Of a stretch of DNA of 64,000 bases, positions 1 to 64,000 are shown one piece after another (the stretch's first letter is position 1; each line of letters opens with the position of its first letter). The notes under the pieces are model-generated. The model ran no database searches. It was not told where the DNA came from and saw only the letters and a list, made by a program, of their open reading frames with translations. Source of the stretch: Devosia sp. (GTDB taxonomy: Bacteria > Pseudomonadota > Alphaproteobacteria > Rhizobiales > Devosiaceae); contig JADGNE010000006.1 of NCBI GenBank assembly GCA_015234425.1, positions 186,001 through 250,000 on the forward strand. Direction: 5' to 3'. Both the position numbers and the translations under genes were made by a program.

Positions 1-304
1 TATCAACGAGCAGTGGCAGAGCTTTTGGGCAGACCTCTTCGCCGCCCATGGCCGCAAGCCCTATGATGTGCTGCGCCCAAAACTCTGGGCCGACGAGGCC
101 ATCCCGGCCTGGTACCGCCAGAACATCATCCTCTATCTCGATGACGCCACCGCATCGGGACTTGGCCTCGTGCCGGAAGACCCGGACCTGCTCGACCGCG
201 TCCACCCCGCCTTCTGGGCCCGCGCCAACCGCGAACTGGCTTATGCCAACGCCCTACCGGAATCAGAAGTGCTGCGGCGGCGGGCGGAAGAAGCGGCGGA
301 GTGA
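1..304 (+). CDS. C-terminal end of an unrecognised protein (5' truncated by window edge)
   Basis: The reading frame is open from base 2, so the start lies outside the window; about 100 residues are visible, ending in a TGA at 302-304. The visible part is mostly helical in character, with several Trp and Asp residues (WYRQN, LYLDDA) and a charged Ala/Glu/Arg tail (LRRRAEEAAE). I do not recognise the family and assign no function. Codon use matches the neighbours and no other frame is a better candidate. It converges on the ThuA gene, with a palindromic repeat element between them. Confidence 0.6.
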   Translation, partial: INEQWQSFWADLFAAHGRKPYDVLRPKLWADEAIPAWYRQNIILYLDDATASGLGLVPEDPDLLDRVHPAFWARANRELAYANALPESEVLRRRAEEAAE

Positions 305-312
305 GTGGCGGA

Positions 313-425
313 TACCCCCACCTAGCCTCCCCCTGACAGGGGGAGGAGCCTATCGAGTTTGCCACGCGCTATGTGAGCCACAGGCGCATCCCTCCCCCTT
401 TTCAGGGGGAGGCTAGGTGGGGGTA
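313..425. repeat. 113-bp intergenic element with 24-bp perfect terminal inverted repeats (family A, copy 1)
   Basis: Bases 313-336 and 402-425 are exact reverse complements (TACCCCCACCTAGCC... at the left end). Inside are second, shorter inverted C/G blocks, so the element can fold into nested hairpins. Related copies lie at 10236-10350, 35850-35960 and 47003-47115. It sits between two convergent genes. Confidence 0.85.
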
Positions 426-437
426 TTTTACCCCGCA

Positions 438-1085
438 CTACCGCGCCGCCCAGAGCAGCCCGCGCTTCAAAATTGTCCGCACCTGCGGGATCTCCAGCTC
501 ATCGGCCGTGTGGCCGAGTGAGGAATAAAACACCCGACCGTTGTCATGGGTCGTGGTAAACACCACCGGCATCACCACATCCTTGCGCCACGGGTGGAAT
601 TCGCCCGAAAAAGTCGTCGTCGCCAGCACCTCAACGGCCGGATCATAATTGAGATAATATTGCTCGGATGTGTGGCTGAAACTCTCGATCCCGGCCATGA
701 TCGGGTGGTCGGAGCGGGTCACGTGGACTTGGTAAGTGATGATATTGCCCGGATGCTGCACCCAATAGACGCTGGCGGCATATCGGAAGGGCACGCTGGC
801 CCGGAACGTGGTCGCAAGGCCCATGTGGTAGCCGGCGAGCCCCGTGCCGGCGCGAATGGCGCCGATGAGGTTCTTCATCTTCTCTGGCGCCAGCGTCCCA
901 TCGGTGATGACCGGCACGATGAGATCGTTCTCGCCGACATCTTCGGCACCCAGCGCCTCATAGTCGGGAGTAACGGTGACGGCGAAACCCTCTTCCTCCA
1001 GCAGCGCCTGCACCACATGCGCGCCCCGTTCGGGCGTGTGCAATTCCATCCCGCCCCAGACGACCAGCGCCTTCTTCCCCGTCAT
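438..1085 (-). CDS. ThuA domain protein
   Basis: 215 residues covering a whole ThuA-like (glutamine-amidotransferase-fold) domain: an N-terminal strand ALVVWGG, GLAGYH near residue 105, the HPGNI and SDHPI motifs, and a C-terminal GRVFYSSLGH followed by a conserved tail. ThuA-family proteins act in trehalose and related disaccharide catabolism in rhizobia, thought to be through 3-keto sugars; the exact chemistry is uncertain. The start at 1085 is preceded by AGGAAC 5 bases away and is preferred over the longer frame, whose extra 41 residues only shadow the upstream gene. It is the last gene of a long minus-strand operon, 14 bp after the acyltransferase fusion. It is paralogous to the ThuA at 48297-48938. 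Confidence 0.85.
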   Translation of the reverse strand: MTGKKALVVWGGMELHTPERGAHVVQALLEEEGFAVTVTPDYEALGAEDVGENDLIVPVITDGTLAPEKMKNLIGAIRAGTGLAGYHMGLATTFRASVPFRYAASVYWVQHPGNIITYQVHVTRSDHPIMAGIESFSHTSEQYYLNYDPAVEVLATTTFSGEFHPWRKDVVMPVVFTTTHDNGRVFYSSLGHTADELEIPQVRTILKRGLLWAAR

Positions 1086-1099
1086 CTCACGTTCCTTTC

Positions 1100-2734
1100 C
1101 TAGAGCCCCAGCCCCACTGCCTCGGTCCGGTGCACACCCTTGGGCACGAAGGAAAACGCCTCGTCCATGCCCAGCAGCTTGGCCGCCAGATGCACCACCG
1201 AGAGCCACATTTCCGTGCCCTGCAGGCCCGGCGTCTGCCCGTCGGCAAAGGCGAAACCCCGGCCTTCCACCCAGCGCTCACCCGCCTGCGCAATGATGGC
1301 CCGCGCAATTTCCTCGGCCTCCCGCCGCCGGTGATCAGTCTGCATCAGGCACAGCAAAAGCGGATGGATGGTATCGAGCAGATTGCAGGCCGTGTAGGTG
1401 GCGGCAGAAAAACCGCCAAAATTGCGATAGTTGAGCAGTACGCTGTCGATCGCCGCTTCCGGTCGCGGCACGGCGACGCCGAACTGGGCATAAGTGCCGC
1501 GCGTCAGCCGGTAAAACCCGTTGACCGGCTGCAACAGGCCCTGCTCTGGCGTGGCACTGCCCCAAAGACCCGTGCCCCGGTCCTGTTTCAGCGCCAGCCA
1601 GCCAAAAAGCGTTTCCCGCGCCCGCCCGCTGGCAAAATAACGGGCGTTGAAATAAAGCGCCGTGCTGATCGCATCCACGCTGGCCCCTGCGCCCCAGGCG
1701 CGTGACCGCCAGGGGAGACTTTCGAGCCAGTCGCAGAGCTCCGGGCCCGCAAGTTCCACCGCCGAAATCGGGTGGAGCGGACGGCTGCCGAGCACTTCGA
1801 GCGCATAACCGGCCGAGAGCACATTGTAGAGCGCCAGCCCGTCATCGCGCATGGCGCCGCCCGGCGGCGGCGGCTGGAAGGGATCGGGGAAGAGCCCACT
1901 CGCCGGGTCCTGCACCGCCTGCAGCCGCGCGATCGCAGCCGCAACATCAAGGCCCGGCGGCAGTTCCCCGAACCCGGCCGCAATCTCGATGGCGTCGCAG
2001 AGATGGCGGTTGGATTTTCGCACGCTGCCATCATTCTCGCGCGAGACATATTCGTCCCCGTCCCGGTTCTGAGCCAACACATCGCGCCATTGTTCTTGCG
2101 CCCGCGCGCCCAGCGCCTGCAATTGCTCGCGCACGGCGTCGCTCCGCCCCTGCCCGCGAAAGCGCAGCACTTTGGCCGGCACGCCGCCGACGACCGCCAT
2201 GGGCGGCACATCCTTGCTGACGACAGCCCCGGCCGCAATCACGGCGCCCCGACCCACAGTCACCCCGTCGACTACCACCGCATTGGCGCCGATCCACACA
2301 TCATCCTCGATGATGATCCCGAGGCTCTCATGCTTTTGCTGGTGGATGGGCACATCGGGGTCGTCAAAACCGTGGTTGAAGCCGACAAGGGACACATGGC
2401 TGGCGATCCGCACGCCATCGCCGCAGCGCACCTTGCCCGAGATCATCGCATAGGGATTGACCGTGCAGTGGCTGCCAAAGGTCACATTGCCCCGCACCAG
2501 CGCATGGCCGGCAATCCAGCTTTTCGCGCCGAGCACCAGCCGCGTCGTAAAAATCGCGGCGTCTGCGGCCACATAGGCATCGGGGGCAAAACTGGCCCCT
2601 GCCCGCTCGACCAGCAGCGCCTGCCGCGCCCGATGCTCGACGCTTTCGATATCGTCCGGCGTGCGGTCCCAGGTCAGAAACTGCAGGCGGGCCTCGTGCC
2701 AGTCCCCCTCATCAGAGGCATTGGACACAGTCAT
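1100..2734 (-). CDS. Hexapeptide-repeat O-acyltransferase fused to a C-terminal toroid-like domain
   Basis: 544 residues in two parts. Residues about 55-195 are a left-handed beta-helix acyltransferase of the maltose/galactoside O-acetyltransferase type, with hexapeptide periodicity, the loop GFNHGFDDP carrying the likely catalytic His, [10 protein letters not shown] and GGVPAKVLR. These enzymes move an acetyl group from acetyl-CoA to a sugar hydroxyl. Residues about 250-544 are helical with recurring Trp/Gly motifs ([22 protein letters not shown]), resembling the alpha/alpha toroids of prenyltransferase-like and polysaccharide-lyase-like proteins. I cannot name that domain. The start overlaps the stop of the dehydrogenase (ATGA). 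I infer that it modifies the sugar handled by this operon. Confidence 0.75.
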
Positions 2735-3738
2735 GCCAGCCGTTCCAGCAATTCAGGCACCACCTCGTAGTGCAGCGGTTCGCCGCGCACATAGCGCTCG
2801 ATTTCATCAGCCACCATCAACCCCAATCGCAGCCGCTCCGTGCCCACCGCCCCGGCGAGATGCGGGGTGAGGAAGACATTGGCCAGATGGTAAAGCGGGG
2901 AGTCTGGCGCAGGAATTTCCGGCTCGGTCACATCGATAATGCCGTTTATCCGTCCTGTTTCCAGCTCTTCGACCAGCGCCGCCTCGTCCACCAATCCCCC
3001 GCGTGCCGTATTGATGAAGGTCGTCCCGTCCCGCATCAGCCGCAAATGCCGCGCGCGGATCATGCCCCGCGTTGCGGGCAAGAGAGGCGCGTGGATGGAC
3101 ACCACATCGGACCGCGACATCAGCCTCTCGAGATCGACCAGTTCCACCCCGGAAAGCTCCGGATCATCTGCCCGCGCGAAGGGATCAAAGAGCAGCACTT
3201 CGATATCGAATGGCTTCAGCAGCTTGATCACGCGCCGCCCGATGCGGGACGCCCCGACAATGCCCACCACGCGACGGAAATTGCCGATGGGCTGATCCAT
3301 CAGGGCATAGCTGGTCATCCGGCTGGGATCAGCGCGATAGCGGTCGCGCAACTCGAACACGGCCTTATTGGCAAAGAGGATCGCCGCCAGCGTATATTCG
3401 GCCACCGGCACGGCGTTGGCCTCCGCCGCATGCGTCACCCTGATGCCTGCCTCATAGGCGAGCGGGTCGACGGTGAATTTCACCGTCCCCGCCGCATGGG
3501 CGATGAGTTTCAGCTGCGGCATCTGGCGCAAAAGCGCCGGAGTGATCATCGGACAGCCCCAGCCGGTCACCAATATTTCCGCCTCAGCCATCGCGGCCCT
3601 GGCCACGTCAGTGGTCAGATCCTCAAACGGCTGGCGCGAGAGAATTTCGCAGCTCTCGTCAAGGCGATCGACCGTGGCGGTGTCGAACACATGCCGCGTC
3701 TTGTCTGGCGCCATGGCAAAAGCAAGTTTTGGGCGCAT
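2731..3738 (-). CDS. D-isomer-specific 2-hydroxyacid dehydrogenase family protein
   Basis: 335 residues, a normal length for this NAD(P)-dependent family. The Rossmann motif [12 protein letters not shown] lies at 159-170 (GxxxxxG variant), followed by the acidic residue in LLFDPF. The catalytic set is present: Arg246 in [10 protein letters not shown], Glu in TEPEIP (272/274) and His293 in TPHLAG. The family interconverts 2-hydroxy and 2-keto acids; sugar-acid dehydrogenases of catabolic clusters belong here. It overlaps DUF2264 upstream (TGATG) and the acyltransferase downstream (ATGA), so the three are translationally coupled. The substrate is unknown; a sugar acid is inferred from context. 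Confidence 0.88.
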
Positions 3739-5597
3739 CAGAAAGTCTCCGGCACCATAATGGCGCTGACATCAACGCCCTCGCGGGCAAAAAGCGCTTC
3801 GAGCGCGGCAAGGTCGGGCGCCTTGGGCGGCTGGGCGAGGGCCGTTTCGGCCGCGGCACCAGCCGGAAGCGCCATCGCCGCCGTGACCAGAACAGTGGTC
3901 CCGGCCGGGATCTCGCCCCGCAATTGCGGCACGATGGTTTTCGAGACGATGAGATTGGTGTTGGGCAGCGCCCGGAAAGCCCGCCCCTCGCGCTGGCCGT
4001 CCGGCGACAAATCCACAATGGCGCTGACATCGGTCACGCTTTTGGCCACACCGCGACCGGGCTCGTCGATATAGGTGTCGGCGTTCTGGTCGGCACGACC
4101 AACGGCAAAGCCGCCCTCGGTGGCATGCAGCGCCCGCGGCGTCGTGATCTTGTGCACGCGGATATGCCAGGGATTGGCCGGGATCAGCCAGGTCTCGACC
4201 GTCACATCCGCCCAGGGCTTCCACACGGCGTGGAGCTTGTCGCCGGCAATTCTGGCGCTCTCATTGGTCTCGCGCACGCGATAATGGCGACCGTCATCGG
4301 AAAAGGCGAGCGCCCCGTCAAACGCGCCCTGCGGATAGGCCCGCTCATCGGCCTCAACGGAAAAGCCATAGCGCGAGGAATAGACAAACTTGGCGTATTT
4401 CTCGGTGCCGTGGCGCATCTGCCAGTTCTGCTGGCCGCTCGACAGCGCCACCACATTGCCCGGCGTATGCATCATCACCATGCCCGGATGCTTTAAGGGC
4501 ACCGGCGCATCGTCGAAATTGGCCTCGACCTCTTCCGCCGTCCAGAAGGGATGGTCGGCCGGCAGCGCCAGCGGCAGGAAGGCTTTGAGCGCCCAATAGG
4601 GCGAGCCCGAGGAATTATAGCTCTCCGACATGAAGAGGTTGGGATAGCCATAGCCCACCGAGAGCACGCCATCGCGCGTGGCAATCGGCAGCTTGCTCCA
4701 CCAGCGCAGGTGCCGGAGGAACTGGCCCTTGATGACGCCCCAGGGCAGCGCTTCGACATCGGCAAAGGCCAGCGCGCCCCAGAAGCCGCCACAGGCAAAG
4801 CGATAGGTCAGAGAACGCCCGAAGGCCAGCGTGCCGCCCTCATCGTCAAACCAGTGCTGGATATCCCGCGCAAAGAGCCGCGCGCGCTCTTTGTAGACGG
4901 CCACGCGGTCCCCGTCGCCCCGCGCCAGCTTGGCGTAGATCAGCCCATAAAAATGCATGGCGAAGGGGATGTAGTGGTCGATCCGACGGATATTGCCGTC
5001 GCGATACCAGCCATCGTCGATATAGAAATCCTCGAGCTCGGCCAGATATGTGTCCGTATAGGAGCGGTCGAATTCGACCCCACATTCCTCGAGCCCGAGA
5101 TCAACGAGGATACGGAAGAACTTCCAGTTATTGGGCGCATAATCGAACTGGCGCGCATGCTTGAGATAGGCGGCCAGATTGTCCTTGGCCTTTTGCGGCA
5201 GCGGCTCCCAGACGAGGTGCGGCAGCATCTTCATGGTAAAGCCGATGGCCGCCAGCTCCACCTGCCGCTGGTCAATGCCGTTGACCGTCCCCCAATATTC
5301 GGGGTGCTCGGGATCGGTGCCATTGGCCAGACCTTGACGATAAAGCGCCCAATGGTCGAAATCACCGCCGCCTGCGGCCAGCGGCGTCAGCCCCCACAGC
5401 GGCCGGGCAAAGCCTTCAAGGTCGGCCGCCGCCCGATCAAAATGGGCGCCCACCGCGTCGAGCCGCACCCGCGCCCCACCTTCGGAGAAATAGGGCAGCA
5501 GCGGCGCAAACAGATCGCGCAGCCCCTTTTCGACATCGTTACGGCTTTTGAGCGGATTACCGGCCAGCGGATTGGCGGAAACGGGATCGTAGGTCAT
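3738..5597 (-). CDS. DUF2264 domain-containing protein
   Basis: 619 residues matching the DUF2264 family along its whole length. The N-terminal half (about 15-370) is a helical toroid-like domain rich in aromatic motifs (YWGTVNGIDQRQVE, WKFFRILVD, DGWYRDG, DHYIPFAMHFYGL). The C-terminal half is beta-rich (VETWLIP, WHIRVHKI). The family is uncharacterised but recurs in carbohydrate-use clusters and resembles polysaccharide lyases and unsaturated glucuronyl hydrolases in overall architecture; an enzymatic role on an oligosaccharide is inferred. No signal peptide is visible, so it should act in the cytosol after uptake by the adjacent importer. It is coupled to the dehydrogenase by a TGATG overlap. 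Confidence 0.85.
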   Translation of the reverse strand: MTYDPVSANPLAGNPLKSRNDVEKGLRDLFAPLLPYFSEGGARVRLDAVGAHFDRAAADLEGFARPLWGLTPLAAGGGDFDHWALYRQGLANGTDPEHPEYWGTVNGIDQRQVELAAIGFTMKMLPHLVWEPLPQKAKDNLAAYLKHARQFDYAPNNWKFFRILVDLGLEECGVEFDRSYTDTYLAELEDFYIDDGWYRDGNIRRIDHYIPFAMHFYGLIYAKLARGDGDRVAVYKERARLFARDIQHWFDDEGGTLAFGRSLTYRFACGGFWGALAFADVEALPWGVIKGQFLRHLRWWSKLPIATRDGVLSVGYGYPNLFMSESYNSSGSPYWALKAFLPLALPADHPFWTAEEVEANFDDAPVPLKHPGMVMMHTPGNVVALSSGQQNWQMRHGTEKYAKFVYSSRYGFSVEADERAYPQGAFDGALAFSDDGRHYRVRETNESARIAGDKLHAVWKPWADVTVETWLIPANPWHIRVHKITTPRALHATEGGFAVGRADQNADTYIDEPGRGVAKSVTDVSAIVDLSPDGQREGRAFRALPNTNLIVSKTIVPQLRGEIPAGTTVLVTAAMALPAGAAAETALAQPPKAPDLAALEALFAREGVDVSAIMVPETF

Positions 5598-5704
5598 GTC
5601 AGCTCGGCATCTCTGTTGTGAACCGGAATGTCAGTGGTTTTTGGGAGGGCACAAAGGTCGGGGGCGCGAGCCGCAATGATCAGGCTCCCCTCACCCCCTC
5701 CCAC

Positions 5705-5725
5705 CCTCCCCCCTCAAGGGGGAGG
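5705..5725. repeat. Short C/G palindrome in intra-operon gap
   Basis: Inverted repeat CCTCCCCC-CTCAA-GGGGGAGG inside the 186-bp gap between DUF2264 and the upstream ATPase gene. It belongs to the class of short palindromes that fill most same-strand gaps in this window. Confidence 0.6.
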
Positions 5726-5783
5726 TGTAGGCCGGTGACGGCGGTAAATTCTTGGACAATCGAACCCATCCTCCCCTCCATCG

Positions 5784-6857
5784 TCATTGCCCGGCATGTC
5801 CGGGCAATCCATCGGCGGACTGCAGCGTGCGCGGCGTGACAGGCGCCGGCCCATAGGCCCCCTTCAGCTCCAGACTTTCGGCAAAGTGGCATGCCGCCAG
5901 CTGGGCCGAGCCGTTGATCGGGCGCAGCGCCGGCTTTTCGCTCCGGCAGATGTCCTGGGCATATTTGCAGCGCGTGTGGAACGGGCACCCCTGCGGGCGG
6001 TTGCCGAGATAGGGGATTTCGCCCTTGAGCTCGGTGCTCCGCCCCTTGCGCCGGCTTGGGTCGGCAATCGGCAGGGCTTCGAGCAGCATTTCCGAATAGG
6101 GGTGGCGGGGCCGCTCGAACAGCGCCTCGGTCGGCGCATTTTCCACCACATGGCCCAGATACATCACCACCACCCGGTCGGCGATGTAGTTCACCACGCC
6201 CAGATCATGGCTGATGAAGATATAGGTCAGCCCGAAATCGGCCTTGAGGTCCTCCAGCAGGTTCAAGACCTGCGCCTGGATCGACACATCGAGCGCCGAC
6301 ACCGCCTCGTCCGCGATCACCAGTTTCGGGTCGAGCACCAGCGCTCTTGCAATGCCGATGCGCTGCCGCTGCCCTCCCGAAAAGGCATGGGGATAGCGGC
6401 CCACCGCATCGGCGGGAATGCCCACCTTGGCGAGGGTGTCGATGACCTTGTCCTCAAGCTCGCGCCCCTTGGCGATGCGATGCACCCGCAGCGGCTCGGC
6501 GACGATATCGAAGACCCGCATGTTGGGGTTGAGCGAGCTCATCGGGTCCTGGAAGATCATGCGGATATCGCGCCGCCAGGGTTTTATGGCGCGCTTGTCG
6601 AGCGCACTCAGCTCAACGCGCTGCCCCTCTTGTGGGTGATAAAACACCTTGCCCGAGCTGACCGGCTGCGCCTTGATGATGCAGCGCCCCAGCGTGGTCT
6701 TGCCACAGCCGCTCTCCCCGACAATGGCGAGGGTTTCCCCCGCCTCGACGGTGAGGTTGATGTCATTGAGCGCTACAAGCTCCCGGCCAGCACCGAAGAG
6801 CCCGCCACCCAGCGTATAGATCTTGGAGAGGTTTTCGACGGTAAGAAGCGTGCTCAT
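5784..6857 (-). CDS. Oligopeptide/oligosaccharide ABC importer ATP-binding protein (DppF/OppF type)
   Basis: 357 residues. Walker A is GESGCGKTT, the Q-loop lies in FQDPMSSLNP, the ABC signature is FSGGQRQR, Walker B is LVIADEAVSALD and the switch His is in FISHDLG. The C-terminal Cys-containing segment (CPFHTRCKYA...C...CH) is typical of DppD/DppF-class ATPases. The start at 6857 overlaps the stop of the partner ATPase (ATGA); the longer frame adds 13 residues with no family match. It energises the importer whose permeases are at 8057-10187. Confidence 0.92.
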   Translation of the reverse strand: MSTLLTVENLSKIYTLGGGLFGAGRELVALNDINLTVEAGETLAIVGESGCGKTTLGRCIIKAQPVSSGKVFYHPQEGQRVELSALDKRAIKPWRRDIRMIFQDPMSSLNPNMRVFDIVAEPLRVHRIAKGRELEDKVIDTLAKVGIPADAVGRYPHAFSGGQRQRIGIARALVLDPKLVIADEAVSALDVSIQAQVLNLLEDLKADFGLTYIFISHDLGVVNYIADRVVVMYLGHVVENAPTEALFERPRHPYSEMLLEALPIADPSRRKGRSTELKGEIPYLGNRPQGCPFHTRCKYAQDICRSEKPALRPINGSAQLAACHFAESLELKGAYGPAPVTPRTLQSADGLPGHAGQ

Positions 6858-7879
6858 GCCAGCGCCTCCGCCTTCTGATGAGTGAGAAGATGGCACCGCG
6901 CCACATGGCCTTCAGAGACCTGGGTCCGTTCCGGCCGCTCGCCCGCGCAGGGCGCAAAGGCATGCGGGCACCGGCTGGTAAAGGCGCAGCCGACCGGCCG
7001 ATCCTTGGGCGAAGGCACCGTGCCCTTGATCGGCGACAGCCGCTGTCGCTCGGCTTTCCGCGTCAGCCGTGGCACCGACGCCATCAGCGCCTGCGTATAG
7101 GGGTGCTGCGGCGCGCGGAACACCCCATAGACGTCCCCCTGCTCCACCACATCGCCCAGATACATCACCGCCACCTCATCGGCGATTTCCGCCACCACCC
7201 CGAGATCATGGGTGATGAACAGCATGGCCATGCCATAATCAGCCTGCAGCTGGCGCAGGAGATCAAGGATCTGCGCCTGCGTCGTCACATCGAGCGCCGT
7301 GGTCGGCTCGTCGGCGATCAGCAGTTTTGGCGTACAGGCCAGCGCCATGGCGATCATGGCGCGCTGGCGCAGCCCACCCGACAGCTCGAACGGATAGGCA
7401 TTGGCCCGCTCGCGCGCACCGGGCACGCCCACCTGATCGAGCAGCGCCACCGTCCGCTCCCGCGCCGCCTTGGGTTTTAATCCCTCATGGAGCACGATGA
7501 TCTCGTCGATCTGGTCACCGATCGTATGAACCGGCGACAGCGAACTCATCGGCTCCTGAAAGATCATCGAAATCTGCGCCCCGCGAATGGCGCGCATGGC
7601 CTGGCTGTCGGGCTTGAGCCGGGCAATATCGACCGGCCCGCCCGCGCCCTCAAAGAGGATTTCGCCGGTGCGGATATCGGCGTTCTTTTCCAAAAGCCGC
7701 AGAATTGCCCGCGCCGTCACCGATTTCCCGCAGCCGCTTTCCCCCACCAGCGCCAGTGTCTTGCCCGGCGTCAGCGTCAGATCCACCTGCCGCACCGCCT
7801 CGATGTCGGGCTCGTCGGGCGAGGTGAAAATGAGGGACATATTGTTGATGGTCAGGAGGGGTTTGGTCATGCCGGACAC
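6854..7879 (-). CDS. Oligopeptide/oligosaccharide ABC importer ATP-binding protein (DppD/OppD type)
   Basis: 341 residues with Walker [11 protein letters not shown]-loop [10 protein letters not shown], signature LSGGLRQR (Gly-Leu instead of the more common Gly-Gln, as is frequent in OppD proteins), Walker [13 protein letters not shown] and switch His in FITHDLG. The C-terminal [14 protein letters not shown]...CH cluster marks the Dpp/Opp class. A second ATG lies three codons in (MTKPLL) and could be used. It is coupled to the DppF-type gene by ATGA. Between it and the upstream permease is a 177-bp gap filled with palindromes. Confidence 0.92.
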
Positions 7880-7901
7880 TCGCTATTTGCCGTCGAAAGC
7901 C

Positions 7902-8033
7902 CCCTCACCCGTCTCGCGCTACGCGCGATCCACCCTCTCCCAGGAGGGGCGAGGGGGAGGCCTGTGTTAGGGGAGGCACCCTGCCTTCCTTCTCCCCTTG
8001 AGGGAGAAGGTGCCCGAAGAGCGGATGAGGGGT
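7902..8033. repeat. Palindromic repeats in operon gap (family C-like)
   Basis: The 177-bp gap between the DppC-type permease and the DppD-type ATPase holds two inverted C/G-rich units: a CCCCTCACCC...GGGGCGAGGGGG unit with internal CGCGCTACGCGCG, and CTTCTCCCC-TTGA-GGGAGAAG near 7988-8009 followed by GGATGAGGGG. Similar units occur at 22571-22720 and 27668-27845. Confidence 0.6.
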
Positions 8034-8056
8034 TAAACATCCACAAAACCATCATC

Positions 8057-9193
8057 TCACCGCCCATGAGGATCAGCCGCGTCGCGCAGGCCGTCGCTGA
8101 AGAAGTTGAGCGCCAGGATCACCACCACCACGCAGATGCCCGGCGTCAGCAGCCACGGCGCCGTCGCCAGGGTGCGGATGTTCTGGGCTTCCTGGAGCAG
8201 CGTGCCCCAGCTCACGATCGGCGCCTGCAGCCCCAGCCCGAGGAAGCTCAGCGCTGTTTCGGCGAGGATCATGCCCGGAATGGCGAGCGTTGCCGCCGCA
8301 ATGATGTGGCTGGTGAAACTGGGCACCATATGCCGCGTGATGATGCGCCAGTCGCTGGCGCCATCAAGCTGCGCCGCCGTCACAAAATCCTCGGTGCGCA
8401 GACTGAGGAACCGCCCGCGCACCACACGCGCCAGCTCGGTCCATCCGATCAGCGAGAGAATGATGGTGATGGCGAAATAGGTCTGGAGCGCATTCCAGTC
8501 CTTGGGCATTGCGGCCGCCAGCCCCAGCCAGAGCGGAATGGTGGGCATGGAGCGGATGAACTCGATCACCCGCATCACCGCGCCGTCGAACCAGCCGCCA
8601 TAATAACCGGCAAAACCGCCGATAATGATGCCGAAAAAGAGGCTGAGGGTCACACCGGCCAGCCCGATGGAGAGCGAAATGCGCGTGCCGTGGATCAACC
8701 GGCTGAGGAGATCGCGGCCCAGCCGGTCCGCCCCCAGCACATAGAACGGATCGCGCTTGTTCTCGACCCCCATCAGCTTGACCGACATGGGGATGACGCC
8801 AAACAGCCGATAGGGCTCGGCGGGGGCAAAGAACTGCACCGGGATCACCACATCGGGATCCACCACAAAGGTGCGGCGCATGGCCTTGGGGTCCACCTCG
8901 GACTTGTAGCCATTGACATGGGGCTGGAACGACCAGCCGCCATTCTCGTCGCGCAGGATGAAGTGCAGCCCCTGCGGCGGCGCATAGGTATAACGGGCGC
9001 TATAGGCGGACGGATCGGCCGGAGCCAGAAATTCGGCCAGCGCCGCCACGAGATAGAAGGCCATCACGATCCAGAGGCTGACCACGGCCAGCTGATGCCG
9101 CTTGAACCGGCGCCACATCAGGCCAAGCTGGGACTCGCGGGCGCGGCGCGGCGGCACCACTTCTGCAACGGGCGAGAGCGTTTCGACGGCCAT
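8057..9193 (-). CDS. ABC importer permease (DppC/OppC type)
   Basis: 378 residues, longer than typical DppC (about 280-300) because of an approximately 80-residue periplasmic insert after the first membrane segment (near residues 50-130). The core has about six membrane segments, the DRLGRDLLSRLIHG motif and the cytoplasmic coupling EAA-like loop (AAQLDGASDWRIITRHMVP), and ends in LNFFSDGLRDA. The N-terminus carries the expected basic stretch MWRRFKRHQLA. It lies 1 bp after the DppB-type permease stop, so the two are cotranscribed. The long insert is usual for family-5 importers in sugar clusters; the substrate is unproven. Confidence 0.9.
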   Translation of the reverse strand: MAVETLSPVAEVVPPRRARESQLGLMWRRFKRHQLAVVSLWIVMAFYLVAALAEFLAPADPSAYSARYTYAPPQGLHFILRDENGGWSFQPHVNGYKSEVDPKAMRRTFVVDPDVVIPVQFFAPAEPYRLFGVIPMSVKLMGVENKRDPFYVLGADRLGRDLLSRLIHGTRISLSIGLAGVTLSLFFGIIIGGFAGYYGGWFDGAVMRVIEFIRSMPTIPLWLGLAAAMPKDWNALQTYFAITIILSLIGWTELARVVRGRFLSLRTEDFVTAAQLDGASDWRIITRHMVPSFTSHIIAAATLAIPGMILAETALSFLGLGLQAPIVSWGTLLQEAQNIRTLATAPWLLTPGICVVVVILALNFFSDGLRDAADPHGR

Positions 9194-9194
9194 C

Positions 9195-10187
9195 TTACTT
9201 TCCTCCGAAACGGATGCGCGGATCGATCCAGGCCAGCAACAGGTCCGAGATCAGCGTGCCGATCACGGTGAGCACGCCCAGGAGCATGATGATGGCGCCG
9301 GCCAGATACATGTCCTGGCTGGTCAGCGAGCGCAGCAGAAGCGGCCCCGCCGTCGGGAGATTGAGCACAACAGAGACAATCACCGAGCTCGAGACCAGCG
9401 CCGGCAGCAGCCAGCCAATGGTCGAGACCAGCGGGTTCAGCGCCACGCGCACGGGATATTTGAGGATCACCTTCCATTCCGGCAGGCCCTTGGCCCGGGC
9501 GGTGGTGACATAGGGTTTTTTGAGCTCATCGAGCAGATTGGCGCGCAGGATACGGATCAGCTCCGCCGTGCCTGCGGTGGCCAGCACCAGCACCGGCGCC
9601 CAGGCCCGGGAGAGGAAATCCATCACCCGCGGGATCGACCAATGCGCGCTTTCATATTCGGGCGAGAACAGCCCGCCGATGGTCGTGCCGAACCAGACAA
9701 AGCTGAGATACATCAGCAGCAGGGCGAGGAGGAAATTTGGGATGGCGAGGCCAATGAAACCGCCCACCGTGGCGAGGTAATCGCCCAGCGAATATTTCTT
9801 CACCGCCACATAGATGCCGATGGGCAGGGCGATGAACCACATCACCAGCACGGCCAGCCCCTCGACGAGGATGGAATTGCCCAGCCGCCCCCAGATCAGG
9901 GTCGTCACCGGCGCCTTCCACTCAAAGCTCTGGCCAAAATCTCCGCGCGTCAGAATGCCGGAGATCCATTTCCAATATTGGACGAGATAAGGCTCGCCAA
10001 AACCATATTGCCGGCGCAGCGCCTCGATGGTCGCCGGATCCACCCGGTCGCCATTGGCCGAGAGCGTGGCCACATAAGTGGTCAGATAGTCGCCCGGCGG
10101 CAGCTGGATGATGGCAAAGGCAACGAAACTGACCGCCCACAAGGTGAGCACCATGGCCAGCAGTCGATTGGCAATGAAGCGGAGCAT
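9195..10187 (-). CDS. ABC importer permease (DppB/OppB type)
   Basis: 330 residues, starting MLRFIANRLLAMV, the classic DppB N-terminus, with the periplasmic PPGDYLTTY motif, RGDFGQSF and an EAA-like coupling loop (TARAKGLPEWKVILKYPVRVALNP). It ends in a basic tail after LLLAWIDPRIRFGGK. It forms the membrane pore with the adjacent DppC-type protein. The gap to the upstream binding-protein gene (236 bp) holds the second family-A repeat. Confidence 0.92.
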   Translation of the reverse strand: MLRFIANRLLAMVLTLWAVSFVAFAIIQLPPGDYLTTYVATLSANGDRVDPATIEALRRQYGFGEPYLVQYWKWISGILTRGDFGQSFEWKAPVTTLIWGRLGNSILVEGLAVLVMWFIALPIGIYVAVKKYSLGDYLATVGGFIGLAIPNFLLALLLMYLSFVWFGTTIGGLFSPEYESAHWSIPRVMDFLSRAWAPVLVLATAGTAELIRILRANLLDELKKPYVTTARAKGLPEWKVILKYPVRVALNPLVSTIGWLLPALVSSSVIVSVVLNLPTAGPLLLRSLTSQDMYLAGAIIMLLGVLTVIGTLISDLLLAWIDPRIRFGGK

Positions 10188-10235
10188 TGGGCTCTCCTTG
10201 AAGAAGCAGAAAAGGTTGGGAGCATGGAGGCGTCA

Positions 10236-10350
10236 GCCCCCACCCAACCTCCCCCTGATCGGGGGAGGAGCACTTCAGCATTCCGGGCAAGTTCGGTGTC
10301 CACCCACCGGCCGGTCCCTCCCCATTTTCAGGGGGAGGCTAGGAGGGGGT
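10236..10350. repeat. Family A intergenic element, copy 2
   Basis: About 115 bp starting CCCCCACCCAACCTCCCCC and ending GGGGGAGGCTAGGAGGGGG. It has the same outer inverted repeats and inner C/G blocks as the copy at 313-425, with several differences. It lies between the binding-protein gene and the first permease of the operon. Confidence 0.75.
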
Positions 10351-10423
10351 AACTCACGAGCCGCCCTTCATAATCTCCAGCACCCCGCGGCCCATGGGAG
10401 GGGTCGCGGGAGCCGGGGAGGAC

Positions 10424-12351
10424 CTATTCCTGGGCGAAGTACCACTGGAATGGGTCGTAGGGAGCAGGCGTGGGGTAGAGATAGGCATGCAGCATCGGCT
10501 CGGCGATGTTGCGCATATTGTTCTTGGCGATGTAGTAGCCCTCGCCCGGCAGGCTGATGCCGATGACCGGGAAGTTCTCCTTGGCGAGCGCCAGGATCTG
10601 GGTCATCAGTTCGGAACGCTTGGCCGGATCACCCTCTTCGCGCAGCTGGCTGTAGAGCTTCATCTGCTCGGCGGCCCATTCTGCGGGCTCCTCGGCAATT
10701 TCCGGCGTCGAGCCATTGTACCAGGCCTGCCAGCGGAAAGCCCAGACGGACTCCCCACCCGAAGCCATGTAATAGCGCGGCTCCTGCACCACATCTAGGC
10801 CACCGTCGCCCTGCCACACCTGCGCGTCGAAATCGCCGAGCGGTCGCTTGTCGTAATAGAGCGTGCGGTCAATGTTGTTGAGCTCGATATCCAGCCCACC
10901 GGCCTCGAGCTGGAGCTGCATCAGCTCCATCATGTCCACCCATTCCGAACGGAACGAGGAGATGAGGTGATGGTGACCTTGAGTGGGGACCCATCGCCAA
11001 AGGTATAGACCCCGTCGCCACCCTTGCTCAGGCCCGCCCGTTCGAAGGCCGCGGCCGCCGCATCCGGATCGAACTCGGTATATTGCTTGGCCATTTCCTC
11101 GTCATAGAACGGGCTTTCCGGGCGCGGCGCCGCCTGGAAGGGCTCGCCCTGGCCGGTAAAGACCACGTCGATGATTTCCTCGCGGTCGAGCAGATGGCTG
11201 ACCCCGATGCGGAAATCCTTGTTGGCGAAGAGCTCGCGGCGCTTCTCGTCGACATGGTTGAGGTTGAACTGCAGGACCAGCGTGTTCATCGACGAGGGCA
11301 CATTGGCGCCCAGCCGGTAATCACCGCCCTCCTGTCCGTCAAAGAACAGAGGCTGGTTGGCGACGGTCGCGATATGGCGGTCCTGGAAGTCGATCTCGCC
11401 ATTGAGCGCCATCAGCGTGATTTCTTCGAGCGAGTCGGACACGCGCATGTCGAGCCGGTCAATATAGGGCAGCTGGTTTCCTTCGGTATCGACCTTCCAG
11501 TAATAGGGATTGCGCTTGAAGCTGGCGCGCGTGGCGTCACCGGTCAGCGGATCGTCGATCATCCAGGCATTCATCATCGGCAGGTCGGGATTGGCCCAGC
11601 GGATGGTCTCCGTCGCCCAGGAGCAACGGTCCGTCATGTGCAGTTCCCAGGTCTCGAAGCCTGCCGCCTTGGCATTGGCAGCCGCGTCCGGGTTGTATTT
11701 CGGGTAAAACTGGCTGCAGTAATCCTTGCTGAGCGACACCACGGTCAGGCCGTTGACGCTGGCCAGATCATCCATGATCAGCCCGTTCGGGTGCTCGAAG
11801 ACGAAGCTGAACGTCGTGTCGTCGATGACCTCTACCGTCACAGGATTGTTGGGGTTCTTCATGAAGGTGCCGCCGCCATAGCTTGGCTCGGCGAAGAGCT
11901 CGACCGCAAAGGCGATATCGGCGCTGGTGAACGGCGTGCCGTTATTCCACTTCAGCCCCTCGCGCAGCTTGAACGTATAGGTGCGGGCGTCTGCGCTGAC
12001 CTCCCAGCTTTCCGCCAGATTGGGGATGATTTCCTTCCATTCGCGGTCATAGCGAACGAGGCCGTCATAGGCCACGGTGCGGGCGATCCAGGCATTGTCG
12101 AGGCCACCGCGCAGGGCGCTGCGCCAGGTGCCGCCATAGGTGCCGACGCTGTCGACTGGCTCGATCACCAGCGGATTGGCCGGCAGGCGCTCCGCGACGG
12201 GCGGCAACGCGCCACTTGAAACAAGGGCGTCGAGTTCCGGAGCCTGCTGGTATTGAGCCAGGGCACTCCCGTTCAGCATAAGAGCGGCGGTGATTGCACC
12301 TATGGCAATACCTGCCGGACGCTTCCCCTGGAGGGGATGAGTCATGGTCAT
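10424..12351 (-). pseudogene. Family-5 ABC substrate-binding protein, interrupted by a single-base frameshift
   Basis: Two frames together make one full-length protein of about 640 residues, the usual size for the large family-5 (SBP_bac_5) binding proteins of sugar clusters. Frame one (12351 to about 10965) begins MTMTHPLQGKR with a Sec signal peptide ending ALA-Q, then DGLVRYDREWK and TYTFKLREGLKWNNGTPF. Frame two (about 10965 to 10424) continues SFRSEWVDMMEL and ends DPFQWYFAQE. The join lies near 10960-10968, where adding one base restores ...VTIT-x-ISSFRSEW. The start has GGAGGAAG 6 bases upstream. It may be a real mutation or a sequencing error; the intact downstream operon favours an error or a recent lesion. 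Confidence 0.8.
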
Positions 12352-12421
12352 GTCTTCCTCCCTTTGCGGCCGGCATTTCCGGCCCGGCGCTATTTGCACG
12401 CCGGAGAAAGCTAGGTCGGAA

Positions 12422-12486
12422 TTTGCGCAAACTCAAGCAATTTGCGTATTCCACGCAATTTCCGCAATATTGCGTAATTTGCAATT
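12422..12486. promoter_or_regulatory. Cluster of GCAA/TTGC palindromes, probable LacI operator region
   Basis: The 223 bp between the LacI gene and the binding-protein gene hold an AT-rich island with TTTGCGCAAA (12422-12431, perfect palindrome), TTTGCGT...ACGCAA (12441-12458, inverted arms), and CGCAATATTGCG (12463-12474, perfect 12-bp palindrome). TTTGCAA-type half-sites follow to about 12486. The same ACGCAA half-site flanks a palindrome just upstream of the adjacent lacI-type gene (13600-13614), so I infer that the regulator binds both. It lies 70-135 bp upstream of the binding-protein start. Confidence 0.6.
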
Positions 12487-12574
12487 GGGAATCAGCGTCC
12501 TGCGCTCTGCAAAATGCGCGAAAATGCCCTGCTTCCAGCCAAAGCGCGCAGAAAAATTTGAGAAATATTCTGCC

Positions 12575-13576
12575 TCAGGCAGGAAAAACTGTCTCACCGG
12601 CGACGAGAGACAGGCCGATTTGCAAATGTTGCACGGCCATTTCCCCGTCCATGCGCTGAGCCAGGAGGCGAATGGCGCCACGCCCAATCGCCTCACGATC
12701 AACCCGCACCGTGCTCAGCCGCGGATTGGCCATGCCGGCGATCGGCAGATCGTCAAAACCCATGATGGAGAAATTGGGCGGCAGAGAGCTATCGGGCCCA
12801 AGAAGCGTCTCGACCATCGACACGGCCACGCCATCATTCCAGCAGAACATCGCCGTCACGTCATAGACGCCACCGAGGAAATTCTCAAGCAGCGCCTTGG
12901 TCCCCACCTCATTGGAAAACACCACCACCCCCTCGGTGCCGACATGGTCGGCGATCGCCGCTTCAAAGCCGCGCTGGCGCTGGCGAATGGTCGGGCGGTG
13001 CCGGAATGTATAGTGCAGTATCCGGCGATGCCCAGCATCGATCAGATGCTGCGTGGCCATGTACGCGCCGTGAAAATTGGCTGGCGACACGGAGTTAAGC
13101 CGCATCAGCGGGTCAAAGCCGTTGGCGAGGACGACGGCAATATCCTCCTCGGCCGCCCAGTTGACCAGCTCGGCACTGGGGTCGATCCCGGCGAGGATGA
13201 CCCCTGACGCATCCGATTTGCGCACCTGCTTATGGACAAAATCGAGCGTCACCATTTCTTCGTTGATGAGACGCACATCAAGGGCGATGCCGGCCTCTGC
13301 GGCCTGCGCGCGCATCCCCTCGACGATCCCGTGGTAAAAACTGGCAAGGCTTCCGATGGCTCCACTCAGCGGCACCAGGGCCACGGCGCGCTTGTCGGGA
13401 TTGCCCGTCGCGGGCGTGTGTTTGCTCTTGTAGCCCAGCATGCGCGCAACGCGCTGGACGTCGCGCCGCACCGCCTCGCTGATGCCGATCTCATTGGCCA
13501 GTGCCCGGGAAACCGTCGACACCGACACCCCAAGCTTCTCGGCAATATCGGCCTGGTTTGCACGCTTGGTGGCCAT
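12575..13576 (-). CDS. LacI-family transcriptional regulator (local to the first ABC operon)
   Basis: 333 residues. The N-terminal helix-turn-helix is ANQADIAEKLGVSVSTVSRAL with the hinge-helix region at about 50-60 (GYKSKHT), followed by a periplasmic-binding-protein-like effector domain (about 65-333) with FCWNDGVAVSM, FSIMGFDDLP and the C-terminal VDREAIGRGA. Such proteins repress transport and catabolic operons until a sugar binds. It lies immediately upstream of, and on the same strand as, the binding-protein gene, with shared palindromes before both genes suggesting autoregulation. The ATG at 13576 gives the canonical N-terminus. Confidence 0.92.
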   Translation of the reverse strand: MATKRANQADIAEKLGVSVSTVSRALANEIGISEAVRRDVQRVARMLGYKSKHTPATGNPDKRAVALVPLSGAIGSLASFYHGIVEGMRAQAAEAGIALDVRLINEEMVTLDFVHKQVRKSDASGVILAGIDPSAELVNWAAEEDIAVVLANGFDPLMRLNSVSPANFHGAYMATQHLIDAGHRRILHYTFRHRPTIRQRQRGFEAAIADHVGTEGVVVFSNEVGTKALLENFLGGVYDVTAMFCWNDGVAVSMVETLLGPDSSLPPNFSIMGFDDLPIAGMANPRLSTVRVDREAIGRGAIRLLAQRMDGEMAVQHLQIGLSLVAGETVFPA

Positions 13577-13599
13577 TTCAGCGATCTCCTCACTCCCCT

Positions 13600-13614
13600 A
13601 CGCAATATTTGCGT
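13600..13614. promoter_or_regulatory. Operator-like palindrome upstream of the lacI-type gene
   Basis: ACGCAA-TAT-TTGCGT, 6-bp arms, 24 bp before the regulator start. The half-site is the one seen in the 12422-12486 cluster, which supports autoregulation by the LacI protein encoded at 12575-13576. Confidence 0.6.
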
Positions 13615-13680
13615 TTTTTGAGCAGATCAAGAGGAGATCGCGAATTATCGTTCCACGCCCCCCGAGCGCGCCGCCTGCCC

Positions 13681-13715
13681 CCCTCCCCCTTGTGGGGAGG
13701 GATCGGGGATGGGGG
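13681..13715. repeat. Short palindromic repeat (family B)
   Basis: CCCTCCCCCTTGTGGGGAGGG followed by ATCGGGGATGGGGG. Related copies lie at 19544-19579, 28972-29009 and 35997-36043. It sits in the gap between the lacI-type gene and the esterase gene. Confidence 0.65.
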
Positions 13716-13761
13716 CATATTGTCCGCTGATGGTTGAGCGCGGCTAAGGCCGTTCTGGCCC

Positions 13762-14733
13762 TCAGACCCCAAACTGCCGCGTCAGCCACTTCATCTGCTC
13801 GCGGTCCTGGAATGCCGCGCCGCCTTCGTGGTTGTTAAACTCATATTCCACGATGGTCTTGTCGGTGCCCGCAAAGGCCTTGTAGGCGCCATAGACGGTC
13901 GAGGGTGGGCAGATGTCGTCCATCAGCGCCACCGAGAACAACGTCGCAGCCTTGCTGTGGCGGGCAAAATTGACGCCGTCGAAATAGCGCAGGGTGTCGA
14001 ACACCTGGTCTTTCTTGTCCCGGTGCACGGCAAGGAAACGGACGATTTCCAGATAGGGATCGCGCCCGGCGACACGAACGGCGCGCGGGAAATCACAGAG
14101 ATAGGGCACGTCCGGCATCACTGCCTTGACGCGATTGTCGATCCCCGCCACGGCCAGCGCGATCCCACCACCCTGACTGACGCCACAAACCGCGATCCGC
14201 TCGGCATCGACAAAATCCTGGCCGAGCAGCATGTCGATGGCGCGCACCCCGTCGGTGAACAGGCGCCGGTAGTAATAGTCGTTCTTATCGAGAATGCCCT
14301 TGGTCATCATCCCCGGCACGGATGGTGTCGTGCCCTGCGGGTCCGAGGTCGCGCCCATATGCCCACTCGAGCCCTGCCCGCGCGTATCCATGCGGAAATA
14401 GGCAAAGCCCGAGGCGGCCCAATGCAGCGTCTCATGCGGAAAGCCGCGCCCGCCGCCATAACCGATGAACTGCACCACAAGTGGCAGTTTTTCGGTCCGC
14501 TCCTTGGGCAGCACCAGCCAACCCTTGACCGGCTGCCCGCCAAACCCCGGGAAGGTTACGTCAAAGGCTTCCACGAGTTTCAGTGTGGTATCCGCCGGCA
14601 CGATGCTGACGTCACCGCCCGCCGCGCGGGCCTCGGCAATGGTCTTGCCCCAAAAATCGGAGAAATCGGCAGGCACGGTCACCGCGCTCTCATAAGCGTC
14701 GATGGCGGGATGGGTCATGTCGGGAAAGGGCAC
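13762..14733 (-). CDS. Acetylxylan esterase / cephalosporin-C deacetylase family (AXE1) hydrolase
   Basis: About 323 residues of alpha/beta-hydrolase fold. The nucleophile elbow is GVSQGGG, the acid is in ALMDDICPP and the His is in NNHEGG; the oxyanion region FIGYGGGRG and DTRGQGSSG are typical of the AXE1 family, which removes acetyl groups from xylo-oligosaccharides and related sugars. I prefer the GTG at 14733 (VPFPDMTHPA) because family members begin MPFPDL; the longer ATG frame adds 17 residues. No signal peptide is visible, so it should act inside the cell on imported acetylated sugars. It lies 109 bp downstream of the DUF5054 gene and is probably cotranscribed with it. Confidence 0.87.
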   Translation of the reverse strand: MPFPDMTHPAIDAYESAVTVPADFSDFWGKTIAEARAAGGDVSIVPADTTLKLVEAFDVTFPGFGGQPVKGWLVLPKERTEKLPLVVQFIGYGGGRGFPHETLHWAASGFAYFRMDTRGQGSSGHMGATSDPQGTTPSVPGMMTKGILDKNDYYYRRLFTDGVRAIDMLLGQDFVDAERIAVCGVSQGGGIALAVAGIDNRVKAVMPDVPYLCDFPRAVRVAGRDPYLEIVRFLAVHRDKKDQVFDTLRYFDGVNFARHSKAATLFSVALMDDICPPSTVYGAYKAFAGTDKTIVEYEFNNHEGGAAFQDREQMKWLTRQFGV

Positions 14734-14842
14734 GGCGCGGATCCAATCTGGAGCTGGCAAACTTGCCAACAAATCTGCACCCACTCCGCCATTATATCCA
14801 GCACAGCCCGAACTTTGTCACAGCAATCGGCGGGGCTTTACC

Positions 14843-16759
14843 CTACCCCAGCCGCACCCGCACCCGGCTGACGAGATCGCCCTCCCACCACATGGGAAAA
14901 TTCGTCCCCCATTTGTTGTTGTAGAGATTGATCCGTGCCCCCGCTGAAAAGTCCGGCACCTCCGGTTGGAACGGGATGAAGGGGGCTCCCGCCGGCGCTA
15001 CCAGCGCGCTGTCGAGCAGTGTGAATTCCGTTCCACCGCAGCGCAGCGCCGAAACCGCCTGCAATTGCCCACCCCCGCGGCGCACTATGTCGTGTGCCTC
15101 GTGCCAGAGCCCCAGCTTCTCCAGCGCCCAAGAGCACGGTTCGGGCGTCAGGAGGAAGAACCCCGCCTCGGGCATGCGATTGGCAGGTTTCGCTCGCAGC
15201 ACCAAGATGATTTCGGCCTCGTCATCGCTGATCCCGCGCAGGATAATCTCGTGTCGATCCGGCGCCCCCAGCGCTATCCGCGCCTCCTCCGGCATGCGCC
15301 CCAGCACCCGCGCCCCGTCCTCTGAAACACCTTTTCCCTTGGGCACAAAGCGACCATTCCGCGCCGTCTTCGCCGTCCGCAATCCCGGTTTGTCATGGTC
15401 CAGAATAGCCCAGACCTCGCGGTGCATGAGATAGCTGTCGAGATGGCTCTGCAGCTCGGCCCAGTCATAGCTTTCGTGCCGATAGCCGAAGAGGCACCCA
15501 TTCTGCCCCGCCAGCCGCCGCCCGTTCGGCGCAATGAGCGCGGAAAGATCGCCCGTCGCCGCATCGATCTCGGCGACCCAACCATTGCTCTCCAGCCGGT
15601 CGCCAGCACCAATCACCGCCTCAGCCGGCACCGACGCCTCGTTCCGCGCCGCCTCAGCCAGCGCCCGATCCGCATCGGACAATTGATCAATCGCCGCATC
15701 GAGATAGGCGCGCTGCTCGGCCCAGCTTGCCTCGGTATAGTGGAAGCGATAGTCGTTTCTCCGCGCCGCCTCGAACTTTTCCCGGTCCCAGGCCGTCTCG
15801 TCCCGTAGAAAAGTCTTTATGTCGACGCCCCAGGTGTGCTCGGCGATTTGCGTCAGCCCGCGCCCAAAGGCCAGCCGTTCCGGCGTCAGTCCCTCGGCAT
15901 CGAATTCATCATAGAGCCGCCCCAGCGCTTTAAAATGTCGCAGCTTTTCCGGATCGGTGCCAACGCCATGGATCCAGCTGTCGCCGATTTCCTGTGTCAC
16001 CACCGGAAAATTTTCGCGCCGTGCCCACATCTCGGCCCCGAAGGCATCCAGCGTCGAAGCCATCACCCGAGCCTGCGGATGCTCCAAACGCAGATGCCGC
16101 AGCGCCTCCACCGTCTGCCCCACGCTTTGCGGGCCGATATTGTCATTGGTGTGCGCAAAGCTGAGGCCAATGTCCGGCCCGGCCGGAAAATCCGTCGCCC
16201 CATAGGAGGCCTGATACATGACCACGATTTCGTCGCCGCCCGGCGCTTGCCAACGGAAGATCGGCGGCACATCGGGCACGGGGCTCGCCGTGTTCACTCC
16301 GAGGTGCAGGAATTTCAGCCCCGCCCCGGCCATCAGCGGCACCATGCCCAGCGTATGGCCCGGCACGTCGGTCATCTTCGCGGCAATCGTCTGCCGCCCA
16401 AAACGCCGATCCAGCTCCTGCGCATAGGAAAGCCCCGCCCGGAACAGCGCCGGCGTCATCAGCTCGGTGTGGGTGGTGAACGGCAATCCGTGCCAGGCGA
16501 TCAGCCCACGCTCAATCGCCCTTTGCAGCCGCTTTACCTTCTCTCCATCCTGCGAGTTGAGATGGTCCCAGATCAGCCAGGCGCCCGTCGTCCAGATAAA
16601 TTCAGGCGCGTCCGGGTTCTCGGCATAAAAGTGCTCGCCCGTGGCGATCGCCTGCGGGATGAACTGCTCATGATATTGCCGCCGGACCTTGGCCGCGTGG
16701 TCGGTAAAACCGATATCAAGGTGGGTCTTGAAGACAAGGTGAATGAGCGTGTCGGTCAT
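14843..16759 (-). CDS. DUF5054 protein, GH38/alpha-mannosidase-like
   Basis: 638 residues matching the DUF5054 family, which has a GH38-like N-terminal catalytic barrel. The motif HLDIGFTDHA near residues 13-22 corresponds to the metal-binding HxDxGxT of alpha-mannosidases, and further motifs are MTDVPGHT, TLDAFGAEMW and GDSWIHGVGTDPEK. The C-terminal 250 residues are beta-rich. A retaining glycosidase acting on a mannose-like or other alpha-linked oligosaccharide in the cytosol is inferred; the family's substrate is not established to my knowledge. It follows the LacI gene by 11 bp and precedes the esterase, so the three form an operon. Confidence 0.85.
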   Translation of the reverse strand: MTDTLIHLVFKTHLDIGFTDHAAKVRRQYHEQFIPQAIATGEHFYAENPDAPEFIWTTGAWLIWDHLNSQDGEKVKRLQRAIERGLIAWHGLPFTTHTELMTPALFRAGLSYAQELDRRFGRQTIAAKMTDVPGHTLGMVPLMAGAGLKFLHLGVNTASPVPDVPPIFRWQAPGGDEIVVMYQASYGATDFPAGPDIGLSFAHTNDNIGPQSVGQTVEALRHLRLEHPQARVMASTLDAFGAEMWARRENFPVVTQEIGDSWIHGVGTDPEKLRHFKALGRLYDEFDAEGLTPERLAFGRGLTQIAEHTWGVDIKTFLRDETAWDREKFEAARRNDYRFHYTEASWAEQRAYLDAAIDQLSDADRALAEAARNEASVPAEAVIGAGDRLESNGWVAEIDAATGDLSALIAPNGRRLAGQNGCLFGYRHESYDWAELQSHLDSYLMHREVWAILDHDKPGLRTAKTARNGRFVPKGKGVSEDGARVLGRMPEEARIALGAPDRHEIILRGISDDEAEIILVLRAKPANRMPEAGFFLLTPEPCSWALEKLGLWHEAHDIVRRGGGQLQAVSALRCGGTEFTLLDSALVAPAGAPFIPFQPEVPDFSAGARINLYNNKWGTNFPMWWEGDLVSRVRVRLG

Positions 16760-16770
16760 GAAAAGCGCCG

Positions 16771-17796
16771 TCAGCCGACCGTGCCGCGCACGACGAGCCG
16801 TGTGTTGAGAGTTTCCTGAAAGCCCGGTGCATCGGGATTATTGAGCCGCCGCAAGATCAGCCTTACCAGCGCCCGCACCCGCTCCTCGAGATCGAATTTC
16901 ACGGTGGTGAGATTGTAGCTTTTCCAGTGCGACTGGGCGATGTCGTCAAAGCCAACCACCTTCACATCCTCCGGCACCCGTAGCTTCAGCTCGTGCCGCA
17001 AGGCATCCATCGCCCCGAATGCTCCGACGTCATTGGCGGCGAAAATCGCATCCGCCCCCGCGCCCACCCGAAAGAGATCGATGGTCACCTGATAGGCCGC
17101 GTCATAAGAAAAATCGCCGCGCACTACAGTCGGCGGCTCCAACCCACGCGCCGCCATGACCTGTCGCAAAACCTGCTCGCGCGAGGTATTGGCCCGCGCC
17201 TTTTCCTCGCCGGACACATAGGCGACCCGCCGCACACCATACCCCTGCAGCAATGCCACCGCCTGCTCGATCCCGTCGCGCTGCAGCACATTGAGTCGAT
17301 CATGCAGCGGCTCGCCCTTGGGCTCCGCCTCCCCGTCCATTGGGTAATGCACATAGATCGGCACTGCGCGGTCGAGAAACCGCGCCAGCGTCCGTGGTTT
17401 TACGTTCTCGACGAAGGCAATCACCGAGTCCGGATTGAAGCCGCGCATATAGGCGAGCAACTGCTCGTCCATCGAATAATCGGTGCGCGTCTTGAACAGT
17501 AGCGTGGCAAAGCCTTCCGCCTGCAGCGCCGTGGTCAGCGCATCAATCTCCTGGCTCTCCCAATAGCTGCACACATCGGGCACGATGACGCCCACGAGAT
17601 GCGAGCGCCCGCTCACAAGCGCCCGCGCTGCGCGGTCCGGCGTATAGTTCAGCTCCTGCGCAATTTTGAGGATCAGTTCGCGTTTTTCGGCCTTGAGCGA
17701 GGCGTGCGGGTTGAAGGCGCGCGACACCGCAACGCGGGACACATTGGCCCGTTCGGCCACCATTTCCGCTGTCGCCCGCCCGCGCACTTCCCCCAT
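16771..17796 (-). CDS. LacI-family transcriptional regulator (local to second sugar system)
   Basis: 341 residues. The helix-turn-helix is ATAEMVAERANVSRVAVSRAFNP, the hinge helix lies around LNYTPDRAARALVSGRS, and the effector domain contains GVIVPDV, FAANDVGAFGAMDAL and VVGFDDIAQS. The ATG at 17796 gives the normal N-terminus; the longer frame adds 34 residues without family match and would run through the operator. The gene is divergent from the sugar ABC operon at 18123. A 16-bp sequence, TGAAAACGTGTTCATT, is repeated exactly before each gene, so this protein probably represses both. Confidence 0.92.
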   Translation of the reverse strand: MGEVRGRATAEMVAERANVSRVAVSRAFNPHASLKAEKRELILKIAQELNYTPDRAARALVSGRSHLVGVIVPDVCSYWESQEIDALTTALQAEGFATLLFKTRTDYSMDEQLLAYMRGFNPDSVIAFVENVKPRTLARFLDRAVPIYVHYPMDGEAEPKGEPLHDRLNVLQRDGIEQAVALLQGYGVRRVAYVSGEEKARANTSREQVLRQVMAARGLEPPTVVRGDFSYDAAYQVTIDLFRVGAGADAIFAANDVGAFGAMDALRHELKLRVPEDVKVVGFDDIAQSHWKSYNLTTVKFDLEERVRALVRLILRRLNNPDAPGFQETLNTRLVVRGTVG

Positions 17797-17837
17797 CGCT
17801 TCGCCCAAGCCAGGCCTCCCCAAAACAGCGGCAATAT

Positions 17838-17853
17838 TGAAAACGTGTTCATT
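17838..17853. promoter_or_regulatory. LacI-type operator, copy before the regulator gene
   Basis: TGAAAACGTGTTCATT, identical to 18013-18028. The core TGAAAACGTGTTCA is an imperfect palindrome centred on ACGT, the usual form of a LacI-family operator. It lies 41 bp upstream of the regulator start. Confidence 0.75.
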
Positions 17854-18001
17854 TCTCTGACGTTTCGCCCCCACTCTGTCAAGCACGCGCGCCAACACCT
17901 CCGCCCTCGAATTTCACCGCGATGTCACCACCACGTCGCAAAACCCTGCCATTCAACCGCCGCACGCAATCCCTGCCGTCACCCCAGGCGAATTCTCCGC
18001 A

Positions 18002-18030
18002 TTGACGCTTAGTGAAAACGTGTTCATTCT
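18002..18030 (+). promoter_or_regulatory. Promoter with embedded LacI-type operator for the sugar ABC operon
   Basis: TTGACG (18002-18007), a 17-base spacer, then CATTCT (18025-18030) as a weak -10. The operator TGAAAACGTGTTCATT (18013-18028) covers the spacer and -10, where a bound repressor would block RNA polymerase. The rest of the divergent region 17797-18122 holds nothing else I can identify, apart from the Shine-Dalgarno GGGAGGA just before the ATG at 18123. Confidence 0.6.
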
Positions 18031-18122
18031 ACTTTGGCCTGCGCCCGGAAGATTTATTCCACCGACGGGCCAATAGCCGGCTACCGGAGAATTCGGAGCC
18101 ACCATTTGGGAGGATTTTTGCG

Positions 18123-19472
18123 ATGACCAATCGTCTGCGCAGTCTCGCGCTTGGACTTGTCGGCGCCACCGCTGTGGCGCTGCCGGCATTTGCCGTCGAT
18201 CTCAACGTCACCTGCCGCTGTGTCATCGGCGGCGTCAACAGCGGCACCGCGCAGTGGATCGAGGAAAGCGTCATCCCCGCTTTCGAGGCCGCCAATCCCG
18301 ACGTCAACGTGGTGCTCAACCAGTTCGGCGGCGAAGACGCCCAGCTCACCCAGCAGCTGGCGCTCGACTTCTCCACCGGCGCCGGCCCCGATGTCACAGC
18401 ATTCGACGGCTTCCTCATCCCCTCCTTCGTCGAAGGCGGGCTCCTGAAATCGCTCGATGAAGTCGCCGGCCCCGAAGTCAATGACTGGTCCGGCTGGGCA
18501 GCGCTTTCCGAAGGCTCGCGCGCCCTCATGCTCTACCAGGATAAATATTACGGCATTCCGCTCGGCACCGACGTGCGCATGATCAATACGCGCAAGGATA
18601 TTCTGGCCGAAGCCGGCATCGACGCCGACACCTGGCAGCCCAACTCCTGGGAAGAACTGCTCGACGCCGCCCGCGCCATCAAGAAGGCCAAGCCCGACAG
18701 CTTCCCGCTCCAGATCAATGCCGGCGTCGCCATGGGCGAAGCCACCACCATGCAGGGCTATTGGATGGTTCTGCTCGGCACGGGCGAAGCCGTTACCGAC
18801 GAGAACGGCAAGTTCATCGTCTCGAGCCAGGGCATTCTCGATACGCTCAACCTCTACAAGACCATCTATGTCGACGAAAAGCTCGGCGACCAGCGCGCCC
18901 AGCTCCTCGCCGATGGCCGCAACCGGTCCTTCGCCAATTTCCGCGACGGCGTGACGGCGCTTCTGGTCGAGGGAGATTATTTCTACCGCTCCGTCACCCC
19001 AGAAGGCTCCGAATTTGCCGTGGCCAATCGCGATGAGGTCCAGGGCTGGGCCAAAATGCCGGCCAAGGAACCCGGCGCCGGCATCCGCGGCCAGGATTTC
19101 GTCACCATCTCCGGCGGCACCGGCTTTGTCATCAATCCGGCGACCGATACGCCCAAGGAAGCCTGGGCCTTCCTCTCCTTCATGAACGAGCCGGCCCAGC
19201 TCGAAGCCTTCCAGGCCATCCAGCCGCGTATCACCGCGCGCACCGACGTGGCCATTCCCAACAATCCCTTCCTGACCGAGACCAGCCAGACCCTGCTCCC
19301 GCTCACCACGGCGCGCCCGAATGACCCGAACTACAATGCGGTCTCCTCGGAAATCCAGCGCATGACTGAAGCCGTCGTCTCCGGCGAGCTCTCGCCCGAA
19401 GAGGCCATGGCCCAGTACAAATCGGCTGTCATCGCCATTGTCGGCGAGGAAAACACCGTCAGCCTGCTCTAG
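18123..19472 (+). CDS. Sugar ABC transporter substrate-binding protein (family 1)
   Basis: 449 residues with a Sec signal peptide (MTNRLRSLALGL...ALPAFA, cleavage before VDLN), so it is periplasmic. The mature part fits family 1 (MalE/UgpB-like) binding proteins: FEAANPDVNVVL near the start, DVTAFDGF, YGIPLGTDVRM and the late KEAWAFLSFM. An unusual CRC (TCRCVIGG) follows the signal peptide and could form a disulfide. The start is fixed by GGGAGGA upstream and by the signal peptide; the longer frame would begin inside the operator. It is the first gene of a plus-strand operon with two permeases, an ATPase and a PHP hydrolase. The ligand is unknown. Confidence 0.92.
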   Translation: MTNRLRSLALGLVGATAVALPAFAVDLNVTCRCVIGGVNSGTAQWIEESVIPAFEAANPDVNVVLNQFGGEDAQLTQQLALDFSTGAGPDVTAFDGFLIPSFVEGGLLKSLDEVAGPEVNDWSGWAALSEGSRALMLYQDKYYGIPLGTDVRMINTRKDILAEAGIDADTWQPNSWEELLDAARAIKKAKPDSFPLQINAGVAMGEATTMQGYWMVLLGTGEAVTDENGKFIVSSQGILDTLNLYKTIYVDEKLGDQRAQLLADGRNRSFANFRDGVTALLVEGDYFYRSVTPEGSEFAVANRDEVQGWAKMPAKEPGAGIRGQDFVTISGGTGFVINPATDTPKEAWAFLSFMNEPAQLEAFQAIQPRITARTDVAIPNNPFLTETSQTLLPLTTARPNDPNYNAVSSEIQRMTEAVVSGELSPEEAMAQYKSAVIAIVGEENTVSLL

Positions 19473-19485
19473 CCCTCCCTGGCAC

Positions 19486-19513
19486 CCTCCGGCGCGTTGC
19501 GGCGCGCCGGAGG
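19486..19513 (+). other. Strong hairpin between binding-protein and permease genes
   Basis: An 11-bp perfect stem, CCTCCGGCGCG / CGCGCCGGAGG, with a 6-base loop, 13 bp after the binding-protein stop. No T-run follows, so it is more likely to protect the 3' end of the binding-protein message or attenuate than to terminate fully. This arrangement commonly lets binding proteins be made in excess. Confidence 0.65.
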
Positions 19514-19543
19514 CTCTTATCAAACGCCTCGGCGCCATCGCCT

Positions 19544-19579
19544 CCCTCCCCTTGCGGCGAGGGATTGAGGGTGGGGGTA
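19544..19579. repeat. Short palindromic repeat (family B)
   Basis: CCCTCCCCTTGCGGCGAGGG followed by ATTGAGGGTGGGGG. It is the same unit as 28972-29009 and one arm of 35997-36043, in the 203-bp gap before the first permease. Confidence 0.6.
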
Positions 19580-19675
19580 CGCCTTGTCCCCATGCTCGCA
19601 CCATCGGGCCTGACGTCAATCAGGGCCCACCCGTCCCCCTCCCTTCTGGAGGCGGGGAAGAGGACAGAGCCATCC

Positions 19676-20614
19676 ATGACCACCGACCTCAACACTGCCC
19701 CCGCCAGGCGAAAACCCAGAAACTTCGCACTGCTCTCGGCCCGGGCCGGCGCGGCCTTTCTCACCCCCGCAGGCATTCTGGTTTCGGTCTTCGTGATCGT
19801 CCCCTTCTTCTGGGTGATCTTCGTTTCCTTCACCAACCGCACGCTGCTCGGCCGCACAGCGCTCAATCCCGAATTCGTCGGCCTCGCCAATTATCTGGCG
19901 CTGTTTGACCCCGCGACCTTCTTCCAGCGCGGCCAGTTCGGCTTCTCGTTGATCCTCACCACCCAGTTCGTCCTGGCCTCGGCCTTGATCGGGCAGGCCC
20001 TCCTCGGCCTGCTTCTGGCCTGGCTCATCCAGACCGTGCCGCCATGGGTCAAGCGCATCACCGAAACCTTCGTCATTGCCGCCTGGATCCTGCCGGAGGT
20101 GGTCATAGGCTTTGCCTGGTTCGCCTTCCTCGATCGCGACCAGGGCACGCTCAACATGCTGCTCGAAAGCGTCGGCCTGCCGCCGGGCGATTTCCTCCTC
20201 GACTCCCCCTTCTGGGTCATCGTCGTCTTCAACACCTGGCGCGGCGCTGCCTTCTCCATGATGCTGTTCAACTCGGCCTTCTCCTCCATTCCGCCGAGCT
20301 ATTTCCAGGCGGCGGACGTGGCCGGCGCATCCTCCTGGCAGAAATTCCGCGACATCGGCCTGCCGCTCATCCGCGGCCATATCGTCACCGATCTCATCCT
20401 CATCACCATGTGGACCTTCAACACGTTTACGCCCTTCCTCCTTACTAATGGCGGGCCGAGCTACCGGACAGAGCTGGTGTCGATCTACAATTACCGCGTC
20501 GCCTTCCAGGATTTCCAGTTCGGCAAGGGCGCGGCCGTGGGCGTTATCATGATGCTCATCAACCTCGCCTTTGCGCTGGTCTATCTCAGTCTTGGCCGCA
20601 AGAAGAGGGCCTGA
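19676..20614 (+). CDS. Sugar ABC transporter permease (MalF/UgpA type)
   Basis: 312 residues, six predicted membrane segments: the first after a basic N-terminal tail (PARRKPRNFALL), then FLTPAGILVSVFVIVPFFW and so on. The cytoplasmic EAA loop is AADVAGASSWQKFRDIGLPLIRG, which contacts the ATPase. The start at 19676 removes 37 residues of repeat-encoded sequence from the longer frame. It pairs with the next gene, 3 bp downstream. The motif FTNRTLLGRTALNPEFVGLANY is typical of the family. Confidence 0.9.
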   Translation: MTTDLNTAPARRKPRNFALLSARAGAAFLTPAGILVSVFVIVPFFWVIFVSFTNRTLLGRTALNPEFVGLANYLALFDPATFFQRGQFGFSLILTTQFVLASALIGQALLGLLLAWLIQTVPPWVKRITETFVIAAWILPEVVIGFAWFAFLDRDQGTLNMLLESVGLPPGDFLLDSPFWVIVVFNTWRGAAFSMMLFNSAFSSIPPSYFQAADVAGASSWQKFRDIGLPLIRGHIVTDLILITMWTFNTFTPFLLTNGGPSYRTELVSIYNYRVAFQDFQFGKGAAVGVIMMLINLAFALVYLSLGRKKRA

Positions 20615-20617
20615 ACC

Positions 20618-21448
20618 ATGAAGCTGACGCTCCCCGCTTTCATTGGCCGCATAGCCTTTTCGGCCCTCGCAGCGCTGATCGGCGCCATCTTTGCCCTGCC
20701 GCTGCTCTGGTTTCTGTTCGCGCCTTTCAATGCCCGCGCCGAACTCGGCCTCGCCCTGCCTGACCCCTGGACCCTCAGTAATTTCGTCACCGTCTTCGGC
20801 AATTCCTTTGCCGTGCAGGCGCTCTGGAACTCCTTCATCCAGGCTGTCGGCGGCGTCATTCTCGTCGGTGCTGCGGCAACCCTTGCGGCCTACGCGCTCT
20901 CCCGCTCCTCCATCCCCGGCAAGGGCGCGGTCACCTATATTCTGCTGCTCTTTTCCTCAGTGGTGTCCGGCTCGGCCGCCATGGTGCCGATCTTCCTCAT
21001 TATCTCGGCCGCGGGGCTGATGGATACGCACCTCGCTGTCATTCTCACCTTTGCCGGTGGGCTCCTCCCCACCGCTATGTTTATCCTCCGCGACTTCATC
21101 GACAGCATTCCGAAATCCTACGAAGAAAGCGCCATGGTCGCCGGCGCCTCACCGGTTCAGGCCTTTTTCGATGTCGCCCTGCCGGTCATTCGTCCCGGCA
21201 TTGTCGTCGTGGTGGTGTGGAGCTTCGTCAATATCTGGGGCAGCTTCCTCATCCCCTTCATTCTCCTCCGCAGTGACAAAAACATGCCGGCGGCGGTTGC
21301 CATCTACTCCTTCTATTCAGAGGCCGGCACCCCGGTCGTCACGCTGCTGGCAGCCTATTCGCTGATCTATTCGCTGCCCGTCATCGCTCTCTATCTCTTC
21401 GTCAGCTGGAAGTTCGGCTTCCGGTTCTTCGGCGGCATCAAGGCTTGA
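20618..21448 (+). CDS. Sugar ABC transporter permease (MalG/UgpE type)
   Basis: 276 residues with six membrane segments. The first cytoplasm-to-membrane stretch is IGRIAFSALAALIGAIFALPLLWF, and the EAA loop is ESAMVAGASPVQAFFDVALPVIRPG. It ends SWKFGFRFFGGIKA, a typical MalG-type tail. It starts 3 bp after its partner permease and ends 6 bp before the ATPase gene, so it is cotranscribed with both. Confidence 0.91.
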   Translation: MKLTLPAFIGRIAFSALAALIGAIFALPLLWFLFAPFNARAELGLALPDPWTLSNFVTVFGNSFAVQALWNSFIQAVGGVILVGAAATLAAYALSRSSIPGKGAVTYILLLFSSVVSGSAAMVPIFLIISAAGLMDTHLAVILTFAGGLLPTAMFILRDFIDSIPKSYEESAMVAGASPVQAFFDVALPVIRPGIVVVVVWSFVNIWGSFLIPFILLRSDKNMPAAVAIYSFYSEAGTPVVTLLAAYSLIYSLPVIALYLFVSWKFGFRFFGGIKA

Positions 21449-21454
21449 TCCCTC

Positions 21455-22558
21455 ATGGCATCTGTTGAATTCAGGAACGTTTCCAAGAGCTTTGGCGAGT
21501 TCAAGGCCGTCACCGACGTCAGCTTCTCCATCGGCGATGGTGAGTTCGTGTGCCTGCTCGGCCCCTCAGGCTGCGGCAAGACCACCTCCCTGCGCATGAT
21601 GGCGGGCCTTGAAACACCCACATCCGGCCAGATCTTTATCGGCGGCGAGGAGGTCACCCACCTCCACCCCAAGGACCGCAACATCGCCATGGTCTTTCAG
21701 GATTACGCGCTCTACCCGCACATGAATCTGGCCGATAACATCGCCTATCCGCTCAAGGTGCGCGGCGAGAGCGTCGAAAAGCGCCACGGCCGCGCCAAGG
21801 AAGTCGCCGACGTGCTCAAGATCGGCCATCTGATGGACCGGCTCCCCAGCCAGATTTCCGGCGGCCAGCAGCAGCGCACCTCACTCGCCCGCGCGCTGGT
21901 TTACCCGGCAAAAGTCTATCTCTTTGACGAGCCGCTCTCCAATCTGGATGCAAAACTGCGCCTCGAGGCCCGCGGCTTTCTCAATCATCTCCAGCGCGAC
22001 ATGGGCATGACGGCCGTCTACGTCACCCACGATCAGGCCGAGGCCATGGCGCTCGCCACCCGCATCGCCGTCATGGACCAGGGCAAGATCGTCCAGTTCG
22101 CCTCGCCCATCGAAATCTATCGCCGCCCGGCCACCACTTTCGTCGCCAATTTCGTCGGCAACCCGCCGATGAATCTTGTCACCGTCACCGGCACCCAAGG
22201 CGATGGAAAACTCCAGCTCAAGGCCGATGGCCTCACCATCGCTCCCCTGCCCATGACCGATTCCATCGGCAAGGCGCTCGCCACAAGCGAAAACCTCACC
22301 CTCGGCATCCGCCCCGAGCATCTGGGCATTGCCGCCCCCGGCGCCCCCAACACCATCACCGCGCCGCTTTTCGCCAATGAGAACATGGGCCCCGAAAGCC
22401 TCGTCACCATCGATCGCGGCGACAGCATCCGCCTCACCGCCCGCATCTTCACCGACGACCACCTCGACATCGCCGACATCGTCACCCTCTCCTTCAGCGC
22501 CGAGCACATCCACCTCTTCGACCACCACGGCAACCGCATCCCCGGCGCGGGCGAATAG
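21455..22558 (+). CDS. Sugar ABC transporter ATP-binding protein (MalK/UgpC type)
   Basis: 367 residues. Walker A GPSGCGKTT, Q-loop FQDYALYPHM, signature ISGGQQQRTS, Walker B VYLFDEPLSNLDA and switch His in VTHDQAEA. The C-terminal 130 residues form the beta-rich regulatory (TOBE/OB) domain typical of MalK/UgpC proteins, with NFVGNPPMNLV and GIRPEHLG. It powers the two preceding permeases; the ATG is 6 bp after the permease stop. Confidence 0.94.
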   Translation: MASVEFRNVSKSFGEFKAVTDVSFSIGDGEFVCLLGPSGCGKTTSLRMMAGLETPTSGQIFIGGEEVTHLHPKDRNIAMVFQDYALYPHMNLADNIAYPLKVRGESVEKRHGRAKEVADVLKIGHLMDRLPSQISGGQQQRTSLARALVYPAKVYLFDEPLSNLDAKLRLEARGFLNHLQRDMGMTAVYVTHDQAEAMALATRIAVMDQGKIVQFASPIEIYRRPATTFVANFVGNPPMNLVTVTGTQGDGKLQLKADGLTIAPLPMTDSIGKALATSENLTLGIRPEHLGIAAPGAPNTITAPLFANENMGPESLVTIDRGDSIRLTARIFTDDHLDIADIVTLSFSAEHIHLFDHHGNRIPGAGE

Positions 22559-22923
22559 CATCCGCTCTTCCCCTCTCCCCTTGAGGGAGAGGGACAGGAT
22601 TTCTGCGTTCAGCAGAATCCAGGGTGAGGGGTTCTCTCCCCCCCCTCCCCCTGTCGAGAAGCCCCCTCATCCGCCCCTGCGGGGCACCTTCTCCCTCGAG
22701 GGGAGAAGGAAGAAGGCAAAAGCGAAGCGTTGAGATGACCACCTCTACACCATTCCCACCGCCCCATCGCCTCCCTCCCCTCAAGGGGGAGGGTGAAGCC
22801 GGTTCACTTGGCGAAACGGTGCCTCAAACGCGATGCCACCCTCCCCCTCGAGGGGAGGGCTAGGGAGAGGGGCCCTTTCCTACCCCCGAAGTCCGTAATT
22901 TCGCCCCATCAAGGCACCCAAAA
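22559..22923. repeat. 365-bp gap filled with C/G palindromes
   Basis: No gene is visible. At least four inverted units are present: CCCTCTCCC-CTTGA-GGGAGAGGG (22571-22593), a GGATTTCTGC...GCAGAATCC hairpin near 22607-22622, CTTCTCCCTCGAGGGGAGAAG near 22690-22710, and CCCTCCCCTC...GGGGGAGGG units near 22775-22860. The stretch separates the sugar ATPase from the PHP hydrolase on the same strand. Confidence 0.65.
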
Positions 22924-24339
22924 ATGATCACCATCACCACGCCCCTGACCCGCGCCGACCAGTCGCAAAACCCCTATTTCTACATCCCCTTCGATGTCCC
23001 GGTCGGCACCACACGGATCGACGTTACCCTCGCCTATTCCAAGGCCGAGGACTGCATCATCGATCTCGGCGCCTTCGATCCCCGCGACACAGGCTACCCC
23101 ACCGCCGAAGGGTTTCGCGGCTGGAGCGGCGGCGCGCGCGAGAGATTCTTCATTGCCACTGACGACGCCACCCCCGGCTATATCCATGGCGAGATCCAGC
23201 CCGGCATCTGGAATGTCATTCTCGGCCTCTACAAGATCCCCGAGGCCGGCACCGAGGCAACAGTCACGATCACCCTCGACGCCGCCCCGCGCGCACTAGT
23301 ACCCCAGCCCGCCCGCACCCTCCCCGTGCGATCCAAACCCGGCTGGTACAAAGGCGACCTCCACTGCCACACGTTCCACTCCGACGCCCGCGGCGCACCC
23401 GAACTCCTGCACGCCGCCGCCAAACAGGCCGGGCTCGATTTCCTCGCCATCGCCGATCACAACACCATCACCCAGCGCCGCTATTTCCATCCGCACTCTA
23501 GCCCGGACCTCGTCTTCGTGCGGGCAATGGAAGTCACCACCGCCGTCGGCCATGCCAATGTCTTTGGCGTCGACGCGTGGATCGACTTCCGCATGACCAA
23601 ACCCTCCGACGCCCATGTCCTCGCTGATCTGGTGCATAAGAAGGGTGGCCTTCTCTCCATCAACCACGACAAGCCGACTATTCCGTGGGACTATGATTTT
23701 CCCGCCGCCGATTGCCAGGAAGTATGGCAATCCACCTGGCTCGCCTGGAACTGGGTTTCCCTTGATCGCTATCAGCGGCGCCTGGCGTCAGGACTAAAAC
23801 TCTCGGCCATCGGCGGCTCCGACTACCATCAGCCCGACCGGCTCATGCCAGAGGGCCCGCTTGTCCTTGCCCGCCCAACGACCGTCTTCTGGCTCCCCGA
23901 GCTTAGCGAAGACGCCATTCTGGCCGCGATGAAATCGGGCCATGGCTACGTTACAGAAAGCCCCACCGGCCCCCATCTGGAGCTCCGCGCCGGCGACACC
24001 CCCATGGGGGGCACGGTCAAAGGCCTCACAGAGGTCACCGCCATCATCCGGGGCGCAGCCGGCGACCGGCTCAGCCTCATCGACGCCACCGGCCCCATCG
24101 CTGATATCCTCATCGCCTCCGAGGACTGGCAGGCCACCTTCCCCATCGCGCCCCAGAAATTTCTTCGCGCCGAAATCATCGCCAAGGCCAGCCGAGGAAA
24201 TCTCGTCGCCCAGTTCAGGGCCGCACTCGATGGCCGCGCCTTGCCTTGGCAGTTGCAGAACGTTGACCTCGACACCCAGCCCATCCGCCGCGCGCTGAGC
24301 AATCCGATCTATCTCGAGGAGCGCAATTCCATTTCATAA
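22924..24339 (+). CDS. CehA/McbA-family PHP-domain metallohydrolase
   Basis: 471 residues. Residues 1-135 are a beta-rich N-terminal domain, and residues about 140-400 are a PHP domain with metal ligands in DLHCHTFHSD (near 145-153), AIADHNT, NHDKP and GGSDYHQ. CehA/McbA proteins are named after carbaryl hydrolases, but most members hydrolyse unknown phosphoesters or other esters. No signal peptide is present. The gene closes the sugar ABC operon after a palindrome-filled gap, so it probably acts on the imported compound; that is inference. The stop codon lies inside a 9-bp inverted repeat followed by a T-run. Confidence 0.85.
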   Translation: MITITTPLTRADQSQNPYFYIPFDVPVGTTRIDVTLAYSKAEDCIIDLGAFDPRDTGYPTAEGFRGWSGGARERFFIATDDATPGYIHGEIQPGIWNVILGLYKIPEAGTEATVTITLDAAPRALVPQPARTLPVRSKPGWYKGDLHCHTFHSDARGAPELLHAAAKQAGLDFLAIADHNTITQRRYFHPHSSPDLVFVRAMEVTTAVGHANVFGVDAWIDFRMTKPSDAHVLADLVHKKGGLLSINHDKPTIPWDYDFPAADCQEVWQSTWLAWNWVSLDRYQRRLASGLKLSAIGGSDYHQPDRLMPEGPLVLARPTTVFWLPELSEDAILAAMKSGHGYVTESPTGPHLELRAGDTPMGGTVKGLTEVTAIIRGAAGDRLSLIDATGPIADILIASEDWQATFPIAPQKFLRAEIIAKASRGNLVAQFRAALDGRALPWQLQNVDLDTQPIRRALSNPIYLEERNSIS

Positions 24340-24359
24340 ATGGAATGAACGGTCTTTTT
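24326..24359 (+). terminator. Possible rho-independent terminator after the PHP gene
   Basis: ATTCCATTT-CAT-AAATGGAAT, a 9-bp perfect stem that includes the stop codon, followed 8 bases later by TTTTT (24355-24359). The stem is AT-rich and the T-run is not adjacent, so it could also be an operator. Confidence 0.4.
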
Positions 24360-24806
24360 GATCAGAACTAGAAAAGCTTCGTTCCACACCATTTCCGGCA
24401 GCACGGCACCGGCCGGCGCACAAACCTATACTTGTTATAGAGGCATCGCTCGTGCATTCGCCGTCACTCACCTCGGCAGCAAACCCTTGCTGCCTCTCGC
24501 ACCAGCACCGGCTACCCCAAGCTCGCCCTCCACTCTCACATTATTACTAATTACCCATAGCCTTCAATATATTAGGCATACAGCACAGCTTCATTGAGAC
24601 GTCATCTTGGCGTCATCAACACGTCATCTCAAAGCGCTTAGTTCTGACCGCGACTTGCTTTCCCGGCGCAAATGGCGCTTTCCGCTTGCTTTCAAATTCA
24701 AGCGAGGCTTAACCTCTTGCCAAAGGAAAAGTCGACGTCAGCGCGATGAAATCCAGAGTGCATTGTGACACAAACTGGAATGTCCGTTCGAAAAGGGAGA
24801 AGTTTG
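24340..24806 (+). other. 467-bp gene-free leader upstream of the phosphate-linked ABC operon
   Basis: Lower in GC than its surroundings. Besides the PHO-box-like array (24589-24632) it holds a perfect hairpin, GGCAGCAA-ACCC-TTGCTGCC, at 24475-24494 with no T-run, and an AT-rich stretch around 24535-24580. The Shine-Dalgarno AAGGGAGAAG precedes the ATG at 24807. I see no convincing small ORF. Confidence 0.6.
24589..24632 (+). promoter_or_regulatory. PHO-box-like tandem direct repeats
   Basis: CGTCATC occurs at 24600, 24611 and 24622, exactly 11 bp apart, preceded in the same register by CTTCATT at 24589. PhoB boxes are 7-bp direct repeats (CTGTCAT) separated by 4 bp, i.e. an 11-bp period. The half-sites ACGTCAT and GCGTCAT match 5 of 7 positions, so the array can be read as two tandem PHO boxes. 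It precedes an importer/glycerophosphodiesterase set that would make sense under phosphate starvation. Confidence 0.65.
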
Positions 24807-25955
24807 ATGAAACGGCGTGATTTCATGCTCGCCGCCGGTGCCGCCGCCGGCGTTGCTCTGTTGCCCCGCTCCGCCTTCGCTGAAGCGGGCCGTATCGACT
24901 GGTACACCAGCTCGGACCAGAACATTCTCGATTTCTGGACCAATGTGGTGGCGCCCAAATTCGAGGCCGCCAATCCCGGCGTCACCATCAATCTGGTGGA
25001 TGGCGGCGACAACGCCGGTCTTCAGGCCATTGCCGAGCGCGGCCTCGCCGCCATGGGCTCCAATGCCGATCCGCAGGCCGACTTCTTCGAGGGTTTTGAT
25101 GCCCGTCAGCCGGTCGGCGCCATCGACCAGGGCCTTTGGGTCAATTTCGAGGAAGCCGGGCTCTCCAACTATTCCAAGATCAATCCGCTGGCCCGGGACA
25201 TTCCGCAAAACCTGCCCTATCGCGGGTCCCAGGTCCTGCTCGCCTACGACACCACCAAGCTCGATCCGGCCAATGTGCCCAAAACCTGGGCCGATCTCAT
25301 GGCCTGGATCAAGGCCAATCCGGGCCAGTTCATCTATAACCGTCCCAACAAGGGCGGCTCGGGCCTCAATTTCGTGCGACGCGCCGTGCTCGAGGCCAAT
25401 GGCCAGGATGTGTCCAAGTTCACCGTCGACAACGCCACCCCGGAAAATGGCGATGCCATGCTCCCCGGCGCATGGGACATCCTCAACGATATCGGCCCCT
25501 CCCTCTTCGACGGCGGCGCCTATACTTCGGGCAATACCCAGTCGCTGCAGCTGCTCGGCCAATCCGCCGTCACCATGATCCCCGCCTGGTCCGATCAGGC
25601 CCTGTCAGCCATCGAGCAGGGGGTGCTGCCCGAAACCACCGGCCTCGTTCAGCTCCAGGATCTGGGCCTGCCCGGCGGCTTCTCGCGCATCACCATCCTC
25701 TCCAATGGCAGCAACAAGGACCTCTCGCTCAAGCTGGCCGATTTCGTCCTCTCCGAGGAAATCCAGTCGGCCGTGCTCACCGAGCTGGGCGGCTTCCCGG
25801 GCGTCTCCTGGGACCATGTCGACCCTGCCCTGCGCGAGCGCTTTGCCGATGTCATCCCCAATTCCATCCCGGTCTTCCCGAGCGGCAATTGGGAACGCCT
25901 CATCAATGATGGCTGGTACCGCACCGTGGCCCCCAATGTGGATCCGGACGCGTGA
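24807..25955 (+). CDS. ABC transporter substrate-binding protein, Tat-exported (2-aminoethylphosphonate/polyamine/iron class)
   Basis: 382 residues beginning MKRRDFMLAAGAAAG, a twin-arginine signal ending SAFA, so it is probably exported folded. The mature protein fits the FutA/PotD/YnjB-like binding-protein class: IDWYTSSDQNILDFW, FEAANPGVTI, YRGSQVLLAYDTTKL, KTWADLMAWIKANPG. PhnS of 2-aminoethylphosphonate importers belongs to this class, as do thiamine, polyamine and iron binders, so sequence alone does not fix the ligand. The start is set by the signal and AAGGGAGAAG upstream. The PHO-box-like promoter and the glycerophosphodiesterase at the operon's end point to a phosphorus compound (inference). 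Confidence 0.85.
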   Translation: MKRRDFMLAAGAAAGVALLPRSAFAEAGRIDWYTSSDQNILDFWTNVVAPKFEAANPGVTINLVDGGDNAGLQAIAERGLAAMGSNADPQADFFEGFDARQPVGAIDQGLWVNFEEAGLSNYSKINPLARDIPQNLPYRGSQVLLAYDTTKLDPANVPKTWADLMAWIKANPGQFIYNRPNKGGSGLNFVRRAVLEANGQDVSKFTVDNATPENGDAMLPGAWDILNDIGPSLFDGGAYTSGNTQSLQLLGQSAVTMIPAWSDQALSAIEQGVLPETTGLVQLQDLGLPGGFSRITILSNGSNKDLSLKLADFVLSEEIQSAVLTELGGFPGVSWDHVDPALRERFADVIPNSIPVFPSGNWERLINDGWYRTVAPNVDPDA

Positions 25956-26830
25956 CCAACTCCGCCCTCAGCTCCCCCGGAGTTGAGCACATCCAACGCG
26001 GGAGGCCGTTCGGCCTCCTGCTCGTGGCGGCTCCGGTAATTCTCGTCGTTTGGCTGGTGATCTGGCCGATCGTTTCCGCCGTCATCCAGACGCTGTGGCT
26101 GCCAACGCCCGAGGGCGGTCGCACCTTCTCCACCGGCACCTACCAGTTCTTCTTTTCCGACAGCTACAGCCTCTCCAATCTGTCGATAACGCTCTGGACC
26201 ACCGGCGTCTGCGCTGTCCTGCTGCTGGTCATCTGCGTACCCATCGCGCTTTATCTGCGCTTCTCCGACAGCAAGCTGGCCGCCTATGTCCAGGGCCTCG
26301 CCATCTTCCCCATGTTCGTGCCCTCGATCATCCTGGCCTTCGCGTTCATTCGCGTGCTGGGACCAAACGGCACCACCGATCTTCTCCTTAATTCCGTCGG
26401 CCTGCCCAAGATCAAATCGCCCTACCTCACCCCCTGGGGTCCGGTGATCGGCCTCGTCTGGGACAATATCCCGCTCACCGTGCTGATCCTGCTCTCGGGC
26501 TTGGGCAATGTGTCCAATCAGGCGATCGAGGCAGCGCGCGATGTCGGCGCCGGGCGCCTGGCGCTCTTCTGGCACATCATCCTGCCGCGCATTTCCAATT
26601 CCATGCTGGTGGCCGTCTCATTTGCCGTGCTCGGCATTTTCTCGGCCTTCACCCTGCCCTACATCCTCGGCCCGGCCGCGCCCGAAATGATGGGCCCCTT
26701 CATGCAGCGCACCTTCCGCGATCTCTACGATCCGACCAATGCCATCACCCAGGCCGTGGTCACCTTCGGCTTCTGCATCATCTTTGGCCTCTTCTATGTG
26801 CGCTCCGTCGCCAAGAACAGGACGCCCTGA
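25952..26830 (+). CDS. ABC transporter permease (PotB/PhnU type)
   Basis: 292 residues from a GTG start that overlaps the binding-protein stop (GTGA). About six membrane segments begin with FGLLLVAAPVILVVWLVIWPIV. The coupling loop is IEAARDVGAGRLALFWHIILPRISN. It belongs to the spermidine/putrescine-AfuB-PhnU permease class and works with the next gene. The GTG start is required by the coupling geometry; no ATG lies nearby in frame. Confidence 0.88.
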   Translation: MTNSALSSPGVEHIQRGRPFGLLLVAAPVILVVWLVIWPIVSAVIQTLWLPTPEGGRTFSTGTYQFFFSDSYSLSNLSITLWTTGVCAVLLLVICVPIALYLRFSDSKLAAYVQGLAIFPMFVPSIILAFAFIRVLGPNGTTDLLLNSVGLPKIKSPYLTPWGPVIGLVWDNIPLTVLILLSGLGNVSNQAIEAARDVGAGRLALFWHIILPRISNSMLVAVSFAVLGIFSAFTLPYILGPAAPEMMGPFMQRTFRDLYDPTNAITQAVVTFGFCIIFGLFYVRSVAKNRTP

Positions 26831-26831
26831 C

Positions 26832-27653
26832 ATGGCCGCAACCCTCGCAAGACGTCAAATCGACTGGGTGGGCATTTTCTTTGCCGTCACCCTCACCATC
26901 GTCATCATTGTCCCGCTGGTCGTCGTCGGCACCTGGGCCTTCACCAATGTCTGGCGCTATCCGTCCGTCATCCCGCAGGAATTCGGCCTCCGCTTCTGGA
27001 GCCAGACCCTCGCCCGCGCCGACGTGTGGAGCTCCATCACCATGAGCCTATCGCTGGCCACGGTGGTGACGGCCCTCTCGGCGCTGATCTGCCTGCCCGC
27101 CGCCTATGCCTTCGCTCGGCTCGATTTCCCCGGCCGCGATATCCTGTTCTTCTCGTTCCTTGCCGGGCACGCTTTCCCCAAATTCGGCCTCCTGGTCGCC
27201 ATCGCCGGCATATTCCTCCAGCTCAATCTCATCGGCACGTTTTGGGGCGTGGTCCTCATCCAGCTCGTCGGCACGCTGCTGTTCATGATCTGGATCCCCG
27301 TCGCCGCCTTCCAGGGCGTCGATCGCCGCATGGAGGAAGCCGCCCGCGATGTCGGCGCCTCCCCGTTCCGCGTCTTCTGGTCGATCACCCTGCCGCAGGC
27401 CGGCCCGACCATTGCCGCGGCCCTCCTGCTCAGCTTCGTCGGCACCTTTTACGAAACCGAAGGCGCCTGGCTCATCGGGGCCCCGCAGATCCGCACCCTG
27501 CCGGTGCTGATGATTTCCTTCATCAACAATCAGCCCGTTATTCAATATGGCGCGGTGCTCTCCGTCCTCCTCTGGATCCCCAGCTTCATCGCCCTCCTCT
27601 TCGCCCGCCGCGTCGTCAACTCCGGCTCGTTTGCCAAGGGGTTCGGGGCATGA
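26832..27653 (+). CDS. ABC transporter permease (PotC/PhnV type)
   Basis: 273 residues with six membrane segments (first WVGIFFAVTLTIVIIVPLVVVGTWAF). The coupling loop is MEEAARDVGASPFRVFWSITLPQAG. The ATG at 26832 lies 1 bp after the preceding stop; the longer frame is a shadow of that gene. With 25952-26830 it forms the channel. The gap to the ATPase gene (206 bp) is filled by palindromes. Confidence 0.88.
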   Translation: MAATLARRQIDWVGIFFAVTLTIVIIVPLVVVGTWAFTNVWRYPSVIPQEFGLRFWSQTLARADVWSSITMSLSLATVVTALSALICLPAAYAFARLDFPGRDILFFSFLAGHAFPKFGLLVAIAGIFLQLNLIGTFWGVVLIQLVGTLLFMIWIPVAAFQGVDRRMEEAARDVGASPFRVFWSITLPQAGPTIAAALLLSFVGTFYETEGAWLIGAPQIRTLPVLMISFINNQPVIQYGAVLSVLLWIPSFIALLFARRVVNSGSFAKGFGA

Positions 27654-27667
27654 TGGCCCTCCGGCGC

Positions 27668-27845
27668 CAGGGCTTGCTCCCCACCTCTCCCTTTGGGGGA
27701 GAGGTCGGATTGCGCAGCAATTCGGGTGAGGGGGCCTCGTCCCTACCCGCCGACCCCATCGTGCGCGGTGCTCCCATTAAAGCCCCCCTCACCCGGCGCG
27801 AGGCGCCGACCTCTCCCCCAAGGGGAGAGGTGGGAACCGGCCCCA
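27668..27845. repeat. Paired palindromic repeats in intra-operon gap (family C)
   Basis: Two facing units: GCTCCCCACCTCTCCC-TTTGG-GGGAGAGG...GGGTGAGGGGGC (27675-27738) and GCCCCCCTCACCC...CCTCTCCCCCAAGGGGAGAGGTGGG (27782-27836). The outer ends CCCCTCACCC and GGGTGAGGGG are inverted, as at 30106-30259. Confidence 0.6.
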
Positions 27846-27859
27846 GGAACTGAAGAAAT

Positions 27860-28933
27860 ATGTCCGTACTGAAGATCAAAGACGTCACCAAAATCTTCGC
27901 CAACGGCGCCGTCCGGGCGGTCGACACCTTCTCCCTCGACGTAGCCGATGGCGAGCTTGTCTGCCTGCTCGGCCCATCCGGCTCGGGCAAATCCACCCTG
28001 CTGCGCATGGTCGGCGGCTTTGAGCGCCCCTCTTCGGGCGAAATCACCATCGATGGCGAGGACATCACCCACCTGCCGCCGGAAAAGCGCCCCACCGGCA
28101 TGGTGTTCCAGAGCCACGCGCTCTGGACCCATATGGATGTATTCAAGAACCTCGCCTTTGGCTTGAAACTCCGCCGTCTCCCCGCCGCCGAAATCAAGCA
28201 AAGGGTGGAAGCGGTCCTCGAACTCGTGGGTCTTGCGGGCTACGGCAGCCGCCGCGTCACTCAGCTGTCCGGTGGCCAGCAGCAGCGCGTCGCCCTCGCC
28301 CGCTCGCTCGTGCTCGAGCCCAAAATCCTACTGCTCGACGAGCCCTTTGCCAGCCTTGACCAGCACCTGCGTGAGCGTCTTCGCGAGGAAGTCCGCGACA
28401 TCCAGCAGCGCCTGAAAATTACCACGCTCTTTGTCACCCACGGCCAGGATGAGGCTCTCTCCATGGCCGACCGCATCGTGGTCATGCGCGATGGCCGCAC
28501 CGAACAGATCGACCGCCCGGACGTCGTCTATCGCGATCCGCAGACCCCGTTCGTCGCAGGTTTCATCGGCACCATGAACCTCATCGAAGGCGTGGTCGCC
28601 AATGGCATGCTCACCCGCGACAGTTTTACCACGCCCCTCGCCCTGCCCGACGGACCGGCCACGCTCGCAATCCGCCCCGAAGCGCTCGACCTCGTCGCCG
28701 CCGAACCGGGCCAGGCCAAAATCCACCGCGTGACCGATTTCGGCACCCACGGCCTTGTCGACCTCGCCCTGCCCGACGGCACCCGCCTCAAGGCCATGGT
28801 CTCCCACCCCGACCTCTTCGCCACCGGCCAAGGCGTCACTCTCACCCCCCGCGCCGTCGCCGTCTACCGCCACGACCAACAGATCTTTCGGAGCGCCCAG
28901 GACAGCAAATCTCCTGCGCTAGCGCAGGGATGA
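27860..28933 (+). CDS. ABC transporter ATP-binding protein (PotA/PhnT/FbpC type)
   Basis: 357 residues. Walker A GPSGSGKST, Q-loop FQSHALWTHM, signature LSGGQQQRVA, Walker B ILLLDEPFASLDQ and switch His in VTHGQDEA (Gly replaces the usual Asp). A C-terminal TOBE-like domain includes VAGFIGTMNLIEG and LAIRPEALDL. It energises the PotB/PotC-type permeases upstream. Its C-terminus (SAQDSKSPALAQG) is close to the next repeat block and may be extended. Confidence 0.9.
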   Translation: MSVLKIKDVTKIFANGAVRAVDTFSLDVADGELVCLLGPSGSGKSTLLRMVGGFERPSSGEITIDGEDITHLPPEKRPTGMVFQSHALWTHMDVFKNLAFGLKLRRLPAAEIKQRVEAVLELVGLAGYGSRRVTQLSGGQQQRVALARSLVLEPKILLLDEPFASLDQHLRERLREEVRDIQQRLKITTLFVTHGQDEALSMADRIVVMRDGRTEQIDRPDVVYRDPQTPFVAGFIGTMNLIEGVVANGMLTRDSFTTPLALPDGPATLAIRPEALDLVAAEPGQAKIHRVTDFGTHGLVDLALPDGTRLKAMVSHPDLFATGQGVTLTPRAVAVYRHDQQIFRSAQDSKSPALAQG

Positions 28934-29253
28934 GCCGCGGCGCTAGCCTACCAAGCCAGCGGCTCCTGCGCCTCCCTCCCCCTTGTGGGGAGGGAATGAG
29001 GGTGGGGGTCTTCAGTCGACCCCAATGGGCACGCCGAGCTCGCCAAGCGAATGTCGGTTGAGACGAGGAGTTCAGCCTTGGTGAAGACTCTCTCCACCGC
29101 CCCTTCACCCCCCCCTTGAGGGGAGGGCAAGCGCAGCTTAGGCCCAAAGGGCCTTAGCGCAGCTCGGGCGGGGGTATTTTCTCTCCTCTACGCCCCCTCT
29201 CCCCTAAGGGCAAAGCGCGCGATAGAACCAATTCATTCCACCCCGAGCCGCCC
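28934..29253. repeat. 320-bp gap with family B repeat and other palindromes
   Basis: No gene is visible. A family B unit lies at 28972-29009 (CCTCCCTCCCCCTTGTGGGG... GAATGAGGGTGGGGG). A second C/G-rich unit lies near 29105-29177, with an inner AGGCCC-AAA-GGGCCT hairpin. The gap separates the ATPase and glycerophosphodiesterase genes, which are on the same strand. Confidence 0.6.
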
Positions 29254-30093
29254 ATGTCCGCCCCGCTCTACCTCACCCGCAACGCCCACCGCACTTGGCT
29301 CAAATGGCATCGCGGCCGTCGCCGCGCCTCCGATCCAGTCTTCACCGGCGCCCGCATTCTGGAAGCCATGCAGCTCGGCGCCAGTGTCGAGATCGACCTC
29401 GTCATTCATGCCGACCGCGGTTTTGCCGTGCTCCACGACAAGACGCTCGAACGCGAAACCACCGGCAGCGGACGGGTCGTCGATACCCACGCCTCCAAGC
29501 TGCGCACCCTGCACCTCCGCGCTGAAGACGGCACGCCCATCCCCGACCACGTCATGCTGCTGGAAGATCTCTCTGCGCTTCTGGCCGAGCACCAGCCTCA
29601 TCCCGAGGCGCTGCTCCAGCTCGATTTCAAGGAAGATCTTTCCGCGCTCGACCCCATCGCGGTCGCCAATTTTGCCAGCGCCGTGGCCCCGATCGCCAAA
29701 TCCCTCATCCTCTCGGGCGGCGATGCAGACGCCATCGCCCTGCTCGCCGCAAACACCCCCGGCCTCCGCACCGGCTACGACCCCTGCTACGGCGCCTCCC
29801 TCGCCCGCCTGCAGGCCACTGGCGATTTCGCGACCTTCACCGCCGACGCGCTCACCGCCGCCGCGGACGCCGAAATGATCTACCTGCACTACGGTCTGAT
29901 CCTCGAAGCCGACCGCGCCGGTTTCGACATCATCGCCGCCCTCCACGCCGACCACCGCCGCGTCGACGCCTGGACCATCAAAACCGCCGACGACACCACA
30001 AAACCCGCCATCGACAGGCTTCTGGACCTCCGCGTCGATCAAATCACCACCGACGACCCCGAGGGCGTTCTTGAGATGATGGGGAGTAGGTAG
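29254..30093 (+). CDS. Glycerophosphodiester phosphodiesterase family protein
   Basis: 279 residues. The GDPD signature is present: WHRGRR with the catalytic His near residue 20, SVEIDLVIHAD with metal-binding Glu and Asp, then VLHDKTLERETTGSG with the second catalytic His; LLQLDFKED supplies a later acidic residue. GDPDs split glycerophosphodiesters into glycerol-3-phosphate and an alcohol and are typical PhoB-regulated genes. No signal peptide is seen, so it would act in the cytosol on imported diesters, as UgpQ does. It is the last gene in the phosphate-linked plus-strand run. Confidence 0.88.
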   Translation: MSAPLYLTRNAHRTWLKWHRGRRRASDPVFTGARILEAMQLGASVEIDLVIHADRGFAVLHDKTLERETTGSGRVVDTHASKLRTLHLRAEDGTPIPDHVMLLEDLSALLAEHQPHPEALLQLDFKEDLSALDPIAVANFASAVAPIAKSLILSGGDADAIALLAANTPGLRTGYDPCYGASLARLQATGDFATFTADALTAAADAEMIYLHYGLILEADRAGFDIIAALHADHRRVDAWTIKTADDTTKPAIDRLLDLRVDQITTDDPEGVLEMMGSR

Positions 30094-30105
30094 GACAGAA
30101 GAAGA

Positions 30106-30259
30106 CCCCTCACCCTAACCCTCTCCCCAGATGGGAGAGGGGACGAAGGAGCCGAGAGGTTGGGGGTGTGGCACAGACAGACTTGGTCTTTCGAGTGGAG
30201 CCCGAGACACACTCGATCTGATCCCCTAGCCCCTTTGGGGAGAGGGTTAGGGTGAGGGG
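30106..30259. repeat. 154-bp element with 24-bp perfect terminal inverted repeats (family C)
   Basis: Bases 30106-30129 (CCCCTCACCCTAACCCTC...) are the exact reverse complement of 30236-30259. A solo copy of one end (GGTTAGGGTGAGGGG) recurs at 30312-30326. There is no coding capacity. The element sits in the 252-bp gap between convergent genes and looks like a MITE or large REP-type unit. Confidence 0.8.
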
Positions 30260-30345
30260 TGCAAGCCCATCAGCTGGCCGAGAAAGCCATGAGAGCTATG
30301 CTCCAATGGCCGGTTAGGGTGAGGGGCTCTTCTGCCCCACAAAAA

Positions 30346-31152
30346 CTACCTCGGATCCTTCCGCGGCGCATCCTTCAGCATCTCGATGAGAAACGCGTGC
30401 GTCGCCGGATTGGCCGCGATCACGCACCCCGTGCGCTCATAAAATTCCGGCCCGCGCCCCCACCAATCACTCACCACGCCGCCTGCCTCCTCGACCAGCA
30501 AGACGCCCACCGCCCAGTCGACGATGCCGCTTTCTTCAAAATACCCGGTCAGCCGGCCCAGCGCCACGAAGGCGCAGCTATTGGCCGAGCTCCCCACAAT
30601 CCGCACCGCCCCCACCTTCGCCCGCAGCGCATCGAGCCGCGCGTAAAACCCTTCATGAGTGAACAGCCCCGGCGTCGCCAGTCCCGTGCCGATATTGAAG
30701 AGCCCCACATCTGTGCGTTTGCTCACCGAGAGTTTTTCGCCATTGCAGAACGCGCCCTGCCCCTTGATGGCCGTGAACATTTCCCCGTTCACCGGATTGA
30801 ACAGCGCCCCGCACACCGTCTCATTGCCGCGCCGCAGCGCGATCGAGATCGTGTACTCCATCCCATTGATGAAATTGGTGGTGCCATCGATCGGGTCGAC
30901 CAGCCAGCGGTGCTCGCTGTCTTTCTCCACCGGATCGAATTCCTCACCGGTAAAACTCCAGCCGGGATAGCGCTCGAAGAGATATTTGCGAATGAGCAGC
31001 TCGCTGTTCTTGTCCGCATCGGAGACGAAATCGGCCGGTCCCTTGATGCCGATCTCGATGTCCCGAAACTTCTCGAAATAGCCCTGCGTCAGCGCCCCGG
31101 CCTCGCGCGCGACTGCAACCATGTCCGCCAGTACCGGCTGGTAATCCATCAC
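30346..31152 (-). CDS. Inositol monophosphatase family protein
   Basis: 268 residues with the family's metal-binding set: FTGEEFDPVE, the signature WLVDPIDGTTNFING and the C-terminal GIVDWAVGVLLVEEAGG. The N-terminal region ADFVSDADKNSE is also typical. These Mg-dependent enzymes remove phosphate from inositol phosphate or related small phosphoesters such as 3'-phosphoadenosine 5'-phosphate (CysQ branch); which substrate is used here is not clear. It lies 12 bp after the Na/Pi cotransporter gene and is probably cotranscribed, which would place released phosphate beside a phosphate carrier. Confidence 0.88.
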   Translation of the reverse strand: MMDYQPVLADMVAVAREAGALTQGYFEKFRDIEIGIKGPADFVSDADKNSELLIRKYLFERYPGWSFTGEEFDPVEKDSEHRWLVDPIDGTTNFINGMEYTISIALRRGNETVCGALFNPVNGEMFTAIKGQGAFCNGEKLSVSKRTDVGLFNIGTGLATPGLFTHEGFYARLDALRAKVGAVRIVGSSANSCAFVALGRLTGYFEESGIVDWAVGVLLVEEAGGVVSDWWGRGPEFYERTGCVIAANPATHAFLIEMLKDAPRKDPR

Positions 31153-31164
31153 AAAAATCTCCGC

Positions 31165-32838
31165 TTATTTTTCTACCCGGTGCGGCTCGAGGTCCGGCGC
31201 ATCGCGCAGCCGACTCTCGTCGAGCTCGCCCTTGGTTTCGAGAATGGGATAGGCCACCGAGGCCAGATGCGCGTTGATACGCTTGAGGTCGCGCAGCATG
31301 TCGAGATGCACCGAGCTGGTCTCCATCGCCGCCGGCACACGCTGACGTACCCTCAGGAGATGCGCCTTGGCCGACAGGGATTCCAGCCGCCGCACCTCGA
31401 CCTTTGCTGCCACCAATTGCCGGGCCAGCACCGGGTCCCTGGTCATGAACACCGTCTGGCTGAGCTGCATATTGGCGATGGTCTTTTCGTAAAGCGCAAC
31501 GATTTCGGCAAAACCTTCGGCGGAGAATTTCACCTGCCGCTTGGCCAGCTTGGCGATCCCCTCGTTAAGCCCGCCCTCGACCATGTCGCCCACATGCTCG
31601 AGATTGATGGCGTAGCTGATGATCTCGGTGGCCCGCTCGGACTCTTCTGCGTCGAGATCGCCATTGTCGAGCCGGCTGAGATAGAGTTTGATCGCGTGCT
31701 GAAGGCGGTCGACGTCGTCGTCGAGCCCGGCAATGGTCCGCCGCGCCGCCGGCGCTGGCTTGCGCAGATTGGCAAGGCTGGCGTTCAGCATATTGAGCAC
31801 GATATCGCTGACCCGCAGCGCCTCGCGCGCCGCCGCCGCCAGGGCAATCGTGGGCGTATCGAGCGCCGATTCATCGAGATAGCGCACCCCGCGCTCGGGC
31901 TGCTCTGGCGCCGGAATGGCCAATGCCGCAAGCTTGCCCACCGGCCCGATCAACGGCAGGAACACAATGAGCAGCACGACGCTGAACCCTACATGGGTAG
32001 CAATCGCCAGCGTGCCGACATCGGTAAAAATTCCCGAGAGCAAGCGCGCCAGCGGCACCGACAGCGCCGTCAACGCCAAGGCACCGATCGCCCGCACAGC
32101 AAGGTTCGCCAGCGTAAGGCGCCGCCCTTCATATCCCTCCCGCAGCACCGCCAGAAACGGCGGGATCGCCCCGCCCAGATTTGCCCCCGCCACCAGCACA
32201 ATTCCGAGCGCCGCCGGCAAAATGCCCGCCTGCCCCAGCATGGCGACGAACAGCACCACCGCCAGGCTCGAAGTCGCAAGGAACGCCAGCCCCGCCGCCA
32301 GGATCAGCGCAAATACCGGCGCCTCGCCGAGCCCGGTCAGCACAGCGATCATCACCTCGGACTCGCGCAGCGGCCCGGTGATATTGCCCACCAGCTGCAG
32401 CGCCAGCAGCATCAGCCCGAGCCCCAGAAAGGCCCGCCCCAGCCCCTTGCCGCGCGCATCCGGGCTCAGGGAGAACAGCGTCACCCCGGCCAGCATCATC
32501 ACCGAGGAAAACCAGTGCACATCGAGCGAGAGGATTACCGCCGCGATGGCCGTGCCCACATTGGCGCCCAGCATCACCGCCTGCGCCATGCGCGGCTGGA
32601 TCGAGCCATTGGCGGCAAAGGACGCAGTGATGACAGCCGTCGCCGTGCTCGATTGCAGCGCCAGGGTCGCCATGAACCCGCTCAGCGCCGCCCACACGCG
32701 ATTGCCCGTGCCCTTGGCAATCCAATGGCGCAGCGAAGCCCCGAAGGCCCGCATCACCCCGGTTTTGATCAGCCGCAGGCCCCAGAGCAGAAGCGCTGCG
32801 GCACCAAGCAGGTCAATCAGCTGAATTGTGGAATGCAT
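31165..32838 (-). CDS. Na/Pi cotransporter family protein
   Basis: 557 residues. Residues 1-310 hold two inverted NptA-type repeats of membrane segments: LLGAAALLLWGLRLIKTGV, then LQSSTATAVITASFAA with the QSS motif characteristic of Na/Pi-II carriers, and a second copy near TSSLAVVLFVAMLG. Residues about 340-540 form a PhoU-like helical domain (LQHAIKLYLSRL, AINLEHVGDMVEGG). Members move phosphate across the inner membrane with sodium; some bacterial ones export it. It is likely linked functionally to the phosphate-related genes at 24.6-31.2 kb. The upstream 85 bp hold no PHO-box-like repeat. Confidence 0.88.
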   Translation of the reverse strand: MHSTIQLIDLLGAAALLLWGLRLIKTGVMRAFGASLRHWIAKGTGNRVWAALSGFMATLALQSSTATAVITASFAANGSIQPRMAQAVMLGANVGTAIAAVILSLDVHWFSSVMMLAGVTLFSLSPDARGKGLGRAFLGLGLMLLALQLVGNITGPLRESEVMIAVLTGLGEAPVFALILAAGLAFLATSSLAVVLFVAMLGQAGILPAALGIVLVAGANLGGAIPPFLAVLREGYEGRRLTLANLAVRAIGALALTALSVPLARLLSGIFTDVGTLAIATHVGFSVVLLIVFLPLIGPVGKLAALAIPAPEQPERGVRYLDESALDTPTIALAAAAREALRVSDIVLNMLNASLANLRKPAPAARRTIAGLDDDVDRLQHAIKLYLSRLDNGDLDAEESERATEIISYAINLEHVGDMVEGGLNEGIAKLAKRQVKFSAEGFAEIVALYEKTIANMQLSQTVFMTRDPVLARQLVAAKVEVRRLESLSAKAHLLRVRQRVPAAMETSSVHLDMLRDLKRINAHLASVAYPILETKGELDESRLRDAPDLEPHRVEK

Positions 32839-32923
32839 GTTCTCCTACCGAAGCAGATAGAACATTTATTGTACGCCTATTCCTCCCGGGAGGCCACCCC
32901 TCGCCCAGGTCACGAACGAGAAG

Positions 32924-33961
32924 TCAGGCCGCCGGAAAGACCCGCCAGCGCCGCGGCCTGAACGCGATCTGGCTGCGCTCGCCGGCCGGGTGATCGAACG
33001 GCAGGTCGATCTCGACGCGGTGCTTGCCGCCACCCACGTCAAGCTCCACCCGGCGCGTGCCACCGACGCGGCGGCTCGTCGCCACCACGCCCGCAAGCCC
33101 CGGCCCGCCCTCGATCAGTTCCACATCATGCGGCCGGAAATAGAGCTGGGCTGGCCCATCCTCCTGGCCCGTTGCCGCAACCCCGATCGGCCGGTCATCG
33201 AGCCAGAATTCGCCATTACTCACCCGCACCGGCAGCGCGCTCGATTCCCCAATGAATCCGAACACGAACGGCGATTGCGGATTGTCATAGACATCGTCCG
33301 GCGTGCCCACCTGCTCGATCCGCCCCTGGCTCATCACGCAGAGCCGGTCCGACAATTCCAGCGCCTCTTCCTGGTCATGCGTCACGAACACCGTCGTATG
33401 CCCGGTGCGGTCATGGATCTCCCGAAGCCATTTGCGCAGATCCCGCCGCACCTGCGCGTCGAGCGCCCCGAAGGGCTCGTCGAGCAGCAAGACGCGCGGC
33501 TCGATGGCCAGCGCCCGTGCCAGCGCCACGCGCTGCCGCTGCCCGCCCGAAAGCTGGTTGGGGTAGCGCTTCTCCAGCCCCGACAGCTGCACCAGGTCGA
33601 GCAATTCCAGCGCCCGGCGCCTTATTTCACCCGCAGCCGGCCGTAGCGCCTTGGGCCGCACCTTCAGCCCGAAGGACACATTTTCCAGAATCGTCATGTG
33701 CCGGAACAGCGCATAGTGCTGGAACACGAAGCCGATATTGCGCTCCTGCACGCTCTTGTCCGAAGCGTCTTCCTGACCAAAGAAAATCTTGCCCGCCGTC
33801 GGCGCTTCGAGCCCCGCAATCAGCCGCAGCAACGTGGTCTTGCCCGAGCCGGACGGACCAAGCAGCGCAATCAGTTCTCCGGACTGGATATCCAGCGACA
33901 CATCGTGCAGCGCCGGAAACCGGTCAAATTCCTTGCGAACATTTTGTACGCTGACATCCAT
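32924..33961 (-). CDS. cysA: Sulfate/thiosulfate-type ABC transporter ATP-binding protein (CysA)
   Basis: 345 residues. Walker A GPSGSGKTT, Q-loop FQHYALFRHM, signature LSGGQRQRVA, Walker B LLLDEPFGALDA and switch His in VTHDQEEA, with DVYDNPQSPFVFGFIGES and LYFRPHDVEL, which are characteristic of CysA rather than other ATPases. The C-terminal TOBE-like domain is present. The start at 33961 (MDVSVQNV) matches the family; an ATG 6 codons earlier is possible. No CysT, CysW or sulfate-binding protein gene lies in the window, so it must serve permeases encoded elsewhere. Confidence 0.85.
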   Translation of the reverse strand: MDVSVQNVRKEFDRFPALHDVSLDIQSGELIALLGPSGSGKTTLLRLIAGLEAPTAGKIFFGQEDASDKSVQERNIGFVFQHYALFRHMTILENVSFGLKVRPKALRPAAGEIRRRALELLDLVQLSGLEKRYPNQLSGGQRQRVALARALAIEPRVLLLDEPFGALDAQVRRDLRKWLREIHDRTGHTTVFVTHDQEEALELSDRLCVMSQGRIEQVGTPDDVYDNPQSPFVFGFIGESSALPVRVSNGEFWLDDRPIGVAATGQEDGPAQLYFRPHDVELIEGGPGLAGVVATSRRVGGTRRVELDVGGGKHRVEIDLPFDHPAGERSQIAFRPRRWRVFPAA

Positions 33962-34354
33962 GCGGCCACTCGATTGCATTGGTGTTTCGGCCGACGGAGC
34001 TCTCCCGCCGGAAGTGCCTAGACCCTATCGTCCAAGTCGAGATTAACAAGACGTCCCGCCAACAATTGCACCCGGCGCAGCGGAAAATTCTGCCACGGGA
34101 AAAGCCCCGCGCAGAATGAATGCGTCGACGGCACCCGCAGCCACCTTCCGGCGGCCACCGTGCCCCGCCGCCATCCTCATCCTAAATCCGCCCGAATGTG
34201 GCGATGACAATAGAATGGCTTTCCACCACCGGGCACAGCCTGAGGACGAAATGCCATCGGCACCCTGTATCGGGCACAACAATGTCGATCCAGCCAGTAG
34301 TGATTTATTCCGCCTGCTTCTAAAATCGCCGCAATCGAACATCTGGAGCGTCAC
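33962..34354. other. 393-bp divergent region between cysA and the second peptide-type ABC operon
   Basis: No gene and no clear repeat. On the plus strand TAAAAT (34321-34326) could be a -10 for the binding-protein gene, but the -35 is poor. GGAG precedes the ATG at 34355. I see no operator-like palindrome. Confidence 0.4.
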
Positions 34355-35842
34355 ATGACCACCAAGACCCTTCTCCTTGCAGCAGCTCTGCTGGCCGGCG
34401 TTTCCCTGCCCGCCGCGACCCTCGCGCAGGATTTCAACCCCGATGCTACCATCCGCATCGGCTCGCTCTACGAGCCGCAGAACCTCGACAACACCGCTGG
34501 CGCCGGCCAGGGCATCAACGAAGCCTTCAATGGCAATGTCTATGAGGCCCTGTTCCAGCTCGCCGACGAAGGCAATGTCGAGCCCCGTCTGGTGGAAGGC
34601 TATGAGGTCAGCGAAGATGGCCTCACCTACACCTTCACCCTCAAATCCGGCGTAAGCTTCCACTCCGGCGACCCGCTGACCGCGGTCGACGTCAAGCGGT
34701 CGATCGAGCGCGTCACCGCCGAGGAATCCAAGAGCTCGCGCAAGCGCAGCCTCTCGACCATCACCTCGATCGAGACGCCCGACGACCAGACCGTGGTCAT
34801 CACGCTCTCGGCCCGTTCGGTGTCGCTGCCCTACAATCTCTCCTATGTCTGGATCGTCAACGACGCGGCCACCGACATCACCGCTTCGGCAGACGGCACC
34901 GGCCCCTATATGCTGGGCGAATGGCGTCGCGGCTCGGCCCTGGCCCTCGAGCGCAATGCCAATTACTGGGGTGAAGCCCCGACCAATGCCGAAGTGATCT
35001 ACACCTATTTCACTGACGCGACCGCCCTCAACAACGCGCTTCTGACCAACGCCGTCGACATCATCACCTCGGTCCAAAGCCCGGACTCGCTGGCCCAGTT
35101 CGCCGGCAACTCGTCCTTCACTGTCACCGAAGGCGCTTCCACCACCAAGGAACTGCTGGCCTATAACGACCGCGTCGCCCCCTTCGACAACGTCAAGGTT
35201 CGCAAGGCTCTCGCCCGCGCCACCGACAAGGCACGCCTTCTCAACTCCATCTGGGGTGACTATGGCACGCTGATCGGCTCCTTCGTGCCGCCGACCGACC
35301 CCTGGTATGTCGACCTCACCGGCGTCGATGCCTATGACGTTGAAAGCGCCAAGGCGCTGCTCGCCGAAGCCGGCTATCCCGATGGTTTCGAGTTCACCCT
35401 CGACACGCCCGACTACGATCCGCACCCGCTCGTGGCGCAGTTCCTCCAGGCCGAATACGCCAAGATCGGCGTCAAGGTGAACATCAACATCATCACCGCC
35501 AACGAGTGGTACACCAAGATCTACCAGGAGAAGAATTTCGAGGCGACGCTGCAGGAGCACGTCAACCACCGCGACATCGTCTTCTACGGCAATCCGGACT
35601 TCTACTGGGGCTACAACAACCCCGAAGTCGTCCAGCTGATCGCCGACAGCGAAGCCGCCAATTCGGAAGCCGAACAGGTCGAAAAGCTCACCGAGGCCAA
35701 CAAGATCATCGCCGAGGACGCTGCCAGCAACTGGCTCTACCTCTACCCCCAGATCGTCGTCTCGGCCGCCAACGTCACCGGCTACCCGGTCAACGGCCTC
35801 AACTCCCAGTTCTTCGCCTACGACATTCAGAAGGCTGAGTAG
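34355..35842 (+). CDS. Peptide-type ABC transporter substrate-binding protein (family 5)
   Basis: 495 residues with a clear signal peptide (MTTKTLLLAAALLAGVSLPAATLA, then QDFNPD). The SBP_bac_5 features are VYEALFQLADEGNVEPRLVEGYE, TYTFTLKSGVSFHSGDPLTAVDVKRSIER and the lobe-2 motif AYNDRVAPFDNVKVRKALARATDK. It would be periplasmic and bind peptides, opines or nickel-like ligands; the ligand is not determinable. It heads an operon with two permeases, two ATPases and a DUF1684 gene, after a 330-bp gap rich in repeats. Confidence 0.92.
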   Translation: MTTKTLLLAAALLAGVSLPAATLAQDFNPDATIRIGSLYEPQNLDNTAGAGQGINEAFNGNVYEALFQLADEGNVEPRLVEGYEVSEDGLTYTFTLKSGVSFHSGDPLTAVDVKRSIERVTAEESKSSRKRSLSTITSIETPDDQTVVITLSARSVSLPYNLSYVWIVNDAATDITASADGTGPYMLGEWRRGSALALERNANYWGEAPTNAEVIYTYFTDATALNNALLTNAVDIITSVQSPDSLAQFAGNSSFTVTEGASTTKELLAYNDRVAPFDNVKVRKALARATDKARLLNSIWGDYGTLIGSFVPPTDPWYVDLTGVDAYDVESAKALLAEAGYPDGFEFTLDTPDYDPHPLVAQFLQAEYAKIGVKVNINIITANEWYTKIYQEKNFEATLQEHVNHRDIVFYGNPDFYWGYNNPEVVQLIADSEAANSEAEQVEKLTEANKIIAEDAASNWLYLYPQIVVSAANVTGYPVNGLNSQFFAYDIQKAE

Positions 35843-35849
35843 TCTGGGC

Positions 35850-35960
35850 TACCCCCCTAACCTCCCCCTCTCCAGGGGGAGGAACCCATCGAGTAAGCTG
35901 AGAAGCCTGTAAGCCACCGGCCGATCCCTCCCCCTCCTCAGGGGGAGGCTAGGTGGGGGT
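35850..35960. repeat. Family A intergenic element, copy 3
   Basis: It begins TACCCCCCTAACCTCCCCC and ends AGGGGGAGGCTAGGTGGGGG, with internal AGGGGGAGGAACCCATCGAGT matching copy 1 closely. Together with the palindrome at 35997-36043 it fills the gap between the binding-protein gene and the first permease. Confidence 0.75.
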
Positions 35961-35996
35961 TCTCTTCTTAGCCAGACCATAGTGGGGACAGAGCAC

Positions 35997-36043
35997 CCCC
36001 ACCCTCAATCCCTCCCCTTGATGGGGAGGGATTGAGGGTGGGG
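35997..36043. repeat. Perfect 21-bp-arm palindrome (family B)
   Basis: CCCCACCCTCAATCCCTCCC(C) and its exact reverse complement are separated by TTGAT. Each arm is the same sequence as the single family B units at 19544-19579 and 28972-29009, so this copy is the complete hairpin. It follows the binding-protein gene and could stabilise its message. Confidence 0.8.
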
Positions 36044-36172
36044 TGAGCCACTTGCGCTAATCTCGCGCCCCCCAAACCACCAACAAACCCTGTGCTCCAC
36101 CGCCCGACCCCGGTGGCTTTGCGCTCCGCCCCCCGCTATTCTGCGCCATCAATCGCGCAAGGAAACGACGCC

Positions 36173-37135
36173 ATTCTCGCCTACCTCATCCGACGCACGC
36201 TGATCCTGATCGCCTCGCTGTTTCTCGCGGCCGTGGTGCTCTTTGTGCTGCTGCGCCTGCTGCCCGGCGACCCCGCCAATGCCCTCCTCGGCGTTGGTGC
36301 CACCGAGCAGCAGATTGCCGCCGCCCGCGCCCAGGTCGGCTCCGATCAGCCGCTCTATATCCAGTTCGTCAATTTTCTCGGCAATCTTGCCCGGCTTGAT
36401 CTCGGCACCTCCTTTGTCAGCCGCGCCTCGGTGCTCGAAGAGATCGGCAACCGTATGTCGGTCACTCTGCCGCTGACCTTTTTCGGCTTTGTGCTGGCGC
36501 TGATCCTTGCCATTCCGCTCGGCATTCTTGCCGCCGTGCGGTCCGACAAATGGTATGGCAACGCCATCTCCATCGTCTCCCAGCTCGGCATCGCCATCCC
36601 CGTCTTCTGGGTCGGCATTCTCCTCGTCACCCTCTTTGCCATCAATCTGCGCTGGCTGCCCTCGGGCGGCTTTCCGCTGCGCGGCTGGTACAATTTTGGC
36701 GAGGCGGCGACCGGCATGATCCTGCCGTCCCTCACCATCGGCCTCGTCATGGGCGCCTCGCTCCTGCGCTATGTCCGCGCCGCCACGCTTGATGTCCTCG
36801 GCAGCGATTATCTGCGCACCGCCCGCGCCCTCGGCGCCAGCTTCCCCGAAGCCCTGATGCGTCATGGGCTGCGCAATGGCGCCGTCCCGGTCATTTCCAT
36901 CCTCGGCATCGAGCTCGCCAGCACCTTCCTCGGCGCCGTCGTCATCGAGCGCGTCTTCTCGCTGCCCGGCCTTGGCTCCATGCTGCTGCTCGCCATTCAG
37001 CAGCGCGATTATCCCAATGTGCAGGGCGTGCTCTTTGTCTCCACACTGCTGGTCCTCCTCATCGGCTTTGCCGCCGATATTGCCCAGCGCCTGGTCGATC
37101 CGCGCCTGCGCGGCCGCACGAGGGCCGCATCATGA
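36173..37135 (+). CDS. Peptide-type ABC transporter permease (DppB type), probable ATT start
   Basis: About 320 residues: the DppB pattern with LAYLIRRTLILIASLFLAAVV, LPGDPANALLG, SRASVLEEIGNR and the EAA-like loop TARALGASFPEALMRHGLRNG. Family members start M-L-A-Y-L-I-R-R-T, and here the corresponding codon is ATT at 36173, with AAGGAAA 7 bases upstream (36159-36165). The only in-frame ATG or GTG upstream would add 27 unmatched residues (from 36092). I therefore infer a rare ATT start. The gene overlaps the next one (ATGA). Confidence 0.85.
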   Translation: MLAYLIRRTLILIASLFLAAVVLFVLLRLLPGDPANALLGVGATEQQIAAARAQVGSDQPLYIQFVNFLGNLARLDLGTSFVSRASVLEEIGNRMSVTLPLTFFGFVLALILAIPLGILAAVRSDKWYGNAISIVSQLGIAIPVFWVGILLVTLFAINLRWLPSGGFPLRGWYNFGEAATGMILPSLTIGLVMGASLLRYVRAATLDVLGSDYLRTARALGASFPEALMRHGLRNGAVPVISILGIELASTFLGAVVIERVFSLPGLGSMLLLAIQQRDYPNVQGVLFVSTLLVLLIGFAADIAQRLVDPRLRGRTRAAS

Positions 37136-37974
37136 CCATCGCTGTTACCGCCAAAGCACCGCGCCGGTTCTCGCTCACCCTCTGGGCCGGGCTCATCCTG
37201 GTCGGCGTCCACGTCTTCACCGGCCTTCTTTCGCTCGTCTGGCTTCCCTATGAGCCGACCGGCATGGTCGGCATGCGCCTTGAAGGTCCAAGCTGGCTGC
37301 ATTGGATCGGCACTGACCGTCTCGGCCGCGATCTCTTCACCCAGTTGATGATCGGCAGCCGCATTGCCCTCATCGTCGGGCTTGGCGCCGTTGCCATCGG
37401 CGCCATCATCGGCGTCACCCTGGGCATTCTCGCAGCCTTTGCCACCAAATGGCTCGACGACGCCCTGGCCGCCGCGCTCGACATCCTCATCGCCTTCCCC
37501 ACCCTGTTGATTGCCATGCTGGTGGTCGCCGCCAGCGACACAGCCAGCCTCTGGTCGGCTATCCTCGCGCTCGGCATCGCCCTTTCGGCCATTGTCGCCC
37601 GCCTCACCCGCATTCTCGCCAAGCGGGTGTTGGTGATGGACTACATCACCGCCGCGCGCACCTCGGGCAGTTCCTGGCCAAAGATCGTCGCCATCCACAT
37701 TCTGCCCAATATCTGGCCGACCCTCTCGGTCAATTTTGCCCTGCAGTTCGGCCTCGCTGTCATTGCCGAGGCCTCGCTCTCCTATCTCGGCCTCGGCGCC
37801 CCGCCGCCCAATGCCTCATGGGGCCGGATGCTGCAGGAAGCCCAGGGCACGGTCTACACCGCCCCGCTCGGCGCCATCGTGCCCGGCCTTGCCCTCGTCT
37901 CGCTCGCCATCGGCGTCAATCTCCTCGCCGACGGCCTACGCGAAACCATCGATCCGACGAGGCGCGCCCGATGA
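37132..37974 (+). CDS. Peptide-type ABC transporter permease (DppC type)
   Basis: 280 residues with five to six membrane segments, the DppC motif GTDRLGRDLFTQLMIGSR, and the coupling loop AARTSGSSWPKIVAIHILPNIWPTL. It ends LLADGLRETIDPTRRAR. Both ends overlap neighbours by ATGA (37132 and 37971), which indicates tight translational coupling. It pairs with the DppB-type permease. Confidence 0.92.
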   Translation: MTIAVTAKAPRRFSLTLWAGLILVGVHVFTGLLSLVWLPYEPTGMVGMRLEGPSWLHWIGTDRLGRDLFTQLMIGSRIALIVGLGAVAIGAIIGVTLGILAAFATKWLDDALAAALDILIAFPTLLIAMLVVAASDTASLWSAILALGIALSAIVARLTRILAKRVLVMDYITAARTSGSSWPKIVAIHILPNIWPTLSVNFALQFGLAVIAEASLSYLGLGAPPPNASWGRMLQEAQGTVYTAPLGAIVPGLALVSLAIGVNLLADGLRETIDPTRRAR

Positions 37975-38773
37975 GCCTGCTCAAGGTCAAAAACCTCTCC
38001 GTCCACGCCGGCAGCAAGACGCTGGTGTCCGATCTTTCCTTCACGCTGGAGAAGGGCGAACGGCTCGGCCTCATCGGCGAATCCGGCTCGGGCAAATCCC
38101 TGAGCTCGCTCGCCATCACCGGCCTCCTGCCAAGCGGTCTTGTCGCCACCGGCTCGGTCGAGCTCGCCGGCAAGCAAGTCATCGGCACGCCCGACCGCCA
38201 GCTCGATCGCCTGCGCGGCACCGCCGCCGCCATCGTCTTCCAGGAACCGCTCACCGCGCTCGACCCTCTCATGCGTGTCGGCAAGCAGATTGCAGAACCA
38301 TTGGCGCGTCGCGCCCGCCGCGATGGCCAGCCGCTCGATTCACAGGCACTCTCCGTCAACGTTAACAGTCTGCTAACCGAAGTGGCACTTGGTGAACCCG
38401 AACGCATAGCGCGTTCCTACCCCCATGAGCTCTCCGGTGGACAGCGCCAGCGCGTCGCCATCGCCATGGCTCTGGCCTGTCGTTCAAACCTTCTCATCGC
38501 CGACGAACCGACCACCGCGCTGGATGTCACCACCCAGGCCGAAATCCTCGCCCTGCTCGATCGCCTCGTCCGCGAGCGCAACATGGCCCTGCTTTTTATC
38601 AGCCACGATCTCCCCGTCGTCGCCAATACTGTCAACAAAATCATAGTCTTGCGCCAGGGCGAAGCCGTCGAAGCCGGCCCGGTGGACACCGTTTTCACCC
38701 AGCCGCAACACGACTACACCAGGAGCCTCCTCTCCGCCGCCCGCCAGTTCGACGCCGCTCTGGAGGGCCAGCC

Positions 38774-38777
<4 letters not shown>
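37971..38777 (+). CDS. Peptide-type ABC transporter ATP-binding protein (DppD type)
   Basis: 268 residues. Walker A GESGSGKSL, Q-loop FQEPLTALDP, signature LSGGQRQRVA, Walker [13 protein letters not shown], switch His in FISHDLP. It is shorter than typical DppD (about 330) and lacks the C-terminal Cys-rich segment. The ATG at 37971 overlaps the permease stop (ATGA); the longer open frame upstream is a shadow of the permease gene. Confidence 0.92.
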
Positions 38778-39531
<754 letters not shown>

Positions 39532-39535
<4 letters not shown>

Positions 39536-40314
39536 CCGACTACGCCACCGAATATGCCGATTGGCAGGCCCGCCGCCTCGCCGCCCTCAAGGCTCCCGAA
39601 GGCTGGCTCAACATCATCGCCCGCGCCTGGCTGGCCGAAGGCACAGTCACCCTGGGCAAGGCCGGCGACAACGATATCGTCCTCTCCGCCGGCCCAGATT
39701 ATGCCGGCAGCCTCACCCAGGACGCCGAAGGCAATGTCACCTGGACGCCTTATGGCGGCGCGGCGCAGAAGCTCGAACTGGCCAAGTATAAGCCGCCGCG
39801 CTTCATGGCCGAAAACCTGCTGCTCGAAGTGACAACGCTCAATGGCGAAAACGCCGTGCGCATCCGCGACACCACCTCGGACGCCCCTAACCAGCTCGCA
39901 CCAATTGACTATTTCCCGCTCGACGAAAGCTGGCGCATCACCGCCGACTGGGTTGCACTTGAGGCCCCCAAGGGCCTGACCGTCGACACCTCAAAGTCGA
40001 TCCCGACCGATGTGGAGGCCACCCACAAGGCCGTCTTCACCCGCGATGGTGTCACCTATGAACTGCTGGCGACGCACGGCACGCCGGAAGCCCCGCAATT
40101 CGTCATCCGCGATGCCACCTCGCGCGACAGCACCTATCCGGCCTCGCGCTTCGTCTTCGGCGAAAACGTCACCGAGAACACCATCGTCCTCGACTTCAAC
40201 AAGGCGATCAATCCGCCCTGCGCCTTCACCGAGCATGCCGTCTGCCCGCTGCCGCCGGCCGAGAACGTCCTGCCGATCCGCATCGAGGCCGGTGAAAAGC
40301 GCCTCAAGGCTTGA
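39532..40314 (+). CDS. DUF1684 domain-containing protein
   Basis: 260 residues matching DUF1684 along the length. The C-terminal signature is FNKAINPPCAFTEHAVCPLPPAEN, the conserved Cys-containing motif of the family; the start is YADWQARRLAALKAPEGWL. The function of the family is unknown. No signal peptide or membrane segment is visible, so it is probably cytosolic. The start overlaps the DppF-type ATPase stop (ATGA), which ties it to peptide or opine-like uptake; a role in processing the imported compound is inferred. Confidence 0.88.
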
Positions 40315-40323
40315 TCAGCACAT

Positions 40324-40358
40324 AAAAAAACGGCCGGCAGCGTCACCGCTGTCGACCG
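40324..40358 (-). terminator. Rho-independent terminator for the small membrane protein gene
   Basis: Read on the minus strand: CGGTCGACAGCG-GTGA-CGCTGCCGGCCG (12-bp stem, one wobble and one mismatch) followed directly by TTTTTTT. It lies 26 bp after the stop of the gene at 40385-40636, and could also help end the converging DUF1684 transcript. Confidence 0.75.
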
Positions 40359-40384
40359 TGAATGCTTGAAGCATTTGAGTATTT

Positions 40385-40636
40385 CTACCTTCGAACCGCT
40401 CTGACAATGGCAATGAGGATACACGCGCCAACGAGGCCCGCGATCAGATAGCCGAGCCAGCCGCCGAACGAAACGCCCAGCATGCCAAACAGCAGGCTGG
40501 CGATGGCGGCGCCGACAATGCCCAGAATGATATTGAGGAAAATACCAGTATTGGTCTTCATGATGCTGGAGGCGAGCCAGCCGGCGATACCGCCGATGAT
40601 GATGGCAGCGAGCCAACCAATGCCTGTTTCGTCCAT
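40385..40636 (-). CDS. GlsB/YeaQ/YmgE family stress-response membrane protein
   Basis: 83 residues, mostly three membrane segments: WLAAIIIGGIAGWLASSIM, IFLNIILGIVGAAIASLLFGML and GWLGYLIAGLVGACILIAIVRAV. The pattern GGIAGWLAS...G...N...GIVGA is that of the YeaQ/YmgE (transglycosylase-associated) family, small inner-membrane proteins often induced by stress; their biochemical role is unknown. The ATG at 40636 gives the usual short N-terminus (MDETGIGW); the longer frame has no support. A strong terminator follows. Confidence 0.9.
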   Translation of the reverse strand: MDETGIGWLAAIIIGGIAGWLASSIMKTNTGIFLNIILGIVGAAIASLLFGMLGVSFGGWLGYLIAGLVGACILIAIVRAVRR

Positions 40637-41002
40637 GATAACCCCCGTTGGGTGGAACCGGCCCGATCGCCGGACCTGAACTAAACGCCGGAAAACGTGA
40701 TCTGGTTGCGCAGTCACTTTTGAGCGAGGCATTTTCTTCGATACGCCAGTCCTCTGCTGACGCTCACACGGCAGCGTCACTTTCCCCGTCGACAGGCGCA
40801 CAACAGGAAAAGAAAATAAACACTCTCGACCAGATAGAGGATATACTACAACATCAACCGCCCCGGCGACATTTACAAATCTGAAACCAAATCCCCGGAA
40901 ACGAGAATTCAGGCCCAACAGGCCATGTATGAATACGCATCTTTAGGACGGCATCGCCTATAGTTTCATTCGTGGCTGGTACATCGTCAGGCCGGAGCTT
41001 TC
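40637..41002. other. 366-bp divergent region with no identifiable feature
   Basis: Between the GlsB/YmgE gene (minus) and the EAL gene (plus). I looked for GGAAC...GTT (general-stress sigma factor) elements on both strands and did not find a convincing pair; no operator-like palindrome or repeat was seen. Confidence 0.4.
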
Positions 41003-42390
41003 ATGACGGACACGGCGCCGAACAGTCAACATTCGACAAGGCTGGTTGTTTCCTACGAATATGCTTCCCTGATCCTGGTGGTGCTCGGGCTCGGCTGGGC
41101 CGGCTTCTTCGCCTCTATTGGCTGGTGGCGCGTGGTTGGCCTGGACCTACTGCTCATCGTCGTTGGAGTTGCAAGCTATCTGCTCATTCGCAGGGGCCAA
41201 CTCACTATTGGCCTCCTCCTGTCTCAAACCGCCCTGTTCCTGCTCGTCGGCGCGATCTGCCTGATGTTCGACGTGCCGAGCGCCGATGCGCCCCGCGTCT
41301 CACATCTCTATTTGCTGGTCATTGCGGCGTTGGGTTACCTCAATTACCGGCGGCAGCCATCGGGTGTGCAGATCGGTCTTGTCGTCATTTGCCTCGCCAG
41401 CTTCGTGGCATTGGCCAGTTCCACCCTGTCCACGCCGCTGGCCATGCCAGTTCCGGATTCCGTTCGAATTGCAGGCAGCTGGGTGAACACCATAGTCGCC
41501 GTCGGCATGCTCTGTGGTTGCGCCTATGCCATGCAGGCCGAATTCACCAGCCGGGGTGCATTGAGCCGAGACCTGATGGCGGCACTCTGGAACGAGGAAT
41601 TCATCTCGTCTACCAGCCTCAGGTCGATCGAGAGCGCTCCACTATCGGCGCGGAAGCTCTCTTGCGCTGGACCAGCCCCCAGCGCGGGGCGCTTCCCCCG
41701 GCAGAGTTTATTCCCGAAGCCGAGCGCAGCGGCCTGATGGTCCGCATCGGCGGCTGGGTGTTGGAAGAAGGCTGCCGAACTCTGGCCGAATGGAACAATC
41801 ACCCCGAGTTCCAACACCTGACACTTTCGGTCAACGTCAGCGTCCGGCAGCTGCTGAACAAGGATTTCGAGCCGCTCGTTCGCAAGGTGCTGGCATCCAC
41901 CGGCGCCGACCCGCGAAAGCTCACACTGGAGCTGACCGAGAGCGTGCTGGTCACCGAGATGGACGTGGTCGTCGGCAAGCTCAAGGCGCTACACGAGCTG
42001 GGCATCACTATTGCGCTGGACGATTTCGGAACGGGCTATTCTTCGCTGTCCTATCTGCGGCGCCTGCCTGTGCAGCAGCTCAAGATCGATCGCGGATTTG
42101 TTCAGTACGCCGTCAAGTCTGCCCGCAGCGCATCACTGGCCGAAAACGTCATCCGACTCGGTCACGACCTTGGCCAGCATGTCCTCGCCGAAGGCGTCGA
42201 AACCGAGCAGCAGCATGATTTCCTCGCCCGTGCCGGTTGCGTGCAGTTCCAGGGCTATCTCTACGGCAGGCCGATGCAACTGACCGACTTCGAGCGCCGC
42301 ATCGGGCTTGAAGCCAGATCCCCGACCGACCAGACCAACCCGGGATGCGCACGGCAGGTTAGCCTCGTGCAACCCCGTCATAGACGATGA
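41003..42390 (+). pseudogene. Membrane-anchored EAL-domain (c-di-GMP phosphodiesterase) gene with a single-base frameshift
   Basis: The N-terminal frame (41003 to 41602) gives about 200 residues with five or six membrane segments and ends DLMAALWNEEF. The frame then shifts by one base at 41600-41604, after which HLVYQPQVD, GAEALLRW, FIPEAERSGL, ELTESVLVTEM, LDDFGTGYSSLSYL, LKIDRGFV and AEGVET complete an EAL domain. GAATTC|CATCTC would restore the frame by one C. Motifs for catalysis look intact (EALLRW, DDFGTG, KIDR). No GGDEF domain lies between the parts. As sequenced it is broken; a sequencing error is possible. The end overlaps the converging ATPase gene by 32 bp. Confidence 0.8.
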
Positions 42391-43150
42391 CCGGCGCCCC
42401 CGTCTGCGGATCCTCGATCCGCCGTGCGGTAACCCCATAGACCCTATCAAGCAGTTCGGCCGTAAGCACGGCATCAGGCGTCCCTTCGGCGACCACCTTG
42501 CCCGATTGCATCACCGCTAGCCGGTCGCAATAGCGCATCGCAAGGTTGAGATCATGAAGGGCAATAAGGACTGTGGCCCCGGCGTTCGCCGAGCGCTTCA
42601 GCAGATCCAACACCTCGATCTGCGCGTGAATGTCGAGATGGCTGGTCGGTTCATCAAGAACCAGAAGCTGCGGCTGCTGGGCAAGCGCCCGCGCGAGGTG
42701 CACCCTCTGCCGCTCTCCGCCGGAAAGACTGGTGTAGAGCCGCTGAGCGAGGGCACCCAGTCCGACATCATCTAGTGCCTGAGCGACGATAGCCGCGTCG
42801 GTGGCCTGCGCGCCCACGTCCTGCCACACACTCTGGAAGGGCATCCGCCCGAGCCCGACCACATCCGCAACGGTCAGGCGGTCCTCGGTATTGGCCGCTT
42901 GCTCCACATAGGCCGCGATCTGCGCGCGTTGGCGCCGTGGCATGGCGAGCAGGTCTGAGCCGCAGAAACGTACCGCCCCGCTGGCAGTTGGCCGAAGGCC
43001 CAGGGCCCCTGACAACAAGGTAGACTTTCCAGCGCCATTTGGCCCCACCAGCCCGGTAATTTCCCCGGCATGAGCCGACAGACCGGCACCGGCCACAATG
43101 GCCAGCCCACCAGCCACCATGGTCAGGTTGGACACCACAAGACCGCTCAT
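42359..43150 (-). CDS. ABC transporter ATP-binding protein of the proposed F420-0 importer (FecE/BtuD type)
   Basis: 263 residues. Walker A GPNGAGKST, Q-loop YVEQAANTEDRLTV, signature LSGGERQRVHLA, Walker B LLVLDEPTSHLD and switch His in ALHDLNLAMRY. It belongs to the type II (iron/cobalamin) importer ATPase class, and the F420-0 importer ATPase subclass (TIGR03873) is a member of it. Its start overlaps the permease stop by ATGA. It is the last gene of the minus-strand operon and converges on the EAL gene, overlapping it by 32 bp. Confidence 0.85.
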   Translation of the reverse strand: MSGLVVSNLTMVAGGLAIVAGAGLSAHAGEITGLVGPNGAGKSTLLSGALGLRPTASGAVRFCGSDLLAMPRRQRAQIAAYVEQAANTEDRLTVADVVGLGRMPFQSVWQDVGAQATDAAIVAQALDDVGLGALAQRLYTSLSGGERQRVHLARALAQQPQLLVLDEPTSHLDIHAQIEVLDLLKRSANAGATVLIALHDLNLAMRYCDRLAVMQSGKVVAEGTPDAVLTAELLDRVYGVTARRIEDPQTGAPVIVYDGVARG

Positions 43151-44163
43151 GTGACGCGCCTGTAGCGCATGAGGACGAAGAAGAATGCCGGTGCGCCAAT
43201 GAGCGCCGTGACAATGCCAACAGGCAATTCACGGGGGTCGAACAGCGTCCGTGCCGCCGTATCAGCCCAAAGCATGACGAGGGCCCCGACCACCATGGAC
43301 CATGGCAAAAGCCTCCGGTGTCGCGCGCCAGTGACCAGCCGCACCGCGTGTGGCACCACGAGGCCCACGAAACCGATGGCGCCGCCGATGGCCACCATGA
43401 TGCCAGTCAGGATAGCCGTGGCGATGAGCAGCATCCAGCGCAGCCGGTTGACGTCAATGCCGAGGCTTGCCGCCGAGACGTTGCCGAACACAAAGCCATC
43501 GAGCGCCCGTGCTGACAAGAGGATGACCGGCGCACAGAGCAGCAACCCCGCGCACACCAGCCCCACATCGCTCCAGAGCGACCCGCTGAGCGAGCCCATG
43601 AGCCAGGACAGGATTTCCCGATAACTATCGCCGGTGGCTGACCAGAATATAAGGAAGGATGTCGCCGCCGAAGCCAGCGCCGATATGCAGATGCCGGCCA
43701 GAATAGCGCGCGATGGTGTGGCTCCGCCGAGGAGATGTGCGATGCCCAGTGCCATTCCCAAAGCAGCGAGCGCCCCCAAGAATGCGCCGATCGGCATGAG
43801 CAGCGCCGCGCCCGTCAGCAATACTGTCACCGCGCCGAGGGCCGCACCAGAGGACAGCCCAAGCAGATAGGGGTCAGCCAAGGGATTGCGCGTCAGCGCC
43901 TGCATGACCGCGCCTGCCAGCGCCAGACCCGCGCCGATGCCGCAGGCGACAAGCACACGGGGCAGCCGCAACTCCCAGACGATCGCGTCGCGCAAACGAC
44001 TGACCGGGCTTTCGGGCAGGATGCCGAGATGATGCAGCACGATCGTCCACACCTCACCCGGCGAAATCTCGGCCGGACCAAGCGTCACCGCGATCAGGGC
44101 GCTGCAGACAAGGAGGACGCAGAGAGCGAAAAACGCCGACAGTCGCAAAGGCGTCGCCATCAT
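43147..44163 (-). CDS. FecCD-family permease of the proposed F420-0 importer
   Basis: 338 residues with about ten membrane segments. FecCD hallmarks are LRLPRVLVACGIGAGLALAGAVMQALTRNPLADPYLLGLSSGAALG and the C-terminal AIGFVGLVVPHAVRL; RNPLADP is the family's coupling motif. Such permeases pass cobalamin, heme, siderophores and, in the TIGR03869 group, proposedly F420-0. A single permease gene is present, so it should act as a homodimer. It lies 40 bp after the binding protein and overlaps the ATPase by ATGA. Confidence 0.87.
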   Translation of the reverse strand: MMATPLRLSAFFALCVLLVCSALIAVTLGPAEISPGEVWTIVLHHLGILPESPVSRLRDAIVWELRLPRVLVACGIGAGLALAGAVMQALTRNPLADPYLLGLSSGAALGAVTVLLTGAALLMPIGAFLGALAALGMALGIAHLLGGATPSRAILAGICISALASAATSFLIFWSATGDSYREILSWLMGSLSGSLWSDVGLVCAGLLLCAPVILLSARALDGFVFGNVSAASLGIDVNRLRWMLLIATAILTGIMVAIGGAIGFVGLVVPHAVRLVTGARHRRLLPWSMVVGALVMLWADTAARTLFDPRELPVGIVTALIGAPAFFFVLMRYRRVT

Positions 44164-44203
44164 TACCGGGATCGATCAGTGCGGAGATAAAAAGACCCTG
44201 GTG

Positions 44204-45136
44204 TCACCGCGAAAAATCCAGCGCGCGCAGCTGGGCCGCCATATCGACGACCGCGGGCACATTGCGCACGCCCGCCTCCCCCGCAGGGAATGGAACGACG
44301 AGATAACGCTGATGGATCACCGCATCAAGTTCTCGCGTGATCGGGTTTTCGGCGAGGAGTTTGCGTTTTTGCTCGGCAGAATTCCACGCAGCGTCGACGA
44401 GGACGATCACATCGGGATTGGCATCCACGATGGCTTCCCAGCTTGCTGATACCCAGCCGTCGTCCACTTCAGCGAAAATATTGGTGAGCCCAAGGGCGTC
44501 CATGATCATGGCCGGCGCATTATTCCCCGCGCCGACATAGGGGGTCTTGGTGCCGGAAGAATACCAAAGCGCGCTCAACCCACGATCATCGGCGGGTGTA
44601 CTGGCCAGCATGGCCTTTTGGCTCTCCACTAGCGCCGTGGCCGCGTCTGAAACGTCGAAAATCTCGCCCATCTCGGCAATTTCGCCGAACAGCACGTTGA
44701 AGTCGAGCCTGGGTGGTCGGACCGTGCGACAAGCTGCCGGCGCGACGTAGGTGTCGACGCCCAGCTGTGCGAGCGTCGCGCGCTCACCGGCGCCGTCGGC
44801 GGCAAAATTACTCTCCCAGCCGCCGTAGATCAGATCTGGTTCGGCTTCGAGCACAACTTCCTGCGATGGCAGTTTTTCCGAGAGCACAGGGAGATTGGTA
44901 CCGGAAAATTCTGCGGGCAGCGAGCCATCCAGAAACCCCACTCCGACGATGCGATCACCCACTCCCAGCGCCAGTAGCAGCTCGGTCGCGGTTGACTTGA
45001 TGGTAACAACGCGCTGCGGGGGAGCCTCGAACTGAACCATCACGCCGCAATTGTCGATCACCAGCGGGTCGTCTGTCGCCGCGACAGCGGGGCAGCTCAA
45101 TGCAAGAGCCGCCAGAATGGCGAATTGGACACGCAT
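44204..45136 (-). CDS. Periplasmic binding protein of the proposed F420-0 importer
   Basis: 310 residues with a signal peptide (MRVQFAILAALALSCPAVAA). The mature part is a class III (helical backbone) binding protein: IDNCGVMVQFEAPPQRVVTIKSTATELLLALGVGDRIVGVGFLDG, then ALWYSSGTKTPYVGAGNNAPAMIMDALG and DANPDVIVLVDAAW. The Cys in NCG and this N-terminal pattern are, as I recall, those of the proposed F420-0 binding protein (TIGR03868). I chose 45136 because it gives the signal peptide; the longer frame is a shadow of cofE. It lies 4 bp after cofE. Binding of F420-0 is a genomic-context proposal, not a measured fact. Confidence 0.83.
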   Translation of the reverse strand: MRVQFAILAALALSCPAVAATDDPLVIDNCGVMVQFEAPPQRVVTIKSTATELLLALGVGDRIVGVGFLDGSLPAEFSGTNLPVLSEKLPSQEVVLEAEPDLIYGGWESNFAADGAGERATLAQLGVDTYVAPAACRTVRPPRLDFNVLFGEIAEMGEIFDVSDAATALVESQKAMLASTPADDRGLSALWYSSGTKTPYVGAGNNAPAMIMDALGLTNIFAEVDDGWVSASWEAIVDANPDVIVLVDAAWNSAEQKRKLLAENPITRELDAVIHQRYLVVPFPAGEAGVRNVPAVVDMAAQLRALDFSR

Positions 45137-45140
45137 GACC

Positions 45141-45971
45141 TCAGTCCTGCCGCTGCTTGGTCGACGCGGCGATGCGCCCTTCGCCCAGTTCAGCCATCGC
45201 CGCTTCATAGCCCAGCCGATACGCCTCTGCTGAACCGAAGCGGAACATGTCGTCATCGCCGACGCGCGCCAATGTGCGGGCTCCGGAGCCATCGAGATCG
45301 CGCACCAGCCGCCCGAGCCCACGCACCACGGCCACCGGAATCCCGCTCGTCTTGCCCTTGACGAGATCGGCGGCACCCGCAATCTCGTCCGCCACGACCG
45401 CGACCGTGACATGCAGAGGCCGGCCATTGGCATCATTGGCGCCACGCAGATCGTCGGTCAATTGCAGCCCAGCGGCGCCAATAGCCTGGTCGGTCTGGCC
45501 AACGCGCCAGGCGCGCCCGATCGTGTCGGTGATGATCACGCCGATATCGACACCCAGCCGCTGCCGCAGCCCGGCACAGAGTGCCCGCGCGGAGCGGTCC
45601 GGATCCTCGGGGAGACGCAGCGCGACACCTTCAGGAACATTGGACATATCGATCCCGGCGGCCGCCATGATAAGGCCCTGCCGCGTCTCGACGATCTTCA
45701 TCACCCCGCCCGGATGGACGCGCTCCGCCACGATGCGCACCGTATCGTCGGCAATTGCCTTCTCGCGCTCGCTGGCCGGCACCTGCATGCCCTCGGACTT
45801 GGAGACGATCTTGCTCGTGACGACCAGTATGTCGCCGTCGCGCAGGGCCGCGTCAGGGTCGTTGTGGGCCGCCGCGTCAACTGCTTCGCCGATCCGCACG
45901 ACGAGGTCGTCCCCGGCCACGATTTCGGGAATGCCTTCTAGGCCCCAGACAGTCAATCGAGGCGTCATCAT
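45141..45971 (-). CDS. cofE: Coenzyme F420-0:L-glutamate ligase
   Basis: 276 residues. CofE adds glutamate residues to F420-0 with GTP, Mn/Mg and K+, making the F420-n tail. Family motifs are present: [17 protein letters not shown] (52-61 region), DMSNVPEG (109-115), [16 protein letters not shown] (147-161) with the metal-binding Asp149, and the late [15 protein letters not shown]. The length is that of stand-alone CofE, without the C-terminal nitroreductase domain of mycobacterial FbiB. Its start overlaps the fgd stop by ATGA, and the binding protein follows 4 bp later. CofC, CofD and FbiC are not in the window. Confidence 0.92.
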
Positions 45972-46972
45972 GCCCCCGTGAGTTTCCGGAGTCTGGGGAG
46001 AATATCCTCTGCGTAGAGCGAGAGGAACCGGCTTTGATCCGGGCCCGGCGCATGAAAGACAAGATGGTCAAAGCCGTAGTCGATATAGGTCTTGATATCG
46101 GCGACATGCTCATCGGGATCGCTCGACACGATCCAGCGCTTGGCCACCCGCTCGATCGGCAAAGCCTCGGCCAGCCGCTCCATTTCCTCCGGGTCCTGCA
46201 CGGAATGCTTTTCCTCCGCCGAGAGCGAGAGTGCAGCCCAGTGGCGCGTGTCATTGAGCGCGCGGTCGGCATCGGGGTCGAAGGACACTTTCACCTCGAT
46301 CATCCGTTCGAATGGCTTGCTCTCCCGTCCGGATTCGCTGCGGCCGGTGGCAACATTCGGTAGCAATTGATCGACGTAGAGCTCGGCGCCCTTGCCGGAA
46401 GTGCAGATGAACCCATCCCCTTCCCGCCCCGCGTACTTCGCGTTGAGCGGCCCGCCGGCGGCGATATAGATCGGCACGGGCGCATGGGGCTTGTCATAGA
46501 TCGTGGCATTGACGGTCTTGTAATATTGACCCTCGAAGCTGACACGGTCCTCGGTCCACAGCTGGCGAATGAGTTTGACGGCCTCGCGCAGGCGCGCCGA
46601 ACGCTCCTTGAGTTCGGGCCATTCCATGCCGGTTGCCGGCACCTCATTGAGAGACTCGCCCGTCCCGACGCCCAAAATGACGCGGCCGGGGAACATGGCG
46701 CCCAGCGTGCCGAAAGCGTGTGCGACCACGGAAGGATGCAAGCGGAACGTGGGCGTCAGCACCGATGCACCCAGCACGATCCGCTCCGTCCGCGCCAGCA
46801 CGGCTGCCATCCAGGCAGGGGCGAAGGGGGCGTGGCCGTCAGTGTGTTTCCAGGGTTGGAAATGGTCCGACACGAAGACCGAGTCAAAACCCGCCTCTTC
46901 TGCCTCCACGGCAAACTGCATCAGCTTGCCCGGGGCGAATTGCTCGGCCGAAGCCTTGTACCCGAAGCGCAT
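45968..46972 (-). CDS. fgd: F420-dependent glucose-6-phosphate dehydrogenase
   Basis: 334 residues, very similar over its length to mycobacterial FGD1 ([37 protein letters not shown]). Residues known to be important in FGD1 are all conserved: His37 and Trp41 (His40, Trp44), Glu106 (Glu109), and the phosphate-binding Lys194, Lys255 and Arg279 (Lys198, Lys259, Arg283). This supports oxidation of glucose-6-phosphate with reduction of F420, not merely an LLM-class assignment. It heads the compact operon with cofE and the importer and is the natural source of reduced F420. A family A repeat lies directly upstream. Confidence 0.9.
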
Positions 46973-47002
46973 TTTCTAAGGTCTCCTCCGAAGCCGGTGG
47001 GA

Positions 47003-47115
47003 TCCACCCCCACCTAACCTCCCCCTATCGAGGGGGAGGGACACATCCAGTTTGCCGCGGCCATCGTGAGCCATCGGCAGATCCTTTCCCCTCCCGGCAG
47101 GAGGCTAGGTAGGGA
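47003..47115. repeat. Family A intergenic element, copy 4
   Basis: It begins CCACCCCCACCTAACCTCCCC and ends GGAGGCTAGGTAGGGAT, with internal GAGGGGGAGGG and CATCCAGTTTGCCGCG resembling copy 1. It is the only thing visible in the 159-bp gap between fgd and the upstream LLM gene, so I see no separate promoter for fgd. Confidence 0.7.
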
Positions 47116-47131
47116 TCAGATCGCGCTGCCC

Positions 47132-48133
47132 CTAGCGGAACGCCGGGATCACGTACCGTCCGTAGTTGGCGATGATTTCCTCCTCGTCGCCACTATCGAG
47201 ATAGATGTTGAACTGGGTCACCCCTGCCGCCTCGAGCTCGCGCACCTTGGAGACATGCTCCTCCGGCTCGCCCAGCACACAGAAGCTTTCCACCACGTCG
47301 TCAGTGATGAAATCGAGATAGGGATTATCGGCCTGGCCGTGCTTGGAATAGTCGTATCCGCGCCGCTTTTCGATGTAGCTGGTGAGGCTCGCCGGCACCT
47401 TATCGCTGTCCGAACCGTATTTTTCGACGATATCGGCGACGTGATTGCCCACCATGGCCGGGAACCATTTCACCTTCTCGATGGCCCGCTTCTTGTCGCC
47501 AAAATAGGCCGGCGCAGCGGCCATGGAGCGGAAGCCCGACATGTCCTTGCCTGCGGCCTTGCCGGCATCGACGCACTGGTCAGTGAACCATTTGCAAAGC
47601 CCGGGATCGGCAATCTGCAACACCACGCCATCGGCATGCTCGCCCGCCGTCTTCAGCGCCAGCGGGCCATAGGCGGCGATCCAGCTTGGCATTTCGTGTC
47701 CGACAGCCCAGGGGAATTTCACCGCAGCCGGGATTTCGCCGTAGCTGACTTCCTCGCCTCGGACCATGGCCTTGGTCTTGTCGATGAAATCGGCCACCCG
47801 GGCCAGCGTCGCCGGCTTCTTGCCCATGACGCGCATCGAGCTGTCGCCACGGCCCACCGCGAGATCAAATCGCCCACCGCTCTGCTTGGAGAGCGACCCA
47901 AAGATCGAAGCGGCAACCGACCAGTCGCGCACGTCCGGGTTGGTCACCAGCGGGCCGAAACGCATGTCGGTCGTATGTTCCATGCACATGGCAATCGCCG
48001 CATAGCAATCGCGCCACAAGATATGGCTGTCATAGAACCAGCAATAGGAAAAGCCGGCGTATTCGGCCGCGCGGACCAGATAACGGGCGCGATCTGCCTC
48101 GATGAACCCTTTGAAGGTGATGCCGAATTCCAT
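47132..48133 (-). CDS. LLM-class F420-dependent oxidoreductase (TIGR03842 type)
   Basis: 333 residues of bacterial-luciferase-like TIM barrel. It starts MEFGITFKGFIEADRARYL, and continues with FYDSHILWRD, RFGPLVTNPDVRDWSVAAS, GRFDLAVGRGDSSMRVMG and PSWIAAYGPLALKTAGEHADGVVLQ. This matches the group annotated as TIGR03842 F420-dependent oxidoreductases, whose substrate is unknown. The start at 48133 matches the family; the longer frame has no support. It is upstream of and on the same strand as fgd-cofE-importer, so it may head the whole F420 transcript and be a user of reduced F420. Confidence 0.85.
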   Translation of the reverse strand: MEFGITFKGFIEADRARYLVRAAEYAGFSYCWFYDSHILWRDCYAAIAMCMEHTTDMRFGPLVTNPDVRDWSVAASIFGSLSKQSGGRFDLAVGRGDSSMRVMGKKPATLARVADFIDKTKAMVRGEEVSYGEIPAAVKFPWAVGHEMPSWIAAYGPLALKTAGEHADGVVLQIADPGLCKWFTDQCVDAGKAAGKDMSGFRSMAAAPAYFGDKKRAIEKVKWFPAMVGNHVADIVEKYGSDSDKVPASLTSYIEKRRGYDYSKHGQADNPYLDFITDDVVESFCVLGEPEEHVSKVRELEAAGVTQFNIYLDSGDEEEIIANYGRYVIPAFR

Positions 48134-48164
48134 TGTTCCCCCGCTCTCCCCCTGCGGCCATAAA

Positions 48165-48211
48165 TTTGACCAGTCGATCAAATTTTTGATCTTGGTAGCG
48201 GTGATTGTCAA
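48165..48211 (-). promoter_or_regulatory. Promoter and operator-like palindrome for the F420-linked genes
   Basis: On the minus strand TTGACA (48211-48206), an 18-base spacer, then AAAAAT (48187-48182) as -10. Directly downstream lies TTTGACCAGTCGATCAAA (48165-48182), an imperfect palindrome with TTTGA/TCAAA arms of the type bound by TetR- or GntR-family repressors. The regulator gene is not evident nearby. Confidence 0.6.
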
Positions 48212-48241
48212 CGGGGTAATCGCAAGGTTGCGATACAATGC

Positions 48242-48266
48242 AAAGGGCGGCCCCGAAGGACCGCCC
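48242..48266 (-). terminator. UUCG-loop terminator after the second ThuA gene
   Basis: Minus-strand GGGCGGTCC-TTCG-GGGCCGCCC, a 9-bp stem with one wobble and a stable TTCG tetraloop, followed by TTTG. It lies 30 bp after the ThuA stop and separates that transcript from the F420-linked genes downstream. Confidence 0.65.
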
Positions 48267-48296
48267 GCTGGTGTTGCTTGCTTTTGACAAATGCTG

Positions 48297-48938
48297 TCAG
48301 CGCGCGGCCCAGTTGAGCCCGCGCCGAAGGATCGTGCGCATCTGCGGCACTTCGAATTCCTTCGAGACATGGCCGAGCGACGAGTAGAAAACCCGGCCCT
48401 TGCCATGCTTGCGCTTCCACACCACCGGCATGGTGACGCCGTCGATCCAATAGGCATGATCGCCAGTGAACATTGTGGTCGCCAGCACCTCGTTGGAGGG
48501 GTCGACATGCATGTAATATTGCTCGGACGTATAGGGGAAGCTTTCGATCCCCTCCATGATCGGGTCGTCCGAACGGGTCACGTCGACACGGTAGTCGATG
48601 ATATTGCCCGGATGGGCCACCCACTGGCCGCCAACCATGAACTGATAGTCCACCGCGTCGCGGAAGGCATCGCCCATGCCGCCGTGATAGCCACCAAGAC
48701 CCACGCCCCCGGCCACGGCCGCGGTGAGGTTCGAGAGCTCTTCCTTCTCGATCTTGCTCATGGTGAAGATCGGCACGATCAGGCTGAGATCGTGGATGGT
48801 CGGGTCGGCAAAGGCCTCGGTCGTGTTCTCGACATAGACCTTGAAGCCGTCTTCCTCGAGCATCGACTTTATGATGGCAGCGCACTGCTCGGGCTCATGC
48901 CCACTCCAGCCACCCCAGACGATCAGCGCCTCACGCAT
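48297..48938 (-). CDS. ThuA domain protein (second copy)
   Basis: 213 residues, a complete ThuA-like domain: MREALIVWGGWSGHEPEQ, GVGLGGYHGGMGD, VAHPGNIIDYRVDVTRSDDPIMEGIESF, SEQYYMHVDPSNEVLATT and GKGRVFYSSLGHV. It is clearly paralogous to 438-1085. The ATG at 48938 has GAGGAG 7 bases upstream and is preferred over the ATG 6 codons earlier. It lies 20 bp after a Gfo/Idh/MocA oxidoreductase; in rhizobia ThuA and ThuB (Gfo/Idh/MocA) act together in trehalose and related disaccharide catabolism, so the same pairing is inferred here. Confidence 0.88.
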   Translation of the reverse strand: MREALIVWGGWSGHEPEQCAAIIKSMLEEDGFKVYVENTTEAFADPTIHDLSLIVPIFTMSKIEKEELSNLTAAVAGGVGLGGYHGGMGDAFRDAVDYQFMVGGQWVAHPGNIIDYRVDVTRSDDPIMEGIESFPYTSEQYYMHVDPSNEVLATTMFTGDHAYWIDGVTMPVVWKRKHGKGRVFYSSLGHVSKEFEVPQMRTILRRGLNWAAR

Positions 48939-48958
48939 CTTTTTCTCCTCTACCATAA

Positions 48959-50056
48959 CTATTGCAGCCGCCCCTCGCGCAGCGATTGAGACAGTGGTGC
49001 CGGCCGATCGACAGGCGTGGTGATTTCGACCACCTGACCACTCTCGGCCGAACGCTGGAACGCCTCCATGACCTCCAGCACGTGCAGGGCCAGATCGCCA
49101 TTGCAGCGATGCGGCCGGTTCTCGGCAACGGCATGGGCCATGTCGGCCAGCCCGATCGAGCGATAATTGCCGTCCGCGTAAGGCTGGTCGGTGTCGACAT
49201 CAGCCCATTCGCCGCCCTTTTCGAGGAACTGGATCTGCCCGCCGAAATGGTTGGGATCCGGCACGAGCAGCGTGCCATCCGTGCCGTAAATCTCGAGCGG
49301 CACATGCTTGTGGCCGGCAACGTCAAAGCTCATGGTGACCTGAACCAGCGCGCCATTGGCAAACTGCAGCGTGCCCGAAACATGGGTCGGCACATGGACG
49401 GGGATCACTTCGCCATTGCGTTCCTTGGCGGTGATGGTGCGGGTCGTGCGCAGCATTGAGCCAAAGCCCGAAACGCGCGCGACAGGTCCGAGCAGATTGA
49501 CCAGATCGGTTATGTAGTAGGGGCCCATGTCGAGCATCGGCCCGCCACCGACTTCATAGTAGAAGCCGGGATTGGGATGCCAGCGCTCGTGGCCCGGACA
49601 CATGAAATAGGCCGTCCCGCCGACCACCTGACCAAGCTTGCCGCTGTCCACGATATGCCGGGCGCTCTGGTGCGAACCGCCGAGGAAGGTGTCGGGAGCC
49701 GAACCGACGCGCAAACCCTTGGCACGCGCGGCTTCGACCAGCTTCTTGCCCTCAGCGAAGACAATGCCGAGCGGTTTTTCGGAATAGACATGCTTGCCCG
49801 CTTCGATGGCGCGGAGGCCAACTTCGACGTGGGCCTTGGGAATGGTCAGATTGAGAATGATCTCGATTTCCGGGTCCGCAAAGATCGCATCCATCGACAC
49901 GGCCTTGACGCCAAATTCCGCTGCGCGCGCTTCCGCAGCGGCCGGATTGAGGTCAGCTACGCCACGAATGTCGAGGATGGGAAAATTCTGTGCCGCCTTG
50001 AGATAGGCGGCTGAAATATTGCCTAGTCCAATTATACCGATGCCAACCTTGCGCAT
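48959..50056 (-). CDS. Gfo/Idh/MocA family oxidoreductase (ThuB-like position)
   Basis: 365 residues. The Rossmann motif GIGIIGLGNISAAYLKA opens the protein, followed by GVADLNPAAAEARAAEFG, then the conserved SEKPLG (catalytic-site Lys of the EKP motif) and the C-terminal beta domain with GGGPMLDMGPYYITDLVNLLGPV, including the usual Asp-x-x-x-x catalytic region. These NAD(P) enzymes oxidise sugar hydroxyls, ThuB being an example. The start at 50056 is supported by the motif at residue 5 and GAGGAGATTTTG upstream. The genes on either side (ROK, ThuA) are on the same strand with short gaps, so they form one operon. Confidence 0.9.
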   Translation of the reverse strand: MRKVGIGIIGLGNISAAYLKAAQNFPILDIRGVADLNPAAAEARAAEFGVKAVSMDAIFADPEIEIILNLTIPKAHVEVGLRAIEAGKHVYSEKPLGIVFAEGKKLVEAARAKGLRVGSAPDTFLGGSHQSARHIVDSGKLGQVVGGTAYFMCPGHERWHPNPGFYYEVGGGPMLDMGPYYITDLVNLLGPVARVSGFGSMLRTTRTITAKERNGEVIPVHVPTHVSGTLQFANGALVQVTMSFDVAGHKHVPLEIYGTDGTLLVPDPNHFGGQIQFLEKGGEWADVDTDQPYADGNYRSIGLADMAHAVAENRPHRCNGDLALHVLEVMEAFQRSAESGQVVEITTPVDRPAPLSQSLREGRLQ

Positions 50057-50084
50057 CAAAATCTCCTCACCAAATTCCTCAGTC

Positions 50085-51296
50085 TTACGGATTATTCCGG
50101 AGCGCCGGACCGGTCGTGCTCCAGGGTGATCCATAAAGTTCGCTCAGCGCCACGGCGGCCGCGCCGCGCGCCCAGACCTCGTCCCCCGCCTCGTCGATGA
50201 CGATCTGGGTGACCTCACGCAGCGGCTCCGCCAGGGAGCGCGCAAAGGATGCCTGCAAAGGCTCGATCAGCCCGCGGCCAAGCGCCAGACTGGAGCCAAC
50301 GAGGATGACCCGCGGCGGCGCAAACAGCCCGGCGAGATTGGCAATGGCGATGCCCAGGGCTTCGCCGGCACGGCTTGCGGCGGCCGCAAACATGTCGTCA
50401 CCATCTGCAAGCAGTCGACGGACATGACTCATGCCACGCCCGACGCGCATCGCTTCTCGCAGCCGCAGATCAGCATGTTCGCCGGACAAAATGGCTTTTT
50501 CACTGGCAATATCGGCCAGTTGCTCGGACTGGGCCGTGGAAACGCCCATCATCATGTGCCCGAGATCGAGGCTCAATTCCCGCGCACCCCGGAACAATTG
50601 CCCGTTGTGCATCACGCCGAGCCCCAGCGCATCCTCTACGGAAACCAGCACGAAATCATCGCAATCGCGCGCCCGTCCGAACCAGTGCTGACCCATGGTG
50701 ATCGCATTGGCGTCGCTCTCGGCAATGGTGGCAACGCCCAGCCGCTCGGCCAGAAAGCTCGCCAACGGCACATCACGGTCGCGAAAGATCGAGCTCGAGC
50801 GCACCCGGCCCGAGCCATGTTCGACAATACCGGGCACGGCCAGAGCGACCGAGGTCACATCGGCAAGGCCCAGCCCTGCATCGAGGACGCAGCGCCGCAC
50901 CCCGTCTTCGACCAGATCGGCGAAAACCGGCAGCGGTAGCCGGTCAACACGGACTGGAAGCGTAAGGCTTGCAAGGATATCGCCCTGAAAATCGGTGACC
51001 ACGAAAACGAGGCCATTCGGCGCGATCTTGGCGCCAACGACACGTGCAGCCGAAGCATTGAGCGTTAGCATGACGCGCGGTCGCCCGCGACCGGCGCCAT
51101 CGCGCAGATCACCCTCGTGGCGCGGCGTGATCAGCGCATCATCCAGCAGCGACGCGGTGATGGCCGAGATGGTCGTGGCCGACAGCTGCGTGCGTTCGCC
51201 GATCTCCACACGGGAGATTGAACCGGCCTTCCGGATCGTATCAAGCACATGGAACCGATTGATTGCACGCATCAACTCGGGATCGGCTGTCTTCAT
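50085..51296 (-). CDS. ROK-family transcriptional regulator
   Basis: 403 residues. The N-terminal winged helix-turn-helix is VLDTIRKAGSISRVEIGERTQLSATTISAITASLLDDALI, and the ROK sugar-kinase-like domain follows (VLVSVEDALGLGVMHNGQLFRGARELSLDLGHMM...). The zinc-binding Cys cluster usual in ROK proteins (CxCGxxGC) is missing: after GHMMMG the sequence reads VSTAQSEQLADIASEKA. I prefer the ATG at 51296 (MKTADPELMR) because family members begin there; an ATG at 51326 is also open. It is divergent from a sugar ABC operon and probably represses it, in place of the LacI-type ThuR of rhizobial thu loci. Confidence 0.88.
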   Translation of the reverse strand: MKTADPELMRAINRFHVLDTIRKAGSISRVEIGERTQLSATTISAITASLLDDALITPRHEGDLRDGAGRGRPRVMLTLNASAARVVGAKIAPNGLVFVVTDFQGDILASLTLPVRVDRLPLPVFADLVEDGVRRCVLDAGLGLADVTSVALAVPGIVEHGSGRVRSSSIFRDRDVPLASFLAERLGVATIAESDANAITMGQHWFGRARDCDDFVLVSVEDALGLGVMHNGQLFRGARELSLDLGHMMMGVSTAQSEQLADIASEKAILSGEHADLRLREAMRVGRGMSHVRRLLADGDDMFAAAASRAGEALGIAIANLAGLFAPPRVILVGSSLALGRGLIEPLQASFARSLAEPLREVTQIVIDEAGDEVWARGAAAVALSELYGSPWSTTGPALRNNP

Positions 51297-51425
51297 GCCA
51301 AAGCCCCGTACCTCCCCACCGCTCATTTTTTCAGCATGGCGGATTAATTACTGGCTTCTTGGCACATTCCGACAGCACCGCACAAGAGGCAGACTGAGTA
51401 AAACCAGCCGCAACGAGCCACCCCC

Positions 51426-51459
51426 TTGACAGTTTCCCAGCAAAGCGCACTAATTAATT
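51426..51459 (+). promoter_or_regulatory. Promoter with TAATTAATT operator-like site for the sugar ABC operon
   Basis: TTGACA (51426-51431), a 17-base spacer, then ACTAAT (51449-51454). TAATTAATT (51451-51459) overlaps the -10, and a related ATTAATTA lies at 51343-51350 in front of the divergent ROK gene. The pair could be ROK-binding sites, but the motif is short and AT-rich. The start codon is 37 bp downstream. Confidence 0.6.
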
Positions 51460-51495
51460 TGCAATCAGGACAAAAATGTCCGGTGGGAGGACTAC

Positions 51496-52791
51496 ATGAA
51501 CATTTCTTTTGGCCGCCTTGCGCGGCATCGGCTTGCTATTGCCCTCAGCGCTGTTGCCTTGATGGCCGGAGTATCTTCGGCATCGGCACAATCGGTCATC
51601 AAATGGCTGCATCTCGAGACGAACGCCGACCGGCTCGGGACCTGGCAGGAAATCGCCGCCGCGTACGAAGCCCAGAACCCGGACGTCAAGATCGATTTCC
51701 AGTTCCTCGAGAACGAAGCCTACAAAGCCAAGCTCCCCACCCTGCTGCAGTCCAACGAAGCGCCGTCCATGTTCTACACCTGGGCTGGCGGCGTGCTGGA
51801 AGCGCAGATCGCCACCGGTGCCCTTCGCGACATCACCCCGGCAATGGATGCCGACAATGGCGCCTGGCGCAATTCCATCAACAAGGCTGCTGTCGACGGC
51901 ATGACCTTTGACGGCAAGGTCTGGGCCGCTCCGGTCCAGTCCGGCGTCGTTTCCTTCTTCTACAACAAGGAGCTCTTTGATCAGGCTGGCGTCGATGGCA
52001 CTGCCATCGGGACCTGGGACGAATTCCTTGAGGCCGTCAAGACGCTCAAGGCAGCCGGCATCAACCCCATCGCAGGCGGCGGCGGCGATAAATGGCCGTT
52101 GCACTTCTACTGGTCCTATCTGGCCATGCGTGAAGTCGGCCAGGACGGCTTTGCGGCAGCCAAGGGTGGAGAAGGCTTTGCTGGCGAAGGCTTTGTTCGC
52201 GCCAGCGAAAGGCTGATTGAACTCGGCGCTCTCGAGCCCTTCCAGCCCGGCTATCTCGGCGCCACCTGGCCAGATGCCACAGCCGCCTTCGCAGACGGTC
52301 GCGCTGCCATCCTCCTCGGCTTCGAAAATACCGCAACCCCGACGATCCAGGGCGGCGCGGCGACGGACGGCAAGGGCCTCGAGCAGAGCAATATCGGCCG
52401 CTTCCCCTTCCCGGTCATTGAAGGCGCTCCGGGCCTGATCACCGACGACTTCGGCGGCATCAACGGCTGGGTAGTGACGGCCAATGCACCTCCCGAGACC
52501 GAAGAATTCCTCAAGTTCTTCACCAATGCTGAAAACCAGGCCATCGTAGCGGAACGCAACGCCATTCTTCCCACCACGATCGGTGCAGAAGTCGGGGTCA
52601 AGGACCCGTCCATGGCCGAAGCTGCAGCCCAGAAGGCCAAGGCAACCTGGCACCAGAACTATCTGGATCAGGATCTCGGCCCCAATGTTGGTCGCGTCGT
52701 CAACGACATGTCCGCTGAACTGGCCGCTGGTCAGATCTCTGCGGAAGACGCCGTCCAGCAGATCCAGGACGCCTTCTCGCTCGAGATGTAG
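51496..52791 (+). CDS. Sugar ABC transporter substrate-binding protein (family 1, ThuE-like position)
   Basis: 431 residues with a signal peptide (MNISFGRLARHRLAIALSAV...SASA, then QSVIKW). Mature features of family 1 binding proteins are AAYEAQNPDVKIDFQFLENEAYKAKLPTLLQ, PSMFYTWAGGVLE, GVVSFFYNKELFDQAG and the late TEEFLKFFTNAENQA. The Shine-Dalgarno GGGAGG precedes the ATG by 6-7 bases. It heads a four-gene importer operon divergent from ROK, Gfo/Idh/MocA and ThuA genes. A disaccharide such as trehalose, maltitol or sucrose is plausible from context but unproven. Confidence 0.93.
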   Translation: MNISFGRLARHRLAIALSAVALMAGVSSASAQSVIKWLHLETNADRLGTWQEIAAAYEAQNPDVKIDFQFLENEAYKAKLPTLLQSNEAPSMFYTWAGGVLEAQIATGALRDITPAMDADNGAWRNSINKAAVDGMTFDGKVWAAPVQSGVVSFFYNKELFDQAGVDGTAIGTWDEFLEAVKTLKAAGINPIAGGGGDKWPLHFYWSYLAMREVGQDGFAAAKGGEGFAGEGFVRASERLIELGALEPFQPGYLGATWPDATAAFADGRAAILLGFENTATPTIQGGAATDGKGLEQSNIGRFPFPVIEGAPGLITDDFGGINGWVVTANAPPETEEFLKFFTNAENQAIVAERNAILPTTIGAEVGVKDPSMAEAAAQKAKATWHQNYLDQDLGPNVGRVVNDMSAELAAGQISAEDAVQQIQDAFSLEM

Positions 52792-52797
52792 TTCAAG

Positions 52798-52823
52798 GGC
52801 GGCCCTGCTCCGGCGGGGCCGCC
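52798..52823 (+). other. Hairpin between binding-protein and permease genes
   Basis: GGCGGCCC / GGGCCGCC, an 8-bp perfect GC stem with a 10-base loop, starting 7 bp after the binding-protein stop. No T-run follows. It takes the same position as the hairpin at 19486-19513 in the other sugar importer. Confidence 0.6.
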
Positions 52824-52856
52824 TCTCGCGCCTGACCCGTCCCGGGAGACTGATCC

Positions 52857-53798
52857 ATGAGCCAAACCAGTTCGCTGCCTGCCGCGCCGACGCTCGCATC
52901 TCGCGCGCCCGCGGTCGCCCGCCGCAGCAAACGCCATGTCCGCGGCACCCTGCCCGTGCTTGTGCTGTTCCTGCCGCCTGCACTCCTGCTCTTCACCGTC
53001 TTCGTCATCCTGCCCATGGGCGAAGCGGCCTGGTATTCCTTTTACAACTGGAATGGCTACGGCCTGCCAACCCAATGGGTCGGCACCAAGAATTACGAGC
53101 TGATCTTCAACAATGGCGCCTTCCGCCAGGCCCTGATCAACAATGGGCTGATCATCGTCGTCTCGATCATAATCCAGATCCCCCTCGCCCTGTGGATTGC
53201 CACCATGGTGACCCATCGGATCAAGGGCGCGGTGATGTTCCGGCTTTTGTTCTTCCTGCCATACGTGCTGGCGGACGTCGCCGCAGGCATGATCTGGCGC
53301 TTCGTCTACGATGGCCAGTTCGGTCTCGTCGCCGGTATTTTCAACACCTTCGGCATGGAAGCGCCGTTCTGGCTGGCAGACCGTCAGGTCGCCTTCTACG
53401 CCGTGCTTGGCGTCATCGTCTGGAAGTATTTCGGCTTCCACATGATGCTGTTTGTGGCGGGGCTGCAGTCGATCGATAAAAGCGTGCTCGAAGCCGCCGA
53501 CATCGACGGCGCGACCGGCTGGCAGAAATTCTATCGAGTTACTTTGCCCATGCTGGGCTCGACCGTGCGCCTGTCAGTGTTCTTTGCCGTCATTGGCTCG
53601 CTGCAGCTTTTTGACATGATCATGCCGCTTACCGGCGGTGGTCCGTCCAACTCCACCCAGACCCTTGTTACCTTCCTTTACAGCTTCGGCGTCATGCGCA
53701 TGCAGGTCGGCTTTGGCTCGGCCGTCGGTGTCGTGCTCTTCGTCATCTGCGTCGTCCTCGCCTTCAGCTACAAGCGGATCTTCATGAAAAATGACTGA
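52857..53798 (+). CDS. Sugar ABC transporter permease (MalF/ThuF type)
   Basis: 313 residues with a basic N-terminal tail and six membrane segments starting LPVLVLFLPPALLLFTVFVILPMGEAAWYSF. The coupling loop is LEAADIDGATGWQKFYRVTLPMLGS. The C-terminus LAFSYKRIFMKND overlaps the next permease gene by 8 bp. The motif YNWNGYGLPTQWVGTKNYELI is usual after the first membrane segment. Confidence 0.92.
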   Translation: MSQTSSLPAAPTLASRAPAVARRSKRHVRGTLPVLVLFLPPALLLFTVFVILPMGEAAWYSFYNWNGYGLPTQWVGTKNYELIFNNGAFRQALINNGLIIVVSIIIQIPLALWIATMVTHRIKGAVMFRLLFFLPYVLADVAAGMIWRFVYDGQFGLVAGIFNTFGMEAPFWLADRQVAFYAVLGVIVWKYFGFHMMLFVAGLQSIDKSVLEAADIDGATGWQKFYRVTLPMLGSTVRLSVFFAVIGSLQLFDMIMPLTGGGPSNSTQTLVTFLYSFGVMRMQVGFGSAVGVVLFVICVVLAFSYKRIFMKND

Positions 53799-54663
53799 GA
53801 CAACCGCACCTATCGACGCCGCAACGGCCGCAGGCGGGCGGAGCGAGCGCCTGCCCACCAAGGTCTATCTCTACGCGAGCCTCACCATACTGGCGGCGAT
53901 CATCGTCATTCCCTTGCTGACAACAGCGCTGGGTGGCTTCAAGACTTTGGGCGAGCTGCGGGGCAATCCTTTCGGCCTGCCTTCGGAATGGCAGTGGAGC
54001 AATTACGGCAATATTCTCTTCAGCCAGCGTTACTGGCTGCAGATGGGCAATTCCCTGCTTATTGCCGCGCTTACCGTCTTTCTGACCCTGTCGCTCTCCG
54101 CGATGGCGGCCTTTACCTTCGCCCATGTCAAATTCTTCGGCTCGGGCTTTTTGCTCAACTACTTCCTCATTGGCCTGATGTTCCCTGCCGCCACGGCCAT
54201 CCTGCCGCTCTTTATCCGCATCCGCGATCTGGGGCTGCTCGACACCTATTGGGGCGTGGTGCTCCCGCAGGTGGCGTTCGGCCTGGGCATGTCGATCCTT
54301 TTGTTCCGCAATTTCTTCCGCAATCTGCCGAGCGAACTCTTCGACGCTGCATTTGTTGATGGCGCGGGTTATCTGCGCTTTTTCTGGAGCATCACTCTGC
54401 CGCTATCCCGGCCCATCATTGCAACGGTCGGGATCATCTCCTTCGTCGGCTCCTGGAACAGCTACATCCTGCCGCTGATCATGCTCAATTCCGAGAGCAA
54501 GTATCCGTGGCCCCTGGGCATCATGGTCTACCGCGGGGAGTTCTCGACCGATTGGCAGCTGATCCTGGCCTTCATCACCCTCACCATCATGCCGACCGTG
54601 ATCGTCTTCTTCGCGGCGCAAAAACACATCATTGCCGGTCTGACCGCCGGCGCCGTCAAATAG
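53791..54663 (+). CDS. Sugar ABC transporter permease (MalG/ThuG type)
   Basis: 290 residues. The first membrane segment is VYLYASLTILAAIIVIPLLTTALGGFK, and the coupling loop is FDAAFVDGAGYLRFFWSITLPLSRP. It ends FFAAQKHIIAGLTAGAVK, the classic MalG tail. It overlaps its partner by 8 bp and precedes the ATPase by 16 bp. Confidence 0.93.
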   Translation: MTETTAPIDAATAAGGRSERLPTKVYLYASLTILAAIIVIPLLTTALGGFKTLGELRGNPFGLPSEWQWSNYGNILFSQRYWLQMGNSLLIAALTVFLTLSLSAMAAFTFAHVKFFGSGFLLNYFLIGLMFPAATAILPLFIRIRDLGLLDTYWGVVLPQVAFGLGMSILLFRNFFRNLPSELFDAAFVDGAGYLRFFWSITLPLSRPIIATVGIISFVGSWNSYILPLIMLNSESKYPWPLGIMVYRGEFSTDWQLILAFITLTIMPTVIVFFAAQKHIIAGLTAGAVK

Positions 54664-54679
54664 CCTCGGAGTGCAGAAA

Positions 54680-55741
54680 ATGGCCGGTCTCGAGTTAAGA
54701 AACATCTCCAAGAGCTACGGTACCGTCTCGGTCATCGAAGGCGTTAACCTCTCGGTCGAGGACGGCGAGTTTGTCGCCCTCGTCGGCCCCTCCGGTTGTG
54801 GCAAGTCGACCATATTGCGCATGGTCGCCGGTCTTGAGGACATCACCGGCGGCGACATCGTCATTGGTGACCGCGTGGTCAATGACCTCACCCCACGCGA
54901 GCGCAACATCGCCATGGTGTTCCAGTCCTATGCGCTCTACCCGCATATGACCGTCTACAAGAACATGGCGTTCAATCTCGAGCTGTCCGGCAAGCCAAAG
55001 GCCGAGATCGACCAGCGTGTCCGCCAGGCGGCCCGCATGCTCGAGCTCGAGCCGCTGCTGGACCGCAAGCCCAGCCAGCTCTCCGGCGGCCAGCGCCAGC
55101 GCGTCGCCATGGGCCGTGCCGTGGTGCGCGATCCCGCTGTGTTCCTCTTCGACGAACCGCTGTCCAATCTCGACGCCAAGCTGCGCGTCCAGATGCGGTC
55201 CGAAATCAAGGCCCTGCACCGGAAGGTCGGCGTCACCTCGATCTATGTGACCCACGACCAGGTCGAGGCCATGACACTGTCCGATCGCGTCGTGGTGCTC
55301 AATCATGGCGTCATCCAGCAGGAGGGCTCCCCAATGGAGCTCTATCGCCGTCCTTCCAATCTCTTCGTCGCCGGTTTTATCGGCTCGCCAGCGATGAATT
55401 TCTTTGACGCCACCATCGACGGAAATATTGCCCGCACAGCCAGCGGCCTCAGCTTCGACTTCAATGCTTCTGAGCCCGTCAGCGATGGCCAGAAAGTGAC
55501 CATCGGCGTCCGGCCGGAGCATTTCCAGGCCGGCAGCGGCCCTCTGAGCGGCGAAGTGACTTTCGTCGAGCCCACAGGTGGGCAGACCTTCGTCACCCTC
55601 GATCTCTCGGGCCAGCCGACCATGGTGCTGGTATCGAGCGAAGAAGACATCGACACTGGCGCGCACCTGTCCGTGACCGCGCCTGTCGAACGCACCTATG
55701 TCTTCGACGGCCAGAGCGGCCGCCGCATCAGCAAGAACTAG
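54680..55741 (+). CDS. Sugar ABC transporter ATP-binding protein (MalK/ThuK/UgpC type)
   Basis: 353 residues. Walker A GPSGCGKST, Q-loop FQSYALYPHM, signature LSGGQRQRVAMGR, Walker B LFDEPLSNLDA, switch His in VTHDQVEA. The C-terminal regulatory domain includes FIGSPAMNFF and IGVRPEHF and the TOBE-type end. The ATG at 54680 with GGAG upstream fits the family better than the one three codons earlier. It completes the importer at 51496-54663. Confidence 0.94.
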   Translation: MAGLELRNISKSYGTVSVIEGVNLSVEDGEFVALVGPSGCGKSTILRMVAGLEDITGGDIVIGDRVVNDLTPRERNIAMVFQSYALYPHMTVYKNMAFNLELSGKPKAEIDQRVRQAARMLELEPLLDRKPSQLSGGQRQRVAMGRAVVRDPAVFLFDEPLSNLDAKLRVQMRSEIKALHRKVGVTSIYVTHDQVEAMTLSDRVVVLNHGVIQQEGSPMELYRRPSNLFVAGFIGSPAMNFFDATIDGNIARTASGLSFDFNASEPVSDGQKVTIGVRPEHFQAGSGPLSGEVTFVEPTGGQTFVTLDLSGQPTMVLVSSEEDIDTGAHLSVTAPVERTYVFDGQSGRRISKN

Positions 55742-55799
55742 GCCCGTCTCACAAAATGGCGTTCGCGGCATTCAACCGCGACCGCACTGGCATCACTTC

Positions 55800-57728
55800 T
55801 CAGTCCAGTAATTCTTGCCGATCCCGGAAGTGCGACAGCGCTTCGGGATTGGCGAGGCCAGGATTGTCTTCCATCGCCTTGCCGTTGACCGCATCGCGCA
55901 CCGACAATTCGGCGATCTTGTTCGAGCGGGTGCGCGGAATATCGGGCACTGCCAAAATCTTGGCAGGTACGTGACGCGGCGTCGCCCCCGAGCGGATACG
56001 CTTCCTGATTTCCGACACGAGTGCATCATCGAGCACGGCGCCGTCTTCCAGACGAACGAAAAGGATGATGCGCTGATCGCCCTGCCACTCCTGCCCCACC
56101 GCAATGGCTTCAAGGATTTGCGGAATAGGCTCGACCTGCCGATAGATCTCGGCCGTCCCGATCCGGATGCCACCGGGATTGAGCGTCGCATCCGACCGGC
56201 CGTGGATCACATAGCCGCCTGATGGACGCCGTTCGACGAAGTCGCCGTGGGTCCAGACGCCCTCGAAGCGCTCGAAATAGGCCGCGCGATAGCGCGCGCC
56301 ACTTGCATCATTCCAGAACCCGACCGGCATGGAGAGGTGCGCATTGCGGCATACCAGCTCGCCGGCCCCCTCCGAAACTGGCGCCCCGTTCTGGTCAAAC
56401 CCGTGCACGTCCATGCCCAGCATTGCGCCCTGCATCTCGCCGCGTCGGACCGGCAAGGTCGGGACGCCGCCGAGGAAGCAGGCGCAAATATCCGTGCCAC
56501 CTGAAATGGACGCGAGATGCACATCGCTCTTCCAGTCCCGGTAGATGTGATCATACCCATCGGGAAGCAGCGGCGAGCCGGTCGACAAAATGGTCCGCAG
56601 CCGTGACAGGCGATGGGTATCCTTGGGACGAAGGCGCGCCTTGTTGCAGGCGTCGATATATTTCGCCGAAGTCCCGAAAATATCGATCTCGTCCTCGTCA
56701 ATGATGTCCGCCAGCCGCCCCATGTGCGGATAGGCCGGATTGCCGTCAAAGGTGACGAGCGTGGCTCCCGACGCGAGGCCGGAGACCAGCCAGTTCCACA
56801 TCATCCACCCGCAGGTCGTGTAATAGAAGAACCGGTCGCCCGCCCGCAGGTCACAGTGGAGCTGTTGCTCCTTGAGGTGCTGCAGCAGCAGACGACCAGC
56901 GCCATGCACGATGCCCTTGGGCTTGCCCGTCGTGCCCGAGGAAAACAGCACGGCGTGGGGCGCATCAAAGCCCTGCCGCACGAAGTCGATTTCGTCCTCC
57001 GCGTACGGCGCGATCCAATCATCGAGCGTAACCGCCGGCCCATGATAGCCAGACAGATCCGAGGCTTCGCCGAGCAGGACGAGACGTCGGGGCATCCCGG
57101 CGGCGCAGACGGCATTGATGGACGCGGTCGTGTCGAACTGCTTGCCGCCGTAGTCATAGCGAGGTACCGCCACGAGAAGCGCCGGCTCCACCTGCCCCAG
57201 GCGGTCAGCCGCAGCAGCCGGGCCGAAATCGGGCGAGCACGATGCCCAGATCGCGCCGATTGCGGAGGTGGCCAGATAAAGCGCGATGGCCTCGATATCA
57301 TTGGTGACGATCCCCGCCACACGATCTCTCATGCCCACGCCCTCGGCCCGCATCGCCTGAACGAGGCGCGACACCAGCCCAAAAAGCTCCGCGCGCGTCA
57401 GGGTCCGGCGCGTTCCGTCTTCGCGATGTGCGATGATGGCCATGCGGCCATCGGGCTGTCGCAGCAGGTTTTCGGCATAGTTCAGCCGGGCATCAGGGAA
57501 AAACCGCATGTCCCGGATCGACGACCCGGGCAGATAGACCCGCGCCCCCCGCTCTCCGACAATATCAAACTGCGCCCACAGGGCTGAATGGTAGGCGTCA
57601 GGCTGCTCGACCGACCAGCGATGCAAACTCGCATAGTCGGTTGGAGTAAAACCCTGCTGTTTCGCGAAACCGGCCAGAGCCGCGGCGGCAATGCGCTCCG
57701 GGCCGGGCTGAAAAAGAATATCGTTCAT
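55800..57728 (-). CDS. aacS: Acetoacetate--CoA ligase (acetoacetyl-CoA synthetase)
   Basis: 642 residues, the usual length. This ANL-superfamily enzyme activates acetoacetate to acetoacetyl-CoA with ATP. The P-loop-like motif FSSGTTGKPKGIVHG, then TTCGWMMWN, GGTDICACF and the C-terminal YVIHGRSDATLNPGGIRIGTAEIY are those of acetoacetyl-CoA synthetase; the late NKIAELSVRDAVNG carries the catalytic-loop Lys. It lies 19 bp after the 3-hydroxybutyrate dehydrogenase gene on the same strand, so the pair would take 3-hydroxybutyrate to acetoacetyl-CoA. It converges on the sugar ABC ATPase. Confidence 0.92.
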   Translation of the reverse strand: MNDILFQPGPERIAAAALAGFAKQQGFTPTDYASLHRWSVEQPDAYHSALWAQFDIVGERGARVYLPGSSIRDMRFFPDARLNYAENLLRQPDGRMAIIAHREDGTRRTLTRAELFGLVSRLVQAMRAEGVGMRDRVAGIVTNDIEAIALYLATSAIGAIWASCSPDFGPAAAADRLGQVEPALLVAVPRYDYGGKQFDTTASINAVCAAGMPRRLVLLGEASDLSGYHGPAVTLDDWIAPYAEDEIDFVRQGFDAPHAVLFSSGTTGKPKGIVHGAGRLLLQHLKEQQLHCDLRAGDRFFYYTTCGWMMWNWLVSGLASGATLVTFDGNPAYPHMGRLADIIDEDEIDIFGTSAKYIDACNKARLRPKDTHRLSRLRTILSTGSPLLPDGYDHIYRDWKSDVHLASISGGTDICACFLGGVPTLPVRRGEMQGAMLGMDVHGFDQNGAPVSEGAGELVCRNAHLSMPVGFWNDASGARYRAAYFERFEGVWTHGDFVERRPSGGYVIHGRSDATLNPGGIRIGTAEIYRQVEPIPQILEAIAVGQEWQGDQRIILFVRLEDGAVLDDALVSEIRKRIRSGATPRHVPAKILAVPDIPRTRSNKIAELSVRDAVNGKAMEDNPGLANPEALSHFRDRQELLD

Positions 57729-57747
57729 CTAAATGGCTCTTCTGCAA

Positions 57748-58530
57748 TCACTTGGCCGTCCAACCGCCATCAATCGAGATGGCAGAGCCGGTAATCGATC
57801 TCGCCCAGTCCGAACAAAGATAGGCGGCCAATTCCGCCACTTCTTCCGGCTGAACGAATTTCTTGCTGGGCTGCGGCGCGAGGATGATCTTGCTGATCAC
57901 CTCATCCTCGCTGATGCCATGCACCCGCGCCTGGTCTTGCACCTGCTTGGCAACCAGCGGAGTCCAGACATAGCCCGGACAGATGGCATTGACCGTGACA
58001 TTGCTCTCGGCCACTTCCAGCGCCGCTGTCTTGGTCAGGCCCACCAGCGCGTGCTTGGCGGCCACATAGGCCGATTTGTAGGGCGAGGCGCGCAGGCCAT
58101 GAGCCGAGGCGATATTGATCACCCGCCCCCACCCACCGGCAAGCATATGCGGCATCGCGCTGCGCATGGTGTGAAAGGCGGCATCCAGATTGACCGACAT
58201 CAGCCTCTGCCAGTCTTCCTCGGCAAAATCGGATACCGCAGCGACCTTCTGGATGCCGGCATTGTTGACCAGCACATCCAGCCCACCGAGCGCATCGACC
58301 ACGCTCTGCACGAGGCCCATGCTGGCTTTTGCATCGGCGAGATCGGCGCGGGCATACCAGACGCGCCCTCGACCGGCCTGCCGCAAGAACTGCAGGATCT
58401 CCGCGACCTCCTCCTCGGGCTCGACACCATGCACGGCGACATCGAAATCACTGGAAGCGAATTTCAAAGCTATCGCCAGACCGATCCCGCTGGTCGACCC
58501 CGTCACCAGGGCAATATGCCGACCCCTCAT
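57748..58530 (-). CDS. bdhA: D-3-hydroxybutyrate dehydrogenase (short-chain dehydrogenase family)
   Basis: 260 residues, a classical SDR. The cofactor motif TGSTSGIG (10-17), NNAGIQ (about 90), the catalytic Ser in NIASAHGL, and Tyr/Lys in YVAAKHALVG are present. The C-terminal segments ICPGYVWTPLVAKQ and FVQPEEVAELAAYLCSD are typical of 3-hydroxybutyrate dehydrogenases, which oxidise 3-hydroxybutyrate to acetoacetate with NAD. Its place directly upstream of acetoacetyl-CoA synthetase supports this over other SDR activities. Together they allow use of 3-hydroxybutyrate, for example from polyhydroxybutyrate. Confidence 0.9.
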   Translation of the reverse strand: MRGRHIALVTGSTSGIGLAIALKFASSDFDVAVHGVEPEEEVAEILQFLRQAGRGRVWYARADLADAKASMGLVQSVVDALGGLDVLVNNAGIQKVAAVSDFAEEDWQRLMSVNLDAAFHTMRSAMPHMLAGGWGRVINIASAHGLRASPYKSAYVAAKHALVGLTKTAALEVAESNVTVNAICPGYVWTPLVAKQVQDQARVHGISEDEVISKIILAPQPSKKFVQPEEVAELAAYLCSDWARSITGSAISIDGGWTAK

Positions 58531-58660
58531 CCCATCCCCCTCATAGACCTCGAGGTCTTTCCCGAACTCTGGCCGTTTGGCGTCGCCAGTTCAAGCCGCC
58601 GCTTGACGAAACCGTTCGCACACTTGATGACAAGGCGAGGGAAAAGGGGAGGAGAATGCC

Positions 58661-59056
58661 ATGGTGGGAAAGATTATTGCGCCCATAGTCGTGCTTGTCC
58701 TGCTCGTCTGGATGGTACTCGCGACGACACGCCCCCAGGCCCCCAACGCCCCGGCTGCACCCGACGTTATCGATGGCGTTGCCGACAAATACATCGAATG
58801 CGCCGCCTATTATGCCCTGACGGCCCGCTATCTCACCGCTGACGGCGATGGCGAAACCGGCACGCAGTACGACGAGCGCGCCAATAGCGCGCTTGATGAG
58901 GCGAAGGTGCTCTCGGGCGAGCGCGACCTCGACCTCATGCGCAAGCGCGATACACTGATGGCCCAGATGGGCGGAAGCTCCAGCGCTGAAGGCCACGGCC
59001 TCGCCGATCTTGGCGTGACCTATGACGAGGAATGCATCGCCCTACTGGATGGTTGA
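58661..59056 (+). CDS. Small membrane-anchored protein of unknown function
   Basis: 131 residues. One N-terminal membrane segment (IIAPIVVLVLLVWMVLA) is followed by a Pro/Ala-rich linker and a helical, acidic domain with two Cys (YIECAAYYALTARYL and DEECIALL). I do not recognise the family. GGGGAGGAG lies 6 bases before the ATG, and codon use agrees with the neighbours, so I consider it real. It is divergent from the dehydrogenase gene (130 bp gap) and 32 bp upstream of the amidohydrolase on the same strand. Confidence 0.75.
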   Translation: MVGKIIAPIVVLVLLVWMVLATTRPQAPNAPAAPDVIDGVADKYIECAAYYALTARYLTADGDGETGTQYDERANSALDEAKVLSGERDLDLMRKRDTLMAQMGGSSSAEGHGLADLGVTYDEECIALLDG

Positions 59057-59088
59057 GCTACCCTTCGCGCCGTGAGGAGTTCAGGATA

Positions 59089-59910
59089 ATGCGCATTCTC
59101 GATACCCATCTCCATCTCGTCTACCAGGACCGTTTTACCTATCCCTGGCTCGCCAACGCACCGGCGCTCAATCGCCAGTGGACGCTCGAAGCCTATTTCG
59201 CCGAAGCGCTCCCCCTGGGCATCGAAACGGCCCTCCATATGGAAGTGGATGTCGCCGAGCCCGACATGCTCGCCGAAACCGAATTCGTCCTGGGACTGCC
59301 GCGGATTGTCGGCGCCATCGCGGCCTGCCGTCCCGAACATCCCAACTTCGTTGCCGAGATCGAACGCCTCAGTTACCACGCCCACGTCAAGGGCGTCCGG
59401 CGCATCCTTCATGAAGTCGCAGACGATCTCAGCCAGTCCGATCTCTTTATCGAGAATATCCGCCATTTGCCGGACTATGACCTGAGCTTTGACCTCTGCG
59501 TCCGGGCAGACCAATTGCCCATTGGCCAGCAGCTTGTCGAACGCGCGCCGGACGTGACCTTCATTCTCGACCATTGCGGCGTGCCTGATGTTACCGGGAC
59601 AGGCCTAAATCCCTGGCGCGACCACATCCGCGCCATCGCCCGCCTCCCCAATCTCAACGCCAAGATTTCGGGCATTGTCGCCTATTCCGGCAGAGACTGG
59701 ACCGTCGACACCATCCGCCCCTATGTCGAACACATCATCGAGTGTTTCGGCTGGGACCGCATCGTCTGGGGCTCCGACCACCCTGTGGTGACCCAGACTG
59801 GTTCGCTAACGCGCTGGGTGGAGGCGACCATGGATATCATTGCCGGCGCTAGCCCTGACGAGAAGGCGCGCCTCCTCCATCGCAATGCCGAGCGCATCTA
59901 CAAGGTCTAG
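59089..59910 (+). CDS. Amidohydrolase-family (amidohydrolase_2) metal-dependent hydrolase
   Basis: 273 residues of TIM-barrel hydrolase. The HxH metal motif is DTHLHL (about residues 5-10), with FILDHCGVPD mid-sequence and the metal Asp in WGSDHPVVTQ. The layout resembles sugar-lactonases and 2-pyrone-4,6-dicarboxylate lactonases of this family, e.g. L-fuconolactonase. The exact substrate is not determinable. The start at 59089 with GAGGAG upstream gives the family's N-terminus (MRILDTHLH); the longer frame runs into the preceding gene. The stop overlaps that of the converging cytochrome b561 gene. Confidence 0.85.
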   Translation: MRILDTHLHLVYQDRFTYPWLANAPALNRQWTLEAYFAEALPLGIETALHMEVDVAEPDMLAETEFVLGLPRIVGAIAACRPEHPNFVAEIERLSYHAHVKGVRRILHEVADDLSQSDLFIENIRHLPDYDLSFDLCVRADQLPIGQQLVERAPDVTFILDHCGVPDVTGTGLNPWRDHIRAIARLPNLNAKISGIVAYSGRDWTVDTIRPYVEHIIECFGWDRIVWGSDHPVVTQTGSLTRWVEATMDIIAGASPDEKARLLHRNAERIYKV

Positions 59911-60443
59911 CCGTCCGCCGTCGCCTTAAGCATTCGCTTGAGCGAATCTCGACGCAACACGAAATGCTCGACCAGCGCGCCAACCACGTGGAAGGCGATA
60001 GCCGGGATCAATATCAGCCGGCCGATTTCATGCACCTCGGCCGCCGGCTCCACCCCCAGAAACCACGCCACCGCCCCGGTCACCGGCATCAGGAAGATAA
60101 AGCCATAAAGCAGGAAGTGCGTGATCTGCCCGAGCCAGTTGAGGATGGCCGGATTGTCATGATGGGGCGCCGGCACGCCTCGGCGGAACCGAATGAGAAG
60201 GCGCAGTGCTGCCAGGACAAGTACGGTCAGCCCCAGGATCATGTGCAACATCATCCCGAGAGTCTGGCTCGCGTCCTTGCCCTCGAGGCGCTCGTTGAAG
60301 GCGATCTGCATCCCTTCATTGACGAACAGCTGGAACACCACCAGTGCGGCAATCGCCCAATGCAGGACGATCTGCACATTGGAATATCCTTTCACCGCGG
60401 CCATCAGCGCCCCCATTTTGCCAGCTCTAATTAGGGAACTCAT
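59907..60443 (-). CDS. Cytochrome b561 family protein
   Basis: About 178 residues, four membrane segments. It begins with GYSNVQIVLHWAIAALVVFQLFV and has heme-ligand His residues in VLHW, MMLHMILG, IPAIAFHVVGALVEHFVL. The family carries b hemes in the inner membrane and can oxidise quinol or superoxide; which applies here is open. The start is uncertain: ATGs at 60443, 60416 and 60404 are all possible, and 60416 has a GAGC 7 bases upstream. It converges on the amidohydrolase and is divergent from the oxidase operon, 44 bp apart. Confidence 0.85.
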   Translation of the reverse strand: MSSLIRAGKMGALMAAVKGYSNVQIVLHWAIAALVVFQLFVNEGMQIAFNERLEGKDASQTLGMMLHMILGLTVLVLAALRLLIRFRRGVPAPHHDNPAILNWLGQITHFLLYGFIFLMPVTGAVAWFLGVEPAAEVHEIGRLILIPAIAFHVVGALVEHFVLRRDSLKRMLKATADG

Positions 60444-60487
60444 TGGCCGGGTCCGCGTTCCATTCACGGATCATCCTGTGGGGGCAG

Positions 60488-61477
60488 ATGCGACGCAAAT
60501 CGGCACATCTTTTTCAATGTACCGTCCGTCTGGCGCTTCTGGGCGCTATTTCCCTGTTCCTGACCGCCTGTAATCCCGAGCAGAGCGCGCTTCATCCCGC
60601 CGGCCAGGATGCCGCCGAACTCTCCGATCTCTTCTGGTTCATGACCTTTGGTGGCGCCCTCGTCTGGTGCATCATCATGGGCGCGACCGTCTATGCCGTC
60701 CTCGGCAAGAAGCGTCCGCGCAGTGAGCAATTCGCGGACCGGTTTATCTTCTTTGGCGGCGTCATTTTTCCCACTGTGGGCCTCGCCATCCTGCTTCTGG
60801 TGGGTCTGGCGCTGCTGCCCAGCTGGCGCGAGGAGGACCCGCCTGATGTGAGGATCCATGTCGCAGCCGAGCAATATTGGTGGCGGTTCTCCTACGAGAC
60901 GGCCGATGGCGGACGCGTCGACACCGCCAACGAAATCCATCTCCCCGCCGGCTCCACCGTCGAGTTTGTGCTGACCAGCACCGATGTGATTCATTCGTTC
61001 TGGATCCCGGCCCTGGGCGGCAAGCTCGACGCCATTCCGGGCCGCACCAATCTCCTTCGCCTCCGGCCGACGACACCCGGCGTCTATCGCGGCGTCTGTG
61101 CCGAATTCTGCGGCCCCTCCCACACCTTCATGGCCTTCCCCGTCATTGTCAGCGAACAGGCCGAATACGACGCCTGGCTGGCAGCCCAGGCCCTGCCGGC
61201 GACCGCCACCAATGCCGGCGCCTTCCTTGCTGCCGGGTGCGGGGCCTGCCACATCGTGCGCGGCGTGAGCGAAGCGGGCTCTGTCGGGCCTGACCTTACC
61301 CATCTCGCCAGCCGCCGGACTATTGGCGCGGCCTCCCTGCCCCTCACCCGTGAGGCGCTCGACGACTGGATCGTTGCGCCGACCCATATCAAGCCGGGCG
61401 CGCGCATGCCCTCCTTCGCCACCCTGCCCGATGCCGATCGTGCGGCCATCGTCGATTTTCTCATGGACCTCAGATGA
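60488..61477 (+). CDS. ctaC: Cytochrome c oxidase subunit II with fused cytochrome c (caa3 type)
   Basis: 329 residues. The N-terminus has a lipoprotein signal (LLGAISLFLTAC-N), two membrane segments follow (FMTFGGALVWCIIMGATVYAVL and VIFPTVGLAILLLVGLALL), then the CuA cupredoxin domain with VIHSFWIP and CAEFCGPSHTFM (about 204-215), and a C-terminal cytochrome c domain with CGACH (about 251-255) and the axial Met in GARMPSF. This fusion defines caa3-type oxidases, which take electrons from cytochrome c internally. The ATG at 60488 follows GTGGGGG; the longer frame adds 15 residues upstream of the lipobox without support. It overlaps the subunit I gene (ATGA). Confidence 0.93.
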   Translation: MRRKSAHLFQCTVRLALLGAISLFLTACNPEQSALHPAGQDAAELSDLFWFMTFGGALVWCIIMGATVYAVLGKKRPRSEQFADRFIFFGGVIFPTVGLAILLLVGLALLPSWREEDPPDVRIHVAAEQYWWRFSYETADGGRVDTANEIHLPAGSTVEFVLTSTDVIHSFWIPALGGKLDAIPGRTNLLRLRPTTPGVYRGVCAEFCGPSHTFMAFPVIVSEQAEYDAWLAAQALPATATNAGAFLAAGCGACHIVRGVSEAGSVGPDLTHLASRRTIGAASLPLTREALDDWIVAPTHIKPGARMPSFATLPDADRAAIVDFLMDLR

Positions 61478-63963
61478 CCGACAGAAGCGCCGAAGAACAG
61501 CAATTGGCCAAGGTCTGGGCCCGCCCAACCGGTTGGCGCGCCTTCTCCGACGTCAACAACTCCGTTGTCGGCCTTTGGTATATCGCCACTGCCTTTGCCT
61601 TCATGATCTTTGCCGGCGCTCTCGCCCTGATCATCCGGCTGCAGCTGGCCGTGCCGGACAACACCCTGGTTAGCGCCGACACCTACAACCAGATCTTCAC
61701 CCTCCATGGCACGGTGATGATGTTCCTTTTCGCAGTGCCGATTTTCGAGGCCGTGGCGATCCTTATCCTGCCCGCCATGCTGGGCGCGCGCGACCTGCCA
61801 TTTCCTCGCCTTTCGGCCTTCGGCTACTGGTGTTTTCTCATTGGCGGCGTCTTTGTCTGCGGCTCTATTTTCTTTGACGCAGCCCCGGATTCCGGCTGGT
61901 TCATGTATCCGCCGCTCTCCACCGAACAGGCCGGGATCGGCGCCGACATCTGGCTTCTGGGCCTGAGCTTTATCGAGGTTGCATCCATCGCCGCAGCGGT
62001 CGAGCTGATCGTCGGCGTCCTCAAGTGCCGTGCCCCCGGCATGCATATCAACCTCACCCCGCTCTATGGCTGGTACGTGCTGGTCGTGGGAGCGATGATC
62101 CTCTTTGCCTTCCCGCCGCTCATTGCCGGCGACTTTCTCTTCGAGCTCGAGCGCGCCTTCGACTGGCCCTTTTTTGACGTCCGCCGCGGCGGCGATCCCA
62201 TCCTCTGGCAGCACCTGTTCTGGATTTTCGGCCACCCGGAAGTCTACATCATCTTCCTGCCGGCAATCGCACTCCTCGCCATGATTGTGCCGACCTTCGC
62301 CCAGCGCCCCATCGCCGGCTATTCCTGGATCGTGCTGTCAGCCATTGGCACCGGCTTCCTGTCGTTCGGGCTCTGGGTCCACCATATGTTCACGACGGGC
62401 CTGCCGTCGATTTCGCTCGGCTTTTTCGCCGCTGCGTCGGAATCGGTGGCCATCCCCACTGGCATCCAGCTTTTTGCCTTCATCGCTACCGTCATGCTGG
62501 GCACTGTGGTGCGCACCGTGCCAATGCTCTTCTGCCTGGGGGCGCTTGCCACCTTCATCATTGGTGGCCTCACTGGCGTCATGGTCGCCGTCGCCCCCTT
62601 CGACTTCCAGGCCCACGACACCTATTTCGTCGTCGCCCACCTGCACTACACGCTCATCGGCGGCATGCTGTTCCCGGTCCTCGCCGGTATCCGCTATTAT
62701 TACCCCTTCGCCCGCGGCAAGGCGCTGTCGCGCGCCATGGGCATATGGTCGTTCTGGCTGATCTTCGTGGGCTTCCACATCGCCTTCCTGCCCATGCACT
62801 TCACCGGCCTTCTGGGCATGCCGCGCCGCGTCTACACCTATGGCGCCGAGCGCGGCTGGGACGCGCTCAACATGACCTCGACCGTCGGGGCCTTCATCTT
62901 TGCGGCCGGCTTCATGCTCTTTGTCTGGGATTGCGTACGTCCCAAGCGCAAGGAGCCCGATGTGCCCCGCAATGTCTGGAATGCCGGCACACTCGAATGG
63001 GCCGGCCGTGTTCCCGCCGACAATTGGGGCCTGCGCTCCATCCCCACCATCAACAGCCGCTACCCGCTCTGGGACGACAAGACCCTGCTCTCCACCATCG
63101 ATGAGGGCCGTGGCCTGCTGCCCAGCGCAGAAGAGGGCAAGCGCGAAACCCTCGTCACCTCGGTCCTCGACGCCGAGCCGATCCAGGTCCTGCGCGTTGG
63201 CCAGCCCACTTTCCTGCCCATGCTGGCGGCCTTCGGCCTCGGCGGCGTGTTTATTTTCTCCGTTTTCAAATGGTGGTTGATCACCGCTCTCTCCGGCGTC
63301 TTTTTCCTCGCCGTGCTGCTCTACTGGCTGTGGACGGGCACTGGTGTTCACCCCGAAAAGGACACCAAGGACATCGGCGATGGCCGCCATTTGCCCCTTT
63401 ATGTCTCGGGGCCGAAATCGACCGGCTGGTGGGCGATGTTCATCACCATGACCGGCGATCTCACCGCCTATCTCTCCGTCGTCTTCGGCTACTTCTTTTT
63501 CTGGACCATCCACACCGATTTCCCCCCTGCCGGCGAAACCGGGCCGGGCTGGCAGTGGCCGCTGGTGGCCTTCCTCCTCGGGCTTGTCGCCTGGGGCGCC
63601 ACCTTCGGCGCCCGCCTGGCCAATGGCTCGGGCGCTGTCGGGCTGGCGCGGGGCCTGCTCGTCCTTGGGCTGATCGCCGCCGCCAGCTGTGGCCTCGCCA
63701 TGATGGCCGGTCCCTGGACCACCGGCCTCGACCCGACGCTGCACGCCTATCCGGCCATCGTCTGGGCGTTGGTCGTCTGGGTCGTCCTGCATCTGGCCGT
63801 GGGCATGATCATGCAGGCCTATTGTCTCGCCCGCTCCATCTTCGGCCTGATGACCCCGAAATATGACGCCGATATCTGGAACGTTTCGCTCTACTGGCAC
63901 TTCCTCGGCTTCAGCGTCGTCCTGACCTCAGCAATCATAGGAGGCTTTCCGCTACTCCAATGA
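61474..63963 (+). CDS. ctaD: Cytochrome c oxidase subunit I-III fusion (CtaD-CtaE)
   Basis: 829 residues, longer than subunit I alone (about 530). The subunit I domain (1-600) has the CuB/heme motifs GHPEVYIIFLP (about 253, with the cross-linked His-Tyr), WVHHMFTTGLP (about 303, two CuB His) and HDTYFVVAHLHY (about 383-394, heme a His). From about residue 640 the subunit III domain follows, with membrane segments and DIWNVSLYWHFLGFS near the end. Subunits I and III are thus in one chain, as in some caa3 and ba3-like oxidases of Hyphomicrobiales. It performs oxygen reduction and proton pumping in the inner membrane. Confidence 0.93.
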   Translation: MTDRSAEEQQLAKVWARPTGWRAFSDVNNSVVGLWYIATAFAFMIFAGALALIIRLQLAVPDNTLVSADTYNQIFTLHGTVMMFLFAVPIFEAVAILILPAMLGARDLPFPRLSAFGYWCFLIGGVFVCGSIFFDAAPDSGWFMYPPLSTEQAGIGADIWLLGLSFIEVASIAAAVELIVGVLKCRAPGMHINLTPLYGWYVLVVGAMILFAFPPLIAGDFLFELERAFDWPFFDVRRGGDPILWQHLFWIFGHPEVYIIFLPAIALLAMIVPTFAQRPIAGYSWIVLSAIGTGFLSFGLWVHHMFTTGLPSISLGFFAAASESVAIPTGIQLFAFIATVMLGTVVRTVPMLFCLGALATFIIGGLTGVMVAVAPFDFQAHDTYFVVAHLHYTLIGGMLFPVLAGIRYYYPFARGKALSRAMGIWSFWLIFVGFHIAFLPMHFTGLLGMPRRVYTYGAERGWDALNMTSTVGAFIFAAGFMLFVWDCVRPKRKEPDVPRNVWNAGTLEWAGRVPADNWGLRSIPTINSRYPLWDDKTLLSTIDEGRGLLPSAEEGKRETLVTSVLDAEPIQVLRVGQPTFLPMLAAFGLGGVFIFSVFKWWLITALSGVFFLAVLLYWLWTGTGVHPEKDTKDIGDGRHLPLYVSGPKSTGWWAMFITMTGDLTAYLSVVFGYFFFWTIHTDFPPAGETGPGWQWPLVAFLLGLVAWGATFGARLANGSGAVGLARGLLVLGLIAAASCGLAMMAGPWTTGLDPTLHAYPAIVWALVVWVVLHLAVGMIMQAYCLARSIFGLMTPKYDADIWNVSLYWHFLGFSVVLTSAIIGGFPLLQ

Positions 63964-64000
63964 ATGCGAACCGCGCCAACAATGAAATCGAACACGAAAC
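63960..64000 (+). CDS. Start of a further gene in the oxidase operon (3' truncated by window edge)
   Basis: An ATG overlaps the subunit I-III stop (ATGA) and the frame stays open for 13 codons to the window end (MNANRANNEIEHE). Small assembly or subunit IV-like genes often follow in caa3 operons, but too little is visible to say. The ATGA overlap matches the other coupled junctions in the window. Confidence 0.5.
   Translation, partial: MNANRANNEIEHE

What the first reader, a model, noticed from the sequence alone, without database searches (positions are those of the whole stretch)
42359..46972. Putative F420-0 salvage operon (fgd, cofE, F420-0 importer) in an alphaproteobacterium-like genome
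Seen directly: five minus-strand genes, fgd - cofE - binding protein - FecCD permease - FecE-type ATPase, with two ATGA overlaps and a 4-bp gap, clearly one operon. Established: the TIGR03868/03869/03873 families were proposed as an F420-0 importer because in several Actinobacteria lacking the rest of the F420 pathway they sit beside cofE, once also with an F420-dependent glucose-6-phosphate dehydrogenase. Here the identical set occurs beside genes typical of Hyphomicrobiales. Inference: the cell imports F420-0 made by others, adds the glutamate tail with CofE, and reduces it with glucose-6-phosphate. No CofC, CofD or FbiC is in the window. I recall the importer only as an actinobacterial cassette, so this would be a notable transfer or an ancient alphaproteobacterial trait.
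Basis: partly seen in the sequence, partly recalled or inferred. Interest (0 to 1): 0.92.

Follow-up and report, generated by a model that had tools for sequence, protein, structure and literature searches.

The report
F420 cofactor scavenging operon in Devosia
A bacterium of the genus Devosia that lacks the genes for making the rare redox cofactor F420 carries a compact gene set that appears to import an unfinished form of it from outside, finish it, charge it with electrons from sugar phosphate and spend it, which would make F420 a shared vitamin-like good among microbes.

Summary
Fgd, CofE, binding protein and permease exceed their NCBIfam cut-offs; the ATPase matches TIGR03873 best but misses its cut-off. 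A sixth gene, a TIGR03842 oxidoreductase, belongs to the set. The host is a Devosia; the module is intact, or lacks only fgd, in 42 of 45 alphaproteobacterial loci. CofC, CofD and CofH/FbiC are absent from the own genome; CofD and CofH from 26 distinct Devosia-type importer genomes. CofE and importer are of actinobacterial affinity, the oxidoreductase of alphaproteobacterial.

New: of 198 Actinomycetales genomes 48 carry the importer; 1 of these 48 has a substantial CofH match, while 28 keep CofD. Of 29 named actinobacterial importer genomes all have CofD, 28 a full CofC, none a CofH over 28 bits. There FO is the likelier cargo; in Devosia, with CofE alone, F420-0. In 31 of 31 actinobacterial stretches holding it, TIGR03842 accompanies dihydropyrimidinase, suggesting F420-dependent pyrimidine reduction. 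Transport itself is untested.

The parts
42359..43150 (-). ABC ATPase of the importer, nearest TIGR03873, below its cut-off
   Evidence: 299.0 vs 372.4 bits
43147..44163 (-). FecCD-type permease of the importer, TIGR03869
   Evidence: (445.3 vs 437.35 bits)
44204..45136 (-). periplasmic binding protein, TIGR03868; N-terminus looks like a signal peptide (read by eye); closest solved structure 4mlz
   Evidence: (408.4 vs 392.4)
45141..45971 (-). CofE, F420-0:L-glutamate ligase, 276 aa, no second domain in Pfam
   Evidence: (214.1 vs 180.65)
45968..46972 (-). [quoted passage not shown]
   Evidence: (507.8 vs 420)
47132..48133 (-). TIGR03842 LLM-class oxidoreductase, candidate F420H2 consumer, sixth gene of the module
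   Evidence: (487 vs 295.45)
46973..47131 (.). intergenic stretch between the TIGR03842 gene and fgd

Best explanation
This is a complete F420 salvage-and-use module in a Devosia that cannot make the cofactor. A class III binding protein in the periplasm captures a tail-less deazaflavin, most likely F420-0, released by F420-making neighbours; the BtuCD-like permease/ATPase pair takes it in; CofE adds the glutamate tail, which would also trap it in the cell; Fgd reduces it with glucose-6-phosphate; and the TIGR03842 enzyme spends F420H2. Shown here: gene content, order, family scores, whole-genome absence of CofC, CofD and CofH, co-occurrence, conservation. From established family knowledge: the reactions of CofE and Fgd. 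Inferred: transport, the exact substrate, and that TIGR03842 uses F420H2. The F420-0 assignment rests on CofE being the only biosynthetic enzyme found.
For: Family matches. CofD matches in 33 of 297 genomes of the order but in 0 of the 9 importer genomes, and in 0 of 21 named Devosia-type importer genomes; 4 are in both sets, so 26 distinct. CofH: no match in the 9 or the 21. CofC: none over cut-off in 22 Devosia-type genomes, own included. Fgd (E<=1e-60) occurs in 13 of 297: all 9 importer genomes and 4 CofD genomes; TIGR03842 in 24 of 297: the 9, 14 CofD genomes and one draft whose cofE-bearing contig ends there. Module intact or lacking only fgd in 42 of 45 loci. Of 87 Actinomycetales genomes with CofD, CofH (190 bits or more) is in 1 of 28 with importer against 46 of 59 without, Fisher p about 1e-11, not corrected for kinship. 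AlphaFold model of the binding protein pLDDT 82.3, best PDB match 4mlz, 49% identity.
Against: No transport or binding data. The ATPase is below its family cut-off. In the three-gene tree the importer's nearest relatives are actinobacteria that keep CofD, so FO cannot be excluded as cargo; with the binding protein alone the placement is unresolved. No residue cleanly separates binding proteins of CofD-bearing from CofD-lacking genomes. Extracellular FO is stated in a paper passage (PMC11917521); I saw none for extracellular F420-0. 13 Actinomycetales genomes have CofD but neither a substantial CofH match nor an importer over cut-off.
Confidence: 0.7

Rival explanations
1. Devosia imports FO, as its actinobacterial relatives probably do, and an unrecognised enzyme pair replaces CofC/CofD before CofE acts.
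For: The importer groups with those of CofD-bearing actinobacteria; FO is said to be typical of culture supernatants (passage in PMC11917521); candidate pocket residues are shared by all groups of binding proteins.
Against: No CofD match in 26 and no CofC over cut-off in 22 Devosia-type genomes; 20 of 48 importer-bearing Actinomycetales also lack CofD, which would need the same unknown replacement repeatedly.
Confidence: 0.13
2. The importer takes up mature F420 with its glutamate tail; CofE only re-lengthens tails.
For: Same gene set would serve; the BtuF-type fold (one search lists BtuF 5ysc) can bind ligands as large as B12 (recalled).
Against: Does not explain why CofE is present in all 45 loci compared, nor why cofD directly follows the ATPase gene in many actinobacterial loci. 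Tailed F420 is probably too large for general porins (recalled), and no outer-membrane receptor was among the neighbouring window genes that I annotated (not all window genes were).
Confidence: 0.12
3. The transporter carries heme, cobalamin or a siderophore and merely neighbours F420 genes.
For: Same superfamily; the ATPase misses its cut-off; a paralogous importer of that superfamily exists in this genome.
Against: Permease 445 bits as TIGR03869 against 237 as BtuC; no riboswitch in the window or eight related loci; importer presence tracks absence of FO synthase and presence of Fgd and TIGR03842.
Confidence: 0.03
4. The genome makes F420 itself and the missing genes fell into assembly gaps or are too diverged.
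For: The own genome is a 74-contig draft.
Against: Completeness is given as 100%, and CofD and CofH are missing from all 26 distinct Devosia-type importer genomes examined, while the same models find CofD in 33 of 297 genomes of the order and CofH over cut-off in 27 of 198 actinobacterial ones; tblastn finds CofH in 18 of 19 alphaproteobacterial CofD stretches.
Confidence: 0.02

Closest known systems
Proposed F420-0 ABC importer cassette of Actinobacteria (NCBIfam TIGR03868/TIGR03869/TIGR03873, all typed hypoth_equivalog)
   Same: Same three components, cofE beside them, no FO synthase found in the genome; binding protein and permease over cut-off
   Different: Alphaproteobacterial host, tight operon with fgd, TIGR03842 alongside, ATPase below cut-off, no CofC/CofD (28 of 48 sampled actinobacterial carriers keep CofD)
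4mlz, binding protein of Jonesia denitrificans
   Same: Solved structure, 49% identity, TM 0.87 to the model, 293.6 bits by sequence
   Different: Actinobacterial protein; no ligand named in the titles that I saw
BtuCDF and heme/siderophore importers
   Same: Superfamily, fold and operon layout
   Different: Family scores much lower, no riboswitch
Alphaproteobacterial F420 biosynthesis clusters (for example L192, L193, L204)
   Same: cofE near a TIGR03842 gene 66-70% identical to the window's
   Different: They carry CofH and CofD, and npdG in L193; no importer was found in these stretches; their CofE lies across a branch with SH-aLRT 100
Fgd1 of Mycobacterium tuberculosis (3b4y) and the F420-dependent dehydrogenase 5lxe
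   Same: Full-length homologues, 465 and 478 bits
   Different: Mycobacteria make F420 themselves (established knowledge)

Membership tests
F420-0 ABC importer (TIGR03868/03869/03873) | Binding protein over TIGR03868 cut-off | tested here: met
   408.4 vs 392.4
F420-0 ABC importer (TIGR03868/03869/03873) | Permease over TIGR03869 cut-off | tested here: met
   445.3 vs 437.35; narrowly missed in the relative L041, 436.7
F420-0 ABC importer (TIGR03868/03869/03873) | ATPase over TIGR03873 cut-off | tested here: not met
   299.0 vs 372.4, although best of 190 families; also missed by the pieces tested of L041 and L042, about 302
F420-0 ABC importer (TIGR03868/03869/03873) | Three genes as one cassette beside cofE, without FO synthase in the genome | tested here: met
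F420-0 ABC importer (TIGR03868/03869/03873) | Actual binding or transport of F420-0 | not testable with these tools
   needs purified protein or an uptake assay
CofE (TIGR01916) | Score over cut-off and conserved active-site motifs | tested here: met
   214.1 vs 180.65; AGID and ITDT motifs align with solved CofE 2phn/7uld; that these hold metal-binding residues is recalled. PRK13294 (NF009810) missed its own cut-off, 288.3 vs 304
Fgd (TIGR03554) | Score over equivalog cut-off | tested here: met
   507.8 vs 420; alignment with 3b4y
TIGR03842 LLM-class oxidoreductase | Score over cut-off | tested here: met
   487 vs 295.45; reaction of the family unknown to me
De novo F420 maker | CofC, CofD and CofH/FbiC in the genome | tested here: not met
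   own genome:

The most novel reading that the evidence does not exclude
F420 is a traded, vitamin-like cofactor with two grades of dependence served by one deazaflavin importer family: cells that keep CofC/CofD/CofE import FO, and cells such as Devosia that keep only CofE import F420-0. A main use of the scavenged cofactor is reductive pyrimidine catabolism, with TIGR03842 as an F420H2-dependent replacement for dihydropyrimidine dehydrogenase.
Probability: 0.35. Interest if true: 0.9.

Novelty: new variant of a known kind. Interest (0 to 1): 0.78.

Why it matters
The F420-0 importer is a database proposal (its three models are typed hypoth_equivalog). In the held library I found no paper naming the models or an F420-0 ABC transporter or using the words F420 uptake, transporter, importer, salvage or auxotroph; nine papers hold both Devosia and F420, and from the listing alone (titles, starts of abstracts) none looks concerned with F420 in Devosia. 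A cultivated genus with a six-gene module and no biosynthesis genes would be a clean organism in which to test uptake. The anti-correlation with FO synthase in Actinomycetales independently supports the family and predicts two levels of salvage. Surveys that infer F420 use from biosynthesis genes would miss such users. TIGR03842 gets a testable role.

Tried and rejected
Rejected: cobalamin, heme or siderophore import (family scores, no riboswitch). Rejected: de novo synthesis. Rejected: a rare transfer to one strain. A pattern scan of viral contigs found no relative of the binding protein. Plasmid records gave only matches under 60% identity for binding protein and CofE; the two actinobacterial neighbourhoods looked at list no F420 gene.

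Led nowhere or was wrong on the way: one search used antisense reading frames as CofD queries, so its table is meaningless and was replaced. The Fgd and TIGR03842 trees hold distant actinobacterial sequences: for Fgd these are other LLM enzymes at 34-37% identity, for TIGR03842 family members at 40-44%. I use only for the split of TIGR03842 between alphaproteobacteria and actinobacteria and call the origin of fgd unresolved. The binding-protein tree alone (quick) could not place the Devosia clade: a tree holding it with the main CofD-lacking clade had the higher likelihood and was not rejected, p 0.66; the three-gene tree is used instead. No clean residue difference between CofD-bearing and CofD-lacking groups was found. 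About 1.13 Mb of the 3.98 Mb own genome was searched for pyrimidine genes: no PreA or PreT match, one distant dihydropyrimidinase-like gene at 28.7% identity, so the pyrimidine reading is untested in Devosia. Paper searches that gave nothing used: (none found); some searches listed papers of which I opened passages of four, cited or not (PMC8498797, PMC11917521, PMC7253369, PMC3012119).
Full report
Observation. The five minus-strand genes are at the stated places with the stated junctions, plus a 40-bp gap between binding protein and permease. Against NCBIfam, fgd (TIGR03554, 507.8 bits, cut-off 420), cofE (TIGR01916, 214.1/180.65), binding protein (TIGR03868, 408.4/392.4) and permease (TIGR03869, 445.3/437.35) pass; the ATPase is best matched by TIGR03873 but fails its cut-off (299.0/372.4). 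The next gene upstream, 47132-48133 minus, passes TIGR03842 (487/295.45); its nearest solved relatives are F420-dependent methylenetetrahydromethanopterin reductases.

Host. Genomes that the tool calls same genus as the window's have contigs equal in length to named records: D. subaequoris (394872), D. indica (330786), D. marina (483147) and D. elaeis (217062). The window is therefore Devosia.

Spread. In a sample of 297 genomes of the order, 8 exceed the TIGR03868 cut-off and a ninth (G154, 387.5) is just below; I count these nine as importer genomes. The next match, 258 bits, and all lower ones I do not count. The nine are all 7 same-genus genomes (own included), one of another genus of the family and one of another family. 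A scan of named genomes found 163 relatives, of which the best 80 were kept: by record title 43 are alphaproteobacterial and 37 actinobacterial. With the window and one further Devosia locus, 45 alphaproteobacterial loci were compared: 29 read fgd-cofE-binding protein-permease-ATPase-TIGR03842, 9 read TIGR03842-fgd-cofE-binding protein-permease-ATPase as in the window, 4 Pelagibacterium-type loci lack only fgd at that place (in one of these genomes it lies on another contig), and 3 lie on cut contigs of 5.4 to 6.5 kb.

No synthesis. CofD (TIGR01819) matches in 33 of 297 genomes of the order, 29 over cut-off, and in none of the 9 importer genomes. CofH (TIGR03551) matches none of those 9; 14 genomes were given and one, without importer, has a match of 28 bits. 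CofC never exceeds its cut-off in these 21 or the own genome; eight have weak matches of at most 30 bits, the own genome none.

Consumers track the source. In the 297 genomes (limit E 1e-60), Fgd occurs in 13: all 9 importer genomes and 4 of the 30 with CofD over cut-off or 0.6 bit under it. TIGR03842 occurs in 24: the 9, 14 of the 30, and G103, a draft whose 5.1-kb contig carries cofE beside TIGR03842 and ends there. In several CofD genomes TIGR03842 lies 2-3 kb from CofD. The Fisher values ignore kinship.

Actinobacteria: two levels of salvage. All 29 actinobacterial importer genomes searched of the 37 named loci have CofD, 28 a CofC over cut-off and the 29th two CofC fragments on two contigs, and none CofH beyond two matches of 19 and 28 bits. 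These 29 are the ones most like Devosia, since the scan kept the best 80. In many loci cofD directly follows the ATPase gene. A wider sample of 198 genomes of the order of one Cellulomonas (G300, itself one of the 29) gave the importer over cut-off in 48, CofD in 87 (85 over cut-off) and CofH in 49 (27 over cut-off, 22 at 190-345 bits). Not counted: five TIGR03868 matches of 208-294 bits, four of them in genomes with CofH, and 16 genomes with CofH matches under 35 bits, four of them importer genomes at 19-22 bits. Of the 48, 28 have CofD and 20 do not; one (G543) has a CofH match of 289 bits. Among the 87 CofD genomes CofH is found in 1 of 28 with importer and 46 of 59 without, p about 1e-11 by Fisher's test, which ignores kinship. 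Against a strict rule: 13 CofD genomes (11 over cut-off) have neither, and two CofH genomes lack CofD. The plain reading is that the importer replaces FO synthesis. Where CofC and CofD remain, FO is the likely cargo; one paper passage says FO is typically found in supernatants of F420 producers (PMC11917521, two passages seen). Where they are gone, as in Devosia, F420-0 is the likely cargo.

Origin. In a quick tree of 96 CofE, the 16 Devosia-type rows used are one clade (SH-aLRT 100) and lie, with the actinobacterial rows, across a branch (SH-aLRT 100) from 19 alphaproteobacterial biosynthetic CofE. In a careful three-gene importer tree of 59 rows, the 10 alphaproteobacterial rows are one clade (100/100) inside a group of 20 (96/87) whose other 10 members are actinobacteria with CofD; none of the 20 CofD-lacking actinobacterial rows is in that group and 19 of them lie across a 99/92 branch (labels). 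The root is not inferred. The CofD-lacking actinobacterial label needs 7 changes, at least 5 forced by well-supported branches, and Devosia comes on top, so CofD was gained or lost repeatedly around one importer type. The binding protein alone does not resolve the placement. TIGR03842 instead joins the alphaproteobacterial sequences (SH-aLRT 100). The module is a mosaic.

Binding protein. The AlphaFold model (pLDDT 82.3, pTM 0.82) best matches 4mlz of Jonesia denitrificans (49% identity, TM 0.87). In 121 homologues (45 alphaproteobacterial, 76 actinobacterial) K47, S48, E93, W107, E108, S109, R119, W191, W228, W233, E234, W251, K257, C30 and C136 are invariant, and E287 and R291 occur in 120. 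An aromatic and basic pocket would suit a deazaflavin; that these residues line the pocket is inference. Arg137 is in 45 of 45 alphaproteobacterial proteins and 1 of the 76 others.

What the cofactor is for. Of 77 actinobacterial stretches (one, L164, is not an importer locus) 31 hold TIGR03842, and each of the 31 also has a dihydropyrimidinase and a carbon-nitrogen hydrolase, in 30 with starts within 2.8 kb; 5 have a class III aminotransferase too (by tblastn with the genes of L111, whose families are). These are the later steps of reductive pyrimidine breakdown (established knowledge), so TIGR03842 may supply the first, F420H2-dependent step. Eleven of the 45 Devosia-type loci, the query locus L071 included, have a close nucleoside hydrolase (over 450 bits) in the stretch, and four, L071 included, a Bmp-type binding protein; the 64-kb window has no match to either. 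No dihydropyrimidinase match reached the threshold in the 45 stretches. Only about 28% of the own genome was searched for pyrimidine genes, without a clear result.

Literature. No held paper names TIGR03868/03869/03873 or an F420-0 ABC transporter, or uses F420 uptake, transporter, importer, salvage or auxotroph as phrases. The 2021 review (PMC8498797, passages seen) reports trace F420 in Oligotropha and Paracoccus; the passages shown mention a putative exporter in P. rhizoxinica and no importer.

Noticed in passing
L111:306-6658; 31 of 77 actinobacterial stretches: TIGR03842 clusters with dihydropyrimidinase (TIGR02033 in L111), a carbon-nitrogen hydrolase and often a MocR-like regulator: a possible F420-dependent route of reductive pyrimidine breakdown.
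   Followed up: partly
window 41003-42390 (+): A membrane-protein-like piece without Pfam match (41003-41737) and an EAL domain lacking its first 61 model positions (41737-42390) lie in different frames, and the latter overlaps the ATPase 3' end; it looks like a broken gene or a sequence error.
   Followed up: partly
G000 contig 31 (L048:3399-6167, -): A second, paralogous importer whose binding protein and permease are nearest TIGR03868/03869 but far below cut-off (174 and 253 bits); weak matches of this kind are common in the order.
   Followed up: partly
L111:13601-14620 (-) and similar genes in L095, L107, L144: A TIGR03557-family LLM oxidoreductase sits beside cofE (family tested in L111 only; others by 35-37% identity to Fgd), a second candidate F420 enzyme.
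   Followed up: partly
G347, G350, G356, G363, G379, G412, G440, G468, G487, G496, G510, G517, G524: Actinomycetales genomes with a CofD match (G412 and G524 below cut-off) but neither a substantial CofH match nor an importer over cut-off; they may use another FO source or transporter.
   Followed up: no
L088, L090, L092, L118; L207: Pelagibacterium-type modules lack fgd at the locus; the fgd of G242 (L207, the genome of L092) lies on another contig and groups with those of F420-making alphaproteobacteria (SH-aLRT 91).
   Followed up: partly
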